A stretch of DNA of 64,000 nucleotides from Chitinophaga pinensis (lineage in GTDB: Bacteria > Bacteroidota > Bacteroidia > Chitinophagales > Chitinophagaceae), in assembly GCA_943333125.1 (NCBI GenBank), contig CALQSB010000013.1:1-64000 (forward strand), read 5' to 3'. Below are positions 1 to 64,000 of the stretch, in pieces. Below the pieces are notes generated by a model, which was not told the origin of the DNA, did not search any database, and worked only from the letters and a program-made list of their open reading frames with translations. Numbering within the stretch: the first letter of the stretch is position 1; each line of letters starts with the position of its first letter. A program made the position numbers and the translations under genes.

Positions 1-304
1 CAATGTTTTAACTGTGGATGATGTAATAAAATTTCTATGTTCGCCCACGGTTTCAACCGTGGGTGTAAAATAAAATAATAGATAAAATAAATATTTGAAA
101 ATCCGCCTCATTCCGCCCAATGTTTTAACTGTGGATGATGTAATAAAATTTCTATGTTCGCCCACGGTTTCAACCGTGGGTGTAAAATAAAATAATAGAT
201 AAAATAAATATTTGAAAATCCGCTTCATTCTGCCCAATGTTTTAACTGTGGACGATGTGATAAAATTTCTATGTTCGCCCACGGTTGAAACCGTGGGCTA
301 TAAT
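1..304. repeat. 117-bp tandem repeat with hairpin, 2.6 copies
   Basis: Copies begin at 1, 118 and 235, each with the unit start CAATGTTTTAACTGTGGA; the third is cut off after the hairpin. The first two copies are nearly identical. Each unit holds a short palindrome, CCCACGGT-ttca-ACCGTGGG, so the transcript or single strand would fold into a strong hairpin. In copy 3 the loop and the sequence after the stem differ (GGTTGAAACC, then GGGCTA). The array probably continues to the left of the window. It contains no plausible gene. Confidence 0.9.
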
Positions 305-414
305 AAAATGAAAATTTTCTGTGAAGTAATTTTGTAAATGATTCTTTAATATCTGCCTTTTGATTCGATGTAGAAACGGCAATTAACTTCGCCCTTGGGG
401 GATTGAGGGGGCTA
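305..414. other. Intergenic tail with a CCCCC-type repeat remnant
   Basis: This is non-coding sequence between the tandem repeat and the pyrF stop codon. At about 391-413 it carries GCCCTTGGGGGATTGAGGGG, a diverged copy of the CCCCCTCAATCCCCC hairpin family seen intact at 49380 and 49835. The repeat ends directly at the gene end, as the other copies tend to do. No promoter or RNA gene is visible. Confidence 0.6.
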
Positions 415-1224
415 TTATATAAATATTTTCATTTCCTCCTGATATCCCATCGCCACCTTTTTTGCTTCTTCAGCAAAGTTGCTATCATTACCTGCATACA
501 GTATCGCTCTCGACGCATTCACCAACAATCCACAATCCTTATTCATACCATATTTTGCTACATCAGCCAAGCTTCCTCCTTGAGCGCCAACACCAGGAAC
601 CAGTAAAAAATGATTTGGAATAATGTTTCTGATATTTGATAACTCTTCGGCTCTTGTTGCACCAACAACAAACATCAAGTTGTTTGGGTTTCCCCAGTTG
701 CTAACGGTCGTTAATACTTGTTCGTAAAGATATAAATCGTTTTCATTTTTAACTTTCAGCATTTCAAAATCAAATGCCCCTTTATTGCTCGTTAGTCCAA
801 GTACGATAGTCCATTTATTTTCATAATCTAAAAAAGGACGAATACTATCCTCGCCCATATAAGGAGCTACGGTAATCGCATCAAACTTTAATTTTTCGAA
901 AAAAGCTTTGGCATAATAGTTAGATGTATTGCCTATGTCAGCTCTTTTGGCGTCTGCAATTTTTAAATTAGTGGATGGTATGTAATCGCAGGTTTCTTCC
1001 ATTGCATCCCAGCCTCTGGCACCCATGGCTTCATAAAAAGCGGTATTGATTTTATAAGACACACAATAGTTTTTTGTAGCATCAATAATTTGTTTATTGA
1101 ATTCAACAATTCCATTAGGGCGACTTTTTAAATGAGCAGGGATTTTTTCAATGTCGGTATCTAATCCAACACAAAGGAAACTCTGTTTTGATTTTATTTG
1201 TTCTATAAGCTCAATTCTTGTCAT
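415..1224 (-). CDS. pyrF: Orotidine 5'-phosphate decarboxylase (type 2)
   Basis: A 269-residue cytoplasmic enzyme that decarboxylates OMP to UMP, the last step of de novo pyrimidine synthesis. The catalytic signature DAKRADIGNT lies at residues 91-100, and the phosphate-binding loop VPGVGAQGG near 210-218. The length and the DAKRADIGNTS form fit the longer type 2 family rather than the about 230-residue E. coli type. Its start lies one base after the kmo stop, so it is probably co-transcribed with and possibly translationally coupled to the kynurenine genes, although the pathways have no direct link. The family call is secure. Confidence 0.96.
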   Translation of the reverse strand: MTRIELIEQIKSKQSFLCVGLDTDIEKIPAHLKSRPNGIVEFNKQIIDATKNYCVSYKINTAFYEAMGARGWDAMEETCDYIPSTNLKIADAKRADIGNTSNYYAKAFFEKLKFDAITVAPYMGEDSIRPFLDYENKWTIVLGLTSNKGAFDFEMLKVKNENDLYLYEQVLTTVSNWGNPNNLMFVVGATRAEELSNIRNIIPNHFLLVPGVGAQGGSLADVAKYGMNKDCGLLVNASRAILYAGNDSNFAEEAKKVAMGYQEEMKIFI

Positions 1225-1225
1225 T

Positions 1226-2578
1226 TTAATGTAATTGTTTTAATTTTTCAAGCATTAAATTTTCTATCAATTCACTGTGCCATTTTTCTGAAATATTTTC
1301 CAGTTGCATTATTTCATCCATAATAACTTGTTGGCGGTTTCCTTTTTCTAATGCTTCACTATATCTTATTTTCGGACTAAAAGTAACCATGCTATAAGCT
1401 GGCGTCCATTTATCAGGATGTTTACTGCTGAAATGGGATTCTATTTTCTTTTGTAAAATAAAAACAGGGTCTGCTACTTTATCTCTCATCTCCACAAAAT
1501 TGTTTAATGCCAAAGCGGCAATAGCATCGCCATCAGGCTTTCTGAGTTCCTGGTATTCAAGAAGGATATCATTCCAATTGTGATCATGCTTAGTTATAAG
1601 GTTGTTCAAAACTGCACAATCTTCAAACCCGCAATTCATTCCCTGTCCGAAGAAAGGAACTATCGCATGTGCCGCATCTCCAATCAACGCAAATTTATCT
1701 TCTCTGATCCAAGGAAAACATTTTACGGTAACCAAAGAAGAAGGCGCATTATTGAAAAACTCGTTTTCAAGATCAGGCATCATTGCAGATGCATCGGCAA
1801 ATATTTCATTGAAAAATGCTCTTGCTTTTTCTGGAGTATTTAAAGAAGCAAAAGAAGGATTGCCTTCAAAAGGAAAGAACAATGTACAAGTGAAACTGCC
1901 ATCAATATTAGGCAAGGCTATCAACATGAAATTTCCTCTTGGCCATATATGCAAAGCGTTTTTCTCCATTAAAAAACTTGCGTTTACACCTGCTGGTATG
2001 GTCAATTCTTTGTAGCCAAAATCAATATAATATTGTTGATACTGAAAGCGGTCATGTTGTAACTGATGGGTAAGTCGTGAAGCTGCAAAAGCGCCATCAC
2101 TTCCAAAAATTAAATCCTGTTTTACCACATGGGATTCATTTTTTTCGGTATTGGTAAAATGAATTTCATTTGTTTTCCAGTTGATGTTATCGCATCTTTC
2201 ATTGAAATGAATTTTCACTTCATGTTTTTCTGCAAGGTTCATCAAAGTGCAATTCAATTCACCCCGAGAAACGGAATTAATAAACTGCCCTTCATTGCCA
2301 TAAGCCTGATAGCCAGAGGAACCATCTGCATGATGCAACTGACGTCCATGCATAGGAATCGCAATTTTCCGGATTGCATCCATAATTCCCACTTCTTCCA
2401 ATGCGTTGATACCTCTGTCGCTAAGCGCAAGATTGATAGAGCGTCCGGCAACTATTGACGATTTTCTCATGTCAGACCTGCGTTCAAAAATAGTTACCTT
2501 ATATCCTTGTTTGGATAGATAAATTGAGAGCAAAGATCCTACTAGACCGGCACCGATTATTGTTACTTGTTTTGACAT
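1226..2578 (-). CDS. kmo: Kynurenine 3-monooxygenase
   Basis: An FAD-dependent aromatic hydroxylase that converts L-kynurenine to 3-hydroxykynurenine with NADPH and O2. The N-terminal Rossmann motif GAGLVG is at residues 9-14, followed by the ribose-binding acid in FERR (31-34). The second FAD motif is ALIGDAAHAIVPFFGQGMN, with Gly300-Asp301. At 450 residues it has the usual length; the C-terminus is not obviously a membrane anchor, unlike eukaryotic KMO. It begins 5 bases after kynU and ends one base before pyrF, forming a tight operon. The neighbours kynU, haaO and ACMSD make KMO much more likely than another group A flavin monooxygenase. Confidence 0.95.
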   Translation of the reverse strand: MSKQVTIIGAGLVGSLLSIYLSKQGYKVTIFERRSDMRKSSIVAGRSINLALSDRGINALEEVGIMDAIRKIAIPMHGRQLHHADGSSGYQAYGNEGQFINSVSRGELNCTLMNLAEKHEVKIHFNERCDNINWKTNEIHFTNTEKNESHVVKQDLIFGSDGAFAASRLTHQLQHDRFQYQQYYIDFGYKELTIPAGVNASFLMEKNALHIWPRGNFMLIALPNIDGSFTCTLFFPFEGNPSFASLNTPEKARAFFNEIFADASAMMPDLENEFFNNAPSSLVTVKCFPWIREDKFALIGDAAHAIVPFFGQGMNCGFEDCAVLNNLITKHDHNWNDILLEYQELRKPDGDAIAALALNNFVEMRDKVADPVFILQKKIESHFSSKHPDKWTPAYSMVTFSPKIRYSEALEKGNRQQVIMDEIMQLENISEKWHSELIENLMLEKLKQLH

Positions 2579-2583
2579 GATTT

Positions 2584-3864
2584 TTATTTATGAGTAATAA
2601 AACCTTTGATAATTTCACCAAAATTATAGACGTCTTCATATCTGTTATAAAGAGGAACAGGAGCAACTCTGATGACGTTAGGTTCCCTCCAGTCGGCGAT
2701 GACACCTGAATGTATCAGTTCGTCAAAAATCTTTTTACCATCTTTCAGCATCAGCATCGAAACCTGGCAACCTCTTTCTTTTTCTTCCAAAGGTGTTATA
2801 ATTTCTATAATGTTATGATTAGTAAGATGATTGATTTCATTCAAGATGAATAATAAATAACTGCTGAGCATTTTTCCTTTGGCTACAAGATTATGCATGC
2901 CTGCTTCTGTGAAAATATCGAGCGAAGCTTTATGAGCCGACATGCTCAAAACCGGAGCATTGCTCAATTGCCATCCTTCTGCAGTAGGAATCGGATGAAA
3001 TTCCTTGTCCATTTTGAATCGGGTGTCTTTATTATGTCCCCACCATCCGGCAAGCCTGGGTAATGTTTCATCATTGATATGACGTTGATGAATAAACGCA
3101 CCTGCAACACCACCCGGACCGCTGTTCAAATATTTATAAGAACACCAGCAGGCGAAATCTACGTTCCAGTCGTGTAATTCCAAATGTATATTTCCAGCAG
3201 CATGTGCCAGATCAAAACCACATTTAGCGCCAGCTTCATGGGCGGCTTTTGTGATAGCCTGCATATCGAATATCTGGCCGCTATAATAATTGACACCACC
3301 AAAAATTACCAATGCCGTTTCATGTCCGTGTTTCTTTATAGTGTCAATGATATCCTCGTGATCGATGGTGGTTTTCCCTTTTTTAGGATGTACTTCTATG
3401 ATGGCATCATCAAGATGATAGCCATGTAATTTCACCTGCGATTGAAATGCATATTGATCGGAAGGGAATGCCTTGGCTTCGCAAATGATTTTGTATCTTT
3501 CTTTGGTTGGGCGATAAAAGCTGATCATCAGCAAATGCAAGTTTACCGTCAATTGATTCATGACTACAATTTCTTCAGGAAGTGCACCAACTATTTGTGC
3601 CAGCTGTTCTTCAAAAATTTCATGATAACTTACCCAAGGTGTACGAGCATTAAAATGACCTTCAACGCCATGCGTAGCCCAATCTTCCAACTCATCCAAC
3701 ACATAATCTTGTGTTTTTTTGGGTTGCAATCCTAGCGAATTTCCAGTGAAGTAAATGCATTCTTTGCCATTCACAATCGGTATATAAAATTGATCACGGA
3801 AATGTTTCAATGCATCCTGTTCATCAAGTTGTTGGGCGTATTCTAATGTGTTGGAAAAGTTCAT
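2584..3864 (-). CDS. kynU: Kynureninase
   Basis: A PLP enzyme of fold type I that cleaves 3-hydroxykynurenine (or kynurenine) to 3-hydroxyanthranilate (or anthranilate) plus alanine. The PLP-binding lysine is Lys244 in CWCSYKYLNSGPGG; the cofactor-ring aspartate is Asp218 in FDLAHAAGN. The 426 residues match bacterial and animal kynureninases. It lies between the RidA fusion upstream and kmo downstream (5-bp gap). The upstream gap of about 146 bp is filled by two facing family-C repeat arrays (3876-3953 and 3967-4010), so the operon may be interrupted or read through here. Confidence 0.95.
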   Translation of the reverse strand: MNFSNTLEYAQQLDEQDALKHFRDQFYIPIVNGKECIYFTGNSLGLQPKKTQDYVLDELEDWATHGVEGHFNARTPWVSYHEIFEEQLAQIVGALPEEIVVMNQLTVNLHLLMISFYRPTKERYKIICEAKAFPSDQYAFQSQVKLHGYHLDDAIIEVHPKKGKTTIDHEDIIDTIKKHGHETALVIFGGVNYYSGQIFDMQAITKAAHEAGAKCGFDLAHAAGNIHLELHDWNVDFACWCSYKYLNSGPGGVAGAFIHQRHINDETLPRLAGWWGHNKDTRFKMDKEFHPIPTAEGWQLSNAPVLSMSAHKASLDIFTEAGMHNLVAKGKMLSSYLLFILNEINHLTNHNIIEIITPLEEKERGCQVSMLMLKDGKKIFDELIHSGVIADWREPNVIRVAPVPLYNRYEDVYNFGEIIKGFITHK

Positions 3865-3875
3865 TTTTGTTTTTT

Positions 3876-4010
3876 TTGTTCAAGAGGTTCAATACGTTTA
3901 AAAGGTTCAAAAGGTTTGTGCTGTTCGAGAGGTTCAATATGTTCGTTTGAATATCACAGTCTTTCATCAACTTATTGAATCCATTGGACCTTTTCAACCT
4001 TTTGAACCTT
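3876..4010. repeat. Facing pair of GGTTCAA-type repeat arrays (family C)
   Basis: The left arm (3876-3953) is built of imperfect units such as AGAGGTTCAATACGTTTAAA and AAAGGTTCAAAAGGTT. The right arm (3967-4010) carries the complement, TTGAACCTTTT-type units, and ends exactly at the stop codon of the S23-RidA gene. The two arms can pair across a spacer of about 13 bases. Similar blocks occur at 10430, 39228 and 39430. It may act as a 3'-end structure or simply be a spreading simple repeat. Confidence 0.8.
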
Positions 4011-4937
4011 TTATTCTAAAGTTGCTATTACCTTTAATTCAATGCAAATAGGAGTCGGCAAGCTTTTTACTTCCACAGTAGTTCGGCATGCTTCCACATC
4101 TTTAAAATAATCGCCATAAATTTTATTATAAACAGGAAAATCTTTTTTCATGTTAGTCAGGTAAACGGTTACATCAACCATTTTATCCCAGCTGCTGCCA
4201 CTGGCTTCCAGCACCGCTTTTACATTAGCAAATACAGAATGGCATTCCGCTTCAATATCATACTTCACAATAGTTCCATCAGCATCCAACTCCAAACCGG
4301 GAATGGAATTATCTACAGCGCTTCGGCTACCAATGCCAGATAAGAATAATAAATTCCCGACTTTTCGGGCGTGGGGATAGGCGCCTAAAGGAGAAGCGGC
4401 ATTGGTTGTTTTTATAATTTTGTTTGGCGTTTGGTGTTTGGCGTTGTTTGTTTGGTGTTCGGTGTTTTGAGTTTGTAGTTTGGTCGCTTCACTCGTTTGA
4501 GATTTGGCGTAGCTTGTTGTTGATTGGTTTTTATTTTCAGATGATCTTTCCATAAATTTTTGGCCCTTAAAATTTGATTTGTTTAAATAGCTTATAAAAG
4601 CTGCTATTTTATTTCCGATTTTATTTACTTTTTCAATTGTCAATTCAAATAAATCATTTGAAATGTATTTATAGTCTTTACATCTGATTATTTGAGATTG
4701 TAACTCAGATGCAGAGGCTTTTGCTATGCTCAAAAACTGGATAAATTCAAGTCTACTTCCTCTTCCAAATCCTTCTGCGATATTATCCATTATAGAACCT
4801 GCAGATCTTAACATTTGATTTTTAAGTGCAAAATCTTGCGCCAAAGGTTTAAAATTTGAAAGTTCAAAAATGTCGGCACTTAAGACTCTTGATAATTGCC
4901 AAATTTCGAGATCTTCAAATTTTTTAATTGTTCCCAT
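4011..4937 (-). CDS. S23 four-helix-bundle protein fused to RidA (probable 2-aminomuconate deaminase)
   Basis: One uninterrupted 308-residue frame with two unrelated halves. Residues 1 to about 122 are a full-length S23/23S-IVP four-helix-bundle protein (FEDLEIWQLSR start, NIAEGFGRGSRLEFIQFL signature). Residues about 173-308 are a complete RidA/YjgF protein (ASPLGAYPHARKVGNLLFLSG, then CRTTVEVKSLP with the conserved substrate-binding Arg285). The Gln/Thr/Asn-rich linker 145-173 (e.g. KLQTQNTEHQTNNAKHQTPN) is the translation of the CCAAACACC repeat at 4421-4500. In kynurenine clusters the RidA member is the 2-aminomuconate deaminase, which fits here. RidA might also start separately at Met129 (4553), or at the non-ATG codons near 4419. 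The fusion is read directly; whether the cell makes it is unknown. Confidence 0.85.
   Translation of the reverse strand: MGTIKKFEDLEIWQLSRVLSADIFELSNFKPLAQDFALKNQMLRSAGSIMDNIAEGFGRGSRLEFIQFLSIAKASASELQSQIIRCKDYKYISNDLFELTIEKVNKIGNKIAAFISYLNKSNFKGQKFMERSSENKNQSTTSYAKSQTSEATKLQTQNTEHQTNNAKHQTPNKIIKTTNAASPLGAYPHARKVGNLLFLSGIGSRSAVDNSIPGLELDADGTIVKYDIEAECHSVFANVKAVLEASGSSWDKMVDVTVYLTNMKKDFPVYNKIYGDYFKDVEACRTTVEVKSLPTPICIELKVIATLE
4421..4500. repeat. CCAAACACC repeat (family B), coding, left arm
   Basis: On the plus strand it reads TGTTTGGCGTTTGGTGTTTG and continues with variants to GTTTGGTCGCTTCACTCG. It lies inside the S23-RidA reading frame and encodes the linker. The matching right-arm orientation (CCAAAC) lies at 5093-5200, on the far side of the S23 half, so the S23 module is bracketed by inverted arms. 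The string GTTTGGTCGCTTC recurs at 16575, which ties this copy to the dispersed family. Confidence 0.85.
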
Positions 4938-5092
4938 TTTGTTTTTATTTGATACGGTTTAAAATATCTAATAAAAATAAATCTCAATGAACAATTAAAC
5001 TTATTTTATCACTGAAGAAAATTCAGTTTTAAAAAATAGTACAATAGTAAACACTTAATATCAATGTCAAACCCCAACGCGCGAAGTGTCAG

Positions 5093-5200
5093 AACACCAA
5101 ACAAACAACGCCAAACACCAAACAAAAAACGCCAAACACCAAACAAAAAACGCCAAACGCCAAACACCAAACACTAAACACTAAACAATAAACCACAAAC
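5093..5200. repeat. CCAAACACC repeat array (family B), right arm
   Basis: Tandem imperfect units AACACCAAACAAACAACGCC, CCAAACACCAAACAAAAAAC and similar run to the ALDH stop codon at 5203. The same units occur at 7303-7436, 8477, 10487, 16618 and 20448. The rest of the gap (4938-5092) is AT-rich and shows no gene or clear promoter. The array lies between the ALDH gene and the S23-RidA fusion. Confidence 0.85.
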
Positions 5201-5202
5201 AT

Positions 5203-6660
5203 TTAATATTGTGTACACACATTCTTCGCCTCCGTAAAAAACTTCAACACCTCCCATCCACCTTCTCTTCCAACACCACTATTTTTAATGCCTCCAAAAG
5301 GTGTTCGTAGATCACGATGCAGCCAGCAATTGATCCACACAATTCCACTTTCAACTTTTGCTGCAACATGATTCGCCTTTGAAATATCCTGTGTCCATAT
5401 CGTACAAGCCAGACCGTAATCAGTAGCATTTGCAATTTGTAAAGCTTCTTCAACAGTGTCAAATGGTTGTAAGGTAACAACCGGTCCAAAAATTTCTTCT
5501 TTGTTTGTTCTGCAATTGGGTCCTAAATTTTCTATAATTGTTGGTTCAATGAAATAACCATTCTCACACCTTCCAGAAACTTTCACCGCATTACCACCGG
5601 ATAGTATTTTACCACCTTCTTGTTTTGCCAATTCAATACAACCCATGATTTTTTCAAAATGCGCTTTGCTTACTATCGCTCCTTGTTTTGAAGTTTCTGA
5701 TAAAGGATCACCAACGTTTAATTTTTGAGCCCAGGGTATAAAATCAGTTTTGAATTTTTCATAAACAGATGATTCAATCAATATCCTACTGCTGCATAAA
5801 CAAATTTGTCCCTGATTACCGAATGATGAACGAATCGTAGTAAACAACATTTTCTTCCAGTCGCAGTCTGCAAAAATGATGGAAGGATTTTTACCTCCCA
5901 GTTCCAAAGACAACTTTTTAAACATTGGCGCAGCTATAGAAGCAATCTGTGCTCCGGCTCTTGTACTTCCTGTAAATGAAATTGCTTTAATCGAAGGGTG
6001 TTTCACAATCGCCTCGCCACAATTTGGTCCGTCGCCATGTATGATGTTTAAAACGCCATCAGGAAGTCCAGCTGCTGCGGAAATCTTAGCCAGTAAATAA
6101 GCTGTTACCGGAGTAACTTCTGATGGTTTGGCAATCACGCAATTTCCAGCAGCAAGAGCCGGTGCGATTTTCCAGGTGAAAAGATATAATGGAAGATTCC
6201 AGGGAGATATACAGCCTACAACACCTATTGGTTGACGTAAGGTAAAGTTAATGGCGTTGTTATCCATAGCATGACTCTCGGAAGAAAAATTCATAATTGC
6301 AGTAGCAAAAAATCTGAAATTGGACGAAGCCCTCGGAATGTCTACTTCTTTACTCAGCCAAAGCGGTTTGCCATTGTCATTGGCTTCAGCAAGAGCTAGT
6401 GCATCATGATTTTCATCAATTAAATCAGCAATACGATTCAAAATAGAAAATCTTTTTTCTGCGGAAGTTGTTGACCAGCCAATAAATGCTTTCTTAGCTG
6501 CTGTCACAGCGTTTTCTACATCCGAGTGATTACTGTTAGGAATGCTTCCATAAACTTCGCCAGTAGCCGGATTGATATTGTCAAAATAAGAATTATTGGA
6601 GGGCTTAACAAACACACCATCAATAAAATTTTCGAGCTTTTTGGGTATTTCCAATTGCAT
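5203..6660 (-). CDS. Aldehyde dehydrogenase, probable 2-aminomuconate 6-semialdehyde dehydrogenase
   Basis: A 485-residue NAD(P)-dependent aldehyde dehydrogenase. The visible active-site parts are SPWNLP with Asn155, the FTGSTRAG nucleotide-binding loop near 229-236, the general base Glu253 in LELGGKNPS, and the nucleophile Cys287 in GNQGQICLCS. The superfamily is certain. The substrate is inferred: between ACMSD, which yields 2-aminomuconate semialdehyde, and a RidA-family deaminase, oxidation to 2-aminomuconate is the missing step, and the sequence resembles the AmnC/ALDH8A1 type. It is the first gene of the minus arm, 116 bp from divergent haaO, so both arms probably share a control region. 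Confidence 0.88.
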   Translation of the reverse strand: MQLEIPKKLENFIDGVFVKPSNNSYFDNINPATGEVYGSIPNSNHSDVENAVTAAKKAFIGWSTTSAEKRFSILNRIADLIDENHDALALAEANDNGKPLWLSKEVDIPRASSNFRFFATAIMNFSSESHAMDNNAINFTLRQPIGVVGCISPWNLPLYLFTWKIAPALAAGNCVIAKPSEVTPVTAYLLAKISAAAGLPDGVLNIIHGDGPNCGEAIVKHPSIKAISFTGSTRAGAQIASIAAPMFKKLSLELGGKNPSIIFADCDWKKMLFTTIRSSFGNQGQICLCSSRILIESSVYEKFKTDFIPWAQKLNVGDPLSETSKQGAIVSKAHFEKIMGCIELAKQEGGKILSGGNAVKVSGRCENGYFIEPTIIENLGPNCRTNKEEIFGPVVTLQPFDTVEEALQIANATDYGLACTIWTQDISKANHVAAKVESGIVWINCWLHRDLRTPFGGIKNSGVGREGGWEVLKFFTEAKNVCTQY

Positions 6661-6776
6661 GCGCTAAAGGTAAATAAATTTCGGGCTGAATTTTGTCCTT
6701 TTTTATTGAATTTCATTTGAAAATAAATAACTTTTTTGGTAAAAAAAATTACCTTTCAAGTCTAAAAAATAAAATC

Positions 6777-7301
6777 ATGGCAATTTCAGCTCCTTTCAAC
6801 CTTAAAAAATGGATTGATGAAAATAGAAGTTTGTTGAAGCCCCCTGTTGGCAATCAGTGTATTTATAAAGATGCGGAGAATTTTATCGTAATGGTTGTAG
6901 GTGGACCCAACTCTCGGAAAGATTATCATTTTAATGAGAGCGAAGAATTATATTATCAGGTAGAGGGAGATATTGTGGTAAAAATTATTGATAATGGGAT
7001 TCCAAGAGATATACAAATCAATGAAGGAGATATTTTTTTATTACCTCCCAAAACACCGCATTCTCCACAAAGAGGTCCGGGTACGGTTGGACTGGTAATT
7101 GAAAAAGTAAGAGAAACTGAAGAAGATGGATTTCTTTGGTATTGCGAAAACTGTGGTGAAAAATTATATGAACAACATTTACATGTTTCTGATATTGTAA
7201 AACAATTGCCACCAGTAATGGAAGGTTTTTATTCAGATGAACACAAACGAACTTGTAGTAAATGCGGGTCGGTGATGGCGCCGCCGGTGAGGAAAGGTTA
7301 A
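6777..7301 (+). CDS. haaO: 3-hydroxyanthranilate 3,4-dioxygenase
   Basis: A cupin ring-cleaving dioxygenase that opens 3-hydroxyanthranilate to 2-amino-3-carboxymuconate semialdehyde. Counting from the ATG at 6777 (MAISAPFNLKKW) gives 174 residues, the usual length of the bacterial enzyme; upstream codons in frame look like non-coding sequence. Fe(II) ligands His51, Glu57 and His95 are present (DYHFNESEELYYQ and PKTPHSPQRGP). The C-terminal rubredoxin-like site has two CxxC pairs at 123/126 and 160/163, typical of bacterial and fungal members. It opens the plus arm and is followed by ACMSD. Confidence 0.96.
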   Translation: MAISAPFNLKKWIDENRSLLKPPVGNQCIYKDAENFIVMVVGGPNSRKDYHFNESEELYYQVEGDIVVKIIDNGIPRDIQINEGDIFLLPPKTPHSPQRGPGTVGLVIEKVRETEEDGFLWYCENCGEKLYEQHLHVSDIVKQLPPVMEGFYSDEHKRTCSKCGSVMAPPVRKG

Positions 7302-7302
7302 T

Positions 7303-7436
7303 ATGTTTGGTGTTTGGTGTTTGGCGTTGTTTTGTTAAGTATTTAATTCTAAACGCCAAACAAGTGCAACACCAAACGCCAACCCCAAACAAGCGAAGCA
7401 CAACCCCAAACACCAAACACCAAACGCCAAACATTG
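7303..7436. repeat. Family-B inverted repeat pair
   Basis: The left arm (about 7303-7335) reads GTTTGGTGTTTGGTGTTTGG on the plus strand; the right arm (7363-7436) reads CCAAACACCAAACACCAAAC and related units. They are separated by about 27 AT-rich bases, so the block between haaO and ACMSD can form a long imperfect hairpin. Short reading frames here only translate the repeat and are not genes. Confidence 0.85.
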
Positions 7437-7443
7437 TATTTTC

Positions 7444-8439
7444 ATGAAAATCGACATCCACACACACATCATGCCTTCTTCAATGCCCAATTGGGTGAAG
7501 AGGTTTGGTTATGGTGATTTTATTCATCTCGAACACCGCAATTGCAAGGCCTGCATGATGAAAGGGGATAAATTGTTCAGAGAAGTGGAAGAAAATTGTT
7601 ACGATGAAAAGATCAGGATAAAGGAAATGAAAGAAACCAAGGTCGATGTGCAGGTATTGTCAACAATCCCGGTTTTATTTAATTATTGGGCGAAGCCTGA
7701 AGATGGTATGGAGACATCCCGTTTTTTCAATGATCATATAGCTGAAACTGTTGTAAAGAAACCGAAAAGTTTTATTGGCATTGGCACCGTTCCTTTGCAG
7801 GATATTGATTTAGCGATTAAAGAAATGGAACGTTGTGTGAATGAATTGAAAATGCCAGGTTTGGAGATAGGAAGTAACATCAATGGTAAAAATTTAGGCG
7901 ACGAAATCTTTTTTCCATTCTATAAAAGAGCCGAAGAATTAGGTTGTGCTTTATTTGTTCATCCATGGGAAATGATGGGAGAGCAGCAGATGCAAAAATA
8001 TTGGCTGCCCTGGTTGGTAGGCATGCCTGCTGAAACATCACGTGCGATTTGTTCAATGATTTTTTCTGGTGTATTTGAAAAATTTCCCAGACTAAGAGTA
8101 GCGTTTGCACATGGGGGAGGTTCCTTCCCGTTAACGATTGGCAGGATTGAACATGGGTTTAATGTACGCCCTGATTTGGTAGCAATAGATAATCCTTCCA
8201 ATCCAAGAAATTATATCGGTAAATTCTGGATTGATAGCCTCGTTCATGATGAAAAAGCCATGAAATATATTATAGATGTAATGGGCGAAGATGCGATATG
8301 TCTTGGCAGCGATTATCCGTTTCCTTTAGGTGAACATCATCCGGGTTCCTTGCTGGAAAAAATGAAAATAAAAAAAGAAATCCGAGAAAAAATAATGTTT
8401 AAAAATGCATTGGATTGGCTGGATCTGGAGCCGGAATAA
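7444..8439 (+). CDS. 2-amino-3-carboxymuconate-6-semialdehyde decarboxylase (ACMSD)
   Basis: A metal-dependent amidohydrolase-fold decarboxylase that diverts ACMS from quinolinate formation towards 2-aminomuconate semialdehyde. Zinc ligands fit the family at a constant offset: His6 and His8 (DIHTHIMP), His173 (FVHPWEMMG), His223 (FAHGGGSFP) and Asp290 (LGSDYPFP). The 331 residues match bacterial ACMSD. It follows haaO across the family-B repeat block, so the two are probably one transcription unit. Presence of ACMSD indicates a catabolic rather than NAD-making branch. Confidence 0.95.
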   Translation: MKIDIHTHIMPSSMPNWVKRFGYGDFIHLEHRNCKACMMKGDKLFREVEENCYDEKIRIKEMKETKVDVQVLSTIPVLFNYWAKPEDGMETSRFFNDHIAETVVKKPKSFIGIGTVPLQDIDLAIKEMERCVNELKMPGLEIGSNINGKNLGDEIFFPFYKRAEELGCALFVHPWEMMGEQQMQKYWLPWLVGMPAETSRAICSMIFSGVFEKFPRLRVAFAHGGGSFPLTIGRIEHGFNVRPDLVAIDNPSNPRNYIGKFWIDSLVHDEKAMKYIIDVMGEDAICLGSDYPFPLGEHHPGSLLEKMKIKKEIREKIMFKNALDWLDLEPE

Positions 8440-8476
8440 ATGAATGTAAAATGTAAAATATCCAATGTAAAATATA

Positions 8477-8504
8477 AAACAATAAACGCCAAAAACCAAA
8501 CACG
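8477..8504. repeat. Short family-B repeat
   Basis: AACAATAAACGCCAAAAACC followed by AAACACGC lies between the convergent ends of ACMSD and the Mrp gene. It is in the right-arm (CCAAAC) orientation and no left arm is visible. Confidence 0.6.
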
Positions 8505-8506
8505 CA

Positions 8507-9571
8507 TTAGCTTCCAGCATTCTTCACCGCAATTCCCCTAACCGCATTGCCTGCAAATGCAAGAAATGCATTTTTAGAAATCTCGTCATCGCTGATCATA
8601 ATAGGAATGCCCAAATCACCGCCTTCGCGGATACTTTGTACTAAAGGGATTTGTCCAAGGAATGGAATGTCAAATTCTTCTGCCAAATTTTTACCGCCGT
8701 TTTTACCAAATATGTAATATTTATTATCAGGCAATTCTGCCGGTGTGAAATAACTCATGTTTTCTACCAGACCAATTACCGGAACTTTTAACTGTGCCTG
8801 ACCAAACATGGCTATACCTTTTTTGGCATCAGCTAATGCTACTAATTGAGGCGTTGTTACAACAATTACCCCTGTTACAGGAACCGTTTGCACCATGGTA
8901 AGATGAATATCACCGGTGCCGGGTGGCATATCTATTATTAAATAATCCAGTTCGCCCCAATCCACATCACTTACAAACTGTCTTATAGCGCTGCTTACCA
9001 TTGGACCTCTCCAAACTACGGCTTGCTTCTCATCAATCAACAAGCCTATGCTCATTACTTTGATCCCGAATTTTTCTATAGGTACAATCAATCCCTTGCC
9101 ACCATTTTCTTTCATTAAAGGTCTTTCTCCTCTGATGCCAAACATAATATGCTGACTTGGCCCGTAAATATCGGCATCCATCAGACCTACTTTGGCTCCA
9201 CTTGCAGCTAATGCAAGAGCAAGATTTGCAGAAACGGTGCTTTTGCCCACTCCGCCTTTTCCACTAACAATAGCAATGATATTTTTTACACCGCCTAAAA
9301 TTGTTTTGGCGTCCATCCTGTTGGTTGTTGTATTGCTAGTGAAATTTACAGTTACATTGGCTTCTTTATTCACTAATAATTTCACGGCGTTTATACACGC
9401 ATTCATAATCATATCCTTCATCGGGCATGCCGGCGTGGTTAATACAACTGTAAACGAAACATCATTACCATTGATAACAACATCTTTTACCATATTCAAT
9501 GTAACCAGATCTTTACCTAAATCAGGTTCCTGAACATTACTTAGCGCATTCATTACCAATTCTGTTGTCAT
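8507..9571 (-). CDS. mrp: Mrp/NBP35-family P-loop ATPase, putative Fe-S carrier
   Basis: Counting from the ATG at 9571 (MTTELVMNALSNVQEPDLG) gives 354 residues; upstream in-frame codons look non-coding. Residues 1 to about 75 are a MIP18/DUF59 domain with Cys49 in TTPACPMKD. Residues about 95-340 are the ApbC/NBP35 ATPase with deviant Walker A SGKGGVGKST at 103-112. In typical Mrp proteins ENMS is followed by a CxxC pair that bridges an Fe-S cluster between subunits; here residues 270-281 read ENMSYFTPAELP with no cysteine. The family is sure, but cluster transfer by the classic site is doubtful. Confidence 0.93.
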   Translation of the reverse strand: MTTELVMNALSNVQEPDLGKDLVTLNMVKDVVINGNDVSFTVVLTTPACPMKDMIMNACINAVKLLVNKEANVTVNFTSNTTTNRMDAKTILGGVKNIIAIVSGKGGVGKSTVSANLALALAASGAKVGLMDADIYGPSQHIMFGIRGERPLMKENGGKGLIVPIEKFGIKVMSIGLLIDEKQAVVWRGPMVSSAIRQFVSDVDWGELDYLIIDMPPGTGDIHLTMVQTVPVTGVIVVTTPQLVALADAKKGIAMFGQAQLKVPVIGLVENMSYFTPAELPDNKYYIFGKNGGKNLAEEFDIPFLGQIPLVQSIREGGDLGIPIMISDDEISKNAFLAFAGNAVRGIAVKNAGS

Positions 9572-9667
9572 CGTTGAATTATTTGTTAAATTAATTATTT
9601 GAAATGCAAAATTAACCAATGAACACCTTATTTTGTTTCTCAATTAGAGAAAATAAACAGTTGTTTA

Positions 9668-9675
9668 TATCTTTG
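9668..9675 (+). promoter_or_regulatory. Putative -7 box TATCTTTG
   Basis: A perfect match to the Bacteroidota TAnnTTTG element, 37 bases before the ATG at 9713. No well-placed TTG is seen at the -33 position, so it is a moderate call. Confidence 0.5.
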
Positions 9676-9712
9676 GCTGATTAAGCCTTAAACAATTGTA
9701 ACGAATTACTTA

Positions 9713-10354
9713 ATGATGAAATCTATCAGGCTCATTTTATTGACGTTGTTTCTGTCTCCGGTTATTGCGCAGGCTCAATTTGAAACATTTAAAGATTCTG
9801 TGGTACAATTATATGGGGTTATTATGTCGGCAGATAGTTTGAGAGGCCTTCCTGCAGTAAGTATTATGGTAAAAGGACAAAACAGAGGAACAATCTCAAA
9901 CGACGAAGGTGTTTTTAGTATTGTGGTTTTAAAAGGAGACAAGGTCGAATTTACCAGTATAGGTTTCAAGTCCAAACTCATTGATATTCCTCTTGATCTT
10001 AAAGGCAATCAGTTTAGCATCATCCAACTGATGGTTACAGATACCGTTTATCTTCCCGCAACTATAATCAGGCAAAGACTATCCCGAGAACAATTTGAAA
10101 GAGATTTTATTAATACTAAAATTCCGAATGATGATATCGAAATAGCCCGAAGCAACAACAGTTATAGTAAAAGACGTTTATTAATGTCAACTCTGCCATC
10201 TGATGGTAAAGAAGCTTCGCTTCAGTATATGCAAGATCAATCTAAAAAATTGTATTACTCCGGGCAGATAGCGCCACAGAATATTTTTAATCCTTTTGCA
10301 TGGAATGAATTCATTAAAGCCTGGAAAAGGGGAGATTATAAAAAGAAGAATTAA
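9713..10354 (+). CDS. Exported protein with carboxypeptidase-like regulatory domain
   Basis: 213 residues. A signal peptide is clear at 1-22 (MMKSIRLILLTLFLSPVIAQAQ). Residues about 33-110 form the beta-sandwich CarboxypepD-reg-like domain common in Bacteroidota envelope proteins (LYGVIMSADSLRGLPAVSIM, GTISNDEGVFSI). The remaining 100 residues are charged and not recognised. No TonB plug or barrel follows, so it is a free-standing periplasmic or outer-membrane-associated protein. Function unknown. A -7 box lies 37 bases upstream and a repeat block follows. Confidence 0.8.
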   Translation: MMKSIRLILLTLFLSPVIAQAQFETFKDSVVQLYGVIMSADSLRGLPAVSIMVKGQNRGTISNDEGVFSIVVLKGDKVEFTSIGFKSKLIDIPLDLKGNQFSIIQLMVTDTVYLPATIIRQRLSREQFERDFINTKIPNDDIEIARSNNSYSKRRLLMSTLPSDGKEASLQYMQDQSKKLYYSGQIAPQNIFNPFAWNEFIKAWKRGDYKKKN

Positions 10355-10367
10355 ATTCAGTTATTGT

Positions 10368-10517
10368 TTGTGGTTTGTAGTTTATGGTTCGTTGGTTTAA
10401 AAATTGAAGTAGCTTGAATAATTTGATAATTTGAAACTATTAATCTTTTGAACTTATTGAACATCTGGAACCTTTTGAACAAAACAGCCACAAACACCAA
10501 ACAATAAACCACAAAAA
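10368..10517. repeat. Nested family-B and family-C repeats
   Basis: A family-B left arm (10368-10400, GTTTGTGGTTTGTAGTTTAT) and right arm (10487-10517, CACAAACACCAAACAATAAA) enclose a family-C stretch (about 10430-10485, TTGAACTTATTGAAC and GGAACCTTTTGAAC). The block fills the whole gap between the exported protein and aroK. It shows that both repeat types insert or grow at the same sites. Confidence 0.75.
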
Positions 10518-10524
10518 TTTTCAT

Positions 10525-11034
10525 ATGCGCATTTTTTTAAACGGTTTCATGGGATCAGGAAAATCACACTGGGGAAAGATATGGTCTGACGAAACCGGTA
10601 TGGCATTTTTCGATTTAGATGATATTATTGAAAAAGAAGAAAACATGTCGGTTGATGAACTTTTTGATAAAAAAGGGGAAGTCTATTTTAGAAAAAAAGA
10701 ATCTGACTTATTGCGCAGTATGGCCAATCACGACAACTGTATTATTTCCTGCGGTGGCGGAACTTCCTGTTACGACGATAATATGAAATGGATGAATGAA
10801 AATGGAATAACCGTTTATCTTCAGGCATTGCCAGTTAAATTACTGGAAAATATTTTGGATGAAATTGAAAAAAGGCCAGTATTGAAAAACATCAATAAAG
10901 GTGAAATGCTTTTTTTTGTTGAGCAGAAACTAAAAGAAAGAAGCCAATACTATATTCAGTCTAAAATTGAATTGAAGATTTCCGAATTGAAAAATACAAC
11001 CATAAACGACATTATTCATAATAGCAATAGCTAA
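10525..11034 (+). CDS. aroK: Shikimate kinase
   Basis: A 169-residue P-loop kinase that phosphorylates shikimate at the 3-OH in the chorismate pathway. Walker A is GFMGSGKSH (residues 7-15), the shikimate-binding DLDD follows at 30-33, Arg56 sits in YFRKKES, and the GGGT loop is at 77-80. The lid region carries KRPVL. The length is typical of a single-domain AroK. The DUF423 gene begins 5 bases later, suggesting a shared transcript. Confidence 0.95.
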   Translation: MRIFLNGFMGSGKSHWGKIWSDETGMAFFDLDDIIEKEENMSVDELFDKKGEVYFRKKESDLLRSMANHDNCIISCGGGTSCYDDNMKWMNENGITVYLQALPVKLLENILDEIEKRPVLKNINKGEMLFFVEQKLKERSQYYIQSKIELKISELKNTTINDIIHNSNS

Positions 11035-11039
11035 TATTC

Positions 11040-11423
11040 ATGCACAAAGGATTTCTGAAACTGGCTTTTTTATTTGCTGCAACAGCTGTAATGCTGGGTG
11101 CTTTTGGGGCCCATGGGTTAAAAAAAATAATTAGTGAAACTTCTTTACAAACTTTTGAAACTGGGGTAAGGTATCAGTTTTATCATGCCTTTGGATTGAT
11201 GATTGCGGCAATCTTATTTAAGGATTTTCAACAAAAAAGGACCAGAATAGCTTGCTGGTTATTTATCGACGGCATCATTTTGTTTAGCGGTTCTTTATAT
11301 CTTCTGGCGATTACCGAGGGGAAGTATCCTTTTATTGGCGCCTTTACTCCAATTGGCGGAGTTTGTTTTATAGTTGGCTGGATCTTACTTTTTGCATCGG
11401 CTTCCAACAAAAAAATATCCTGA
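11040..11423 (+). CDS. DUF423 family membrane protein (YgdD/TMEM256-like)
   Basis: 127 residues with four predicted membrane segments. The opening FLKLAFLFAATAVMLGAFGA and the following HGLKKIISETSLQTFETGVRY signature are diagnostic of DUF423. The function of the family is not known. It lies 5 bases after aroK and about 50 bases before the ftsK gene. Confidence 0.9.
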   Translation: MHKGFLKLAFLFAATAVMLGAFGAHGLKKIISETSLQTFETGVRYQFYHAFGLMIAAILFKDFQQKRTRIACWLFIDGIILFSGSLYLLAITEGKYPFIGAFTPIGGVCFIVGWILLFASASNKKIS

Positions 11424-11463
11424 TAATTTCTGATTTCACTTCTCATTACAATGTGGTATTTAA

Positions 11464-11471
11464 TATCTTTG
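11464..11471 (+). promoter_or_regulatory. Putative -7 box TATCTTTG before ftsK
   Basis: A perfect TAnnTTTG match 6 bases before the ATG at 11478. Transcription from it would begin at or near the start codon, implying a very short or absent leader. No clear -33 TTG is seen. Confidence 0.4.
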
Positions 11472-11477
11472 TAAACA

Positions 11478-13907
11478 ATGGCTAAAAAAGGAAAATCTAA
11501 ATCCGCCTCCGGCGAAGAACTTAAAGAAGAAAAAATCGAAAGGGTAAATTTTAAGCAATTAATCAAAGATGAACGTACCCATAAAATTGCAGGAAGCATC
11601 TGTTTGTTATTTGCCTTGCTTTTATTTGTTGCATTTACTTCATATTTATTTACATGGGATGAGGATCAGGACAAAGTGATTTCGGAAGGAAGCAAACTTT
11701 TCTGGGGTACCGAAACGGAAGTTTCAAATATGATGGGAACATTCGGTGCTTATATCGCTCACTTTTTTATTTATAAAGGTTTTGGAATAGCATCATTCAT
11801 GTTCTGTTCGTTTTTCTTTGTCCTGGGTGTTAATCTCTTCTTCAGTAAAAAAGTATTTTCCATTTTCAGAAATATCAAATACCTGATTGTGGGTTTGCCA
11901 TTAATCAGTATTACCGCATCTGCTTTGTTTGGAATGAATTCTTTTCCATGGGGAGGTGCAGTTGGAGATATGTGTAATGACTGGATGAAAATAACTATTG
12001 GCAGCATCGGTACTTACGGGGTAATTATTATTGCCTTTCTTGGTTATGTAATCTGGAGATTTAATCCTGCTTTTGATAAAATGTTTTCCAAAGAAAAAAA
12101 TGTGGCCATTGAGACAGTATCTGATGAGGAAGAATTGGCTCCATTAACATCTGAAGAAAAAAATAAAAAACCCAGAAATAATAAACCTAAAGAAGAGGAG
12201 GCGAAATTGTTTATTGAGGAAACGGATGAAGAACTGAATATCATTGAGGCCAAAGCAGAATTGCCCTTGATTATGCCCATTGAAGAACCTTTTCTAAAAA
12301 CAAAACATCCGGCATTGGACACTTCAGGTTTGGAACTGGAAATCAAATCACCTGATTCAATAATTGAAGTTGAAGAAAAGACTCCCGAAAAAATTCAGAT
12401 AAAGCCTTATGATCCCATTCTTGACTTGCGTGATTATAAATTTCCTACACTTGATTTACTGGAAAATCATGGAAGTGAAAAAATAGTTCAGGATCCGCAG
12501 GAACTGGAAAATAATAAGAACCAAATTATAAATACACTTAAGAACTACGACATCAATATACAGAGGATTTATGCCACAGTTGGTCCTACTGTAACTTTGT
12601 ATGAAATCATTCCTGCTGCAGGTGTACGTATTTCGAGAATCAAAAATCTTGAAGATGATATCGCGTTAAGCCTTTCTGCACTTGGCATACGTATCATTGC
12701 ACCTATTCCCGGAAAAGGTACAATCGGTATTGAAGTGCCTAACGCAAAGAAGACGATTGTAAGTATGAAGACGCTGTTATCCTCTGATAAATTCACTAAA
12801 AATAATTTCGCGCTGCCGATTGCTATTGGTAAAAGAATTGATAATGAAAATTTTATTGTTGATTTGGCCAACATGCCTCACTTATTAATGGCAGGTGCTA
12901 CCGGTCAGGGTAAGTCGGTGGGATTAAATGCGATACTTGTTTCCTTATTATATAGCAAGCATCCTTCTCAATTGAAGTTTGTTTTAGTGGATCCCAAAAA
13001 AGTGGAGCTCAGTATTTATAAAACTATTGAAAGACATTTTCTTGCAAAATTGCCCGGAGAAGAAGATGCTATTATCACCGATACCAAAAAAGTGGTTCAT
13101 ACATTGAATGCGCTTTGTATTGAGATGGACAATCGTTATGATTTATTGAAAGAAGCAGGTTGCAGAAATATCAGAGAGTACAACGAAAAATTTGCAGAGC
13201 GTAAACTAAATCCTGAAAAAGGACATCAGTTTCTGCCCTTCATAGTGCTGGTGGTGGATGAGTTTGCCGATTTGATTATGACAGCAGGTAAAGAAGTAGA
13301 GATGCCTATAGCCCGTCTGGCTCAATTGGCAAGAGCAGTGGGAATACATTTGATAATTGCCACACAACGTCCTTCGGTAAATATTATTACGGGTACCATT
13401 AAAGCCAACTTTCCGGCACGTATTGCATTTAAGGTAAGTAGTAAAATTGATAGTCGTACTATTTTAGATGCCGGTGGTGCAGAGCAGCTCATTGGTAAAG
13501 GTGATATGCTGATCAGCTATAGTGGAGAAATTGTACGCTTGCAATGTGCTTTTGTAGACACGCCAGAGGTCGATAAGATTGTGGATTTCATTGGCGACCA
13601 AAGAGGTTACCCTCAGGCTTTCATGCTGCCCGAATATATCGATGAAAAAGATGCTGAAGGCAAAGACTTTGATCTGAATGATAAAGATGCCTTATTTGAA
13701 GATGCTGCAAGATTGATTGTAAGCAGCCAAAGCGGAAGTACATCATTATTGCAACGCAGAATGAAACTGGGCTACAATCGCGCCGGAAGACTGATGGATC
13801 AATTGGAAGCAGCAGGTGTGGTCGGTCCCAGTCAGGGCTCTAAAGTAAGAGATGTATTGATCAGATCAGAAGTTGATTTGCAGGAGCTGTTGAATGGGAT
13901 GGGATAG
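11478..13907 (+). CDS. ftsK: DNA translocase FtsK/SpoIIIE
   Basis: 809 residues. The N-terminal 200 residues hold four membrane segments that anchor the protein at the division septum. A charged Glu/Lys-rich linker follows (about 205-300). The motor has an alpha domain, then Walker A GATGQGKSVG at 473-482 and Walker B VLVVDEFADL. The C-terminal gamma winged helix (about 735-795, SGSTSLLQRRMKLGYNRAGR) recognises KOPS-like polar DNA sequences. The protein pumps chromosome DNA through the septum and activates dif recombination in the family. The linker is short compared with E. coli FtsK. Confidence 0.96.
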   Translation: MAKKGKSKSASGEELKEEKIERVNFKQLIKDERTHKIAGSICLLFALLLFVAFTSYLFTWDEDQDKVISEGSKLFWGTETEVSNMMGTFGAYIAHFFIYKGFGIASFMFCSFFFVLGVNLFFSKKVFSIFRNIKYLIVGLPLISITASALFGMNSFPWGGAVGDMCNDWMKITIGSIGTYGVIIIAFLGYVIWRFNPAFDKMFSKEKNVAIETVSDEEELAPLTSEEKNKKPRNNKPKEEEAKLFIEETDEELNIIEAKAELPLIMPIEEPFLKTKHPALDTSGLELEIKSPDSIIEVEEKTPEKIQIKPYDPILDLRDYKFPTLDLLENHGSEKIVQDPQELENNKNQIINTLKNYDINIQRIYATVGPTVTLYEIIPAAGVRISRIKNLEDDIALSLSALGIRIIAPIPGKGTIGIEVPNAKKTIVSMKTLLSSDKFTKNNFALPIAIGKRIDNENFIVDLANMPHLLMAGATGQGKSVGLNAILVSLLYSKHPSQLKFVLVDPKKVELSIYKTIERHFLAKLPGEEDAIITDTKKVVHTLNALCIEMDNRYDLLKEAGCRNIREYNEKFAERKLNPEKGHQFLPFIVLVVDEFADLIMTAGKEVEMPIARLAQLARAVGIHLIIATQRPSVNIITGTIKANFPARIAFKVSSKIDSRTILDAGGAEQLIGKGDMLISYSGEIVRLQCAFVDTPEVDKIVDFIGDQRGYPQAFMLPEYIDEKDAEGKDFDLNDKDALFEDAARLIVSSQSGSTSLLQRRMKLGYNRAGRLMDQLEAAGVVGPSQGSKVRDVLIRSEVDLQELLNGMG

Positions 13908-13921
13908 AAGCCTCTCCCCAG

Positions 13922-13940
13922 CCCTCTCCAAAGGAGAGGG
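13922..13940. terminator. GC-rich hairpin after ftsK
   Basis: CCCTCTCC-aaa-GGAGAGGG is a perfect 8-bp stem with a 3-base loop, 15 bases after the ftsK stop. There is no clear T-run, so termination would be weak or Rho-aided; it also resembles the dispersed CCTCTCC repeat type seen at 49655. A second G-rich repeat (CCCTCTTTGGGGGAATTAAA and following, 13967-13992) lies just before pth and is a relative of the 49380 repeat. Confidence 0.55.
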
Positions 13941-14006
13941 TGACTCAATAAATCACAATCATTTTCCCTCTTTGGGGGAATTAAAGGGGGCTAAATATCA
14001 TACTCC

Positions 14007-14594
14007 ATGTCAAAATTCCTCATAGTCGGTTTAGGTAATATTGGTGATGAATACGCCAATACACGTCATAATATCGGATTTGATGTGGTTTTTGCTTTTG
14101 TACAAAAACACGGAGGAGTTTTTAAAACAGAAAGATTGGCTTACGTAGCAGAAGTAAAGTGGAAAGGAAAGCAATTTGTTTGTGTTTGTCCAACCACTTT
14201 TATGAACTTAAGCGGACGGGCATTTAAATATTGGCAGGAAAAAGAAAAAATTTCAACAGAAAATACTTTGACAATTGTAGATGACCTCGCCTTGCCAATA
14301 GATAAAATCAGACTTAGGAAATCAGGAACCCATGCTGGCCACAACGGACTTAAAGACATACAAAATATCTTAGGCACTGACGAATACCCCAAATTAAGGT
14401 TTGGAATTGGCAATATTTTTCCAAAAGGGATGCAAGTGGATTTTGTGCTGGGAAAGTGGAAATCAGAAGAAATATCTGTTGTTAAACTCAAAATAGAGAA
14501 GTCTGTTGAAATTATTGAAAGTTTTGCTTCAATAGGAATAGACCGAACAATGACTTTATATAACAACCTAAATTACTCCAATAATAATATTTAA
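14007..14594 (+). CDS. pth: Peptidyl-tRNA hydrolase
   Basis: 195 residues. It releases tRNA from stalled peptidyl-tRNA. The active-site His21 is in NTRHNIGFDVV, Asn11 in GLGNIGDEY, Asn67 in TTFMNLSG, and the Asp pair in VDDLALP near 92-93. The second residue after GLGN is Ile rather than the usual Pro, a conservative difference. Length is typical. It lies in the same direction as ftsK and the downstream FAH-family gene. Confidence 0.95.
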   Translation: MSKFLIVGLGNIGDEYANTRHNIGFDVVFAFVQKHGGVFKTERLAYVAEVKWKGKQFVCVCPTTFMNLSGRAFKYWQEKEKISTENTLTIVDDLALPIDKIRLRKSGTHAGHNGLKDIQNILGTDEYPKLRFGIGNIFPKGMQVDFVLGKWKSEEISVVKLKIEKSVEIIESFASIGIDRTMTLYNNLNYSNNNI

Positions 14595-14673
14595 TTAACA
14601 CTTTGTTTTTTTTAGTGGTCTTTTCTTTATTTTCGTACTAAGAATAATCTTTAACCCCAGACAAAAGCAATTA

Positions 14674-15285
14674 ATGAAGATAATTTGTATCGGAAGAAAC
14701 TATGCGGATCATGCCAAAGAGTTGGGGAATGAAATTCCTGACGAGCCGGTTATATTCATGAAGCCTAAAAGTGCTTTGCTACAACCACATACTCCATTTT
14801 ATTATCCTGAATTCACTAACGAGCTCAATTACGAGTGCGAACTGGTATTGCGTATCAGCAAAAATGGCAAATATATTCAGGAACGCCATGCCTCTAATTA
14901 TTATAATGGCATTACTGTTGGTATCGATTTTACCGCCAGAGATATTCAGGACGAATGCAAGAAAAAAGGGTTGCCCTGGGAAAAAGCAAAGGCTTTTGAT
15001 AATTCAGCTGCTATTGGAAAATTTATAGATATTACCCCAGCGTTTAATAAAAAGAATGTAAATTTTTCTTTCTCAAAAAACGGCGAAGTTGTTCAGCAGG
15101 GAAATTCGGGGAACATGATCTTCAGTATAGATAAAATTATCGCTAATATTTCAAATTACTTTTCTCTGAATATTGGGGACATGATTTTTACAGGGACTCC
15201 TGCGGGTGTTGGTGAGTGTGTGGTGGGTGATGAATTGGAGGCTTTTTTAGAAGGTACGAGTATGCTGAAGATGGAAGTAAAGTAA
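14674..15285 (+). CDS. Fumarylacetoacetate hydrolase family protein (FAHD1-like)
   Basis: 203 residues, corresponding to the C-terminal catalytic fold of FAH without the N-terminal SH3-like domain. The start CIGRNYADHAKELG, divalent-metal ligands Glu54, Glu56 and Asp85 (NYECELVLRI; VGIDFTARDIQDE), and the closing GDMIFTGTPAGVG loop are present. Relatives act as acylpyruvases, oxaloacetate decarboxylases or 2-oxo-acid hydratases; the substrate cannot be set from sequence. A link with the meta-cleavage type end of the kynurenine pathway is possible but not supported by position. Confidence 0.88.
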   Translation: MKIICIGRNYADHAKELGNEIPDEPVIFMKPKSALLQPHTPFYYPEFTNELNYECELVLRISKNGKYIQERHASNYYNGITVGIDFTARDIQDECKKKGLPWEKAKAFDNSAAIGKFIDITPAFNKKNVNFSFSKNGEVVQQGNSGNMIFSIDKIIANISNYFSLNIGDMIFTGTPAGVGECVVGDELEAFLEGTSMLKMEVK

Positions 15286-15295
15286 CCACAATTGC

Positions 15296-15357
15296 TTAAG
15301 GCATTCCAAATGTTCAATAAGTTTAAAAGATTTTTTAATTGTGAAATCTGCTGAACA
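15296..15357. repeat. Degenerate family-C repeat
   Basis: AAATGTTCAATAAGTTTAAA and a distal CTGAACATTT lie between convergent genes. The ends TGTTCA and TGAACA can pair. It is a weaker member of the GGTTCAA family. Confidence 0.5.
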
Positions 15358-15358
15358 T

Positions 15359-15742
15359 TTACTCCCCCTCATAAAACAACTGCAACGAACCAAAATAACT
15401 TTCCGTCCAACCCATAGTAATTTCTTCAAACCCATCATCCGGAATATTGGTATGCCTAAGTTCTACTGAGGTTTTCGATTTGTCTTTATGAAGAATGATG
15501 GTAACAATAGAAGGGGCTTCCTGCTCCCCGAAATACCATTCCTGCACAATTTTTTTTCCGGGTTCAAAGCTGATGTTTTTCCCACAAATACTATCGTCCC
15601 AAAGAGAAAATTCTGTTCCTTCGATAGCCTCCATAATGGCAGGCTCTCCGGTCCAAAGCTGAATGGTTGCAGCGTTTGTAAGTGCACTATACAAAATTTC
15701 AGGTTCTGTATTTATGGTGTAGTATTTTTTGAAGTCTTTCAT
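15359..15742 (-). CDS. SRPBCC/AHSA1-like domain protein
   Basis: 127 residues with a START/Bet v1-like fold pattern: the opening YYTINTEPEILYSALTNAAT, the WTGEPAIMEAIEGTEFSLWD strand pair, and the C-terminal helix with GWTESYFGSLQLFYEGE. AHSA1-like members bind hydrophobic ligands or, in eukaryotes, Hsp90; the role here is unknown. It is a single gene, convergent with the FAH-family gene and divergent from the MORN-like gene. Confidence 0.8.
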   Translation of the reverse strand: MKDFKKYYTINTEPEILYSALTNAATIQLWTGEPAIMEAIEGTEFSLWDDSICGKNISFEPGKKIVQEWYFGEQEAPSIVTIILHKDKSKTSVELRHTNIPDDGFEEITMGWTESYFGSLQLFYEGE

Positions 15743-15809
15743 TTTTCAGTTTTTAATGTTTATTTTTAAACAGGATGGTTAATTAACAATTATAGGAAAT
15801 CTAAAATTG

Positions 15810-15817
15810 TAAATTTG
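15810..15817 (+). promoter_or_regulatory. Putative -7 box TAAATTTG
   Basis: A perfect TAnnTTTG match about 40 bases before the ATG at 15859, in the divergent gap with the SRPBCC gene. The -33 TTG is not evident. Confidence 0.4.
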
Positions 15818-15858
15818 TTTTCGGTTTTTTAGATTTCCAATTGCCTGTAAATATATAA

Positions 15859-16542
15859 ATGACATTTTTGATGAAGCGCAAATTACATTTTATTGTTTGT
15901 TTTTTATTTCTGATATTTTCTCAAAATATCTTTTCTCAATACAAGGAGTTTAAATTAACTCAATTTGGAGATACCATTAATGCCATTAACAAAGACGGTC
16001 AGAAAGTAGGAAAGTGGGTAACGGAAACAAGCGAATTGCGCGGCGAGCCTGGCTTTGTAGAAGAAGGCATTTACAAAAAAGGGGAGAAAGATGGTTATTG
16101 GAGAAAATATTCCAATCAGGGCGATTTGCTTGCCATGGAACATTATATTCTTGGAGGTAAAGATGGCTTACAGCAATATTTTAGTTTTCTTGGTGATCTG
16201 GAAAGAGAAGAAAACTGGAAGGGTTACAATCCCGATTCTCCTTATGATACCATTGCCGTTTATGGAACAGGAAATGGAGAAATCGTGGATTATAAAATAG
16301 TGAAAGCCCTTCCTTACAGTGTAAAAGACGGCGAATGGAGATACTTTGAATCGGGAAGATTATTGAGATCTGAACAATGGAGTGTAAATAATCTTGTAAA
16401 TCCCAAAGCCTCGGCATCGTCGAGAACCAAAACGCCCTATGTCAAGCCCGAGAAATTAGAAAAACCACCAGCAATGGTTGAATGGGAAAAAAAGAATAAA
16501 GGAAAAAAGAACGTAATCAGAGATGGGCAAACCCATTTATAG
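15859..16542 (+). CDS. Exported protein with MORN-like repeats
   Basis: 227 residues, or 223 if the ATG at 15871 is used, which gives a more standard signal peptide (MKRKLHFIVCFLFLIFSQNI). The mature part has repeated G-x-W/Y-x-x-Y units (KVGKWVTETSELRG, GIYKKGEKDGYWRKYSNQG, KDGEWRYFESGRL), as in YwqK/MORN-variant proteins. The C-terminus is Lys-rich. Function unknown; such proteins in Bacteroidota are usually periplasmic or surface-associated. Confidence 0.78.
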   Translation: MTFLMKRKLHFIVCFLFLIFSQNIFSQYKEFKLTQFGDTINAINKDGQKVGKWVTETSELRGEPGFVEEGIYKKGEKDGYWRKYSNQGDLLAMEHYILGGKDGLQQYFSFLGDLEREENWKGYNPDSPYDTIAVYGTGNGEIVDYKIVKALPYSVKDGEWRYFESGRLLRSEQWSVNNLVNPKASASSRTKTPYVKPEKLEKPPAMVEWEKKNKGKKNVIRDGQTHL

Positions 16543-16566
16543 TTGAATGCTTCGCTACGCATGTTC

Positions 16567-16641
16567 GGAGTTTTTTGTTTGGTCGCTTCTCTCGTTTGGC
16601 GTTTAGTGGTTTAACGAGCAACACCAAACGCCAAACAAATA
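16567..16641. repeat. Family-B inverted repeat pair
   Basis: The left arm carries GTTTGGTCGCTTCTCTCG and GTTTGGCGTTTAG; the right arm carries AACACCAAACGCCAAACAAA. Arms are separated by only about 10 bases, so the block between the convergent MORN-like and M1 peptidase genes forms a hairpin. The TTTGGTCGCTTC stretch is shared with the linker-coding copy at 4482-4493. Confidence 0.8.
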
Positions 16642-16646
16642 AAAGA

Positions 16647-19022
16647 CTACAACTGCTTCTCCATCGGATTCGTTCCACCCTTTTTATTTCTTGTTGCGCG
16701 GTTTTCTGATTTGCCTTTGAATAATTGAAATTTACTAGCCTCCTGAACTACAGGCCATGTATTATTTTTCTCGTCTATGTCGGCAGTTTCGCGGTAAGGA
16801 TCTAGTTTTACGGAAACTACTTCTTTATTTTTCATAAAAGTCTTAGTAATCTTATTTTCATTTTTACGCCAAACATTTACACCAATTCTGTCTACTTCTT
16901 TTGAACCATCTTTATAAGTCCATTCAATGATTACAGGCATTACTAACCCTCCTTTGTTGCTCATAGATAATTCGTAGAGTCTTATCTCTCCGGCGATTTT
17001 TATTTTTTCATCTGTAGAATAAACTTCTGTTGTGAATGCAGGTGTAGTTACAACAAAAGCGCTGGTATCTAATTTTGCTAATCCGCGATCATATCTCCAG
17101 TAAAAATCTCTTAATGAAGTATCGGCATCAGTGGCAAAAACAATACTCTTGTCTTCTCTGTTTCTGATTTTAGAAATATCATCATAGCTGTTTTGAATGG
17201 GTTTGGCTACTGGTACAGTAGTAGTTTTTTCTTCAGTAGTTTTTGCTTCCTGAACATCGGTGTTCACTATAGACCATTTTACACTGTCCAATGAAATGTC
17301 CACCGGATCTGTGTTGTAGAACCATCCCCTCCAAAACCAATCCAGGTCTTCGGCACTGGCATCTTCCATAGTGCGGAAAAAATCAGCTGGTGTGGGATGT
17401 TTGAATGCCCAGCGCTGACAGTATTTTTTAAAGGCAAAATCAAAATTCTTTCTGCCCATAATAGTTTCCCTCAAAATATTCAAACCGGTTGCCGGCTTTG
17501 CGTAAGCGTTAGGTCCAAACTGAATGATGTTTTCGCTGTTGGTCATAATTGGCTCCAGCTGATCTTTTGGCAATTTCATGTAATCAACAATCTTATATGC
17601 GGGACCTCTGCCTACAGGAAATTTATTATCCCATAATTCTTCTGTAAGATATTCTACAAAAGTGTTTAACCCTTCATCCATCCAAGACCATTGTCTTTCA
17701 TCACTGTTGATAATCATGGGGAAGAAATTGTGACCCACTTCATGAATAACTACACCCAACATTCCGTTTTTAATTCCTTCAGAATAAGTGCCATCTTTTT
17801 CACAACGTCCATAATTAAAGCAAATCATGGGGTATTCCATGCCGTTTGCTGCTTCAATGCTTTGTGCAACAGGATATGGATAAGGAATAGTGAAATGAGA
17901 ATAAGATTTTATGGTATGGGCAATGACTTTAGAACTGTATTTTCTGTAAAGATTATAAGCTTCCTTTCCATAAGCACTCATGCACATTACTTTCTTTCCT
18001 TCAACCATTGCTGGCAAAGCATCCCATACAAATTTGCGGCTGCTGCCCCAGGCGAAATCACGAACGCTATCGGCTTTAAAAATCCATGTTTTCTTTTCCG
18101 TACTTTTTTGTTTTTCTCTGGCCATAGCTTCTGCGAGCGTTACAATTTCTGTTACGTCTTTTGCTGTTTGCGCTGATTGCCATCTTTTAAATTGTGCAGC
18201 ACTTAAAACTTGCTGATAATTTTGTCCCTGGCCAGTTGCCATGATCACATGATCAGCAGGAACGGTCATGCTTACCTGAAAATTTCCAAATATTAATGCA
18301 AACTCACCAGAGCCGGCAAACTGATGATTCTGCCAACCTTGAAAATCAGAGTAAACACATAACCTTGGGTACCACTGCGTCATGGTGAAAATATCATTGC
18401 CATCTTCTGGAAAATTTTCATAACCTCCACGACCGCCATATTTCATTCTGTCTGCAATAAAATAATTCCATTCAATTTTGAAAATAAATTTTTCTCTGGA
18501 TTTTAATTTAAAAGGCAAATCGACTCTCATCATAGTCTTGTTGACGGTGAAGCTTAGCGGTTTTCCCAAGGCATCTGTTATCTTCAAAACATTATCTCCA
18601 TACTCTTTGTCCATTTTTCCCTGCATTCTGGAAATATCCTGTTCGTTAATTTGGGAAGGCATGGTATTGCTGCCTTCGTAACCTGCACTGTTAGTTAAAC
18701 TATGTTGATTTTCATCAAGTTGAAGCCATAAATAATCCAGCGCATCGGGAGAGTTATTGAAAAAAGTAAGTGTTTCTTTACCTAATAATTTACGGTTGGG
18801 TTCATCCAGTTCACAAACAATATTGTAATCACATCTTTGCTGCCAGTATTTGCTGCCAGGTGCACCACTTGCGGTTCTATATTCATTTGGAGAAGGCAGG
18901 ATAGTACCTAGCTGCTCGAAACGGTTTCCGTGATTACTACCGGGATTGTTTCTGGTATCCTGAGCAAAAATATTTACTACTGAAATACAAATTAAAAGAG
19001 AGAATAATATTCGTTTTGTCAT
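16647..19022 (-). CDS. M1 family zinc metallopeptidase, exported
   Basis: 791 residues with a signal peptide (MTKRILFSLLICISVVNIFA, cut near 20). The catalytic motif is His427-Glu428-x-x-His431 (VVIHEVGHNFF) with the third zinc ligand Glu450 exactly 18 residues after His431 (WSWMDEGLN). The exopeptidase GAMEN motif is replaced by NGMEYP at 393-398, as in several Bacteroidota members, so strict aminopeptidase activity is uncertain. Family M1 is sure; substrate unknown. The upstream gap (19023-19233) holds no gene; HupE-like and DUF6702-like genes follow on the other side. Confidence 0.92.
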   Translation of the reverse strand: MTKRILFSLLICISVVNIFAQDTRNNPGSNHGNRFEQLGTILPSPNEYRTASGAPGSKYWQQRCDYNIVCELDEPNRKLLGKETLTFFNNSPDALDYLWLQLDENQHSLTNSAGYEGSNTMPSQINEQDISRMQGKMDKEYGDNVLKITDALGKPLSFTVNKTMMRVDLPFKLKSREKFIFKIEWNYFIADRMKYGGRGGYENFPEDGNDIFTMTQWYPRLCVYSDFQGWQNHQFAGSGEFALIFGNFQVSMTVPADHVIMATGQGQNYQQVLSAAQFKRWQSAQTAKDVTEIVTLAEAMAREKQKSTEKKTWIFKADSVRDFAWGSSRKFVWDALPAMVEGKKVMCMSAYGKEAYNLYRKYSSKVIAHTIKSYSHFTIPYPYPVAQSIEAANGMEYPMICFNYGRCEKDGTYSEGIKNGMLGVVIHEVGHNFFPMIINSDERQWSWMDEGLNTFVEYLTEELWDNKFPVGRGPAYKIVDYMKLPKDQLEPIMTNSENIIQFGPNAYAKPATGLNILRETIMGRKNFDFAFKKYCQRWAFKHPTPADFFRTMEDASAEDLDWFWRGWFYNTDPVDISLDSVKWSIVNTDVQEAKTTEEKTTTVPVAKPIQNSYDDISKIRNREDKSIVFATDADTSLRDFYWRYDRGLAKLDTSAFVVTTPAFTTEVYSTDEKIKIAGEIRLYELSMSNKGGLVMPVIIEWTYKDGSKEVDRIGVNVWRKNENKITKTFMKNKEVVSVKLDPYRETADIDEKNNTWPVVQEASKFQLFKGKSENRATRNKKGGTNPMEKQL

Positions 19023-19233
19023 GACTGGAAATTAAGTTTGTAAAAGTATAGATTTTTGATTGCTTTAAAAGGGTAATCTTGTTAAACCCAGATTTTGCAG
19101 TTGAAATCTATTACAAGAAAAAAATACTGCAAAGACAAGCGTTTGCTTGATATTTTGATCTCAACATAATCTATTATGCTTTCGTCCAAAATATCGGCTC
19201 AAACACCCGTCTTTATTGCCTTTTTTCCTTTCA

Positions 19234-19821
19234 TCACGATTCCAACTGCAAAATCCGGGTTAAAGCGAAATATAATCCACCTAAAAGTGAAATACCCGAC
19301 AATAACCACACCCACCACTTTCTTTTAAATCCAAGCTGATGAACAACTATTTGAGATGTTAGGAGTATAATAAAAACTACTACAATCTGCCCGGCTTCAA
19401 TACCAATATTAAAACTTAGTAATGGAAGTGCAATAAGCTGAGATTTGGCTAATGTCATTTTTATAATTCCGGCAAAGCCCATGCCGTGAATCAATCCAAA
19501 TATCATCGTCAATAAATACTTAAATCCTTGTTGTTTATTTTCGAAATCTTTTCTGAAAAAATTCAAAGAAGCAGTGATGACTATAGTTACAGGAATCAGA
19601 AATTCAACCCAGGTAGATTTGAAATGAATCTTATCATAAATGCTTAACGCTAATGTAAGCGAATGTCCAATAGTAAAGGCAGTGATTAAAATGATGACCT
19701 GTTTTCTGTTTTCAAAAAGATAAACAGCAGTAAGCGCCAACAGAAATAATAAATGGTCCATGGCATCCCAGCTGACGATATGCGACCAACCCCATTGAAA
19801 ATAAAAACTAAAATCTTCCAT
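19234..19821 (-). CDS. HupE/UreJ-like membrane protein
   Basis: 195 residues with six or so membrane segments. The HupE signature HIVSWDAMDHLLFLLALTAV and the TIGHSLTLAL and IHGMGFAGII motifs contain conserved His/Asp residues that could bind a metal; the classic HupE/UreJ proteins are nickel permeases. No urease or hydrogenase genes are in the window, so nickel transport is not supported by context. It diverges from the DUF6702-like gene with 34 bases between. Confidence 0.85.
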   Translation of the reverse strand: MEDFSFYFQWGWSHIVSWDAMDHLLFLLALTAVYLFENRKQVIILITAFTIGHSLTLALSIYDKIHFKSTWVEFLIPVTIVITASLNFFRKDFENKQQGFKYLLTMIFGLIHGMGFAGIIKMTLAKSQLIALPLLSFNIGIEAGQIVVVFIILLTSQIVVHQLGFKRKWWVWLLSGISLLGGLYFALTRILQLES

Positions 19822-19850
19822 TGTTAACGAAATTCTTGACAGCTATATCA

Positions 19851-19858
19851 TAGATTTG
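19851..19858 (+). promoter_or_regulatory. Putative -7 box TAGATTTG
   Basis: A perfect TAnnTTTG match between the divergent HupE-like and DUF6702-like genes. If used, transcription begins about 19865, which would rule out the TTG at 19856 as the start codon of the plus-strand gene. Confidence 0.4.
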
Positions 19859-19879
19859 GGTTCAAATTACAATATTCAA

Positions 19880-20410
19880 TTGAAACCTATTTCAATATTA
19901 AAAAATAAAAAACATTCTTTGAGCAGCTTGATTTTGTTGTTCTCAATTGTTTTATTATTCTCCGGAGCTGCTCAACATCCCATCTATGTCAGCGTTACAG
20001 AGATAGAGCACAATGCAAAAGAAAACACACTTGAAATCAGTTGTAAGATTTTTACCGGAGATTTAGAAGCAATGTTAAGAAAGAACAGCAAAATAAAAGT
20101 TGATTTGCTGGCACCTACCGATAAAAAAGCAATGGAAGCTTTGGTAAATAGTTATATCCAGCAACACTTGAAATTAAATGTAAATGAAAAACCAGTTAAG
20201 CTATTATTTATAGGGTACGAACAAAATGAAGAAACTATTCAAAGTTATTTTCAGGTTGATGAGGTGAAGTCGATAAAGTCAATGGAAATAACGGACAATA
20301 TTTTGTACGAATACCAATCAGAGCAAATCAGTATCATTCATGTGATTATTAACGGGAAAAGAATGAGTACGAAATTGAATAATCCTGAGGAGAGATTTAA
20401 CCCGTTTTAA
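19880..20410 (+). CDS. DUF6702-like exported protein, non-ATG start
   Basis: The frame is open from 19856 but has no ATG before the conserved region (first in-frame ATG near 20072). TTG codons at 19856, 19880 and 19919 are the options; 19880 is chosen because a TAnnTTTG box at 19851-19858 argues against 19856 and because it keeps a full signal peptide (SLSSLILLFSIVLLFSGAAQ). The mature protein starts HPIYVSVTEIEHNAKENTLE, a pattern I associate with DUF6702. About 176 residues. Function unknown. In related genomes, from memory, it neighbours HupE-like and M1 peptidase genes, as here. Confidence 0.75.
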   Translation: MKPISILKNKKHSLSSLILLFSIVLLFSGAAQHPIYVSVTEIEHNAKENTLEISCKIFTGDLEAMLRKNSKIKVDLLAPTDKKAMEALVNSYIQQHLKLNVNEKPVKLLFIGYEQNEETIQSYFQVDEVKSIKSMEITDNILYEYQSEQISIIHVIINGKRMSTKLNNPEERFNPF

Positions 20411-20512
20411 AATGTTCAATAAGTTAAAAATGTTATTGCAGAAATAAATCACAATAAACACCAAACACCAAACACCAAACAATAAACAATAAACCACAAA
20501 CGCCAAACAACC
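20408..20512. repeat. Family-C then family-B repeats
   Basis: AAAATGTTCAATAAGTTAAA (family C) follows the DUF6702-like stop; a family-B array in CCAAAC orientation (about 20448-20510, e.g. AAACACCAAACACCAAACAC) runs up to the stop of the convergent CNNM gene. Confidence 0.75.
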
Positions 20513-21810
20513 TAACTTTCCTCCATCTCCTCCTTCAATTCTTCTGAGATCTTCACTAATATTTTGTCTATTCTTTGGCCATCCATATCTATAATTTCAA
20601 AATCAAAATCTTTCCAGTGGAATTTCTCTCCGGTAGCAGGAATATGTTCTAATTCGTGAAGCACAAATCCAGCCAGCGTATCAAATTCATGTTCGCCTTC
20701 ATTCATCCAATTGGCTCTTTCAAAATAACTCAGGAAGTCATAAAATTGTATAAGTGCATCAATCAGAAAGCTGCCATCATCTCTTTTTATAATTTCAGGT
20801 TCATCTTGTCCCGATTGGGGAACATCTCCAACGATAGCTTCCATGATATCGTTAAGTGTAATCATTCCTTCAAGAGTGCCATATTCGTTAACAATAAAAC
20901 AGGCATGGATTTTTGAATTCTTTATTTTTTCAAGTAACTGATAAGCTTTATTGTTTTCGGGAACGAATAAAGCAGGTTTTATTAAGGATTGTAATTTAGC
21001 TTCTGGTGCTGCTTTCAAGAGATCCTTAACATAAACAATACCTTTTATTTCGTCGATTGATCCTTCGCAAACCGGATAGGTGCTAAAAATCACTTCATTC
21101 AATTTTGACTTAACGTCTTCAATGGTATCCGAAGCGTCGAGCCATACAATTTCTGTGCGATGTGTCATCAATGAAGTTATATTTCTATCTCCTAAATGAA
21201 ATACCCTTTCAATAATTTCTTTTTCATCTTCTTCAATAGAGCCGTGTTCACTTCCTTCAGAAATCATTGCTTTGATTTCTTCTTCAGTTATGGCATTATC
21301 AGATAATTTTCTGATGCCCATGATTTTAAAGATCAGGTTAGTGATATTGGTGAGCAGCCATACAAAAGGGTATAAAACTGAAGAAATAAAATTCATCGGA
21401 CCCGCAGCGATTCTTGCAATTTTTTCAGAACGGATTAAGCCCAATTTTTTTGGAATTAATTCTCCGAAAATTATCGAAAGAAAGGTAACCGATACCACTA
21501 CGATTGATGTTGCAATAGATCCGGCATAGGGTTTTAACAGAACAATTTGTTCAAGCAGCGGCTTTAATTGGTTGCCAAATTTTTCTCCTGAGTAAACACC
21601 CGTTAGGATAGCAATGCCGGTCATCCCAATTTGTGCCGTACTCAAAAAGCGTTCAGGATGATCTATTAAAGCAAGGGCTGCTTTTGCTTTTAAATCTCCT
21701 TTGTTGGAAAGGCTTTCCATTCTTGTTCTTCTTGCACTTATCAAAGAAATTTCGCCAACCACAAACAAGCCGTTAAGTACAATCAATAAGAGTAAAATAA
21801 TTATTTCCAT
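20512..21810 (-). CDS. CNNM/CorC family transporter-like protein (hemolysin family)
   Basis: 432 residues: an N-terminal DUF21/CNNM membrane domain (about 1-190, four membrane segments), a CBS pair (about 205-330, with MTHRTEIVWLDAS and NEYGTLEGMITLNDIMEAIV), and a CorC/HlyC C-terminal domain (about 345-425, FDTLAGFVLHELEHIPATGE). The family includes Mg2+ efflux proteins and the gliding protein GldE; which role applies here is open. A single gene with a TATATTTG box 47 bases upstream. Confidence 0.92.
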   Translation of the reverse strand: MEIIILLLLIVLNGLFVVGEISLISARRTRMESLSNKGDLKAKAALALIDHPERFLSTAQIGMTGIAILTGVYSGEKFGNQLKPLLEQIVLLKPYAGSIATSIVVVSVTFLSIIFGELIPKKLGLIRSEKIARIAAGPMNFISSVLYPFVWLLTNITNLIFKIMGIRKLSDNAITEEEIKAMISEGSEHGSIEEDEKEIIERVFHLGDRNITSLMTHRTEIVWLDASDTIEDVKSKLNEVIFSTYPVCEGSIDEIKGIVYVKDLLKAAPEAKLQSLIKPALFVPENNKAYQLLEKIKNSKIHACFIVNEYGTLEGMITLNDIMEAIVGDVPQSGQDEPEIIKRDDGSFLIDALIQFYDFLSYFERANWMNEGEHEFDTLAGFVLHELEHIPATGEKFHWKDFDFEIIDMDGQRIDKILVKISEELKEEMEES

Positions 21811-21857
21811 ATTTTTTTGTATAAATAAAAAATCATTTAATGATTTTCGATACCATG

Positions 21858-21865
21858 CAAATATA
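21858..21865 (-). promoter_or_regulatory. Putative -7 box TATATTTG for the CNNM gene
   Basis: On the minus strand TATATTTG lies 47 bases before the ATG at 21810. It overlaps the gap between this gene and the GT39 gene. No clear -33 TTG. Confidence 0.45.
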
Positions 21866-21895
21866 AGGCATGCTATATATCCACGACTTAGACTG

Positions 21896-23551
21896 TTATT
21901 TTATTTTGATCAAAACAAACTTATTCAGTTGTTGTTCTCTGGTTTTGGGATTAATGAAATTCAGGGAAAGTTTTGTTACTGGAAAATCATTCCCAGTATG
22001 TAGAATTGTGTATGATTTATGCATAGCATCAAAATCCGGCAGCTTATTTTTTGCAGTCAAAGCAAATTCGCCTGATTTAAAATTCGAAACACTGTCTTTC
22101 TGTTGTACAATTCCATTGGCATAAAAATCCAGACTTCTCCAGATTTGATATTGGTAAGTATAGACATCATGTGCCGGTATGTTGTTTTCTGATATCCATT
22201 TTCCGGCATTACTTCCAGCCTGATAATTCAATATCGCAGGATAAAACGAACCGTTGAGAAACAGATTAAGACCGATTGCCGTGTACAAGCATATATAGAT
22301 AATGAGCCATTTTGACTGGCGTTGTTTAAAATAAAAGAATATAAATCCAGCAAATAAAATAACCGCTAAAACTGCAACAATGGGATGTATCGTTTCGAAA
22401 GTAAATCCAAGCAATGCGATTAACACAATCCACAATAAACTAAAAACGATAAAATGGAAGACGCTCCATCTCTTTAAATTTTTTGTTGATTTTAAATCGC
22501 TCATTTTTTCGTTAAGATAATTTGCAGTAATAATTGCGGCGAAAGGAAAGGCGACAAAAATGTAATGTGGTAACTGATATTTACTCATGCCCAAAGAAAG
22601 ATAAGTCAATAAAAATCCTCCATAAGTAATTACTTCATGTTTTTTTTCTGGTTTAAAACGGTTGCGAAAAAGCGATACAGATTTATTAAAAAATGCCAGT
22701 AAAAAAATAATTATCCAGGGAAGAAAAGACCACATCATATTTTGTAGCAGAAAAAAAATATTGGCATTATTATTCCAGGTAGACTCTCCGGTTATTCTTC
22801 CAAAACTTTGTGTCCAGTAAAAAAATCTGATTCCTGAAACATGATTTTTATTATACATGATTTTTTCAGGATGAAGATCAAATTGCTGGTATAATCCAAT
22901 GCTCATGGGCAATAGCAAGATGGCGATAATGATAATACCAAGCAAGTAATGCCATTTTAAAATAAATTTAAAATCTTTAGTTAAAATAAAATGTGTGCCG
23001 AAAGCAAATGCCGGAACCATTAAGGCGATAGGTCCTTTTGTCATCATTCCTACTGCAATACCTATACAGCCTAAAACAAAATGAGCAAACCCTTTTTGCT
23101 GATGCCAGCAAGCCAATTGCCAGATACTAAAGGAAACTGCTCCCATAAGAATAGTATCCGTTCTTACATCATGATTCATTAAAAAAAAACCCTGTGTTGT
23201 GGCAAGAATCAATGCAGCTAGTAAAGCTGTTTTGTGATCATAATATAATTTAGAAAAACGAAAAGTAGAAACAATGGCAAGCAAAGCAAATAAGAAAGAA
23301 GGCAAACGATAAGCGAAGTTATTGACTCCAAAAACTTTCATAAAAAATGCACTTATCCAAAAGAGAAAGGGTGGTTTATCCAGGTAATCTTTACCAAGAT
23401 CATAAATTTTAAGATAATTTCCACTCGATAACATCTCTCTACTCATTGAGGCATATTGAGCAGCGTCGATATCCATGATGTCTATTTGAAAACCTAAAAT
23501 ATAAATGAGCAATAAAAAAAATCCTGTTACAAAAAGTTCTCTGTTTTTCAT
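21896..23551 (-). CDS. GT39/ArnT-like polyprenyl-phosphate glycosyltransferase
   Basis: 551 residues with about 11-12 membrane segments and a C-terminal periplasmic part. The first periplasmic loop holds the acidic motif MDIDAAQYASMSREML, matching the D-x-D/E substrate loop of the GT-C fold (PMT/ArnT group). Family members move a sugar from undecaprenyl phosphate onto lipid A or protein. It starts 9 bases after the PAP2 gene, so the two are co-transcribed. With the divergent GT2 gene, which could make the polyprenyl-phosphate sugar donor, this is a probable envelope modification set. Confidence 0.87.
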   Translation of the reverse strand: MKNRELFVTGFFLLLIYILGFQIDIMDIDAAQYASMSREMLSSGNYLKIYDLGKDYLDKPPFLFWISAFFMKVFGVNNFAYRLPSFLFALLAIVSTFRFSKLYYDHKTALLAALILATTQGFFLMNHDVRTDTILMGAVSFSIWQLACWHQQKGFAHFVLGCIGIAVGMMTKGPIALMVPAFAFGTHFILTKDFKFILKWHYLLGIIIIAILLLPMSIGLYQQFDLHPEKIMYNKNHVSGIRFFYWTQSFGRITGESTWNNNANIFFLLQNMMWSFLPWIIIFLLAFFNKSVSLFRNRFKPEKKHEVITYGGFLLTYLSLGMSKYQLPHYIFVAFPFAAIITANYLNEKMSDLKSTKNLKRWSVFHFIVFSLLWIVLIALLGFTFETIHPIVAVLAVILFAGFIFFYFKQRQSKWLIIYICLYTAIGLNLFLNGSFYPAILNYQAGSNAGKWISENNIPAHDVYTYQYQIWRSLDFYANGIVQQKDSVSNFKSGEFALTAKNKLPDFDAMHKSYTILHTGNDFPVTKLSLNFINPKTREQQLNKFVLIKIK

Positions 23552-23560
23552 GATGATAAT

Positions 23561-24133
23561 TTATGCACTGAGCATGCCAAATTTATTGATAAAAAATTTA
23601 CCCGTTAATGAACCTATCAGACAACCGAGAATTGCTCCTCCAAGAATGTCGAAAGGAAAATGAACGCCAACATATATTTGTGCATAAGAAATCAATCCAG
23701 CCCAAAGAAATAAAATATACGCAGCTCTGCCCATCAGTTTGTGCAATGTAACAAACAAAAACATGGCCATTCCAAAATGATTTGCTGCATGAGATGAAGT
23801 AAAGCTTCCGTTTTGTCCGCAATGATTTACTAAAACCCGAATCGTATCAGCAAGTTCGATATCATTACAGGGTCGGTTTCTGTGAATAAGTGGCTTTATA
23901 ATTCTGCTGCTTAATAAATCGGTGAGGCCGGCCGTAATTCCTAATCCGATAATCCAGAACAAACCTTTCTTTCCAAAATTAATTAAAGACCAGATAAGCA
24001 GAAAAAGATAGAAAGGAATCCATGCCATTGGCTCGCGAGCAATGGGCATAATGGTATCAAAAAAAGAACTGGTATATTTTTGATTAATTACCGAAAAAAG
24101 ATACTTATCAAAAGCAATGATTTTTTTAAACAT
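23561..24133 (-). CDS. PAP2 family membrane phosphatase
   Basis: 190 residues with about five membrane segments. All three PAP2 motifs are visible: KPLIHRNRPC (KX6RP), FTSSHAANHFGMA (the PSGH equivalent, here TSSH) and SYAQIYVGVHFPFDILGG (with the His and Asp of SRX5HX3D, although the initial Ser-Arg is Ser-Tyr-Ala-Gln). Members dephosphorylate undecaprenyl pyrophosphate, lipid A or phosphatidylglycerol phosphate. The neighbouring GT39 and LTA-synthase-like genes favour a lipid A or lipid-carrier role. Confidence 0.88.
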   Translation of the reverse strand: MFKKIIAFDKYLFSVINQKYTSSFFDTIMPIAREPMAWIPFYLFLLIWSLINFGKKGLFWIIGLGITAGLTDLLSSRIIKPLIHRNRPCNDIELADTIRVLVNHCGQNGSFTSSHAANHFGMAMFLFVTLHKLMGRAAYILFLWAGLISYAQIYVGVHFPFDILGGAILGCLIGSLTGKFFINKFGMLSA

Positions 24134-24200
24134 TTATTTGGGGGTTCTCTATTTTATGGATAAAAATAAAGATTAATAATTTTAACTTGTTTAATTTGTG

Positions 24201-24208
24201 CAAAATTA
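24201..24208 (-). promoter_or_regulatory. Putative -7 box TAATTTTG for PAP2-GT39
   Basis: On the minus strand TAATTTTG lies 67 bases upstream of the PAP2 ATG, in the 144-bp divergent gap. No good -33 TTG at 17-23 spacing. Confidence 0.35.
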
Positions 24209-24277
24209 TATGCATAAGTAACCAATTCTTTTTATTTATTCATTAAATCCTGTTATTAAAGTAAATTAAATTAATTA

Positions 24278-24994
24278 ATGAACAAGCTTTCCATCTTAAT
24301 GCCTGCTTATAATGAAGCAAATACTATCGAACAAACATTGAGAAAAATAATGGAAGTGAAATTGATTGGCGGTTTTCTTAAAGAAGTTATCATTATCAAT
24401 GATTGTTCAACTGATGAAACAGAAAATGTTGTTCAGCAATTTATCAAAGCGCATCCTTCAGAAGAGATTATTTATTTCAAACACCCAATAAACAAAGGCA
24501 AGGGTGCGGCTCTTCATACTGGCATTGAAAAGGCCACAGGAAGTCATATTATTATTCAGGATGCAGATCTTGAATATGATCCTCATGAGTTTAATATTTT
24601 GTTACAGCCCATTATAAACGGATCAGCTGATGTGGTTTATGGCAGCCGTTTCATTGGAGGAAAGCCGCACCGGATTCTGTTTTTCTGGCATACGATTGGA
24701 AATAAAATGCTGACTTTTTTCTCCAATATGTTTTCCAATATGAACCTTACGGATATGGAATCCTGTTATAAACTTTTCAGAGCAGATTTGATAAAGGCTA
24801 TAAAATTAGAAGAGAAAAGATTTGGCTTTGAGCCCGAGGTTACACAAAAAATTGCCAGAGTAAAAGATATAAGAATTTACGAAGTAGGCATTTCTTATTA
24901 TGGCCGTACATACGAGGAAGGAAAAAAAATTGGATGGAAAGACGGATTCAGGGCAATACATTGTATTATTAAGTACGGATTATTTAAGCGCTGA
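24278..24994 (+). CDS. Family 2 glycosyltransferase (polyprenyl-phosphate sugar synthase-like)
   Basis: 238 residues without membrane segments, like single-domain DPM1. The GT-A fold motifs are SILMPAYNEANTIEQTL, IINDCSTDETE (donor-binding) and IIQDADLEYDPHEF (DxD-like DAD). The central GSRFIGGKPHR stretch and the C-terminal GRTYEEGKKIGWKDG match the dolichol/undecaprenyl phosphate mannosyl- or glucosyltransferase group. It heads a two-gene unit with the LTA-synthase-like gene 36 bases downstream and diverges from the PAP2-GT39 pair. Confidence 0.88.
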   Translation: MNKLSILMPAYNEANTIEQTLRKIMEVKLIGGFLKEVIIINDCSTDETENVVQQFIKAHPSEEIIYFKHPINKGKGAALHTGIEKATGSHIIIQDADLEYDPHEFNILLQPIINGSADVVYGSRFIGGKPHRILFFWHTIGNKMLTFFSNMFSNMNLTDMESCYKLFRADLIKAIKLEEKRFGFEPEVTQKIARVKDIRIYEVGISYYGRTYEEGKKIGWKDGFRAIHCIIKYGLFKR

Positions 24995-25030
24995 TTAGTT
25001 GATTAAAGTTTTTGTTAAAGGAAATTAAAT

Positions 25031-27016
25031 ATGCTTATTAAATGGCGGGTGCCTAAAACAATTCAATGGATTTTGAAATTGTTTTTTATTTACCTTTTTA
25101 TTTTTACGGCCTTTCGAATTGCTACTGTGGTATGTTTTAAACCTGCCTCCATAGGCTTAATCGATTTGCTGCCTTCTTTCTGGCTGGGATTAAAATATGA
25201 TTTAAGATGGATTGCCATAATCCTGTTGCCTATTGTTTTATTTTCTACTTATCCAAAATTCTCTCCCTTTCACAGTGAAAAGCTAAAAAAATTCTGGACG
25301 TATTATTTAGGGGTTATTACTTTATTGGTTTTGTTTTTTTATGGAGCAGATTTTGGACAGTTTGCTTATATCAATGCGAGATTGAATGCTGATGCGTTGA
25401 TTTTTGCAGAAGATCCAAAAGAAAGTCTGGAAATGGTATGGCAGAGTTATCCCATTGTATGGATATTGATTTCTTTGATTGTGGCTTTATTATTAATCAA
25501 CAGGCTTTTCAGTAAATCGCATTTTACTATCGAAGGGAATAATATCAATGTACACAAATTTGATTATCGAAGAAGATGGCATCTCGCTGCATTGATTATT
25601 TTATCCTGGTTTATTTATGGTTTTTTTACAGCAAGTCCGTTGAATTTTTTAAGGGCATTCCGATTAAATGAAGAATTTAAAAGTAATCTTGCTTTAAATC
25701 CTTTACAGAATTTTTTTACTACTTTAAGCTTCAGGGACCCGGATTATAACACAAAGGCTGGATTGTACTATAATTACACAGCCGATTTTTTAAATATAGA
25801 TCCTGCAGACAGGAAGATTTATAATTATAGCCGCATCTTACATCCCGATAGTAAAGCAATAGAAAGTCAGCCCAATATTGTATTGGTAATCTGTGAAAGT
25901 TTCAGCATGTATAAAAGCAGCATGAGTGGAAATGTACTGAACAGTACACCTTACTTTAATGAGCTTTGCAATCAGGGGATATTTTTCAACCGTTGTTTTT
26001 CTCCAACATTTGGAACGGCACGTGGTGTTTTTGCTACAATAACAGGAACTCCGGATGTACAATTAAGCAAGTTTGCCACTCGTAATGAAGCTTCCATAAA
26101 TCAACGAACGATTATCAACGATTTTCAGGGGTACGATAAATTTTATTTTATTGGCGGCAGAAGTCAGTTCAATAATTTCAGCGGATTGATAAAAAATATT
26201 AATGACGTTAAGATTTTTGAAGAAGGAAGTTATCATTCGCCCAAAATGAATGTATGGGGAATCAGTGATAAGAATTTATTTCTTGAAGCTAATGGAGTAT
26301 TGGCCAAACAACAGAAGCCTTTTTTTGCCATCATTCAAACTGCCGATAATCACCGGCCTTTTGACATCCCTCTTGAAGACAGCGAATTTGTACAAAAAAT
26401 AATCCCCGACGAAGAGCTGATTAAAAATGGTTTTGAATCACTCAAAGAATACAATGCATTTGCGTATACTGATTATTGTTATCAGAAATTTATTGAGGCC
26501 GCAAAAAAAGAAAGTTATTTTAATAATACTATTTTTGTTTTTCTGGGTGATCATGGTGTTGAAGGGAATGCTACAGCATTATATCCAAATGCCTGGACAG
26601 AACAACGATTGAGTGATGAGCATATTCCTCTTTTATTTTACGCACCTGCATTACTTAATCATCAGCTTCATAACGAACCTGTTTCTCAAATAGACGTTTT
26701 GCCTACAATAGCAGGGATGGTTCAACAACCTTATTTGAATACCACAATGGGCAGAGACTTGTTAGATAAATCCAAAAAAACCAATGCAGCATTTATAATT
26801 TATCATGCACCGGGATGGATAGGGGTAGTAGGGGATGATTATTTTTACAGAAAAAACATCAGAATCAGCAAAGAAGAATTGGTTCCATTAAAACTCAATT
26901 TACCGGCACTGTCCAAAACTCAATCTGATTCTCTCAAAAAATCATATTCTGTGATGACTTCAGCGATTTATGAAACGTCCCGTTGGCTACTCTTTAATAA
27001 TAAGAATAAAGAGTAA
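25031..27016 (+). CDS. LTA-synthase/sulfatase-family membrane enzyme
   Basis: 661 residues. About five membrane segments occupy residues 1-210. The periplasmic alkaline-phosphatase/sulfatase domain follows, with metal-site residues in NIVLVICESFSMYKSS, the nucleophile Thr in FGTARGVFATITGTPDVQ, and FVFLGDHGVEG near the end. Gram-negative homologues transfer phosphoglycerol or phosphoethanolamine to glycans or lipids. The gap to the GT2 gene carries AAAGGA 6 bases before the ATG, a weak SD. The substrate is not known. Confidence 0.87.
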   Translation: MLIKWRVPKTIQWILKLFFIYLFIFTAFRIATVVCFKPASIGLIDLLPSFWLGLKYDLRWIAIILLPIVLFSTYPKFSPFHSEKLKKFWTYYLGVITLLVLFFYGADFGQFAYINARLNADALIFAEDPKESLEMVWQSYPIVWILISLIVALLLINRLFSKSHFTIEGNNINVHKFDYRRRWHLAALIILSWFIYGFFTASPLNFLRAFRLNEEFKSNLALNPLQNFFTTLSFRDPDYNTKAGLYYNYTADFLNIDPADRKIYNYSRILHPDSKAIESQPNIVLVICESFSMYKSSMSGNVLNSTPYFNELCNQGIFFNRCFSPTFGTARGVFATITGTPDVQLSKFATRNEASINQRTIINDFQGYDKFYFIGGRSQFNNFSGLIKNINDVKIFEEGSYHSPKMNVWGISDKNLFLEANGVLAKQQKPFFAIIQTADNHRPFDIPLEDSEFVQKIIPDEELIKNGFESLKEYNAFAYTDYCYQKFIEAAKKESYFNNTIFVFLGDHGVEGNATALYPNAWTEQRLSDEHIPLLFYAPALLNHQLHNEPVSQIDVLPTIAGMVQQPYLNTTMGRDLLDKSKKTNAAFIIYHAPGWIGVVGDDYFYRKNIRISKEELVPLKLNLPALSKTQSDSLKKSYSVMTSAIYETSRWLLFNNKNKE

Positions 27017-27033
27017 TCAAGAGGCTGAAAAAA

Positions 27034-27780
27034 TTATAGTACTTCTTTTTTTTCTGCAATAATAATTAACCGTGGAGAATTAATTTCATCATAACTGGAG
27101 AAGTTGTAATCTCCAAAAACTTTGTAAACTTTTAATCCATTGGCAGCGAACATTTGCTTAAAATCAGCAAGGGTGAATTTTTGGACCATTTCCACAAAGG
27201 CCATGGTTTCGGGAACATTGGGATCTTCGATAATGATTTTTTTGTAGAATTTGTTGTTGTCATACCATCGGGTTATGGCATAATGAACATTGTCGATTTG
27301 TTTTTCATTGTTATGAAGAATCTGGTCTTCGGTATATTTTATATTAAGATAATCAATTACAAATTTCCCCCCGGGTACCAATGATTGAGCAATAGACTGG
27401 ATCGCATTCAGGTGTTCTCTCTGTGTCTTGAAATATCCAAAGCTGGTAAAGAAATTAAATACATAATCAAAATAGTTGATCCAGAAAGGCAACCTCATAT
27501 CGTGGGTATAAAAATGAAGATTGGGCTGCTCCGATTTTAGCGCTTCTTTAATACTGGCTTCGCTTAAATCAATTCCGGTGACCTCAAATCCTTTTTCAGC
27601 AAGTTGTAAGGAGTGTCTGCCTTTCCCGCAGGCTAAATCAAGTATTTTTGAATTTTCAGCCGGATTTAGTTGCTTAATGAGCTGTTCGATGAAGTCAGAT
27701 GCTTCTTTTTCGTCTCTGTTTTTGTAAAGTTGATGATAGTAGGGTGTGTTGAACCAGTCTTTGAACCAAGTTTCTTGCAT
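27034..27780 (-). CDS. Class I SAM-dependent methyltransferase
   Basis: 248 residues. SAM-binding motif I is KILDLACGKGRHSLQLAEKG (about 42-61), with the acidic end of strand 2 in FEVTGIDLSEASI. The N-terminal WFKDWFNTPYYHQLYKNRDE is a recognisable opening of one Bacteroidota methyltransferase subgroup. The substrate is unknown. A promoter-like TTG-N21-TACTTTTG lies so close to the ATG that a leaderless transcript is likely. Confidence 0.87.
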   Translation of the reverse strand: MQETWFKDWFNTPYYHQLYKNRDEKEASDFIEQLIKQLNPAENSKILDLACGKGRHSLQLAEKGFEVTGIDLSEASIKEALKSEQPNLHFYTHDMRLPFWINYFDYVFNFFTSFGYFKTQREHLNAIQSIAQSLVPGGKFVIDYLNIKYTEDQILHNNEKQIDNVHYAITRWYDNNKFYKKIIIEDPNVPETMAFVEMVQKFTLADFKQMFAANGLKVYKVFGDYNFSSYDEINSPRLIIIAEKKEVL

Positions 27781-27784
27781 ATTG

Positions 27785-27816
27785 CAAAAGTATGATTTGA
27801 TTAGCTATTTTTTCAA
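27785..27816 (-). promoter_or_regulatory. Promoter TTG-N21-TACTTTTG next to the start codon
   Basis: On the minus strand TTG (27814-27816) and TACTTTTG (27785-27792) have 21 bases between them, within the Bacteroidota range. The -7 box ends 4 bases before the ATG at 27780, so transcription would begin at or near the codon. Confidence 0.5.
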
Positions 27817-27908
27817 GTATTTCTGATTTTATAAATTTCGCATCATCAAAGCTGAATTTTAGGCCAAATGATGTTGGTCAACAATGCCAATAACTGAGAA
27901 CTCTTTGT

Positions 27909-27916
27909 TATATTTG
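27909..27916 (+). promoter_or_regulatory. Putative -7 box TATATTTG for glmM
   Basis: A perfect TAnnTTTG match 22 bases before the ATG at 27939. No TTG at the expected -33 spacing. Confidence 0.5.
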
Positions 27917-27938
27917 TAATCCAAAAAAATGGTTTTAA

Positions 27939-29339
27939 ATGTCATTGATAAAGAGTATTTCGGGAATTAGAGGAACGATAGGTGGAAAAACAAGTGAGAA
28001 TCTTACACCCCTTGATGTGGTTAAATTTGCAGCTGCATACGGCACCTGGTTATTACAAACTACAGAAAAGAAAAAAGCCAAAAATCACCTTAAAGTTGTT
28101 ATTGGACGAGATGGACGCATTAGCGGCCAGATGATAAAAAATATTGTAAGTTCTACATTGACTTCTTTAGGAATAGATGTAATTGATCTGGACTTTAGTA
28201 CAACTCCTACAGTTGAAATGGCCGTTACTATTTTGAAAGCAGATGGGGGTATTATTCTTACTGCAAGCCATAATCCTAAAGAGTGGAATGCCCTGAAATT
28301 ATTAAATAATAAAGGCGAATTCATAAGTGGTGATGAGGGTAAATTGATTTTAGAAATTGCAGAAAAAGAAGCATTTGATTTTGTTGAAGTGGACAAATTA
28401 GGCGTAATCAGTGATAACAATGACATGCTTGCCGAACATATAGATGCTATATTATTAAATAAACTGGTAGACAAAAAAGCAGTAACCGCAGCAGGCCTAA
28501 GAATAGTAGTTGATGCGGTAAACAGTACAGGAGCATTAGCGGTTCCGGCAATATTAACTGCTTTAGGAGTGGAAGATATTATTGTAATTAATGGCGAGGT
28601 AAATGGCGTTTTTGCTCATAATCCTGAGCCATTGCCAGAACATCTTACCGAATTAAGCAGAGCTGTAGTTTCCAAAAAAGCTAATTTAGGCATCGCCGTT
28701 GATCCTGATGTGGACAGGCTTTGTTTTGTTTGTGAAGACGGCTCCATGTTTGGAGAAGAATATACTTTAGTTGCCGTTGCAGATTATGTACTCAGTAAAA
28801 CTCCGGGAAATACAGTCAGCAACATGTCTTCTACAAGAGCACTAAAGGACATCACCCTGAAGCATAAAGGCGAATATTTTTCGAGTGCTGTAGGTGAAGT
28901 GAATGTAGTAAACAAGATGAAAGAAGTTAATGCAGTAATTGGAGGTGAGGGAAATGGAGGCATCATTTTGCCCGAGTTACATTATGGCAGAGATGCATTG
29001 ATTGGTATTGCACTTTTCCTTTCTCATCTTGCAAAAAGTAAAAAAAGCGCCAAACAGCTTCGCAACACTTATCCCGATTATTTTATCAGTAAAAATAAAA
29101 TCACCCTCGAACAAAGCATAGATGTTAAGTCTGTTTTTGATAAAATAAAAAAGAAGTACAAATCACAACCCGTGAATACTGAAGATGGTTTGAAAATTGA
29201 ATTCGATAACGATTGGGTTCACTTAAGAACCAGCAATACAGAGCCCATCATAAGAATTTACGCAGAAAGTAATTTTGAAACTACTGCTGATAACATTGCG
29301 ATGCGTCTGATCAGAGATATTCAGGAATCAATTCTGTAG
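27939..29339 (+). CDS. glmM: Phosphoglucosamine mutase / phosphohexomutase
   Basis: 466 residues of the alpha-D-phosphohexomutase superfamily. The phospho-serine is Ser110 in GIILTASHNPKEWNALK, the Mg-binding loop is DPDVDRLCF, the sugar-binding loop is GGEGNGG and the phosphate-binding loop is RTSNTEPIIRIYAES. GlmM interconverts glucosamine-6-P and glucosamine-1-P for peptidoglycan; the single Bacteroidota family member of this type is normally named GlmM, but phosphomannomutase activity cannot be excluded. It precedes the cysteine desulfurase by 26 bases. Confidence 0.9.
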   Translation: MSLIKSISGIRGTIGGKTSENLTPLDVVKFAAAYGTWLLQTTEKKKAKNHLKVVIGRDGRISGQMIKNIVSSTLTSLGIDVIDLDFSTTPTVEMAVTILKADGGIILTASHNPKEWNALKLLNNKGEFISGDEGKLILEIAEKEAFDFVEVDKLGVISDNNDMLAEHIDAILLNKLVDKKAVTAAGLRIVVDAVNSTGALAVPAILTALGVEDIIVINGEVNGVFAHNPEPLPEHLTELSRAVVSKKANLGIAVDPDVDRLCFVCEDGSMFGEEYTLVAVADYVLSKTPGNTVSNMSSTRALKDITLKHKGEYFSSAVGEVNVVNKMKEVNAVIGGEGNGGIILPELHYGRDALIGIALFLSHLAKSKKSAKQLRNTYPDYFISKNKITLEQSIDVKSVFDKIKKKYKSQPVNTEDGLKIEFDNDWVHLRTSNTEPIIRIYAESNFETTADNIAMRLIRDIQESIL

Positions 29340-29365
29340 AGGCAAGCAATTAAACATTAAATACT

Positions 29366-30493
29366 ATGCACCGCATTTATTTTGATAATGCTGCTACCAC
29401 GTCATTAGATCCAAAAGTATTGGAAGTAATGATGCCTTTTTTATCCGAAAAATTCGGTAATCCTTCATCTATATATTCTTACGGCAGAGAAACAAAAATG
29501 GCCATTGAGATGGCACGTAAATCGGTAGCTAAAATTTTAAATGCTCATCCCGCAGAAATATTTTTTACCAGCGGTGGCACAGAAAGTAACAACACGGCTA
29601 TTCAGACTGCAATAAGAGATCTGGATTGCAAACACATCATTACTTCTCCAATCGAACATCATGCTGTAACACATACTGTAGAACATCTTGATAATTCTGA
29701 TCTGGTAAAAGTAAGCTATGTTAAACTGCTTCCAAATGGCCACATTAATCTGGAACATTTTGAAAAACTACTCTCCAGCGCTCAGGAAAGAACGCTGGTT
29801 TCTTTAATGCATGCCAACAATGAAATCGGAAATATTCTTGACATAAACGCAGTAGGAAATCTTTGTAAAAAATACAATGCCATCTTTCATAGCGATACGG
29901 TTCAAACCATTGGTCATTTTCCAATTAATCTCAGAAATACACCGGTTCATTTTATTACGGCAGCTGCACATAAGTTTCATGGTCCTAAAGGAGTGGGGGT
30001 GTTATACATTAATGAAAATGTTAGGATCAAGCCTTTTATTTTTGGTGGTGGTCAGGAAAGAAATATGCGCGCAGGTACCGAAAATTTATATGGTATTGTT
30101 GGGTTTGCCAAAGCACTTGAACTAGCTACCGAAAATTATGAAAATGATAGAGCTCATATTACCTCATTAAAGGAATATATGCAAGCCGAGTTAATTAAAA
30201 CGATTAAAAATGTAGCTTTCAATGGTGATGTAAATGGCCAATCTTTGTACACTGTTCTTAGTGCCAGTTTTCCTAAAACAGAGAAGTCAGAAATGCTTTT
30301 ATTCAATTTAGATATCAACAATATCTGTGCAAGCGGAGGAAGTGCCTGTGCCTCAGGTGCCGAAGCAGGAAGTCATGTAATTCGGGCTGTTAATTTCAAT
30401 CCCAATCAAATTACAGTAAGGTTTAGCTTCTGCAAAAAAAACACAAAAGATGAAATAGATATTGTAGTTAAAAAATTGCAGGAATTAATATAA
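29366..30493 (+). CDS. Cysteine desulfurase (NifS/IscS type)
   Basis: 375 residues, PLP fold type I. It takes sulfur from cysteine for Fe-S clusters or tRNA thiolation. Lys203 in AAAHKFHGPKGVG binds PLP; the persulfide cysteine is in SGGSACASGAEAGSH (near 328), on a short loop like the NifS/IscS class. It is co-directional with glmM and convergent with the tryptophan dioxygenase gene, with 3 bases between stops. Confidence 0.93.
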   Translation: MHRIYFDNAATTSLDPKVLEVMMPFLSEKFGNPSSIYSYGRETKMAIEMARKSVAKILNAHPAEIFFTSGGTESNNTAIQTAIRDLDCKHIITSPIEHHAVTHTVEHLDNSDLVKVSYVKLLPNGHINLEHFEKLLSSAQERTLVSLMHANNEIGNILDINAVGNLCKKYNAIFHSDTVQTIGHFPINLRNTPVHFITAAAHKFHGPKGVGVLYINENVRIKPFIFGGGQERNMRAGTENLYGIVGFAKALELATENYENDRAHITSLKEYMQAELIKTIKNVAFNGDVNGQSLYTVLSASFPKTEKSEMLLFNLDINNICASGGSACASGAEAGSHVIRAVNFNPNQITVRFSFCKKNTKDEIDIVVKKLQELI

Positions 30494-30496
30494 TCA

Positions 30497-31528
30497 TCAA
30501 AACTGAAAACCAAGTTTGTCTGTTAATGACTTGGGTAATACCGGCAACTTTCTTCTGTCTATCAAAAAGCTGTTGAGCTGTGAAATTTCTTTGAATATGT
30601 AATGTTTGTCCATAGCGCCTTGCAGATATCCTGCTCCTGTACTACCACCGGTGCCTACACGACTTCCAATCATTCTTCTTACCATGTTAATGTGCCTGTA
30701 ACGCCAGTTGCCCATTTGGTTATCAATTTCAAGTAAAGTGTCTAATAATTCAAAAGGCAATTCCAATAATGGATAGCCTCGATATAGCATAATAAATAAT
30801 GCAGATTGACAGGCTTCAGGACTTAATGAGCGATTATTGAAATCGGGATGTCCGAAAAAAAGTTGTTTAAAAATGGTGCTGTTATTTTTTTCTGAATCAG
30901 ATAAACTTTCAATGTAAACGGATTCATAGGATTTCCAGAAAGGATGATCTGTACTTGTATTTTCGCCCCATTCTTTGCTGTCTTTTAGAAAAGGCATTCT
31001 TTCCAACCAGGTATTAATCATTTGCAACAAAGAAGGCTGTTGCTCTGCTTGTTTAATTGTATCAATGTCTTCCTGCTTTAATTGTGAGGTGTAATAATTC
31101 TGGCCATGTCTTTCTTCAAATTTTAATCCTAATCTGGCTTCAATAATTTTGAATTGCCAGCTTTGAAATCCCGAAGCGGGTCTGAGCATATCTCTGAAAT
31201 CAAGAAAATCCATTGGAGTCATGGTTTCTAAAATATCAATTTGTTGTACCAGTACTTTCAGAATGGTTACCACTCTTTGCAAACGATGAGTTACCGTTTG
31301 CAAATCACCGGTATTGTCATTGAGTGTAGGTTTGTTCATGATTTCAGAAACGGAATTTATTTCAAACAGAATTTGCTTAAACCAAAGTTCGTATGCCTGA
31401 TGAATAATGATGAAGAGCATTTCATCATGGGCCGGTTTATTGCCTTCTTTAAAACTTTCGGGATGCTGTGCATGAATAATTTTATCTAATGCCAGATACT
31501 CGCCATAATAAACGGGCTTTTGTTCCAT
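30497..31528 (-). CDS. kynA: Tryptophan 2,3-dioxygenase
   Basis: 343 residues, larger than the about 280-300 of Xanthomonas TDO. This heme enzyme opens the indole ring to N-formylkynurenine. His43 in FIIIHQAYELWFKQILFE is the distal His; His279 in NWRYRHINMVRRM is the heme ligand; the substrate loop GTGGSTGAGYL is at 292-302. It stands alone, about 22 kb from the kmo/kynU/haaO locus, yet supplies the first step of that pathway. A TATGTTTG box lies 12 bases upstream. Confidence 0.96.
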   Translation of the reverse strand: MEQKPVYYGEYLALDKIIHAQHPESFKEGNKPAHDEMLFIIIHQAYELWFKQILFEINSVSEIMNKPTLNDNTGDLQTVTHRLQRVVTILKVLVQQIDILETMTPMDFLDFRDMLRPASGFQSWQFKIIEARLGLKFEERHGQNYYTSQLKQEDIDTIKQAEQQPSLLQMINTWLERMPFLKDSKEWGENTSTDHPFWKSYESVYIESLSDSEKNNSTIFKQLFFGHPDFNNRSLSPEACQSALFIMLYRGYPLLELPFELLDTLLEIDNQMGNWRYRHINMVRRMIGSRVGTGGSTGAGYLQGAMDKHYIFKEISQLNSFLIDRRKLPVLPKSLTDKLGFQF

Positions 31529-31540
31529 TCGTTTTTTTTA

Positions 31541-31548
31541 CAAACATA
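31541..31548 (-). promoter_or_regulatory. Putative -7 box TATGTTTG for kynA
   Basis: On the minus strand a perfect TAnnTTTG match 12 bases before the ATG at 31528, giving a very short leader. A -33 TTG at normal spacing is not seen. Confidence 0.45.
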
Positions 31549-31629
31549 AACAATTGTAAACATGAAATAAAAATTTGTAGGATTGAGCTGGATATAGCTA
31601 GATAAAGCTATAAAGGCTGGATAATCAGA

Positions 31630-33645
31630 TTATCGAATCAAAACAGTAGTTCCTCGTTTGAAAATTGATTTATTTTTTTCTGTATCAAAATAGGATAGTG
31701 TCCATACATAAGTACTCATATCGGAAGGTTTGCCTTTGAGTTTTCCATCCCATTTTTTTGTCCAGTCTTCGGTATAAAATATTCTTTGTCCAAAGCGGTT
31801 ATACACTATAAATTTCAGGTCGCGTGCTTTATAAGCATTTAATGGATATAAATAATCATTCAGTCCATCACCATTAGGAGTAAATGCGGAAGGAACGTCG
31901 ATGTAGCAATTCCATACTACTGTTGCAACATGAGTAACCGTGTCAGTACAACCGATGTTGTTGGTTACAGTGAGTTTTATATTTACTTGATAATTTACAT
32001 TTGAAATTAAATAAGATTGAGGCGGAGGGAATTGAGTATTAGAAACAGATCCGTTTCCAAAGTCCCAGCTCCAGTTTGTAATATACCCAATGCTGGTATC
32101 TTTAAATGTAGCCAAATCATCAGGACAAATAAATGCAGGACCTTCAAATCCTGCTTTTAAATAATTATCAAGATTTATTGAGGCGTAAGCCGTATCAAAG
32201 CAAACGCCATTGGTTACAATAAGTTTAATTTGTTTGATCCCAAATCTGATATATTCAACAATTGGATTTTGTAATGTGCTTGGAGATAATTCTCCAAATG
32301 TCCAAAGCCAGTTGGTTACCCCATTGTTTCCATTATGATAAAAGTTCACGATATCTTTTGCGCAACCCAGATTTATCTGATAAGTGAAGTCGGCATTAAC
32401 AGTGTCTTTAATTATAAAGGAAAGGGTTTGTCCGGGTATAGATTCTTGTCCGCATTCATCAATAATCGTATTATTATCAGAACCCCTTACCAGTTTTATT
32501 TGAAAAGTTCCTGCGCGTTGAAGTGGGGCAGAGAGTTGAACAAAAATATGTGTAGAAAGGCCATTGCTGCAATTGCCACTTGCAGCAACAACCGTAACGG
32601 GATAAGATCCGGTAACAACAAAATCGCTTCCATCCGGAGCAATTGAATTGCATTTCATGGCTTTTCTGAATACGAGTTCGAGTGTTTGTGGCGAACAGCC
32701 AGGTTTGGTTAGGCTATCCATTGGCGTAGGGAGCACAGGATAAACAGTTAAAGGAATATTTTCACCATCAGGAATAGCCCGGTCACAATTGTCGAGCAGC
32801 GTATTGCCATCAGGTCCATTTGATATGGTGATTACATAATTTCCGGGTGGGATGGGATTGCTAAGTGTTAAACGTATGGAATCCGTATCAAATCCTGAAG
32901 TACAATTATTTCCGGAAGCGCTAATAATATTACTGATTGGAGGACTGATGCTAAATTCGGAGCCATTAGCAGTCAAGGTATTGCATTTCATTTTTTTATT
33001 CAGCTTCACGGTAATTACACTGCCGTCACATGCAGCTGAAGCACTTAATAAATGGGGTTCTGTAGGATCGGTGATACTTCCTGTGCCACCTCCAAACGAC
33101 AAGGAGTAGCCGCTTTGCGAATTGGTGAAATGGCTGATCAGTAAAATATAGTTATGTCCCAGTGTCAGATAAGGCATGGAGCTAAATAAGGGGACACCTG
33201 GTCCTTCGCAATTAATTAATGTACTTCCTGCAGAGGAAGCACCAGTAATTCCAGGATCTCCACTCCAGTTGCAGGCAACAAACATGCTCACATCAGTATA
33301 TACATTACTAACATTTCTATTGGTAACATCAAATAGTTGCCAATCGTAATCATCAGAAATATTATTGGGGGTAATTACAAATCCTAAAGTGCCGGCGGTA
33401 AAGCAAGTGAATTTATACCAGTAAGGATTTTTATCAGTGTACACCACACCAGTGCATCTGGATATAACGGATCGGTCTCCGCAAATATTCACTGAGTTCT
33501 GAGAAAAAACAGAAGTTCCACATACAGGAAAAGCAGTTTCAGGATTCTGACCTAAGGCAGTACAAGGCTGAGCTTTAACACTCAAACTAAAAACAAAAAT
33601 AAGCAGCGATATATTAATTAAATGCCGGATCATATTCTTTCGCAA
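31630..33645 (-). CDS. Gliding-motility C-terminal domain (CHU_C/T9SS type B) surface protein with PKD domains
   Basis: 671 residues. A signal peptide (about 1-25, ending SLSVKAQ) is followed by a Cys-rich beta-domain, two related Ig-like repeats (e.g. KKMKCNTLTANGSEFSIS and RKAMKCNSIAPDGSDFVVT), two PKD domains (TNWLWTFGELSPSTLQNPIV; TNWSWDFGNGSVSNTQFPPP), and the terminal CHU_C domain starting DVPSAFTPNGDGLNDYLYP and ending in TVLIR. CHU_C is a T9SS sorting signal, so the protein should be secreted and attached to the surface. Likely an adhesin; ligand unknown. Confidence 0.9.
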   Translation of the reverse strand: MRKNMIRHLINISLLIFVFSLSVKAQPCTALGQNPETAFPVCGTSVFSQNSVNICGDRSVISRCTGVVYTDKNPYWYKFTCFTAGTLGFVITPNNISDDYDWQLFDVTNRNVSNVYTDVSMFVACNWSGDPGITGASSAGSTLINCEGPGVPLFSSMPYLTLGHNYILLISHFTNSQSGYSLSFGGGTGSITDPTEPHLLSASAACDGSVITVKLNKKMKCNTLTANGSEFSISPPISNIISASGNNCTSGFDTDSIRLTLSNPIPPGNYVITISNGPDGNTLLDNCDRAIPDGENIPLTVYPVLPTPMDSLTKPGCSPQTLELVFRKAMKCNSIAPDGSDFVVTGSYPVTVVAASGNCSNGLSTHIFVQLSAPLQRAGTFQIKLVRGSDNNTIIDECGQESIPGQTLSFIIKDTVNADFTYQINLGCAKDIVNFYHNGNNGVTNWLWTFGELSPSTLQNPIVEYIRFGIKQIKLIVTNGVCFDTAYASINLDNYLKAGFEGPAFICPDDLATFKDTSIGYITNWSWDFGNGSVSNTQFPPPQSYLISNVNYQVNIKLTVTNNIGCTDTVTHVATVVWNCYIDVPSAFTPNGDGLNDYLYPLNAYKARDLKFIVYNRFGQRIFYTEDWTKKWDGKLKGKPSDMSTYVWTLSYFDTEKNKSIFKRGTTVLIR

Positions 33646-33714
33646 AGTAAAACAATGCGGGTAAAATTAAAATACTTTTAAATGGTGTTTGGATATTATT
33701 AACAATATCAGATT

Positions 33715-36327
33715 TTATTTTAATTTACTTTTTATCTCTTGTAATTTTATTAGGGCTTCAACAGGGGTTAGTCTGTTGATATCCACCGTTTCAAGCAAAT
33801 TTCTGATTTCATCAAAAGTAACTGAATGTGCATCAAATATGTTTAATTGTATTTTAGAACGGGTTATGTTTTTTACATTTTGCATCAATTCGTTTTTTGT
33901 TCCTCCCTGTTGATGATCTCTGCTGTCCTCGAGTTGTTTGAGAATTTCATTAGCTCTTTCAATTAAAGCCGGAGGCATTCCTGCCATACGGGCCACATGA
34001 ATACCAAAGCTGTGGGTGCTTCCTCCCTGTGCCAGTTTTCTAAGAAAAATCACTTTGTTGCCTACTTCTTTATTGGTGATGTGGAAATTTTTGATGCGTT
34101 CAAATTGATTTTCCAGTTCATTTAATTCATGATAGTGAGTAGCGAATAATGTTTTTGGTTTAAATGGAGATTGATGAAGATATTCTGCAATGCTCCAGGC
34201 AATTGAAATTCCGTCGTAAGTGGAAGTGCCCCTTCCAATTTCGTCGAGTAAAATCAAGCTTCTTGAAGTAAGTGTATTGATAATGCTAGCTGTTTCATTC
34301 ATCTCCACCATGAAAGTACTTTCACCTCCGCTTAAATTATCTGACGCGCCGACTCTGGTAAATATTTTATCAGTTATAGGAATACTCGCTGAAGATGCTG
34401 GAACAAAACTTCCCATGTGGGCCATTAAAGTAATCAATGCGGTTTGTCGCAATATGGCACTTTTTCCACTCATGTTCGGCCCCGTTAGTATAATGATTTG
34501 TTGCTGAGTATCATCAAGGCTTACATCATTAGTAATATAGGTTTCTCCAACAGGTAAATTTCTTTCGATTACAGGATGTCTGCAATCTTTTAATTCTAAC
34601 TCATTGCCTGTATGAAGTAAAGGTTTTTTATATCCAAATTGCAGTGCGTTATGCGCAAAGCAGTTCAGGCAATCCAATACTGCCATCACATTTCCATTCA
34701 CCTGCATAGGAGCAATATAATCCTGAAGTTCATTCAGTAAATCCTGAAACAGCTGTTGTTCAATCTGAATGATTTTGTCTTCGGCACCCATTATTTTTTC
34801 TTCATACACTTTCAATTCGGGTGTGATGTATCTTTCGGCATTCGCTAAAGTTTGTTTGCGGATCCAGTTCTCAGGAACTTTTGATTTATGTAAATTGGTG
34901 ACTTCCAGATAATAACCAAATACATTGTTGAAACTTATTTTTAAAGAAGAGATTCCGGTGTTAATGGCTTCTTTCTGTTGTAATTCGATGAGGTAATTTT
35001 TCCCGCCGCTGGATATTACTCTAAGTTCATCTAATTCTTCATGAATTCCTGATGAAATAAGCCCGCCTTTTGTAGAAACAGCAGGAGGGTTTTCATGTAT
35101 TTCCTTTGTGATTTTGTCCATGATATATTCACATGGATTCAATGCATCTCCTAATCTTTTCAGATATTCATTATTGGCCTGAGTACAAATTTCTTTTAGA
35201 TGCCTGGCTTGCTGCAGTCCTTTGGCGACCTGTAACACTTCGCGTGGATTTATTTTTTTCAAAGGCACCTTAGCCGCAAGTCTTTCCACATCACCGGCTT
35301 GCTTTATATGCTGAATAATTTTATTTCGGGTATCGATTTCTTTGATGAGATATTCAACAGCATTTAGTCTTTCATTAATAGCGGTAATGTTATTCAGAGG
35401 CATCAACATCCATCTTTTCAATAATCTTGAGCCCATTGGGGAGCTGCTGTTATTAATGGTTTTGAAAAGCGTGTTTGCTTGTTCGTTATTTGATATCAGT
35501 TCAAGATTTCGAATCGTGAATCGGTCCATCCACAAATGTTCATCACGATTGATGCGCTGCAGTGAAGTGATATGCTGAAGGTTGGGATGTTCGGTATCTT
35601 TTAAATAATGGAGAATGGCACCCGACGCGATAATACCCATAGGCAGCTCATCTACACCAAATCCTTTTAAACTATGCGTGCCAAAATGTTTCAGCAGATT
35701 TTCTGTGGCATAGGCCTCAGTAAAAATCCATTCGTCAAGTGCATAAGTAAAGAAGGAGTTGCCAAAGTTTTCTTTAAAATATTTTTGTTTGTTTCGTTGA
35801 AAGATAACTTCTGCAGGTTGTAAGCTCTGTAAAAGTTTATCTGTGTATTCTTTATCACCTTCGGCAATGAAAAATTCTCCGGTAGAAATATCCAAAAAGG
35901 CCAGACCAATTTTATGTTCATCAAGATGCAAGGCGGCTAAAAAATTATTACTTCCATGGTCTAGTAATTTATCATTAACAGCAACGCCGGGAGTAACCAA
36001 TTCTGTAACACCTCTTTTTACAATGCCTTTTGCTGTTTTGGGGTCTTCCAGCTGATCACAGATAGCCACACGATAACCGGCTTTAACCAGTTTGTGCAAA
36101 TAGGTATCCAATGCATGATGAGGAAAACCAGCTAATTCTAATGAAGAGGCATTGCCGTTGTTCCTTTTGGTTAAGGTAATGCCTAAAACGGCTGAGGCAT
36201 TAATTGCATCCAAACCAAAAGTTTCGTAAAAATCACCCACTCTGAAAAGCAGAATGGCATCAGGATATTTCGCCTTGATGGCATTATGTTGTTGCATTAA
36301 AGGGGTTTCTCCTGCAGCTTTGGCCAT
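33715..36327 (-). CDS. mutS: DNA mismatch repair protein MutS
   Basis: 870 residues from the ATG at 36327 (MAKAAGETPLMQQHNAIK); the three codons upstream need a TTG start and are less likely. The mismatch-wedge Phe-x-Glu motif is GDFYETF (Phe33, Glu35). Walker A is LTGPNMSGKSAILRQ, Walker B SLILLDEIGRGTSTYDG, and the signature loop TLFATHYHELNELE. Length is typical. A TAAATTTG box lies 6 bases upstream (36334-36341), implying a near-leaderless transcript. Confidence 0.96.
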   Translation of the reverse strand: MAKAAGETPLMQQHNAIKAKYPDAILLFRVGDFYETFGLDAINASAVLGITLTKRNNGNASSLELAGFPHHALDTYLHKLVKAGYRVAICDQLEDPKTAKGIVKRGVTELVTPGVAVNDKLLDHGSNNFLAALHLDEHKIGLAFLDISTGEFFIAEGDKEYTDKLLQSLQPAEVIFQRNKQKYFKENFGNSFFTYALDEWIFTEAYATENLLKHFGTHSLKGFGVDELPMGIIASGAILHYLKDTEHPNLQHITSLQRINRDEHLWMDRFTIRNLELISNNEQANTLFKTINNSSSPMGSRLLKRWMLMPLNNITAINERLNAVEYLIKEIDTRNKIIQHIKQAGDVERLAAKVPLKKINPREVLQVAKGLQQARHLKEICTQANNEYLKRLGDALNPCEYIMDKITKEIHENPPAVSTKGGLISSGIHEELDELRVISSGGKNYLIELQQKEAINTGISSLKISFNNVFGYYLEVTNLHKSKVPENWIRKQTLANAERYITPELKVYEEKIMGAEDKIIQIEQQLFQDLLNELQDYIAPMQVNGNVMAVLDCLNCFAHNALQFGYKKPLLHTGNELELKDCRHPVIERNLPVGETYITNDVSLDDTQQQIIILTGPNMSGKSAILRQTALITLMAHMGSFVPASSASIPITDKIFTRVGASDNLSGGESTFMVEMNETASIINTLTSRSLILLDEIGRGTSTYDGISIAWSIAEYLHQSPFKPKTLFATHYHELNELENQFERIKNFHITNKEVGNKVIFLRKLAQGGSTHSFGIHVARMAGMPPALIERANEILKQLEDSRDHQQGGTKNELMQNVKNITRSKIQLNIFDAHSVTFDEIRNLLETVDINRLTPVEALIKLQEIKSKLK

Positions 36328-36333
36328 GGGGGA

Positions 36334-36341
36334 CAAATTTA
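36334..36341 (-). promoter_or_regulatory. Putative -7 box TAAATTTG for mutS
   Basis: On the minus strand a perfect TAnnTTTG match ends 6 bases before the ATG. The surrounding sequence (36345-36385) also resembles family-C repeats (GGTTCAAAG). Confidence 0.35.
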
Positions 36342-36460
36342 AGTGTTAAGTTCCAAAAGTTTAAGATGGTTCAAAGTTTTAATGCATTGACTTATCCACC
36401 AAAAGCGGATAAATCTAATTTCTTTAACACTAAACAATTTACACCCAACAAGTATTATCA

Positions 36461-36468
36461 TATATTTG
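36461..36468 (+). promoter_or_regulatory. Putative -7 box TATATTTG for the LolA-like gene
   Basis: A perfect TAnnTTTG match 12 bases before the ATG at 36481. It argues that translation starts at 36481 or 36487 rather than further upstream at the TTG at 36466. Confidence 0.45.
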
Positions 36469-36480
36469 CGCAAAATAAAA

Positions 36481-37149
36481 ATGCTGATGAATAAAGCTAT
36501 ACTTACTTTACTGATATCATTTCTGGCGATACATCAAATCAATGCTCAGGCACCTAAATCAATGGGCACGAGTGATGCTGATGCTAAAAAGATTCTTGAC
36601 GAAGTAAGTGCTAAGTTTAAAGCCTATAAAACGGTTCAGGCCCAGTTTGTATTAAAAATTGAAAATGGAAGTGGAAAAAGTCTGGGTAGCAAATCAGGGA
36701 ATGTATTCATGAAAGGCACCAAATACAGAATCAGTGCATCCGGACAAGATATTTTTTCTGATGGTTCAAACATCTGGACTTATGAAAAAGCTGCCAATGA
36801 AGTAACCATAAATAAGATTGATCCAACAGCAAATTCCATTACCCCTCAAAAATTATTTACTAATTTCTACGATAAAGATTTTCTATACAAATTAAATGGA
36901 ATCGTAAAAGAAGGAGGGAAAAACCTTCAGGAAATAGAACTCACTCCAATTGATAAAACCAAGCCATTTTTCAAGGTATTATTGTATGTAGATAAGTCTA
37001 CTATTTATACTACCAAGATTTTTGAAAAGACTGGAAACAGATATACCTATAGCATTAACAACATGAAAACGAATGGTCCGATTACCGATGATACATTTAT
37101 TTTTGATGCTAAAAAATACCCTGGGGTTGAAGTGGTGGATTTGAGATAA
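36481..37149 (+). CDS. LolA-like outer-membrane lipoprotein carrier
   Basis: 222 residues from ATG 36481 (36487 also possible); codons upstream overlap a promoter box. The signal peptide is MNKAILTLLISFLAIHQINA. The mature domain shows the LolA half-barrel pattern: LDEVSAKFKAYKTVQAQFVL, GNVFMKGTKYRISASGQDIF, SDGSNIWTYEKAANEVTI, and the DDTFIFDAKKYPGVEVVDLR end. LolA ferries lipoproteins across the periplasm. The sequence is distant from proteobacterial LolA, but the fold pattern and length fit. Confidence 0.88.
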   Translation: MLMNKAILTLLISFLAIHQINAQAPKSMGTSDADAKKILDEVSAKFKAYKTVQAQFVLKIENGSGKSLGSKSGNVFMKGTKYRISASGQDIFSDGSNIWTYEKAANEVTINKIDPTANSITPQKLFTNFYDKDFLYKLNGIVKEGGKNLQEIELTPIDKTKPFFKVLLYVDKSTIYTTKIFEKTGNRYTYSINNMKTNGPITDDTFIFDAKKYPGVEVVDLR

Positions 37150-37215
37150 GTTAGAATTTTAGCTTTGGCTAAGCTAATATCTTATTAAAAGGAAATTAAT
37201 TCCCAAAAGTCAGTC

Positions 37216-37773
37216 TTAGTTTCCCCACCTATAAGTCTTCACTGGTAACCCAGCTAAATCAATCACCCGGTCTACAACAGTGGCAGCGACATCTTCAATG
37301 GTTTTTGGTAAACTGTAAAAGGATGGAGTTGCAGGACAAATAATCCCACCGGCCAAAGTAATGGTTTCCATGTTTTTTATGTGAATCAAATTGTATGGCG
37401 TTTCTCTGGCTACACAAATCAGTTTTCTTCTTTCTTTCAAAATCACATCAGCAGCTCGTGTAATTAAATCATTTGAAATGCCTCCTGCAATTCGTCCTAA
37501 TGTGCCCATGCTACATGGAATAATAATCATTGTATTGTATTGTCCAGAACCCGATGCAAATGGTGCATTGAAATCCTGTTGAGTATAATATTTTATAGGA
37601 AGATTGTTATAGCTTTCATCACCTAATTCTGTTTGCCAAACTTCCTTGGCATTAGTCGTCATCAGTAATGATAATTCATCTATTTTATCTTCAAGTTGCA
37701 ATAATTTATTGAGTAATACTTTAGCGTAAATGGCTCCACTGGCACCGGTTACTGCGACTACGATTTTTTGCAT
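37216..37773 (-). CDS. ubiX: Flavin prenyltransferase UbiX
   Basis: 185 residues. The enzyme joins dimethylallyl phosphate to FMN to make the prenyl-FMN cofactor of UbiD decarboxylases. The signature VAVTGASGAIYAKVLLNKLL starts the protein, followed by IIIPCSMGTLGRIAGGISND (FMN contacts) and the C-terminal RETPYNLIHIKNM. No ubiD is in the window. It is a single gene between the LolA-like gene and the APC permease. Confidence 0.93.
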   Translation of the reverse strand: MQKIVVAVTGASGAIYAKVLLNKLLQLEDKIDELSLLMTTNAKEVWQTELGDESYNNLPIKYYTQQDFNAPFASGSGQYNTMIIIPCSMGTLGRIAGGISNDLITRAADVILKERRKLICVARETPYNLIHIKNMETITLAGGIICPATPSFYSLPKTIEDVAATVVDRVIDLAGLPVKTYRWGN

Positions 37774-37841
37774 TTTTAGTTCGAGTTGATGATAATTGGT
37801 TATAAAACAAAATTAAAGGCGAAAAGTTGATTAATTTTAGA

Positions 37842-37876
37842 TTGTTTGGTGTTTGGTATTTGGCGTTTTTCGTTTG
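37842..37876. repeat. Family-B repeat, left-arm orientation
   Basis: TTGTTTGGTGTTTGGTATTT and GGCGTTTTTCGTTTG lie 31 bases before the permease start. No facing arm is visible. It sits in a promoter region rather than between gene ends. Confidence 0.65.
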
Positions 37877-37906
37877 ACCTATTCCCGAACATAAATCTTA
37901 GGAACC

Positions 37907-39244
37907 ATGCTCCAACGCAAACTAAATCTTTTCCATTCCACAGTGCTCAACATGATCGACATGGTGGGTATTGGTCCGTTTGTTACATTGCCAATCGTGA
38001 TGGGTTATATCGGAGGCATGTATATTTATGCCTGGATAGCTGGTGCATTATTGTCTTTGGTGGATGCCATGATATGGAGTGAATTAGGTGCGGCTTATCC
38101 ATTGGCTGGTGGCAGCTTTAATTTTTTGAGCGAAGCTTATGGAAAGAAAAAAGGGGGGAACCTGATGAGCTTTTTATACGTATGGCAAACGGTCATTCAA
38201 GCTCCTTTGGTGGCAGCATCTGCAGCTATAGGCTTCTCTACTTACTTTTTGTACTTGTTTCCTGATTTACTGGTATGGCAGCAAAAAGCAGTTTCAGGCG
38301 TGGTAATTATTTTTATCACTTTTCTTTTGTACCGAAAAATTGAAAGCATTGGTAAAATTGGAGTTTTACTTTGGGCAGGAGTTTTAGCCACTTTAGGGTG
38401 GATTATTTTTGGTGGTATCAGTCATGGACATATTTTACAACCATTAAAAGAGTTGCCAACTAGTTTTAATTTTAATACACTGGTATCCTTTGCATTTGGA
38501 CAAGCCTGTGTAAAAACGATTTATAGTTACCTTGGATATTATAATGTTTGTCATTTGGGTGGTGAAATTATTAACCCAGGAAAGAATATTCCAAAGAGTA
38601 TGTTCATTTCTGTTATAGGTATTTCCATACTTTATTTATTGATGAACATGAGTATCGGCTCAGTAATTCCCTGGCAGGAAATAAAATCATGGCAGGATGG
38701 GGGTGTCAATAATTTTGTCATCAGTATTTATATGGAAAGGCTATATGGTAAAACTGCAGCAATTGTTGCTACAGTAATGATATTATGGGTAGCAATGGCT
38801 TCATTGTTTGCGGTATTGCTTGGCTATTCAAGGGTGCCTTATGCAGCTGCTGTAAATGGCGCATTTTTTAAAATATTTGCAAAATTACATCCCACTAAAA
38901 ATTTCCCCTACATTTCACTGTTAGTTTTATGTGGAATTGCATTTGTCTTTAGTCTGTTATTCAGAATGGGAGAAATAATCAGCGGCATCCTGGCTATGAG
39001 AATTATGGTGCAGTTTATTGGGCAGGCTATTGGTGTTGTATTGTTGCGCAAAACAAAAGGGACAACTCATTTACCATACAAAATGCCTTTATATCCTTTG
39101 CCTGTAATTATGGCGATACTGATGTGGTTGTTTATTTTTTATGCCACAGGTATGGCTGTGATTACGATGTTTTTGATTGTTGCAGGAAGTGGGGTGATTG
39201 TGTATACTTTAAGAAAGGTTTCACAGGTTTCAGAGGTTCAATAA
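37907..39244 (+). CDS. APC superfamily amino acid permease
   Basis: 445 residues with about 12 membrane segments. The first helix carries GIGPFVTLPIVMGYIGGMY, the unwound substrate-binding GxG-type motif of the APC fold; later SFAFGQACVKTIYSYLGYYN and GYSRVPYAAAVNG match helices 6 and 8. The substrate is probably an amino acid but unknown. The last eight residues (VSQVSEVQ) are translated from the start of a family-C repeat (GTTTCACAGGTTTCAGAGG), so the repeat has replaced or extended the C-terminus. Confidence 0.88.
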   Translation: MLQRKLNLFHSTVLNMIDMVGIGPFVTLPIVMGYIGGMYIYAWIAGALLSLVDAMIWSELGAAYPLAGGSFNFLSEAYGKKKGGNLMSFLYVWQTVIQAPLVAASAAIGFSTYFLYLFPDLLVWQQKAVSGVVIIFITFLLYRKIESIGKIGVLLWAGVLATLGWIIFGGISHGHILQPLKELPTSFNFNTLVSFAFGQACVKTIYSYLGYYNVCHLGGEIINPGKNIPKSMFISVIGISILYLLMNMSIGSVIPWQEIKSWQDGGVNNFVISIYMERLYGKTAAIVATVMILWVAMASLFAVLLGYSRVPYAAAVNGAFFKIFAKLHPTKNFPYISLLVLCGIAFVFSLLFRMGEIISGILAMRIMVQFIGQAIGVVLLRKTKGTTHLPYKMPLYPLPVIMAILMWLFIFYATGMAVITMFLIVAGSGVIVYTLRKVSQVSEVQ

Positions 39245-39324
39245 GTTCAAAAGGTTCATTACGTTTAATACTTGGCAGCAGTTTCTATTGTAAAATTTTC
39301 ATAGGTTCAGATGGTTATCACATT

Positions 39325-39362
39325 ATTCCCTAGCGCTGGCCTTAAGGCCAGTGCTAGGGAAT
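39325..39362. repeat. 38-bp near-perfect palindrome
   Basis: The arms are ATTCCCTAGCGCTGGCCTT and AAGGCCAGTGCTAGGGAAT, with no loop and a central TTAA; the only mismatch is one G/T pair (39335 with 39352). It could be a cruciform, a REP-like unit or a binding site. It is not followed directly by a T-run. Confidence 0.85.
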
Positions 39363-39363
39363 A

Positions 39364-39395
39364 AAAATGCCCACGAATTAAACCATGGGCATTTT
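39364..39395. terminator. Bidirectional intrinsic terminator
   Basis: AAAATGCCCA and TGGGCATTTT form a 10-bp stem with a 12-base loop, flanked by A and T runs on both sides. It sits between the convergent permease and alpha-oxoamine synthase genes and can serve both. Confidence 0.75.
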
Positions 39396-39471
39396 CATTT
39401 TATATGAAGGTTTTTGATATTTAGAGATAACCTTTTAAACTTATTGAACCTTTTAAACCTCTTGAACAATT

Positions 39472-40731
39472 TTACATCGCTTCTGCCATATTCGGAATAT
39501 CAGCTGCTTTATACAACCCTGCATCTAGTTTTTTCTTAGTTTCTTCGAATGCTTTCAATGTAATATCGATGTCTTCAAAGCTATGAGAAGCTGTTGGTAT
39601 CAATCTGTAAATAATATCTCCTTTTGGAATCACAGGATATACAACGATACTGCAAAAAATATGATAATTCTCTCTAAGGTCCATTACCATTTGTGTGGCT
39701 TCTGGAACATCGCCTTTCATGTAAATTGGGGTTACGGGCGAATTAGTATTGCCAATATCAAATCCTCTAGCTTTCAAACCGGATTGCAAACGCGCAACAT
39801 TGTCCCACAATTTCGTTCTCAGCTCAGGCATGTTGATGGTCATTTCCATACGCTTCAACATTCCTTCTACAATCATTAATGGCAGGCTTTTCGCAAATAT
39901 CTGAGAACGGGTATTGTAACGCAAGTATTTAATAACTGCTTTTGGTCCGCTGATAAAAGCACCGATACTTCCCATACTTTTTACAAATGTGCTGAAGTAT
40001 AAATCAATTCCATCCTGACAACCTTGTGCTTCATCTGCGCCAGCCCCAGTTGGGCCCATGTATCCAAATCCGTGAGCATCATCAATCAATATTCTGAATT
40101 CGTATTTCTGTTTTAACGCAACGATTTCTTTTAAAATACCTTGCTCACCATCCATACCAAAAACGCCTTCTGTAATCACTAAAATCCCACCACCATTTTT
40201 TGCCGCTAATTCTTTTGCTCTTTGCAATTGCTTTTCACAATCTTCAATGTCATTGTGTTTGAATGCATAGCGATGTCCCATATGCAGACGCACACCATCT
40301 ACGATACAAGCGTGTGCTTCAGCATCATAAACAATTACATCTCTGCGATTAACCAAAGCATCAATACAACTCATAATTCCCTGATATCCGAAATTGAGCA
40401 ACATGGTATCTTCTCTGCTTACAAACTGACTGATCACTCTTTCCAATTCTTCATGCTTGGTGGTGTTACCACTCATCATTCTGGCACCCATTGGATTCCC
40501 CATGCCATAAGCAGCAGCAGCTTCCGCATCTACTTTTCTTACTTCTGGATGATTTACCAATCCTAAATAGTTATTCAAGCTCCAAACAATCATTTCTTTT
40601 CCTCTGAATTTCATTTTGGGACCTAATTCGCCTTCCAGTTTTGGAAATGCAAAATAGCCATGAGCTCTGTCCATGTGCTGACCAATTGGCCCGCCGTCTT
40701 TTACCAGTTTTTCAAAAACATCCATCGACAA
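39472..40731 (-). CDS. Alpha-oxoamine synthase family enzyme (serine palmitoyltransferase-like)
   Basis: 419 residues, PLP fold type I. Lys251 in DLYFSTFVKSMGSIGAF binds PLP; Asp217/His220 (LIDDAHGFGYMGP) and the ring-stacking His140 (DAEAHACIVDG) are present. The family condenses an acyl-CoA with an amino acid. The N-terminus and GNPMGARMMSGNTTKHEELE differ from the Bacteroides SPT (GSGCAGSRFLNGT), so the amino acid could be serine (sphingolipids) or cysteate (sulfonolipids). KBL or BioF are less likely because no threonine or biotin genes are near. A TATTTTTG box is upstream. Confidence 0.85.
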   Translation of the reverse strand: MSMDVFEKLVKDGGPIGQHMDRAHGYFAFPKLEGELGPKMKFRGKEMIVWSLNNYLGLVNHPEVRKVDAEAAAAYGMGNPMGARMMSGNTTKHEELERVISQFVSREDTMLLNFGYQGIMSCIDALVNRRDVIVYDAEAHACIVDGVRLHMGHRYAFKHNDIEDCEKQLQRAKELAAKNGGGILVITEGVFGMDGEQGILKEIVALKQKYEFRILIDDAHGFGYMGPTGAGADEAQGCQDGIDLYFSTFVKSMGSIGAFISGPKAVIKYLRYNTRSQIFAKSLPLMIVEGMLKRMEMTINMPELRTKLWDNVARLQSGLKARGFDIGNTNSPVTPIYMKGDVPEATQMVMDLRENYHIFCSIVVYPVIPKGDIIYRLIPTASHSFEDIDITLKAFEETKKKLDAGLYKAADIPNMAEAM

Positions 40732-40766
40732 TTAATTTTTGGTGGTTAGTTATTGTTTAAGTGCTG

Positions 40767-40774
40767 CAAAAATA
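40767..40774 (-). promoter_or_regulatory. Putative -7 box TATTTTTG for the spt-like gene
   Basis: On the minus strand, 35 bases before the ATG at 40731; a perfect TAnnTTTG match in the divergent gap with the PafA-like gene. No -33 TTG. Confidence 0.45.
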
Positions 40775-40823
40775 AGGCATTGACACTAAAAACCGTAACA
40801 TTGGCATAACATTGATAATGCAC

Positions 40824-40853
40824 TTGCCGTCAAATTAATTGCCTTTATCTTTG
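40824..40853 (+). promoter_or_regulatory. Promoter TTG-N19-TATCTTTG of the PafA-like gene
   Basis: TTG at 40824-40826 and TATCTTTG at 40846-40853 are separated by exactly 19 bases, an ideal Bacteroidota primary sigma promoter. It lies 15 bases before the ATG at 40869, and because it covers 40839 it excludes the longer in-frame start there. Confidence 0.8.
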
Positions 40854-40868
40854 TTCGAAATTTTCAAA

Positions 40869-42527
40869 ATGGTAAACAAATGCAGATTCAGTATTGTCTT
40901 GTTTTTTTTGACTTTATCCATTTCAGTTTCAGCTCAACAAAATAAAAACACAGCCAAATCAGCTATTTCAACGCCTCAGCCCAAACTCGTTATCGGTTTG
41001 GTTGTAGATCAAATGAGATGGGATTATTTGTATAAATTCAAAAAACTTTACGGAAAAGGAGGATTCAACAGATTGTTAAATCAAGGATTTAGTTGCGACA
41101 ACACCATGATTACCCATCTGCCAACTTACACCGCAGTTGGTCATACTGGTATTTATACAGGTTCCGTACCTGCAATTCATGGAATAGTAGGAAACAACTG
41201 GATTGACAGGGCTTCGGGTAAAAATGTGTATTGCACTGATGATTCAACGGTAATCGGTGTTGGCAGCAACAATGATGCAGGTAAAATGAGTCCGAAAAAT
41301 ATGATGGTAACATCTGTTACAGACCAACTAAGGTTAAATAATAATTTCAAATCAAAAGTAATTGGCATTTCTTTGAAAGACAGAGGTGCCATTCTTCCTG
41401 CCGGACATTCCGCTAATGCTGCTTATTGGTTTGATGACAAAGAAGGCAAATGGATTAGCAGTACTTATTACATGGAATCTCTTCCTTCTTGGGTAAAAAA
41501 TTTCAACGATAAAAAAATGCCCGATTCTTTAATGGCAAAAGGATGGAATGTGATAATGCCTATTAAAGATTATGATTTGAGTACTGATGACAAAGAGAAT
41601 TATGAAGGAAAAATTCCCGGCATTAATCAGAACAGTTTCCCTTACAATACAAATTCATTAGGAGACAAAATATACAAAGCTTTCAAGTATACTCCTTTTG
41701 GAAATACGTATACTTTGAAATTTGCTGAATCTGCTATCGAATACGAACAATTGGGAAATGGAGCGGCAACTGATTTTCTGGCAGTAAGTTTATCTTCAAC
41801 TGATTATATCGGTCATGTATTTGCTCCCAATTCGGTAGAAATAGAAGATACTTACCTCAGATTGGATCTTGATCTGACTGAGTTTCTAAATTATCTAGAT
41901 AAAACAATTGGTGTCGGTAATTATTTATTTTTCTTGACTGCAGATCATGGTGTGGCGCATAACCCAGATTTTATGAAAGAGCATAAATTGCCTGGCGGAA
42001 ATTTCGAAGACAAAGACTTAATGAAGGAGTTGAATGATACTTTGAAATCTTTGAATAGGAGTGTTCCTCAAGTAGTGGCGATAGATAACTCACAAATTTA
42101 TTTTAATGATAACGATGAACTCATCAAAGCCAATGGCAAAGGAATTTTCAAGGATATCATCGTTAGTTTATTGGAAAAGAAATCTTTTATTAGTAACGCT
42201 TTTGATATTGAAAAAGTTTCTACGTCAACATTACCAACAGTGATGATAGAAATGGTTAAAAATAGTTATTATCCTAAACGCAGTGGTGATGTGATGTTCG
42301 TGCCCAATCCCGGTTATTTGGATGGTGGTAAAACAGGCACCACTCATGGTTTGTGGAATCCTTATGATGCACATATTCCATTGGTATGGTATGGTCAAAA
42401 TATTAAATCAGGTCGCTCTCATCGTGAAGTGCATATGACTGATATCGCTGCAACTTTAGCCGCCTTGCTGAATATTCAAATGCCTAATGGGTGTATAGGA
42501 AATGTAATTGAAGAGGTGATAAAGTAA
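40869..42527 (+). CDS. PafA-like alkaline phosphatase family protein, exported
   Basis: 552 residues from the ATG at 40869, the first after the promoter. A signal peptide is clear (MVNKCRFSIVLFFLTLSISV, SAQ). The alkaline phosphatase-fold starts with VIGLVVDQMRWDYL (metal-binding Asp47), continues with HLPTYTAVGHTGIYTG, which holds the Thr nucleophile of the PafA group (near 86-88), and ends with a LTADHGVAHNP metal site. PafA enzymes release phosphate from monoesters in the periplasm. No phosphate-regulation site is evident. Confidence 0.9.
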   Translation: MVNKCRFSIVLFFLTLSISVSAQQNKNTAKSAISTPQPKLVIGLVVDQMRWDYLYKFKKLYGKGGFNRLLNQGFSCDNTMITHLPTYTAVGHTGIYTGSVPAIHGIVGNNWIDRASGKNVYCTDDSTVIGVGSNNDAGKMSPKNMMVTSVTDQLRLNNNFKSKVIGISLKDRGAILPAGHSANAAYWFDDKEGKWISSTYYMESLPSWVKNFNDKKMPDSLMAKGWNVIMPIKDYDLSTDDKENYEGKIPGINQNSFPYNTNSLGDKIYKAFKYTPFGNTYTLKFAESAIEYEQLGNGAATDFLAVSLSSTDYIGHVFAPNSVEIEDTYLRLDLDLTEFLNYLDKTIGVGNYLFFLTADHGVAHNPDFMKEHKLPGGNFEDKDLMKELNDTLKSLNRSVPQVVAIDNSQIYFNDNDELIKANGKGIFKDIIVSLLEKKSFISNAFDIEKVSTSTLPTVMIEMVKNSYYPKRSGDVMFVPNPGYLDGGKTGTTHGLWNPYDAHIPLVWYGQNIKSGRSHREVHMTDIAATLAALLNIQMPNGCIGNVIEEVIK

Positions 42528-42566
42528 AAATCGATGATTTTAAATAATAACGTTATTCTGTAAATG

Positions 42567-42597
42567 AAAAAACCTTCGACAATATCGAAGGTTTTTT
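42567..42597. terminator. Bidirectional intrinsic terminator
   Basis: AAAAAACCTTCGA and TCGAAGGTTTTTT form a 13-bp stem with a 5-base loop between the convergent PafA-like gene and tRNA-Gln. The T-run on each strand suits both transcripts. Confidence 0.85.
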
Positions 42598-42601
42598 CTT
42601 G

Positions 42602-42672
42602 TTGGGTTACTAGGATTCGAACCTAGACAGACAGAATCAAAATCTGTAGTGCTACCTTTACACAATAACCCA
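42602..42672 (-). tRNA. tRNA-Gln (anticodon TTG)
   Basis: On the minus strand the 71-nt gene has acceptor arms TGGGTTA/TAACCCA with discriminator A, a D-arm region TGTAAAGGTAGCAC, an anticodon stem-loop ACAGATTTTGATTCTGT with anticodon TTG, and the T-arm CTAGGTTCGAATCCTAG. CCA is not encoded. It reads CAA/CAG codons. A terminator follows at 42567-42597. Confidence 0.96.
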
Positions 42673-42806
42673 ATCATTTTCCAAAATGATTAATTTTGGA
42701 TTGCAAAAATAAGGGTTTAAAAAGATGTTCCAAAAGATTTTTAGTTTTTTAATAAGATGAACACAGAACAAGGCCGCATTCATCTTCGAATAAAAGCGAA
42801 AAAAGA

Positions 42807-45431
42807 CTATTCTTCGGTGTCTTCTTTTTCTTTCATGTCCTTAATCAGATCCAGTGCTTCAGAAACTACATCGCACATAATAGTGATCAGAGAACCAGGT
42901 TTGGCTGTATTATATGCATACATAATAGCCTCTTTTTCATTATATATGATGGTAATGGGTATGTCTTTTTGCTTGGTTTCGTTGATGCCTTCAACCAGCA
43001 GGTTCACCATTTCTTCTGCAGATCTGCCCCGCAAGTGCTTATCTTGTCTGATGATAATTTCATCAAAATTTCTTCCAGAAATTCTTCCCAATTCCCTGAT
43101 GTCGTCGTCTCGTCTGTCGCCGGTTCCACTGATAATTCCTACTTTAGGGTGGCCTTCCAGTTTGCTGATAAAATCGCATAATAGTTCCAGCCCGGCAGGA
43201 TTATGGGCGAAATCAACCAGGAAATTGAAATTTTTGAATTGAAACATATTAAGTCTCCCTGGAGTTTGTGCAACAGAAGGGATGAATGTTTGTAATGCAA
43301 GTTTGATGTCATCAATGGTGATATTTCTCCATAAATAAGCACCAAGCACAGCTGGTAAGCAGTTCATAACATTATGCAACGCTTTTCCTCCATAGGTGAT
43401 GGGCACTTCGGCAACTTTAATGACACGGATTTTCCAGGTTCCTTTCATAATGCTGATATAGCCATTTTCGTAAATAGCAGCATATCCGCCTTTCTTACAA
43501 TGAGTAATTACCCGGGGATTTTTTTCATCCATACTGAAAAGTGCAATATTGCAATCCAGTCCGTTTTTCATATTATATACCAAATCATCATCAGCGTTGA
43601 GAATGGCAAAACCTTTAGGTAAAACCGTTTCAGGAACAACTGCTTTTACTTTAGCCATTTGTTCCATTGAATCAATACCGCCTAGTCCAATGTGATCGGC
43701 ACTTATATTGGTGACAATGGCTACATCACAATGCTGAAATGCAAGTCCACTTTTTAAAATACCGCCTCTTGCACATTCAAGAACTGCAAAATCAACAGTA
43801 GGGTCTTTTAGTACAAACTGAGACGAAACAGGTCCGGTGCAATCACCTTTCATCATCATTTGATTTTGAATATAAACGCCATCGCTAGTGGTGTATCCCA
43901 CTTTATAACCTGCAGTTTTTGCAATATGAGCAGTAATTCTTGTTGTGGTTGTTTTTCCATTTGTTCCTGTAACTGCAATTATAGGGATGGTTCCCACGCT
44001 TCCTTTAGGAAAAAGCATATCAACTACAGGTTCAGCTACATTTCGGGGTAATCCTACAGAAGGTTCGATATGCATTCTAAATCCGGGTGCAGCATTTACT
44101 TCTAAAATACAACCTCCATTTTCATTTACCGGACTGCGCAGATCTGTGGCCATGATATCAATTCCGCAAATGTCGAGACCGATAATTTTAGCAATACGTT
44201 CGCACATAATGATATTAGCCGGATGTACTTCGTCAGTGACATCAGTACTTGTTCCGCCTGTAGAAAGATTGGCTGTAGGTTTTAACAACACCAATTCTTT
44301 TTTTGCAGGAATGGTTTCTAAAGTATATCCCTTTTCATCCAGCATTTTCTGTGTGAACTGATCAATGGTAATTTGAGTCAACACTTTCTCATGGCCATAA
44401 CCCCGGCGCGGATCTTTGTTTACTTCATCAAGAAGATATTGAATATTGTTTTTTCCATCGCCTATAACCGACGCGGGTGTACGAAGCGCGGCACAAATAA
44501 ATTTATAATTAATTACCAGTATTCTGAAATCAAAACCGGTAATGTATTTTTCTACTATTACTGATCTACTGAATAATTTGGCAGCAGCAAAAGCAACTTT
44601 AGCTTGTTCCCAGTCAGTTACATTGGTGGTATTTCCTTTTCCATGATTACCATCGATTGGTTTTATTACTACCGGATAACCAATTCGGTTAACTGTTTCC
44701 AAAAGTCCTTCTTCTGTTCTTACTACGTCGCCCTTTGGAACAGGTATTTCAGCAGCACCCAGAAGAAGTTTTGTTTCTTCTTTATTACAGGCGATATCAA
44801 CCGCAATGTTACTAGTGGTGCTGGCAATGGTAGCTCTTATTCTTTTTTGATGAACACCATATCCAAGTTGTACCAAAGATTGTTTATTCAAACGGATGTA
44901 CGGAATACCTCTTTTTGCAGCTTCATCTACAATGCAACCGGTACTTGGGCCCAACCGGGTATCTTCTCTTATTTCTCTCAATTTCATGATATCAGCTGAT
45001 AAATCATATGCTGTGCCATCAATAAGTGCCTGAGCCAGCTTAACAGACGCTTTTGCGGCATATACACCTGCATCTTCTTCAATATAACTGAAGCATACAA
45101 AGTACAGTCCTTCGGATCCGGCTCCTCTTGTTCTGCCAAAGCCGGTTTCCATGTTTGCGAGGGTCTGCATTTCCAATGCGATATGTTCAATCACATGCCC
45201 CATCCAGGTACCTTCTTTTACCCGTTCAAAAAAACCTCCTCTTGTTCCAACGCTGCACCGGTGTTCAATCATAGATGGAAACATTTGTTCCAGCCGCTCA
45301 TAAAAACCATCAATTTTATTGGTGGGAAGCTGTTCCAGTTCTTCTAAATCAAGTTTCATCTGTATCAGCTTAACCCTGCGAACGCTCCAGTAATTTGGGC
45401 CCCTCAATACTTTTATTTCTACTATTTTCAT
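42807..45431 (-). CDS. cphA: Cyanophycin synthetase
   Basis: 874 residues in the three-part CphA1 plan: an N-terminal domain (about 1-160, starting MKIVEIKVLRGPNYWSVRR), an ATP-grasp ligase (about 200-470, PVVIKPIDGNHGKG and CILEVNAAPGFRMHIEP), and a Mur-ligase-like module with P-loop TGTNGKTTTTRIT near 488-500. It polymerises aspartate with arginine side chains into the nitrogen reserve cyanophycin. Typical length. Divergent cphB begins 198 bases away, giving a dedicated synthesis/breakdown pair. Confidence 0.95.
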   Translation of the reverse strand: MKIVEIKVLRGPNYWSVRRVKLIQMKLDLEELEQLPTNKIDGFYERLEQMFPSMIEHRCSVGTRGGFFERVKEGTWMGHVIEHIALEMQTLANMETGFGRTRGAGSEGLYFVCFSYIEEDAGVYAAKASVKLAQALIDGTAYDLSADIMKLREIREDTRLGPSTGCIVDEAAKRGIPYIRLNKQSLVQLGYGVHQKRIRATIASTTSNIAVDIACNKEETKLLLGAAEIPVPKGDVVRTEEGLLETVNRIGYPVVIKPIDGNHGKGNTTNVTDWEQAKVAFAAAKLFSRSVIVEKYITGFDFRILVINYKFICAALRTPASVIGDGKNNIQYLLDEVNKDPRRGYGHEKVLTQITIDQFTQKMLDEKGYTLETIPAKKELVLLKPTANLSTGGTSTDVTDEVHPANIIMCERIAKIIGLDICGIDIMATDLRSPVNENGGCILEVNAAPGFRMHIEPSVGLPRNVAEPVVDMLFPKGSVGTIPIIAVTGTNGKTTTTRITAHIAKTAGYKVGYTTSDGVYIQNQMMMKGDCTGPVSSQFVLKDPTVDFAVLECARGGILKSGLAFQHCDVAIVTNISADHIGLGGIDSMEQMAKVKAVVPETVLPKGFAILNADDDLVYNMKNGLDCNIALFSMDEKNPRVITHCKKGGYAAIYENGYISIMKGTWKIRVIKVAEVPITYGGKALHNVMNCLPAVLGAYLWRNITIDDIKLALQTFIPSVAQTPGRLNMFQFKNFNFLVDFAHNPAGLELLCDFISKLEGHPKVGIISGTGDRRDDDIRELGRISGRNFDEIIIRQDKHLRGRSAEEMVNLLVEGINETKQKDIPITIIYNEKEAIMYAYNTAKPGSLITIMCDVVSEALDLIKDMKEKEDTEE

Positions 45432-45489
45432 AAATGCGATATTTCTTGTTTGGGAATTTAATGTAATAAGCAGGGTATGTAAATGCAGG

Positions 45490-45497
45490 CAAAGATA
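45490..45497 (-). promoter_or_regulatory. Putative -7 box TATCTTTG for cphA
   Basis: On the minus strand, 58 bases before the ATG at 45431; a perfect TAnnTTTG match without a clear -33 TTG. It lies in the divergent cphA-cphB gap. Confidence 0.5.
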
Positions 45498-45599
45498 CTT
45501 ATTCTAGGATGTTGATTTTTTTTTAGCGGAAATAATTAAAAATACATTTGATTAACATTGCTGTATAAGTTTTGGAGCAGGTTAAAAACTTAATTGCCT

Positions 45600-45607
45600 T
45601 ACTTTTG
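45600..45607 (+). promoter_or_regulatory. Putative -7 box TACTTTTG for cphB
   Basis: A perfect TAnnTTTG match 22 bases before the ATG at 45630. A TTG at 45572-45574 is 25 bases away, slightly too far for the usual -33 spacing. Confidence 0.45.
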
Positions 45608-45629
45608 CCATCATCATAAATCTGATTAG

Positions 45630-46526
45630 ATGCAAATTCCTAAAGGAAAACTATTGGCAATCGGCGGAGCAGAAGATAAAGGCACCAATCTCGAAACAGG
45701 AGAAATTCATCGCAACAATCTTAATTTTTTCGAGTTGGGAATATTAAGACGTTTTGTACTTGAAGTTGGAGGGCCGTTGAAAAGGATTGAAGTTATTACA
45801 ACAGCAAGTATGATACCTATTGAAGTAGGCGACAATTATTTTGATGCTTTTGGAAAAATTGGCTGCAGTAATATTGGCCTCATGCATATCCGAAATCGTA
45901 TGGATGCTTTAAATGAAGATTACCTGGACAGAATAAAAAAATGCGATGGAGTAATGTTCAGTGGCGGAAATCAAATGAGGCTGACCAGCACTTTTGGAGG
46001 CACGCCTTTATTGGCAATGTTGCTGCAAAGATATCATCTCGAAGAAGGATTTATTGTTGCAGGTACATCAGCCGGTGCTATGGCTATGAGCAACACAATG
46101 ATTTATGAAGGTAATGCAGCAAAAGCACATTTAAAAGGCGAAGTAAAAATTACTACAGGACTTGGATTTATGGACGATGTTATTTTTGATTCTCATTTTG
46201 AGAAACGCGGACGATTCAGTCGTCTGGCACAGGCTATAGCTACTAATCCATCCTGCATTGGAATTGGTTTGGGTGAGGATACCGGAATGCTCATTTCCGA
46301 AGGAAACAAAATGGAAGCCATAGGTAGTGGTTTGGTGATGATTGTTGATGGACACGATATCCAGCACAGTAACATTGCAGATATTCCCGATGGCAATCCA
46401 ATCAGTATCGAAAATTTAAAAGTACACTTCTGTGAAAATGGAAATGGTTATATAGTAAGCCAGCGTTTATTCCTTCCCGAAACCAATGAAGGGTCTGTGA
46501 TAAAAAAACACGTTCATGTTGATTAA
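45630..46526 (+). CDS. cphB: Cyanophycinase
   Basis: 298 residues, peptidase family S51. It cuts cyanophycin into beta-Asp-Arg dipeptides. The nucleophile is Ser147 in VAGTSAGAMAMS; the substrate-binding FSGGNQMRL follows the family at 110-118; GLGFMDDVIFDSHFEKRGRFSRL holds the conserved His-Arg segment. No signal peptide is present, so it is the intracellular type. Its partner isoaspartyl dipeptidase is not in the window. Confidence 0.95.
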   Translation: MQIPKGKLLAIGGAEDKGTNLETGEIHRNNLNFFELGILRRFVLEVGGPLKRIEVITTASMIPIEVGDNYFDAFGKIGCSNIGLMHIRNRMDALNEDYLDRIKKCDGVMFSGGNQMRLTSTFGGTPLLAMLLQRYHLEEGFIVAGTSAGAMAMSNTMIYEGNAAKAHLKGEVKITTGLGFMDDVIFDSHFEKRGRFSRLAQAIATNPSCIGIGLGEDTGMLISEGNKMEAIGSGLVMIVDGHDIQHSNIADIPDGNPISIENLKVHFCENGNGYIVSQRLFLPETNEGSVIKKHVHVD

Positions 46527-46560
46527 GGACCGGCAAACAGCTTACTTTTTCATTCAGCAT

Positions 46561-47043
46561 TTATAGCGTATCCGCACTATATCCATAAATAGCCGGGTTT
46601 TTACCACCCATAGGTCTAACATAAGAAGACAACTGTCCTCTGTGGTGAATGATATCAAAGAAAAAGAACCACATCATATTAATGCGCGGCATTGTTGCAA
46701 AAGGCTTTCCTTCTATAGTGAGCTCAACGGGTTCGTTATCCCATGCCTCATCAGTAAGGCTATCTAAAGATGTCGCAAATGCCTTCCATAATTGAGCCAG
46801 TTTTTCGCTGGCATCTGCAGTTCCCAGAAAATCATAAGTCAGTGTTTCATCGCAATTGCTATTTTCTGCAATCACTTTCATATCTACCAGGTGAGCCAGA
46901 ATATGTTCCATCAATTGTTTTGCAGATCTGTTTACTGTATGTGGAGTGTAATCCAATTTGTCGTTAGCTAAGCATTGAAATAATTGTAAAGTGCCATTCA
47001 GCTCATTGCTGAAGCAGGCTTTGAAAAAATTGAGATTGGACAT
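46561..47043 (-). CDS. DinB family protein
   Basis: 160 residues with the DinB/YfiT four-helix-bundle pattern and the metal-ligand histidines expected of it: His47 in SAKQLMEHILAHLVD and two further His in MMWFFFFDIIHHRGQLSSYV. The family includes thiol-dependent transferases; the function of this member is unknown. It is convergent with cphB and divergent from the TonB receptor gene. Confidence 0.85.
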   Translation of the reverse strand: MSNLNFFKACFSNELNGTLQLFQCLANDKLDYTPHTVNRSAKQLMEHILAHLVDMKVIAENSNCDETLTYDFLGTADASEKLAQLWKAFATSLDSLTDEAWDNEPVELTIEGKPFATMPRINMMWFFFFDIIHHRGQLSSYVRPMGGKNPAIYGYSADTL

Positions 47044-47180
47044 GAGATGGCTGATTTATAATTATTGGTAAAAAAATATTTCAAACAATTTAAGAAAAAT
47101 GATTTGTAATTCAATCTTTTGTTAAAAGTTATTACAAAGTGCTGATTTCTCATCATTTAATAACCTTTAAATTTAATGGT

Positions 47181-47225
47181 ATGAAAAAAATAGAATTCTC
47201 TTTTGTAGTTTTGGCCTTCGTATGA
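47181..47225 (+). CDS. Possible 14-residue leader ORF before the TonB receptor
   Basis: ATG AAA AAA ATA opens a frame encoding MKKIEFSFVVLAFV whose TGA overlaps the receptor ATG as ATGA (47222-47225). The peptide resembles the first residues of the receptor's own signal peptide. It could be a translational-coupling leader or a decayed start duplication. A TAGTTTTG box at 47206-47213 inside it may instead be the promoter, in which case the leader is not made. Low confidence. Confidence 0.3.
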   Translation: MKKIEFSFVVLAFV

Positions 47226-49375
47226 AAAAAATAATATTATCAGTCTTATTTTGCATTTCAGTTGATTCGATATTTGCACAAGACATTAAAATAAAGGTAA
47301 CTAGTACTTCAACAGGATTGTCAATTAACGGAGCCTCCATTTCAAAAAATAAAAAATCATTCGCAGCTACGGATAGCTTAGGATTTGCTATGATTTTAAT
47401 TTCAGGAAAAACAGAATTGGAAATATCTGCTGTAGGATTTAATACTGCTTCATTGAAAGTTAATACTGCTATAGATTTTTATTCGGTTAAACTTGTGCCA
47501 TCTGAAACTGTAATGGAAGATATTGTTATTGTCGCTTCCACTCGTACCAATCAAAGCATAGAAAATGCGCCAATCAAAATTGAAATTTTGGATGCTGAAG
47601 AAATGGAAGAAGAAAGTACAGTAAAACCGGCTACTGTTATGGGTATAATTGGAGATCTAAGTGGAGTGCAAATACAACAAGTAAGCGCCGTTTCAGGAAA
47701 TTCAAATGTTCGTATACAGGGGTTAGATGGAAGGTATACGCAAATATTACGAGATGGTCTTCCATTGTATGAAGGATATAGTGGAGGATTTGGATTGATG
47801 AGCATCCCACCATTGGATTTGAAGCAAGTAGAATTAATTAAAGGTTCGGCTTCTACGTTATATGGTGCAGGTGCGATTGGCGGTTTGGTTAATCTGATTT
47901 CAAAAAAACCAACAACAAAACAGGAGGGTATATTTACTATCAATCAAACCACTTTGAAGGAATCGAACCTCAATGGATTTCTTTCTAAACGGTATAAAAA
48001 ATTTGGATACACTTTTTATGTTGGTGCTACTCATCAATCTGCTGTTGATGTGAATGGTGACGGCTTTTCAGATGTAGCTCGCACAGAATCATTTGTTGTA
48101 CATCCCCGTTTGTTTTTTTACCCTGACTCCAAAACAATAATTACTGCAGGGTTTACCTCCACCAATGAATCACGTTTGGGTGGAGATATGTCTGTCATTG
48201 AAAACAAACCTGATTCTATTCATCAGTTTTTTGAAAAAAATAAAATTCTTAGAAAGAGTGCTGAACTGATCGCAGAAAGAAACCTGTCGGGAAAAGATAA
48301 GTTTATAATAAAAGCATCATTAAGTGATTTCAAAAGAGATATCACCACTCATGAATATAACTTTAATGCCGGGCAATTGGATTATTTTTCAGAAGCTTCA
48401 GTATTAATCAATCATAAAAATCACAGCTGGGTTGGAGGTGCGAATTTTTCGGGCAATCAGTTTAAAAAAATATCTGGCGACAGTGCTTACATTAATAATG
48501 TGACCAACAATACAGTTGGGGCTTTTCTCCAATACTCGTATAAAATTAAAACCAATACCACTGTTGAAATGGGTTTGCGTAATGATTATCACATGACCTA
48601 TGGAAATTTTGTATTGCCCAGAGTTTCGTTCTTTCATCAGTTGAATAAAAAATGGGGTACCAGAGCGGGATTTGGAGCAGGTTACAAAATACCTGATGCA
48701 TTAGCACCTCAGATTAATGATTTTGCCATCATCAACATCTTGCCAATTGGAACTGCAGTTAAGCCTGAACGTTCCTATGGTTACAATGCTGAAGTGAACT
48801 ACAAAGCCAAATGGGGTGAAGAAAATTCTATCTTCATCAATCATGCATTTTTTCTCACACAGTTGAATACGCCAGTTATTGCCACAGAACAATCTAATGG
48901 TGCCGTTTCATTTGCCAATGCCTCCAAAGCAATTGTTACCAAGGGGTTTGATACTTACATAAAATTGAAGCTGGAAGATTGGGAATTGTATGCAGGCTAT
49001 ACTTTTACCATTGCCGAAAGAAAATATTTAGCCATCAATCAGTTTGTGCCGCTTACCCCAAAGTTCAGGATGTCGTACATGCTTACCAGGGAGTGGGAGG
49101 GTAAAGCAAGATTTTGTGTAGAGAGTTCGTTTAACGGTTATCAGTACAGACAAGATTATACTAAGACACCATCATATTTATTTATGGCAGCTATGATTGA
49201 TTATACCATTGCAAAACAATGTCGCTTGGTGTTGAATTGCGAAAATATTTTGGATTATCGCCAAAGTAAAAAAGAAGCGTTGTATACCGGTTCAATCTCC
49301 AATCCGCAATTCAATGCGTTATGGGCGCCAATTGATGGCAGGGTGGTTAATTTGTGTTTGAGGTTGAGTTTGTGA
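47222..49375 (+). CDS. TonB-dependent outer-membrane receptor
   Basis: 717 residues: signal peptide (MKKIILSVLFCISVDSIFAQ), a short carboxypeptidase-regulatory-like domain (about 22-95), plug domain (about 100-220, with NVRIQGLDGRYTQILRDGLP and GSASTLYGAGAIGGLVNLIS), and a 22-strand barrel ending in VVNLCLRLSL with no SusD partner. The compact size and FecA/BtuB-like plug suggest a siderophore, cobalamin or metal-chelate receptor rather than a glycan SusC. The substrate is not known. It is a single gene. Confidence 0.9.
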   Translation: MKKIILSVLFCISVDSIFAQDIKIKVTSTSTGLSINGASISKNKKSFAATDSLGFAMILISGKTELEISAVGFNTASLKVNTAIDFYSVKLVPSETVMEDIVIVASTRTNQSIENAPIKIEILDAEEMEEESTVKPATVMGIIGDLSGVQIQQVSAVSGNSNVRIQGLDGRYTQILRDGLPLYEGYSGGFGLMSIPPLDLKQVELIKGSASTLYGAGAIGGLVNLISKKPTTKQEGIFTINQTTLKESNLNGFLSKRYKKFGYTFYVGATHQSAVDVNGDGFSDVARTESFVVHPRLFFYPDSKTIITAGFTSTNESRLGGDMSVIENKPDSIHQFFEKNKILRKSAELIAERNLSGKDKFIIKASLSDFKRDITTHEYNFNAGQLDYFSEASVLINHKNHSWVGGANFSGNQFKKISGDSAYINNVTNNTVGAFLQYSYKIKTNTTVEMGLRNDYHMTYGNFVLPRVSFFHQLNKKWGTRAGFGAGYKIPDALAPQINDFAIINILPIGTAVKPERSYGYNAEVNYKAKWGEENSIFINHAFFLTQLNTPVIATEQSNGAVSFANASKAIVTKGFDTYIKLKLEDWELYAGYTFTIAERKYLAINQFVPLTPKFRMSYMLTREWEGKARFCVESSFNGYQYRQDYTKTPSYLFMAAMIDYTIAKQCRLVLNCENILDYRQSKKEALYTGSISNPQFNALWAPIDGRVVNLCLRLSL

Positions 49376-49379
49376 AACC

Positions 49380-49862
49380 AGCCCCCTCAATCCCCCGAAG
49401 GGGGAAGTTTTCCATTTCGGAAATAAAAAAAACTTCATATTTCTTTGTCACTTTATGTTTGCGACTTTATTCCCTTGCGCATTTTGCGTGAAACCAATTC
49501 GTGAATTCGTGGTTATTCCTCACCAAACGTTCCTATGAAACGACGATTACATAAAACAAAAAACATTTCGGGCTAAAGACGAGATGTTTCGATGGAACAT
49601 AGAAACGCCGAAAATCACAAGTGAAATAATTCGCAAATTCAACCTCACCCCCAACCCCTCTCCCGCGTGAGAGGGGAGCAATAAAAATTATGTACTGAAA
49701 ATTATAATCAGCCTTAGTGCTTCTTCGTGCCTTCGTGTCTTTGTGGCAAAAATTCATTGCGCCTTTGCACGCTTGCGAACTTTGTGTGAAACCAATTCGT
49801 GAATTCGTGGTGAACCCAAACAAGACATAATCAACTTCCCCCTTCGGGGGATTGAGGGGGCT
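49380..49862. mobile_element. MITE-like element or repeat cassette with 28-bp inverted ends
   Basis: The gap between the TonB gene and tyrS is bounded by exact inverted 28-bp copies (49380-49407 and 49835-49862, AGCCCCCTCAATCCCCCGAA at the left end). Inside are a direct 26-bp repeat (49488-49513 and 49786-49811, GTGAAACCAATTCGTGAATT), a CCCCTCTC/GAGAGGGG hairpin (49655-49676), and CTTCGTGTCTTTGTGGC-type low-complexity sequence. No transposase or convincing gene is present; the open frames here have no coding character. No target duplication is evident. Confidence 0.6.
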
Positions 49863-51140
49863 TTATATCGAAACCAAATAATAATTCTTCTTCCCTACCT
49901 GCACCAATATAAACTTATCGTGCAGCAAATGTTTATTTTCCACCATCATTTGTAGATCTGTAATCTTTTCCCTGTTGATACTCACACCGCCATTTTGTAA
50001 CATCTTTCGGGCAGCACCCTTGCTTTCAAAAATGGCATTATCAGTTAAGAAGCTCAAGATGTCAATACCTGTATTGATTTTATCAGCAGCATAATTTGTT
50101 CTTACAATGCCTTCGATCGATTCCAAATCCTCAACACTTAAAGTGTCAACAGATGCTTTGGTATTCGAAAATAATTTCTGTGTGGTTTCAATAGCTTTAT
50201 CTAACTCAGATTGTCCATGAACAAAAACAGTTAGTTCTTCGGCAAGTTTTTTCTGTAAAATTCTTTCTGCAGGATTACTTTCGTGAGCTGCTGTCAAACT
50301 ATTGATTTCGTCTTGCGGTAAAAAAGTAAATATCTTGATCCATGTTGCCGCATCAGTATCAGAAGCGTTTAACCAGAACTGATAGAATTGGAAAGGTGTC
50401 GTTTTATTGGCATCCAGCCAGATATTTCCTTTTTCTGTTTTGCCAAATTTACCTCCGTCGGCTTTCTTGATCAACGGGCAAGTAAAAGCAAAAGCTTCTC
50501 CACCTGTTTTTCTTCTGATGAGTTCCGTACCAGTTACAATATTTCCCCACTGATCGCTGCCACCCATTTGTAATTTGCAGTTCTTATTTTTAAAAAGCCA
50601 GTAAAAATCATAACCCTGCACCAGCTGATAAGTGAATTCGGTAAATGACATTCCACTTTCTCCCTCCAGTCTTTTCTTCACGCTGTCTTTCGCCATCATA
50701 TAATTTACGGTGATGTGCTTTCCGGCATCTCTGATAAAATCCAGGAAACTTATATTTTTAAACCAATCATAATTATTGGTAAGCTCAGCCGCATTGGGTA
50801 AAGAATTATCGAAATTTAAAAACTGCTCTAATTGAGAACGAACGCCAATTACATTTTTATTTAACTCTTCTTCGCTGAGCATGTTTCTTTCTTCACTTTT
50901 TCCGCTGGGATCACCCACCATTCCAGTTGCGCCTCCAACTAAAGCAATCGGCTTATGCCCTGCTTTTTGTAAATGAACCAATAATAAAATTGGAACCAGA
51001 CTGCCAATATGAAGGCTGTCGGCTGTAGGATCAAAACCCACATAAGCAGAGGTCATTTCTTTATTAAGTTGTTCTTCTGTTCCGGGCATAATATCCTGTA
51101 TCATCCCTCTCCACTGCAATTCCTTGATGAGTTGGTTCAT
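49863..51140 (-). CDS. tyrS: Tyrosyl-tRNA synthetase
   Basis: 425 residues, class I synthetase of the bacterial TyrRS type. The HIGH motif is HIGS at 44-47 (PTADSLHIGSLVP), the tyrosine pocket includes QGYDFYWLFKNKNCKLQMGGSDQWGN in two halves, and the KMSKS equivalent is KFGKTEKGN near 230. A C-terminal S4-like RNA-binding domain follows (GGVSINREKITDLQM). Length typical. The upstream gap shows no T-box, as expected outside Firmicutes. Confidence 0.96.
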   Translation of the reverse strand: MNQLIKELQWRGMIQDIMPGTEEQLNKEMTSAYVGFDPTADSLHIGSLVPILLLVHLQKAGHKPIALVGGATGMVGDPSGKSEERNMLSEEELNKNVIGVRSQLEQFLNFDNSLPNAAELTNNYDWFKNISFLDFIRDAGKHITVNYMMAKDSVKKRLEGESGMSFTEFTYQLVQGYDFYWLFKNKNCKLQMGGSDQWGNIVTGTELIRRKTGGEAFAFTCPLIKKADGGKFGKTEKGNIWLDANKTTPFQFYQFWLNASDTDAATWIKIFTFLPQDEINSLTAAHESNPAERILQKKLAEELTVFVHGQSELDKAIETTQKLFSNTKASVDTLSVEDLESIEGIVRTNYAADKINTGIDILSFLTDNAIFESKGAARKMLQNGGVSINREKITDLQMMVENKHLLHDKFILVQVGKKNYYLVSI

Positions 51141-51265
51141 ATCTATTTTCTGTTTCTGATTTGTTTGTGCAAAAATGAGTAAAAATTGTCATAATGTATT
51201 TTATTATTCAGCAAAATAACCTTGAAACAGGTTGAAAAAACAGCGTAAATAGTGTTGTTTTTAAG

Positions 51266-51295
51266 TTGCAGAAAGCCATATATGTTGTAAATTTG
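51266..51295 (+). promoter_or_regulatory. Promoter TTG-N19-TAAATTTG of the PorV/PorQ-like gene
   Basis: TTG at 51266-51268 and TAAATTTG at 51288-51295 are exactly 19 bases apart, an ideal Bacteroidota promoter, 23 bases before the ATG at 51319. It probably drives both this gene and porU2. Confidence 0.75.
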
Positions 51296-51318
51296 AATTC
51301 ATCCAATGTGTTCCCATA

Positions 51319-52488
51319 ATGATAACATTCAAACCATTGTTGCTTAAACATCCACATTTGCAAAGGTTTTTTATTAGTTGTATCCATTCCGTAAGGTTAT
51401 TTTTATTGATATTTTTTGCAGGAATTACTTTTAAATGTACTGCGCAATTCAGAGAATATTCGAATGAGTTTTTAAATATTGGAGCGGGTGCACGTGGATT
51501 GGCCATGGGAAATGCACAGATTGCTTCTGTAAATGATGTCACTTCAGGTTACTGGAATCCAGCCGGACTTACTGAAGTTAAAAATAGTCCCGAAATCGCT
51601 TTAATGCATGCTGATTATTTCGCAGGGATTGCAAAATATGATTTCGTATCTGTAGCCATTCCTATAGAGGACAACAAAAGAACATTAGGATTCTCATTGC
51701 TTCGATTTGCCGTTGATGACATTCCCAATACTCTTTTTTTAGTAGAGCCTGATGGCAGTTTGAATTACAATAATATACAAACCTTTTCTTCTGCAGATTA
51801 TGCATTTCTATTTTCATATGCTCAACAGGTAAAGCAAAATGATCATTATAAATTAAATTTTGGAGCCAATGCAAAAGTCATTTATCGTAAGGTGGGATCT
51901 TTTGCTAATGCCTGGGGGTTTGGTTTGGATGCGGGCGTCAATATGATTGGTAAGAAATGGCGATTGGGTTTGATGGCAAAAGATATTACAACCACTTTCA
52001 ATGCCTGGTCGTTTAAGTTTACCGACAAAGAAAAAGAAGTGCTATATCTAACCAATAATGACATACCGGTAAAATCTACCGAAATGACTGCTCCCAGATT
52101 GATTCTCGGCGGAGCGTATAAATTTAATATCAGCAAATCAATTAATTTATCAACTGAAGCAAGTTTTGATATGACTTTTGACGGCAAACGCAATACGGTT
52201 CTAAGTTCAAAAGCAGTCAGTATAGATCCGCACCTGGGCATTGAAACAGAAATTAAAAAAGTATTTTTTGTAAGAGCTGGGATTACCAATTTTCAGCGGG
52301 CATTGGCAGATGGAGATACCTTGAATCAGAAAAAAGTTTGGATATATCAGCCAAGTATAGGGGCAGGATTTAAAATTAAAAATGTAACCATCGATTACGC
52401 ATTTACTAATCTTGCCAATCAGGACAGCCCTTTATATACACATGTATTTTCACTTAAACTGGATTTGGTTAAAAAGAAAGAAAACTAA
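51319..52488 (+). CDS. PorV/PorQ family type IX secretion outer-membrane protein
   Basis: 389 residues. After a long N-terminal region with one hydrophobic stretch (LFLLIFFAGITFKCTAQ) the mature protein begins FREYSNEFLNIGAGARGLAMGNAQ, the signature of PorV/PorQ FadL-like barrels. PorV shuttles T9SS cargo to the PorU sortase and PorQ serves in the attachment complex; the sequence alone does not separate them. The PorU2-type gene follows 16 bases later, probably as one operon. Confidence 0.88.
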   Translation: MITFKPLLLKHPHLQRFFISCIHSVRLFLLIFFAGITFKCTAQFREYSNEFLNIGAGARGLAMGNAQIASVNDVTSGYWNPAGLTEVKNSPEIALMHADYFAGIAKYDFVSVAIPIEDNKRTLGFSLLRFAVDDIPNTLFLVEPDGSLNYNNIQTFSSADYAFLFSYAQQVKQNDHYKLNFGANAKVIYRKVGSFANAWGFGLDAGVNMIGKKWRLGLMAKDITTTFNAWSFKFTDKEKEVLYLTNNDIPVKSTEMTAPRLILGGAYKFNISKSINLSTEASFDMTFDGKRNTVLSSKAVSIDPHLGIETEIKKVFFVRAGITNFQRALADGDTLNQKKVWIYQPSIGAGFKIKNVTIDYAFTNLANQDSPLYTHVFSLKLDLVKKKEN

Positions 52489-52504
52489 TATTAACAGGTT
52501 TATT

Positions 52505-55500
52505 ATGGTTAAAAAATTATTAATCACTTTTTTATTGTTGAATTTTTCATTTGCTTTTGCTCAGCTGAATAACAGCTGGATAGATTACAGCAAAACCTAT
52601 TATAAATTCAGGCTCGCTAATGATACTTTATGCAGGATACCTCAGAATGTAATTGCAGCTGCAGGACTTTCTTCAGTCAATGCTAATGATTTTCAGCTTT
52701 GGAGAAATGGGAATGAAGTACGCTTGTTTACCTCAATTAATAATGCACCCTTAGGAGCATCAGATTTTATAGAATTCTGGGGCGAGGCAAATGATGGGAA
52801 GCCTGATAATCAATTATACAGAAACACCGATTTCCAATTGGCAGATCAATACAGCCTGGAAACAGATACTGTATCTTATTTCCTTACCTTAAATACCGCA
52901 AGCGCAAACCTCAGGTATAATACCGCTGTAAATTCGGCCCCAAGTAATACAACACCTGATGCTTATTTTATGAAAGATGTTAATTACAATTACAAGAAAA
53001 TAATTAACAGAGGTGAGGCTAAATCGGTGGGAGAGTATGTTTATTCTTCTTCATTTGATGCCGGAGAAGGATGGTCGAGTGATATTGCTGCTCCTTGCTG
53101 TGATGTAATAAAAGAGTTTTTTAATCTTAATGTTTATACATCTGGACCTGCGAATGGTTTATCCGTTAGAGTTAATGCAGTAGGAGCGGCTCCAAACACA
53201 CGGGATCTGCGCATTAAGTTAAATCAGACTGAAATATCTGCAGCTCCTTATAGTGCTGCAATTAATATGAATTACTTCAATTATGAAAAAGTAAATATAG
53301 AAAATCTTCCATTAACCTTATTACAAAGTGCAATTTATCTCCCTGTATTTATTGGCTCTACTTCTACAAATAGCTATGATAGGTTTGTTGTCGCCAGCAT
53401 TGGCCTTACTTTTCCTGCGACATTTGATTTTTCAAATTCAAAAACATTTTCTTTTAAATTATTGCCTTCTGTTTCAGGAAACTATCTGGTTATTGATAAT
53501 TTTAATTATGGTTCTGCTTCGCCGATATTGTATGATATCACTTCGGGTAACCGTTACATTGGTGAGATTAATTCTACACCCGGAAAAGTTAAATTTGTAA
53601 TTCCTCCTTCTGCTCAGACCAGAAAATTTATTTTGAATAATCAGCAAACTCCTTATTTAATCAGTTCACTATTGCAAAGAAATTTTATTGATTTCAGCAA
53701 CGCTCAGAATCAGGGGAATTATCTGATTGTCAGCAATCCTGTTTTATATAATGATGGGAGTGGAAATAATTTTGTTGATCAATACCGTATTTACAGAAGT
53801 TCCAGTAATGGCGGTGGCTATAATGCCAAAGTGTATGATATTAATGAGCTTACTGATCAATTTGGTTTTGGAATAAAACACCATCCAGGTGCGATCAGGG
53901 ATTTTATTAATTATGCGTATAATCAATTTGCGGTTAGACCAAACTATGTTTTCATTATTGGGAGAGGCGTGAATTATATCGATGAACGTTTTAATGAATC
54001 TGTTCCATCTTGTGAGCAAATGAATTTAGTAACTACATTTGGATGGCCGCCTTCTGATATCCTGTTATCTTCATTGCCAGGGCTTGCTGTGCCGTTATTG
54101 CCAATTGGTAGGCTTGGAGCGATTAACGCAAATGAAGTTAACGTGTATTTACAAAAAATAAAAGAATATGAAAATGCACAATCAACTAACAGTCCTTTAA
54201 TTGCGGATAAAGCATGGATGAAGAATTTTATTCACGTGGCAGGAGGAAAAGACAGCAGTGAAAACAATACATTTAAAGGGTTTATGAACGCCTATAGAGA
54301 CATAGCCGAAGATACATTATACGGAGGCCGTGTAGAAACATTTTCTAAAACATCAACAGGGGTCGTTCAACAGGCCAGCAGCCAGCGTATTGAAGAACTG
54401 TTTAATGAAGGACTTGGATTTGTAGGATATTTTGGTCATTCCTCAGCCAATACATTTGAGTTTAATCTCAGCAACCCTGAAATTTACAACAATGCCGGTA
54501 AATATCCTTTCTTTAATGTGAGTGGATGCAGTGCCGGTAATTATTATGTGTATGATCCACTTCGTTTAAGCGGAAACTTAAGTTTGTCTGAAAAATATGT
54601 TTTAGCCAACGAACGTGGCAGCATAGGTTTTCTAGCCGATACTCATTTTGGAATTCCTCCTTTTCTTAATTTTTATAATACTTCTTTGTATAAACGATTT
54701 TGTAATACAATGTATGGAAATACAATTGGCAATCAAATCAAATCAGTTACAGAAGATCTGGGTGGTAATAATCCTGCCGTTGATTTTTTTACCAGAATGC
54801 ATATTGAAGAAATTAATCTTCATGGAGATCCTGCTTTAAAAATAAATTCGTTTTCAAAGCCAGATTTCGTAATTGAAGATCCACTGGTTAAAATTAGCCC
54901 TAACATCATTTCTGTTGCAGATAATAATTTTAATCTTAAAATTAAAATGCAGAATATAGGAAAAGCAGTTGGAGATTCTATTTGGGTTAACGTAAAAAGA
55001 AAACTTCCAAATGATTCAATAAGAATTCTTTACAATCAATTAATTCCAGCTATTAAAAGTATAGATTCCCTAGAACTAACGGTGCCCATTGTGCCTACAT
55101 CCGATAAGGGATTGAATTTTATCATCGTTACGCTCGACGCTACCAATAGAATAGATGAGGAATATGAAACCAACAATACTGTCACAAAGGAATTTTATAT
55201 TTTTGAGGATGAACTCAGGCCGGCAGTCCCCAATAATTTTTCAATTGTCAACCGGCAGAATATTTCTTTTTTTGCAAATACTGCCAATCCCTTAAGTGGA
55301 TTAAGAGATTATGTAATGGAAGTAGATACGACAGAATTATTTAATTCGCCATTAAAAAAAACTTACAACAAATCAGGTCCAGGCGGAATCGTAGAATTTA
55401 TTCCTGCTAACTTATCCTTTAGCGATAGTACCGTTTATTACTGGAGGGTAGCTATGGTTCCCCGAAATAATGCTCAGTATATTTGGAACAGTTTTTCTTT

Positions 55501-57583
55501 TATATACTTATCAGGAAGTTCTTCCGGTTATAATCAATCTCATTATTATCAATATAAAAAATCAAATTTAGATAATCTTACTCTTGATGCAGACCGGATT
55601 TTCCGATTTCAAGTTGAACCCAAGAATCTGATTATCAGAACCGGATTGTATCCTTATTTTGATTACGACAGAATAAATGTTAATCTCGATTTTAATCAGC
55701 TGGAACTTTATGGATGTATATATAACTCCCTGCAGTTTTATGTTTTTGATACGGCTACATTAATTCCTTGGAAAAATAAAAATGTATCCCCTTCTAATGG
55801 ATTTTATGGAAGTTATCCTGTTTGTCCACTGTCCACAATTCCGGATTCCTCAAGAAGATTTTTTGAATATCCATATAACATTGCTTCTTATAGAAAAAGT
55901 GCAATGGATTTTATAGATTCTATTCCCGATGGTATGTATGTAGCTATTACCAACCTTGGTGTCAGTACTTCAAATAATCAGTTAATAAACCAGTGGATGG
56001 CAGATACTGCATTACTGGGATCAGGTAATTCGCTTTATCACAAATTGAAATCAATTGGATTTACAAAAATAGACAGCTTCTATCGTAATTTACCCTTCCT
56101 TTATTTTTTTAAAAAAGGATCCGGAAGTTATATTCCAACACAGATAATTGGCCCTCAGGATTCCTCGTATATTGATCAGAGTTTCAATTTGAATTCAACG
56201 AGTACCGAAGGAATTATGGAGTCTCCTGTTTTTGGTCCTGCTACAGAATGGACGTCTATTCATTGGCGTGGCATAAGTTCGGATCCCACACCTGCAGATT
56301 CGGTAAAGGTTAATGTAATTGGAATCAGACAAGATGGGACTAGTCGTCCAATCGTGACGATTTATCCATCTGTAGATACCAGTTTATCTGTTGTTGATGC
56401 CAATGAATTTCCTTTTGTTAAAATAACTATCAATAATAAAGACAATAAATATATAACTCCAAATCAATTACATTATTTAAGAATCAATGCAACACCTGCT
56501 CCGGAAGGCGCTGTAGCTCCTGGAATTTTATACTCATTTAAAGATACCGTTGAACAAGGCGAACCCATAGATTTCTCACTTGCCTTCAAAAATATCAGTG
56601 ATGTGGCATTTGATAGTTTAATTAAAATAAAATTCATTATTACCAATCAGGAAAATTCGCCCATTAATATAAATATTCCTAAAAGAAAAGCACTGGTATC
56701 AGGTGATACGTTGATTTTGCATTATACCATCAGTACTAAAGATTTAAATCTGGTGGGAAATAATACCTTATTCGTCGATTTCAATCCGGATAATGATCAG
56801 CCCGAAATGTATCATTATAATAATGTATTGTTCAACGATTTTTATGTAAAGGCCGATAAATATAACCCCTTACTTGATGTAACTTTTGATGGCGTTCATA
56901 TTTTAAACAAAGACATCATTTCCAGTAAGCCAAAAATTTTAATCAATCTTAAAGATGAAAGTAAATTTCTTGAATTAAAAGATACTTCTTTAATTAGTTT
57001 ACAGGTTAGATATCCTGATCAGACATTACACAATTATTATTTTGGGGATACCATGAGATTTAATCCCGCAAATTTATCAACAGGAGAAAATAATGCAAGC
57101 ATTGATTTGAATCCTTACTTTTCTGAAGATGGAGATTATGAACTTATTGTTACAGGTAAGGATGTGGTAGGCAATAGGGCTGGTGATCTTGATTATCATG
57201 TTATTTTCAATGTGGTCAATAAGCCGATGATATCCAACCTGCTTAATTATCCAAATCCATTTACTACTTCTACTGCGTTTGTATTCACCGTTACTGGATC
57301 TGAAGTACCACAAAATATAAGAATACAAATATTAACAATCACCGGAAAAATTGTCAGGGAAATAACCAAAAATGAACTGGGACCTGTTCATATTGGTAGA
57401 AATATAACCGATTTTAAATGGGATGGAACAGATATGTATGGTCAAAAGCTGGCTAATGGAGTTTATATATACCGCGTATTAACCAATCTTAATGGAAAGT
57501 CTTTGGATAAATACAACACTCCTGATAATGATACGGATAAATACTTTAACAAAGGATATGGCAAAATGTATTTAATGAGATAA
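52505..57583 (+). CDS. porU2: PorU2-type C25 peptidase, putative T9SS sortase homologue
   Basis: 1692 residues from the ATG at 52505 (MVKKLLITFLLLNFSFAFAQ signal peptide); frame continues upstream but overlaps the previous gene. The gingipain-like C25 domain carries the catalytic pair His645 (GYFGHSSANTFEF) and Cys675 (FFNVSGCSAGNYY). Long Ig-like/CARDB-type regions follow (e.g. TLDATNRIDEEYETNNTV), and the C-terminus has a FlgD-like Ig domain (LNYPNPFTTSTAF, GVYIYRVLTNLNGKSLDKY). It is larger than P. gingivalis PorU; such proteins are annotated as PorU2. Role in cargo processing is inferred. Confidence 0.88.
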   Translation: MVKKLLITFLLLNFSFAFAQLNNSWIDYSKTYYKFRLANDTLCRIPQNVIAAAGLSSVNANDFQLWRNGNEVRLFTSINNAPLGASDFIEFWGEANDGKPDNQLYRNTDFQLADQYSLETDTVSYFLTLNTASANLRYNTAVNSAPSNTTPDAYFMKDVNYNYKKIINRGEAKSVGEYVYSSSFDAGEGWSSDIAAPCCDVIKEFFNLNVYTSGPANGLSVRVNAVGAAPNTRDLRIKLNQTEISAAPYSAAINMNYFNYEKVNIENLPLTLLQSAIYLPVFIGSTSTNSYDRFVVASIGLTFPATFDFSNSKTFSFKLLPSVSGNYLVIDNFNYGSASPILYDITSGNRYIGEINSTPGKVKFVIPPSAQTRKFILNNQQTPYLISSLLQRNFIDFSNAQNQGNYLIVSNPVLYNDGSGNNFVDQYRIYRSSSNGGGYNAKVYDINELTDQFGFGIKHHPGAIRDFINYAYNQFAVRPNYVFIIGRGVNYIDERFNESVPSCEQMNLVTTFGWPPSDILLSSLPGLAVPLLPIGRLGAINANEVNVYLQKIKEYENAQSTNSPLIADKAWMKNFIHVAGGKDSSENNTFKGFMNAYRDIAEDTLYGGRVETFSKTSTGVVQQASSQRIEELFNEGLGFVGYFGHSSANTFEFNLSNPEIYNNAGKYPFFNVSGCSAGNYYVYDPLRLSGNLSLSEKYVLANERGSIGFLADTHFGIPPFLNFYNTSLYKRFCNTMYGNTIGNQIKSVTEDLGGNNPAVDFFTRMHIEEINLHGDPALKINSFSKPDFVIEDPLVKISPNIISVADNNFNLKIKMQNIGKAVGDSIWVNVKRKLPNDSIRILYNQLIPAIKSIDSLELTVPIVPTSDKGLNFIIVTLDATNRIDEEYETNNTVTKEFYIFEDELRPAVPNNFSIVNRQNISFFANTANPLSGLRDYVMEVDTTELFNSPLKKTYNKSGPGGIVEFIPANLSFSDSTVYYWRVAMVPRNNAQYIWNSFSFIYLSGSSSGYNQSHYYQYKKSNLDNLTLDADRIFRFQVEPKNLIIRTGLYPYFDYDRINVNLDFNQLELYGCIYNSLQFYVFDTATLIPWKNKNVSPSNGFYGSYPVCPLSTIPDSSRRFFEYPYNIASYRKSAMDFIDSIPDGMYVAITNLGVSTSNNQLINQWMADTALLGSGNSLYHKLKSIGFTKIDSFYRNLPFLYFFKKGSGSYIPTQIIGPQDSSYIDQSFNLNSTSTEGIMESPVFGPATEWTSIHWRGISSDPTPADSVKVNVIGIRQDGTSRPIVTIYPSVDTSLSVVDANEFPFVKITINNKDNKYITPNQLHYLRINATPAPEGAVAPGILYSFKDTVEQGEPIDFSLAFKNISDVAFDSLIKIKFIITNQENSPININIPKRKALVSGDTLILHYTISTKDLNLVGNNTLFVDFNPDNDQPEMYHYNNVLFNDFYVKADKYNPLLDVTFDGVHILNKDIISSKPKILINLKDESKFLELKDTSLISLQVRYPDQTLHNYYFGDTMRFNPANLSTGENNASIDLNPYFSEDGDYELIVTGKDVVGNRAGDLDYHVIFNVVNKPMISNLLNYPNPFTTSTAFVFTVTGSEVPQNIRIQILTITGKIVREITKNELGPVHIGRNITDFKWDGTDMYGQKLANGVYIYRVLTNLNGKSLDKYNTPDNDTDKYFNKGYGKMYLMR

Positions 57584-57606
57584 TAATTTCTCATTTAGTA
57601 AACTTC

Positions 57607-57637
57607 AAAAGGCTGTTTCATCCAAACAGCCTTTTTT
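57607..57637 (+). terminator. Intrinsic terminator after porU2
   Basis: AAAGGCTGTTT and AAACAGCCTTT form an 11-bp stem with loop CATCC, followed by a run of six T. It lies 24 bases after the porU2 stop and separates it from the Hsp70 gene. Confidence 0.88.
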
Positions 57638-57671
57638 ATTTTTAACTTCGTGGCATTAATTTTTTAAAAAA

Positions 57672-59531
57672 ATGGCGAAAATAGGAATCAATCTCATTAC
57701 AGGAAGTTTGCAAAAAGAAGAAATGGTTGTGGGTATAGATCTGGGAACAACAAATAGTTTGATTGCGATTATTCATCCCGAAACCAAACAACCTGTTGCC
57801 TTAAAAGAGCATAACGCAACCGCATTGGTTCCATCAGTCATATATTTTGATGAATTTGACAATATCATTGTTGGAGAAAAAGCAAAAGAGTTTTTGGAAA
57901 TTAATCCCGAGAGAACAATTTTTTCCGCAAAAAGATTAATAGGGAAAAGTTATAAAGAAGTTGAAAAAAATGCAGGCCTATTTTCTTATCACATTATTGA
58001 TGATGGAACAGATAATCTGGTAAAAGTTCAACTGGGAAATAAATATTTTTCTCCGGTAGAACTTTCCTCTTTTATACTTAAAGAATTAAAACAACGTGCT
58101 GAACATATTCTTAAAACGCCTGTAAACAAAGCCGTAATCACTGTGCCTGCCTATTTTAATGATGCACAAAGACAAGCTACAAGAGATGCTGGAAAACTGG
58201 CCGGATTGGATGTGCTCAGAATAATTAATGAGCCCACCGCAGCAAGCTTGGCATACGGAATTGGTCAAAAAAAATCAGACTCCTCTGAAATCATTGCTGT
58301 TTATGATTGGGGTGGGGGCACTTTTGATGTGTCAATATTGAGCATTGCCGATGGGATTTTTGAAGTGCTTTCAACAAATGGGAATACAGCTCTTGGTGGT
58401 GATGATTTTGATAAAGTTATTGTTCATCATTGGATGAAAGCACTAGGTATTAGTGATCAGGATTTACTGACCAATAAATCACTGACTCAAAGGTTAAGAT
58501 TAAAAGCGGAGACCGCTAAAAAATATCTTTCTATGTGTGATGTATATGAAGATATGATTGACGAAAAGCCTCTGGTATTGAGCAGAGATCAATTTGATTC
58601 ATTAATACTTCCACTAGTGAGTCAGACTATTGATTGTTGTAGCCGGGCACTTGCAGACGCAGGATTAGAGAAATCTTCTATACAGTCTGTAGTAATGGTA
58701 GGAGGAAGTACAAGGGTACCTGTTGTAAAAAAAATGGTTAGTGATTTTTTCAAACGTACAGTTAACGACACGCTTAATCCAGATGAAGTAGTTGCACTAG
58801 GAGCAGCCATTCAGGCAGATGTACTAGCGGGCAATAACAAAGAAATATTATTACTTGATGTAACTCCATTAAGTTTGGGAATTGAAACCGCCGGAGGGTT
58901 AATGGATGTGTTAATTCCAAGGAATTCAAAAATTCCGTCTAAAGCTTCACGCCAGTATACTACTCAGGCAGATGGGCAATCGTCTATGCGTATCAGTGTT
59001 TATCAGGGGGAAAGAGATTTGGTGAAAGACAACCGAAAGTTATCTGAATTCAATCTTACAAAAATACCGGGTATGCCTGCAGGAATGCCTAAAGTTGAAG
59101 TTGGTTTTTTAATTGATGCAGATGGAATTTTGGTTGTTTCGGCCAAAGAATTAAGAAGCGGTGTTTCGCAAAGCATTGAAGTGAAGCCGCAATATGATCT
59201 TACTGATCAGGATGTAGAGCAGATGCTGCTGGATTCGATAAAAAATGCAAAGGAAGATATTCTAATCAGGGCACTTACAGAGGCCAGAACTGAAGGCGAA
59301 TTGCTTTTGAAAACAACTGAAAAATTCCTACAGAAAAATTCAGCATCATTGCATAAAGATGAATTGATTCAAACCGCTTCTGCAATGCAGTCGTTACAAC
59401 TTTCACTTACTATGGACGATAAAAATCTTATTCAGCAAAAAATAGAATCACTAAATGAGATCTCCCGACCTTATGCAGAGAGAATTATGGATCAGGCTGT
59501 GGCCTCCGCAATTAAGGGGAAGACCGTTTGA
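57672..59531 (+). CDS. hscA: HscA-like Hsp70 chaperone
   Basis: 619 residues. ATPase domain with [13 protein letters not shown] (phosphate 1), [14 protein letters not shown] (phosphate 2, Trp where DnaK has Leu) and [16 protein letters not shown] (adenosine); the [13 protein letters not shown] linker-side loop is intact. The peptide-binding domain starts [16 protein letters not shown] and matches HscA/DnaK. The short C-terminus and N-terminal extension ([17 protein letters not shown]) suggest the HscA group for Fe-S assembly rather than DnaK. HscB and IscU are not in the window; a DnaK paralogue remains possible. The last 20 bases overlap the convergent YfhO gene. Confidence 0.85.
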
Positions 59532-61599
59532 AAAGCAGAATAAGTAAATAAATTATACAGGCAAGGAATGCATACTTGCTGATATCAAATGCTGTACTTA
59601 CCGATTTGGGGAAAAATGAAAAATTCACAAAATTTTTCCCAGGGCCTATGCTTACTGCATTAAATACACCTGCATAAATAATAGGCTTTTTGTATTCGCC
59701 ATTTACTATACAATTCCAGTGTGGATAGATGTTTTGCTGAAAAACCAGCGTATCATTTTGATTACTGATTAATGAAATATCAATAGCATTTCCTTTAAAA
59801 GAAACTATTTTCATTGATTGAATGGCGCTGTCATTCGTTGAAAAAATAAAAGGCTTAACAGAAAACAAACTAAGAGAGTCTTTGAAAATAATTTTTGTTG
59901 TGTTTAGTTCAACTGGATAAAATGATTTTGTTAAGGAACCAATTTGTTTATTGTAAAAACTCCAGTCTCCAATTAATTTTTCTGATTGGTCTGTTTTCCC
60001 CATTTTATTTTGATATATAGGAGTCAAGAATGGAACAGGAACTCCTTCTCTTGCTTTGCTTAGCGCTCTGTCGACGTCATTTACGGAGGCTTGTCCAACT
60101 CCGGTAAAAGGTAAATTTAAAAGTGTAGCTAAAATAAGTTCTAACGCGCAAATTTTGATGAGATCTTTATATCTTTTATTGAGCAAACTTTTCTTAAGTG
60201 CACCCAAAAATCCAAGCTGAATGATACCTTCAATGACCAGTATATCGTAAAAACTAAGGTGGTCAATTAAGGATTTTAACAGTGGTGCAACCATGGGTTT
60301 ATTCATAACATCATTGATGTTAAAGAACAAGCCGTTATGTGTGATTAATATTCCTGCAAATCCGATAGCAATTAAAACAAGTAAACCAAGCTGTAGAAAA
60401 TAAAAAGTTTGATACCGTGTTTTCGAAAACCCTGTTTCTTCAACAATAAATTTATTGAGTGCAAAAGCAGAAAATAAAATAAAACTGGTAATTGCAAAAA
60501 TCATGAATTCTCCGGAAAGCCTTACGTAATTTACAAGCGGCAGGAAGGGAAAGAGAATGTGTTTAAAAATGCCCCCAATTGACAATATCAAAAAGAAAAT
60601 GCCGGTGTACATAAAAAAAAGCTGATTATTGTTTTTTTTATTTCTAAGTGCAGGAATCAGAAACAATAAAAGCGTTAGTCCGAAGTACATATTTCTCATA
60701 GAAATATCGGTGCGGAATAATGCATCGTTTTTTACCGTAACCATTGGCAACAGTAGTGAAATGAAACTTTGCAAAGAAAAAGGGTTTATAATAGCAGAAA
60801 CACTTTCTATTTTTTTGCCTCTTGTAATATGAGGAATAATATCGGCATAACCAACCATCATTCCAATACACAGAATCAATAACAAGGCGAACATCCAGGC
60901 ATTCTTTTTCCAAAAAGATTTCGAAGAAAATGTTTCAGTCTCTGTTTTCTTTTTGTTAAAGTAAAAGAAAACAATGTAGGCAGTAAAAAAATAGATTCCT
61001 CCGATAATTAAACCTGGATGAGCAGAAGAAAGAAATAAATAAAACAGCAAAGCACACACAATGTTATTTTTCAGACTAAATTTATTGATCAGCTGATGAT
61101 AACCCCATAGGCACCAGGGGATGAAAGCTGCTGCGCTAATCCAATTGAAATGTTGAATATGACCAACCATATAACCAGAACACATGAAGGAAATACCAGA
61201 GATATAAGAAACTGTTTTGGTAAACTTATAAGATCTGCAAAGCTGATACATGCCAATTCCCGAAATAAAAAGATAGAATAATAATTCGATAGTAAAAGTA
61301 TGCGCGGTATAACGAAATAAACTTGCAATAAACCAGGTAAAGGGGCTATAGAACCCGCTGTTCATGTCTCCATACTGAGGTAATCCGAAGTTTATGTAAG
61401 GGTTCCACCACGGAAATCCATTGCTGTTTATTGATTCGCTGATAAAATATTTTGAAGGAAAATATCCGCTGAAAGCATCATTTTTTATAAAAAACATAAA
61501 AGAACTCAATGGCAGATAAGCTAAAACCGCAATGCTTAAAAAAACAAGTATTGTTTTAAAGGTTATTCTTCTTGATTTTGATTTTCTTTTAACTTGCAT
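59512..61599 (-). CDS. YfhO family membrane protein (GT-C-like)
   Basis: 695 residues from the ATG at 61599 ([20 protein letters not shown]); 26 upstream in-frame codons lack coding character and overlap the opposite gene. About 12-14 membrane segments. The acidic first loop ([18 protein letters not shown]) and [20 protein letters not shown] match YfhO and related GT-C proteins. YfhO in Bacillus transfers sugar to lipoteichoic acid; the role here is unknown. It ends inside the hscA tail and starts 25 bases from the divergent methyltransferase. Confidence 0.85.
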
Positions 61600-61624
61600 A
61601 TATAAAAATACATTTTTATTAAAA

Positions 61625-62323
61625 ATGAGTGAAAGAACATTTGACGATTTTGACCAGCATGCCTCACAATACCGCAAGATACATACTCAAAATGTGAAGA
61701 TAACAGGTGCCGACAGTTATTATTTTGCAGCACATAAGATTGAATTGCTGAAAGAGTATGAAAATGACCATCCTTCAAGGCTTTTGGATATTGGATGCAG
61801 CGATGGCGTGGTAGAAACATTTATTGAAAAAGAATTTCCCTCATTTAAAATAAATGCTATTGATGTTTCTGCAGAAAGCATAAGCCTGGCAAATGAAAAA
61901 AAATTAAAGAACTCAATTTTTCAATGTTATGATGGAGGTCTTCTGCCATTTAATGAAAATCAGTTTGATATCATATTTGTGGCTGCAGTATTGCATCATA
62001 TCGATTTTTCTTTACATCATGTGTTTCTAACAGAAGCACTGAGAGTGTTAAAGCCCGGCGGCAGAATTTATATATTTGAACACAATCCCAAAAATCCGGT
62101 AACTAGGCATATTGTAAATACCTGTGTATTTGATAAAGATGCAAAGCTACTCGATTCGAAATACTCAATAAGTATTCTTCAAAATGCTGGATTTAAAAAG
62201 ATCAGCACGAGGTTTATTCTTTTTTTTCCAAGAAAGAAATGGCTGAAGTCGCTTATAAAATTAGAAAAGAAATTGGCCTCAATTCCTTTTGGGGCACAAT
62301 ATATGATCAGCGGGATTAAATAA
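61625..62323 (+). CDS. Class I SAM-dependent methyltransferase
   Basis: 232 residues from the ATG at 61625 (MSERTFDDFDQHASQYRKIH). Motif I is RLLDIGCSDGVVETF, strand 2 INAIDVSAESISLANEKKLK, and motif post-I FDIIFVAAVLHHIDF; this is the Methyltransf_11 fold. The VLKPGGRIYIFEHNPKNPV segment is typical of UbiE/small-molecule enzymes. In this locus with YfhO and GT2 a role in envelope glycan or lipid modification is plausible but not shown. The frame extends upstream into the YfhO gene. Confidence 0.87.
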   Translation: MSERTFDDFDQHASQYRKIHTQNVKITGADSYYFAAHKIELLKEYENDHPSRLLDIGCSDGVVETFIEKEFPSFKINAIDVSAESISLANEKKLKNSIFQCYDGGLLPFNENQFDIIFVAAVLHHIDFSLHHVFLTEALRVLKPGGRIYIFEHNPKNPVTRHIVNTCVFDKDAKLLDSKYSISILQNAGFKKISTRFILFFPRKKWLKSLIKLEKKLASIPFGAQYMISGIK

Positions 62324-62334
62324 TTAAATCCAGG

Positions 62335-63264
62335 TTAAAGCGTGTTGGTTTTTTTTATAACGTAGAGTTGTCTTTGCTTTACGGTATCGTTGATTCGGCT
62401 GATGTACTCACCTATAATGCCGATACTGAGCAACTGAATTCCTCCTAAAAAAAGAACCGTTACCATTATGGAGGCCCAGCCAGTTATGGTTTGATTCCAT
62501 AAATATTTTGCCAGTAATACATAAATAATCATAAAGAAAGAAATGATAGAAACTACGATACCACTGATGCTGGCGAGCTTTAATGGGAAATTTGAAAATC
62601 CGGTAATGCCATCAAAAGCAAAACGTAACATTCTCCCATAGCCGAAGTTGCTGTTTCCGGTTTTTCTTTTTTCTCTTTCATAAGTAATTGAAGATTCTTT
62701 AAATCCAAGCCAGGCTATTTGTCCCCTCAGAAATTTTGCATGATCTTTCATCTGAAGAAGTTCGATAGCAACTTTACTTTTAATTATTCTGAAATCTCCG
62801 GTATCAATGGGGATTTTTATAGAAGTAATTTTATTCAGCATCCGATAAAAAACTGAAGCGGTTGTTTTTTTTAAAAATGATTCGCCTTTACGGCTGATTC
62901 TTCGGGCATAAACAACATCGTATCCCTCATTCATCTTTAACCAAAGTTTTTCTATCAACTCAGGAGGATCCTGAAGATCTCCGTCAATAAGAACTATGCG
63001 ATTTCCATTTGAACGTTCAATACCTGCAAAAAGAGCAGCCTGATGACCAAAATTTCTACTGAAACTGATATATTTTACAGACAAATCTTCTTTTGAAATT
63101 TTTTCAATTACAATTAAAGTATGGTCTGTGCTGCCATCATCAATAAATATTATTTCATAAGAAATATTCAAAATGGAACATACTTTTTTGATGCGGTGAT
63201 ATAATTCATACACATTCTCTTCTTCGTTTAATAATGGAGTAATGATAGAAATGTCTGTATTCAT
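62335..63264 (-). CDS. Family 2 glycosyltransferase with two C-terminal membrane helices (GtrB/ArnC-like)
   Basis: 309 residues. GT-A motifs: SIITPLLNEEENVYELYHRI, IFIDDGSTDHTLIVI and IVLIDGDLQDPPELIEKLW (DGD). Two membrane segments close the protein (GIVVSIISFFMIIYVLLAKYL; WASIMVTVLFLGGIQLLSIG), the GtrB/DPMS-like layout that loads sugar onto undecaprenyl phosphate. It is convergent with the methyltransferase and 14 bases downstream of ribE. It could provide a donor for the YfhO protein. Confidence 0.9.
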   Translation of the reverse strand: MNTDISIITPLLNEEENVYELYHRIKKVCSILNISYEIIFIDDGSTDHTLIVIEKISKEDLSVKYISFSRNFGHQAALFAGIERSNGNRIVLIDGDLQDPPELIEKLWLKMNEGYDVVYARRISRKGESFLKKTTASVFYRMLNKITSIKIPIDTGDFRIIKSKVAIELLQMKDHAKFLRGQIAWLGFKESSITYEREKRKTGNSNFGYGRMLRFAFDGITGFSNFPLKLASISGIVVSIISFFMIIYVLLAKYLWNQTITGWASIMVTVLFLGGIQLLSIGIIGEYISRINDTVKQRQLYVIKKTNTL

Positions 63265-63278
63265 GAAAAAATATTATT

Positions 63279-63872
63279 TTAATGATTTGATAAAAGGTGA
63301 ATACGGGTTACATATTTTCCAATGATATCAAATTCAATGTTCACCACGTTCCCCGGCTTTAAAAAATTCAGGTTGGTGTGATTGTAAGTAAATGGAATGA
63401 TGGCCACTTCAAATGAATTCAATTCAACATTAAACAGCGTCAGACTAATTCCATTTATAGCAATCGAGCCTTTTTCTATAATTTGATTTCCAAATGAATC
63501 ATCTATTTTAAATTTAAATTCCCAACTCCCATCTTTTTCAATAGCTGCGGTACAAACAGCCGTGGTGTCTACGTGCCCTTGAACAATATGGCCATCCAGT
63601 CTGCCATTGAGTTGCATGCACCTTTCCAGATTAATTACTGTGCCTGTTTCCCAATTTCCTAATGTTGTTTTTTGAAGTGTTTCAAAAATAGCCGTTACCT
63701 GATGGCAATCGTTTTCAACAGCTTCAATAGTCAAACAAACTCCATCATGGCTTAGGCTTTGGTCAACTTTCAACTCAGCCGATATTGGTGAAGATATCCG
63801 AAAAGTTCGGTTGGTTCCTTGTATTTTAACTTCGGTAACTATTCCTTTTTGTTCAATTATTCCTGTAAACAT
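63279..63872 (-). CDS. ribE: Riboflavin synthase alpha chain
   Basis: 197 residues from the ATG at 63872 (MFTGIIEQKGIVTEV). The protein has two tandem lumazine-binding halves; the second is visible as GHIVQGHVDTTAVCTAAIEK after the first's SHDGVCLTIEAV. It dismutates 6,7-dimethyl-8-ribityllumazine to riboflavin. Usual length (about 200-215). No FMN riboswitch is seen in the upstream 100 bases, consistent with Bacteroidota usually lacking one before this gene. Confidence 0.95.
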   Translation of the reverse strand: MFTGIIEQKGIVTEVKIQGTNRTFRISSPISAELKVDQSLSHDGVCLTIEAVENDCHQVTAIFETLQKTTLGNWETGTVINLERCMQLNGRLDGHIVQGHVDTTAVCTAAIEKDGSWEFKFKIDDSFGNQIIEKGSIAINGISLTLFNVELNSFEVAIIPFTYNHTNLNFLKPGNVVNIEFDIIGKYVTRIHLLSNH

Positions 63873-63924
63873 GATCAAATTTCGGATTTTATCGAGATAT
63901 ATTTTATTTTATAAATAATTCTTC

Positions 63925-63932
63925 TATCTTTG
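63925..63932 (+). promoter_or_regulatory. Putative -7 box TATCTTTG for rpsU
   Basis: A perfect TAnnTTTG match 45 bases before the rpsU ATG. The leader would be about 38 bases and include a strong SD. No clear -33 TTG. Confidence 0.5.
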
Positions 63933-63959
63933 CGACCCATTTAAAATAAATTTTTCACC

Positions 63960-63967
63960 AAAGGAGG
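63960..63967 (+). promoter_or_regulatory. rpsU: Strong Shine-Dalgarno AAAGGAGG of rpsU
   Basis: AAAGGAGGT ending at 63968 pairs with the 16S anti-SD almost perfectly, 9-10 bases before ATG 63978. It is the only such strong SD found before a start codon in this window. Confidence 0.85.
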
Positions 63968-63977
63968 TATATACAAC

Positions 63978-64000
63978 ATGTTAATTATTGATTCAAAAGA
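63978..64000 (+). CDS. rpsU: Ribosomal protein bS21, N-terminal fragment
   Basis: Only the first seven complete codons are in the window: MLIIDSK. This matches the usual bS21 start (MLII/MLVI..K) in Bacteroidota. The strong SD and promoter fit the known autoregulation of this protein in the phylum. The gene continues past the end of the window. Confidence rests on the short N-terminus plus the SD context. Confidence 0.65.

What the first reader, a model, noticed from the sequence alone, without database searches (positions are those of the whole stretch)
4011..4937. In-frame fusion of an S23 four-helix-bundle protein to RidA through a repeat-encoded linker
Seen: one open frame joins a complete S23-type protein (1-122) to a complete RidA protein (173-308), and the 29-residue linker is the translated CCAAACACC repeat (4421-4500). 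Known: S23 and RidA proteins are normally separate; RidA in kynurenine loci is the 2-aminomuconate deaminase. Inference: an S23 gene inserted upstream of ridA, destroyed its start and now supplies it. This may be a new protein architecture.
Basis: partly seen in the sequence, partly recalled or inferred. Interest (0 to 1): 0.78.

Follow-up and report, generated by a model that had tools for sequence, protein, structure and literature searches.

The report
Roaming S23 gene fused onto RidA
In one genus of Bacteroidota, a small gene of unknown function that sits inside its own repeat hairpin, like the inserts known from ribosomal RNA genes, has settled in front of a metabolic enzyme gene and become fused to it, apparently sometimes providing the enzyme's only start signal.

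Summary
In detail: 4937-4011(-) is one 308-aa frame, S23 (PF05635, residues 8-112) joined to RidA (PF01042, 178-306). It is no one-off. Of 55 same-genus genomes with this RidA, 15 have an uninterrupted S23-RidA frame and one more has an in-frame stop. I found no fusion outside the genus in samples of 396 order and 395 phylum genomes. The linker is the 3' arm of a hairpin: (TGTTTGG)n lies before S23 and (CCAAACA)n after it, with 81 pairs predicted between them. Across Bacteroidota, 66 of 77 S23 loci exceed the 95th percentile of neighbouring genes in such inverted arms. The arms mostly have a 7-nt period and lie between co-directional genes, resembling the S23-coding intervening sequences of 23S rRNA. 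The S23 half moves separately from RidA: G000/G107 differ at 3 of 73 synonymous S23 sites but 56 of 91 in RidA. In 4 of 16 genomes no ATG/GTG/TTG lies between the halves, so RidA there seems to need S23's start. In the window Met129 offers a second start, and some related loci with that Met have a broken S23. Best reading: an IVS-like, horizontally exchanged S23 element captured ridA's initiation. Expression and RNase III cutting are untested.

The parts
4563..4937 (-). S23 (four-helix bundle, 23S rRNA IVP) half of the fusion, residues 1-125
   Evidence: PF05635 at 8-112; AlphaFold helices 11-26, 36-58, 62-88, 94-120, block pLDDT 93-98 over residues 11-120; closest solved relative 2gsc, 5 chains
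4422..4562 (-). linker, residues 126-172; its C-terminal part is the translated 3' heptamer arm (CCAAACA)n
   Evidence: 141 nt; tandem repeat 4421-4484 period 7; pLDDT below 50 for residues 129-187
4551..4553 (-). internal ATG (Met129), possible start of a 180-residue RidA product
   Evidence: the same ATG lies in front of intact RidA in G094 and G011, where S23 is broken
4011..4421 (-). RidA half, residues 173-308 plus stop
   Evidence: PF01042 178-306; best solved match 6izh 2-aminomuconate deaminase, E 5e-23
5093..5201 (-). 5' arm: heptamer array (TGTTTGG)n in gene orientation, inverted relative to the linker array, directly after the ALDH stop
   Evidence: predicted RNA fold has 81 pairs between the regions 5085-5204 and 4400-4510, from 5195:4403 to 5098:4499
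4938..5092 (-). leader between 5' arm and S23 start; 144 of the last 150 nt before the S23 start are identical in G107
5203..6660 (-). upstream gene: aldehyde dehydrogenase of the kynurenine locus (insertion site, left neighbour)
   Evidence: PF00171; order ALDH-RidA-KynU-KMO also in relatives
2584..3864 (-). downstream gene: kynureninase
   Evidence: PF22580 and PF00266
7302..7443 (+). S23-less hairpin of the same heptamer type between 3-HAO and the amidohydrolase (ACMSD-like) gene
   Evidence: sequence; heptamer matches in opposite orientations at 7304-7324 and 7406-7433

Best explanation
The 308-aa protein is a real chimera, produced when an IVS-like S23 element settled at the junction between the aldehyde dehydrogenase and ridA genes. 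The element is a hairpin: inverted heptamer arrays with an S23 gene in the loop. The S23 frame has no stop, reads through the 3' arm and continues into ridA, which has no start codon at its usual place. Shown: anatomy, recurrence in one genus, separate history of the two halves, frame kept through many length changes of the linker, and broken S23 halves in some loci. Inferred: ribosomes start at S23 and make S23-linker-RidA, so ridA expression depends on S23's initiation region. In genomes with the internal Met, a free RidA can also be made. Also inferred: the arms pair in the operon mRNA and are cut by RNase III, as in rRNA IVSs, which would make the uncut mRNA the template for the fusion. 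The S23 half most likely adds a four-helix-bundle (probably pentameric) head without improving the deaminase. It is kept because ridA became dependent on it (entrenchment of a selfish element) rather than for a new enzymatic function.
For: Recurrence: 15 uninterrupted frames plus one with a TAG among 55 same-genus loci. Frame: 12 distinct linker lengths (39-141 nt) in 16 genomes, all multiples of 3; between G000 and G107 the 5' arm region differs by 49 nt (7 units) but the linker by 21 nt (3 units). Dependence: no ATG/GTG/TTG between the halves in G008, G002, G006, G064; in G027 an apparent S23 remnant of 14 codons keeps its ATG, and its stop overlaps ridA's start (read by eye). Element: arms in 66 of 77 S23 loci exceed the 95th percentile of 170 neighbour genes, Mann-Whitney p 9e-29; 54 of 57 selected arms have best period 7; both neighbours co-directional in 64 of 69; 81 arm-arm pairs predicted in the window. 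Separate movement: pS of S23/RidA is 0.04/0.61 for G000-G107 and 0.01/0.21 for G008-G078; G029 S23 is near G000 (0.33) although its kynurenine genes are near G094 (KynU 0.32 against S23 0.73). S23 under constraint: dN/dS 0.05-0.15 in 12 of 17 pairs (two of the 12 involve G099, whose start is lost); of the other five, G000-G107 has no amino-acid change, two are saturated, G008-G078 gives 0.55 on only 3 changes, and G105-G094 (0.54) was misaligned at the broken locus.
Against: No protein or RNA data. Met129 allows free RidA in this genome, and three related loci break S23 while keeping RidA. The link 'internal start present, so S23 may break' is not significant (3 of 13 against 0 of 4, Fisher p 0.54). 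In 10 of 36 loci the arm duplex does not reach z below -2, among them the fusion loci G002, G006, G097 and G064; and in 3 of 35 swaps another locus's 3' flank pairs with the window's 5' flank as strongly as its own. Purifying selection on S23 could mean that the S23 half has a function, against the pure entrenchment view. Not all pairs show separate movement: G008-G073 does not (0.65 against 0.68).
Confidence: 0.72

Rival explanations
1. Two proteins from one frame: S23 is an accidental leader and RidA is translated from the internal Met129; the fusion is not made or is unimportant.
For: ATG at the tail of S23 in 10 of 16 loci; S23 broken with RidA intact in G094, G011, G099; apparent relic tail with RidA starting at that Met in G068, possibly in G103 and G114 (read by eye).
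Against: Four loci have no internal start and yet an open S23; linker length always keeps the frame even though its unit is mostly 7 nt; S23 dN/dS is low in most pairs.
Confidence: 0.3
2. Functional new enzyme architecture: S23 was recruited to change RidA assembly or location, for example the pentameric S23 head linking RidA trimers into larger particles.
For: S23 relatives solved with 5 chains (2gsc, 2rld); RidA family trimeric, AmnE hexameric (PMC6742747, abstract and passages); S23 half predicted folded with confidence, RidA half with less, linker disordered; purifying selection on both halves.
Against: Patchy presence, 10 changes on the locus tree with at least 7 forced by well-supported branches; the close relative G101 does without S23; S23 half swapped and broken repeatedly, unlike a selected enzyme domain.
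Confidence: 0.12
3. Ordinary gene neighbourhood plus slippage: S23 is a vertically inherited small gene, the heptamer arrays are polymerase-slippage products, and the fusion is a neutral stop-codon loss without any mobile element.
For: Heptamer repeats are common in bacteria and were attributed to slippage (Mrazek 2007 as cited in PMC4679880, passages seen); fused S23s as one clade are not rejected, p-AU 0.43; the most similar S23s mostly share their site.
Against: The two arms of a locus tend to be reverse complements of one locus-specific unit, which slippage alone does not give; S23 is exchanged between species without RidA; similar S23s (86%) lie at sufB|sufC and sufC|sufD.
Confidence: 0.25
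4. Assembly chimera of co-occurring species in metagenome bins explains the 99% identical S23 tract between G000 and G107.
For: Many genomes here are fragmented assemblies; several named ones are MAGs.
Against: The same contrast is seen in pairs of different depth (G000-G099, G000-G029, G008-G078), and the tract ends at the arm.
Confidence: 0.08

Closest known systems
Intervening sequences (IVS) of 23S rRNA that encode S23p (Coxiella, Leptospira, Brucella; PMC4990558)
   Same: S23 ORF in the loop of an inverted-repeat stem; tandem heptamers just upstream of the S23 start (GACAGAT in Coxiella); proposed selfish, horizontally acquired; S23 ORF decays in some strains (abstract, Introduction, Discussion and passages of sections 14 and 16 seen).
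   Different: Lies between protein genes of an operon, not in rRNA; arms are heptamer arrays of another unit; ORF fused to the next gene; RNase III cutting not tested here.
TIGR02436 / PF05635 four helix bundle protein
   Same: S23 half scores above both curated cut-offs; fold like 2gsc.
   Different: No stop after the fourth helix; continues into RidA. Of 73 loci, 69 end at 126-157 aa; the others are 2 RidA fusions and 2 short frames.
RidA / 2-aminomuconate deaminase (AmnE, 6izh)
   Same: Closest solved structure by sequence; kynurenine-locus context.
   Different: Carries a 172-residue N-terminal extension and has no start codon at the usual place. Fusions named in the passages seen of PMC4433059 are tandem Rid domains.
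REPIN/RAYT-type systems (recalled; PMC3116915 seen only as a search listing)
   Same: Few S23 genes in some genomes (3 in G000, 1 in G029) beside many dispersed arrays of the same unit.
   Different: No nuclease activity of S23 is known to me (recalled); arrays are tandem heptamers, not REP palindromes; no link shown beyond matching units.
Avd accessory protein of diversity-generating retroelements
   Same: Avd resembles PF05635 (PMC10053308 passages).
   Different: No RVT_1 reverse transcriptase found in G000 or in 4 more of 8 genomes searched; template and variable repeats were not searched for.

Membership tests
S23 / four helix bundle (PF05635, TIGR02436) | profile match above curated cut-off over the whole domain | tested here: met
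   108 bits against 33.8; 101.3 against 24
S23 / four helix bundle (PF05635, TIGR02436) | homopentamer | not testable with these tools
   relatives 2gsc and 2rld have 5 chains each; no complex predicted
RidA (PF01042) | profile match above cut-off | tested here: met
   81.3 bits against 27.3; but TIGR00004 is below its cut-off, 91.6 against 106.25
2-aminomuconate deaminase | closest to AmnE and encoded with the pathway genes | tested here: met
   6izh best of 47 solved sequences; ALDH, KynU, KMO-like FAD enzyme, 3-HAO and amidohydrolase beside it
2-aminomuconate deaminase | deaminates 2-aminomuconate | not testable with these tools
   needs an enzyme assay
23S rRNA intervening sequence (IVS) | inserted in an rRNA gene | tested here: not met
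   lies between two protein genes
23S rRNA intervening sequence (IVS) | complementary ends forming a stem | tested here: met
   81 predicted pairs; duplex z -10 against shuffles
23S rRNA intervening sequence (IVS) | excision by RNase III | not testable with these tools
   proposed test in the next steps
Diversity-generating retroelement | reverse transcriptase in the genome | tested here: not met
   PF00078 not found in G000; found in 3 of 8 genomes searched
Mobile element (general) | moves independently of flanking genes | tested here: met
   pS contrasts G000-G107, G000-G029, G094-G029, G008-G078; ordinary recombination could be the carrier
Mobile element (general) | transposes to new sites by its own enzyme | tested here: inconclusive
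   86% identical S23s at two suf junctions; no target-site duplication or enzyme shown

The most novel reading that the evidence does not exclude
S23 hairpins are a general class of mobile, heptamer-armed RNA-hairpin elements that colonise operon junctions throughout Bacteroidota. The rRNA intervening sequences would be the special case that landed in rRNA. S23 protein binds its own heptamer arms and promotes their spread and homing. Where the S23 frame reads through the 3' arm, the element hijacks the next gene's start codon, making the host enzyme an addicted fusion partner: S23-RidA, and in a weaker form PurE, whose N-terminus is translated arm.
Probability: 0.3. Interest if true: 0.88.

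Novelty: new variant of a known kind. Interest (0 to 1): 0.72.

Why it matters
S23 proteins are widespread, have solved structures and, as far as the papers seen say, no known function. Finding them inside matched heptamer hairpins at operon junctions ties the protein-coding copies to the rRNA intervening sequences and gives a testable frame: RNase III substrates and S23 as an arm-binding protein. The RidA fusion shows how such an element could become hard to lose, by taking over the start codon of a host gene, and offers natural comparisons (with and without internal start, intact and broken) to measure this.

Tried and rejected
Looking for known RNA families over 3800-7600 gave only five sub-threshold matches, four of them to plant-type miRNA models over the hairpin at about 7282-7450. 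The first complementarity test, against mismatched flanks of other S23 loci, was a poor null, because those flanks share similar repeats; it was replaced by neighbour-gene controls and repeated with equal flank lengths, since one search gave the S23 side 60 extra bases downstream. The reading 'one recent insertion in this strain' was rejected by the genus search. Long open frames with a RidA hit outside the genus (G278, G844, G502, G787, G752, G172) might have been unseen fusions; their DNA was fetched and none holds an S23 domain. 'One ancestral fusion with losses' against 'several gains' stays open: the S23 tree does not reject one clade (p-AU 0.43), while the locus tree needs 10 changes, at least 7 forced by well-supported branches. 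An RVT_1 partner was not found in G000. None of the listed titles and abstracts is about S23 elements with heptamer arms between protein genes or an S23-RidA fusion; only the listed part of each result was seen, and most subscription papers and preprints are not in that library.

Full report
OBSERVATION. The frame 4937-4011 on the minus strand encodes 308 residues from an ATG. Residues 8-112 match PF05635 (23S rRNA IVP) and residues 178-306 match PF01042. TIGR02436 is passed; TIGR00004 for Rid proteins is hit below its cut-off. AlphaFold gives four confident helices (block pLDDT 93-98 over residues 11-120), a disordered stretch 129-187 and a RidA-like fold at lower confidence (block means 47-77 from residue 191 on), the RidA half having only four of the 38 rows in the alignment. 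Foldseek matches both halves to solved structures, YabJ/AmnE and 2gsc.

THE LINKER IS A HAIRPIN ARM. The linker's C-terminal part is the translated array (CCAAACA)n (4421-4484). A second array, (TGTTTGG)n in gene orientation, lies between the aldehyde dehydrogenase stop and S23 (5093-5201). They are inverted copies. Folding the gene strand predicts 81 pairs between them with S23 in the loop (no shuffles were run for this fold). The duplex energy of the two flanks is 10 standard deviations below 60 shuffles, although in 3 of 35 swaps another locus's 3' flank pairs as strongly.

THE SAME ANATOMY SURROUNDS S23 GENES GENERALLY. With 150-nt flanks, 77 of 80 could be scored: 66 of 77 exceed the 95th percentile of 170 neighbouring genes, p 9e-29. 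With 100 nt it is 63 of 77, with 200 nt 60 of 73. In an earlier run 64 of 69 S23 genes had both neighbours on the same strand, with median gaps of 58 and 45 nt to co-directional neighbours. Among 57 of 73 arms, chosen for complementarity and length, identity at lag 7 is 0.705 against 0.352 in shuffles, and 54 of 57 have best period 7. Over whole 100-nt upstream flanks, not so chosen, lag-7 identity is 0.387 against 0.305 in control genes. Units differ between loci (GTTTAAA, GTTTCAG, ATTCAAA and others). In 36 further loci (33 of the genus, 3 of other families; 16 of them at RidA), 26 have arm duplex z below -2; L147, L154, L157, L160, L161, L162, G002, G006, G097 and G064 do not.

GENOME-WIDE MATCH OF UNITS. 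In 24 genomes searched, arrays of type GTTTGG (one mismatch) occur 37-261 times in nine (G000, G107, G099, G029, G101, G105, G094, G111, G110), eight of which have the S23-RidA locus of clade A or B, and 0-1 times in the five clade C genomes; G097 has 8, G074 4, G093 and the others 0. The reversed control pattern gives 1-125 in those nine, exceeds the pattern in G110 (125 against 37) and is close in G111 (62 against 79); it is itself a GTTTG-rich heptamer, so specificity is weak there. Type GTTTCT shows 2-15 matches in the five clade C genomes and 0-3 elsewhere. So the arm unit follows the genome's dispersed arrays in clades A and C and less clearly in part of B. G101 has the arrays without S23 at this site.

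RECURRENCE OF THE FUSION. In 93 same-genus genomes, 55 have this RidA at E <= 1e-30; the 54 loci other than the window were fetched. S23 and RidA share one uninterrupted frame in 15: G000, G107, G099, G029 (clade A); G105, G111, G110, G093 (clade B); G008, G078, G073, G002, G006 (clade C); G097; G064. In G099 the ATG is replaced, and in G006 the RidA half runs into an assembly gap. G094 has an in-frame TAG inside S23; G011 has frameshifts and a deletion in S23. Of the other 38, G068 seems to keep an S23 tail and G027 an S23 head; G103 and G114 may keep a tail (read by eye). G101, a close relative of G000, has another hairpin at the site and a free RidA. No fusion was seen outside the genus in 396 genomes of the order (E <= 1e-55) or 395 of the phylum (E <= 1e-40), both of which include some genus members. 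Six RidA hits there with long open frames were fetched and hold no S23; weaker RidA hits were not examined. The genus is probably Ferruginibacter: the contig length of G078 equals that of a record of that name, but this was not proved.

WHERE RIDA STARTS. Between about S23 residue 121 and RidA, an in-frame ATG exists in 10 of 16 loci (the Met129 position), only GTG in 2 (G078, G073), and no ATG/GTG/TTG in 4 (G008, G002, G006, G064). Linkers have 12 distinct lengths, all multiples of three, although the unit is 7 nt. In G027 an apparent deletion left S23's ATG and 14 codons whose stop overlaps ridA's ATG. This fits use of S23's initiation region for ridA, but it is inference.

SEPARATE HISTORIES. 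G000 and G107 differ at 3 of 73 synonymous sites in S23 but at 56 of 91 in RidA, 156 of 253 in KynU and 162 of 270 in KMO. The near-identical tract starts near the ALDH 3' end and stops at the linker array. G008-G078: 1 of 80 against 18 of 87. G029 groups with G094 in RidA (pS 0.25) and KynU (0.32) but not in S23 (0.73), where it is near G000 (0.33). G105-G094 shows a weaker contrast (S23 0.36, RidA 0.64, ALDH 0.44), and G008-G073 shows none (0.65 against 0.68). The S23 tree does not reject one clade of fused S23s. The locus tree, with S23 and RidA left out, needs 10 changes of state.

OTHER SITES. Among 100 S23 loci compared (two pairs are the same genome twice), groups with homologous neighbours on both sides include sufB|sufC (11 loci), sufC|sufD (13) and purE (4) (Suf, ABC and AIRC domains checked on L225, L232 and L145 only; the gene names sufB, sufC, sufD are from recall with those domains). 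In the four purE loci PurE begins with a Thr/Gln/Asn-rich stretch such as MSEQQTTNNKPQT, which in L145 and L146 is the translated arm. S23s 86% identical lie at different suf junctions (L225, L232). Apart from the two RidA fusions, none of the 73 loci reads into the next gene.

HOW IT WORKS AND COMPARISON. The Coxiella IVS has an S23p ORF, a stem cut by RNase III and two to three GACAGAT heptamers before the ORF (PMC4990558; abstract, Introduction, Discussion and passages seen). The window element shares stem, ORF and heptamers but is not in rRNA, so it is IVS-like, not an rRNA IVS. RNase III cutting was not testable. PMC4679880 describes heptamer repeats, also in Bacteroidetes; a search of its text found no 'S23' and no 'intervening sequence' (passages only). 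RidA proteins are trimers and AmnE a hexamer (PMC6742747, passages); S23 of Xanthomonas is a pentamer (PMC4990558). A fusion could therefore form large assemblies; that is speculation. No RVT_1 reverse transcriptase was found in G000.

VERDICT. The fusion is real, recurrent and confined to one genus in my samples. It is best read as capture of ridA's start by an IVS-like S23 element that is exchanged between species. Function of S23, translation start and RNA processing remain to be shown.

Noticed in passing
window 7302-7443: Heptamer hairpin without S23 between the 3-HAO and amidohydrolase genes; same unit as the arms of the fusion.
   Followed up: partly
window 3878-4010, 10440-10470, 39429-39467: A second short repeat family (GTTCAAAAG / AACCTTTTGAAC type) lies downstream of the fusion and recurs in the window; similar units form S23 arms in relatives (L150, L153).
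   Followed up: no
window 1-309: 117-nt tandem repeat, 2.6 copies at 95%.
   Followed up: no
L145, L146, L193, L202: PurE begins at the 3' end of an S23 gene with a Thr/Gln/Asn-rich N-terminus; in L145 and L146 this is translated heptamer arm.
   Followed up: partly
L159, L161, L176, L183, L191, L200, L203, L206, L217, L223, L225; L182, L189, L207, L210, L214, L224, L232, L233, L236, L237, L239, L244, L247: sufB|sufC and sufC|sufD junctions carry S23 genes in many Bacteroidota.
   Followed up: partly
L067 (G006), 2443-3605: A second S23 gene follows the RidA half across an assembly gap; may be a scaffold artefact.
   Followed up: no
PMC5524665 Table 5 (passage): In Flavobacterium columnare a four helix bundle gene lies between guanylate kinase and nicotinic acid mononucleotide adenylyltransferase, listed there as a phage element; it fits the operon-junction pattern.
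   Followed up: no
G101 (L111) ALDH-RidA gap: A different inverted array (CACAAAGGC type) occupies the site where close relatives have S23.
   Followed up: partly
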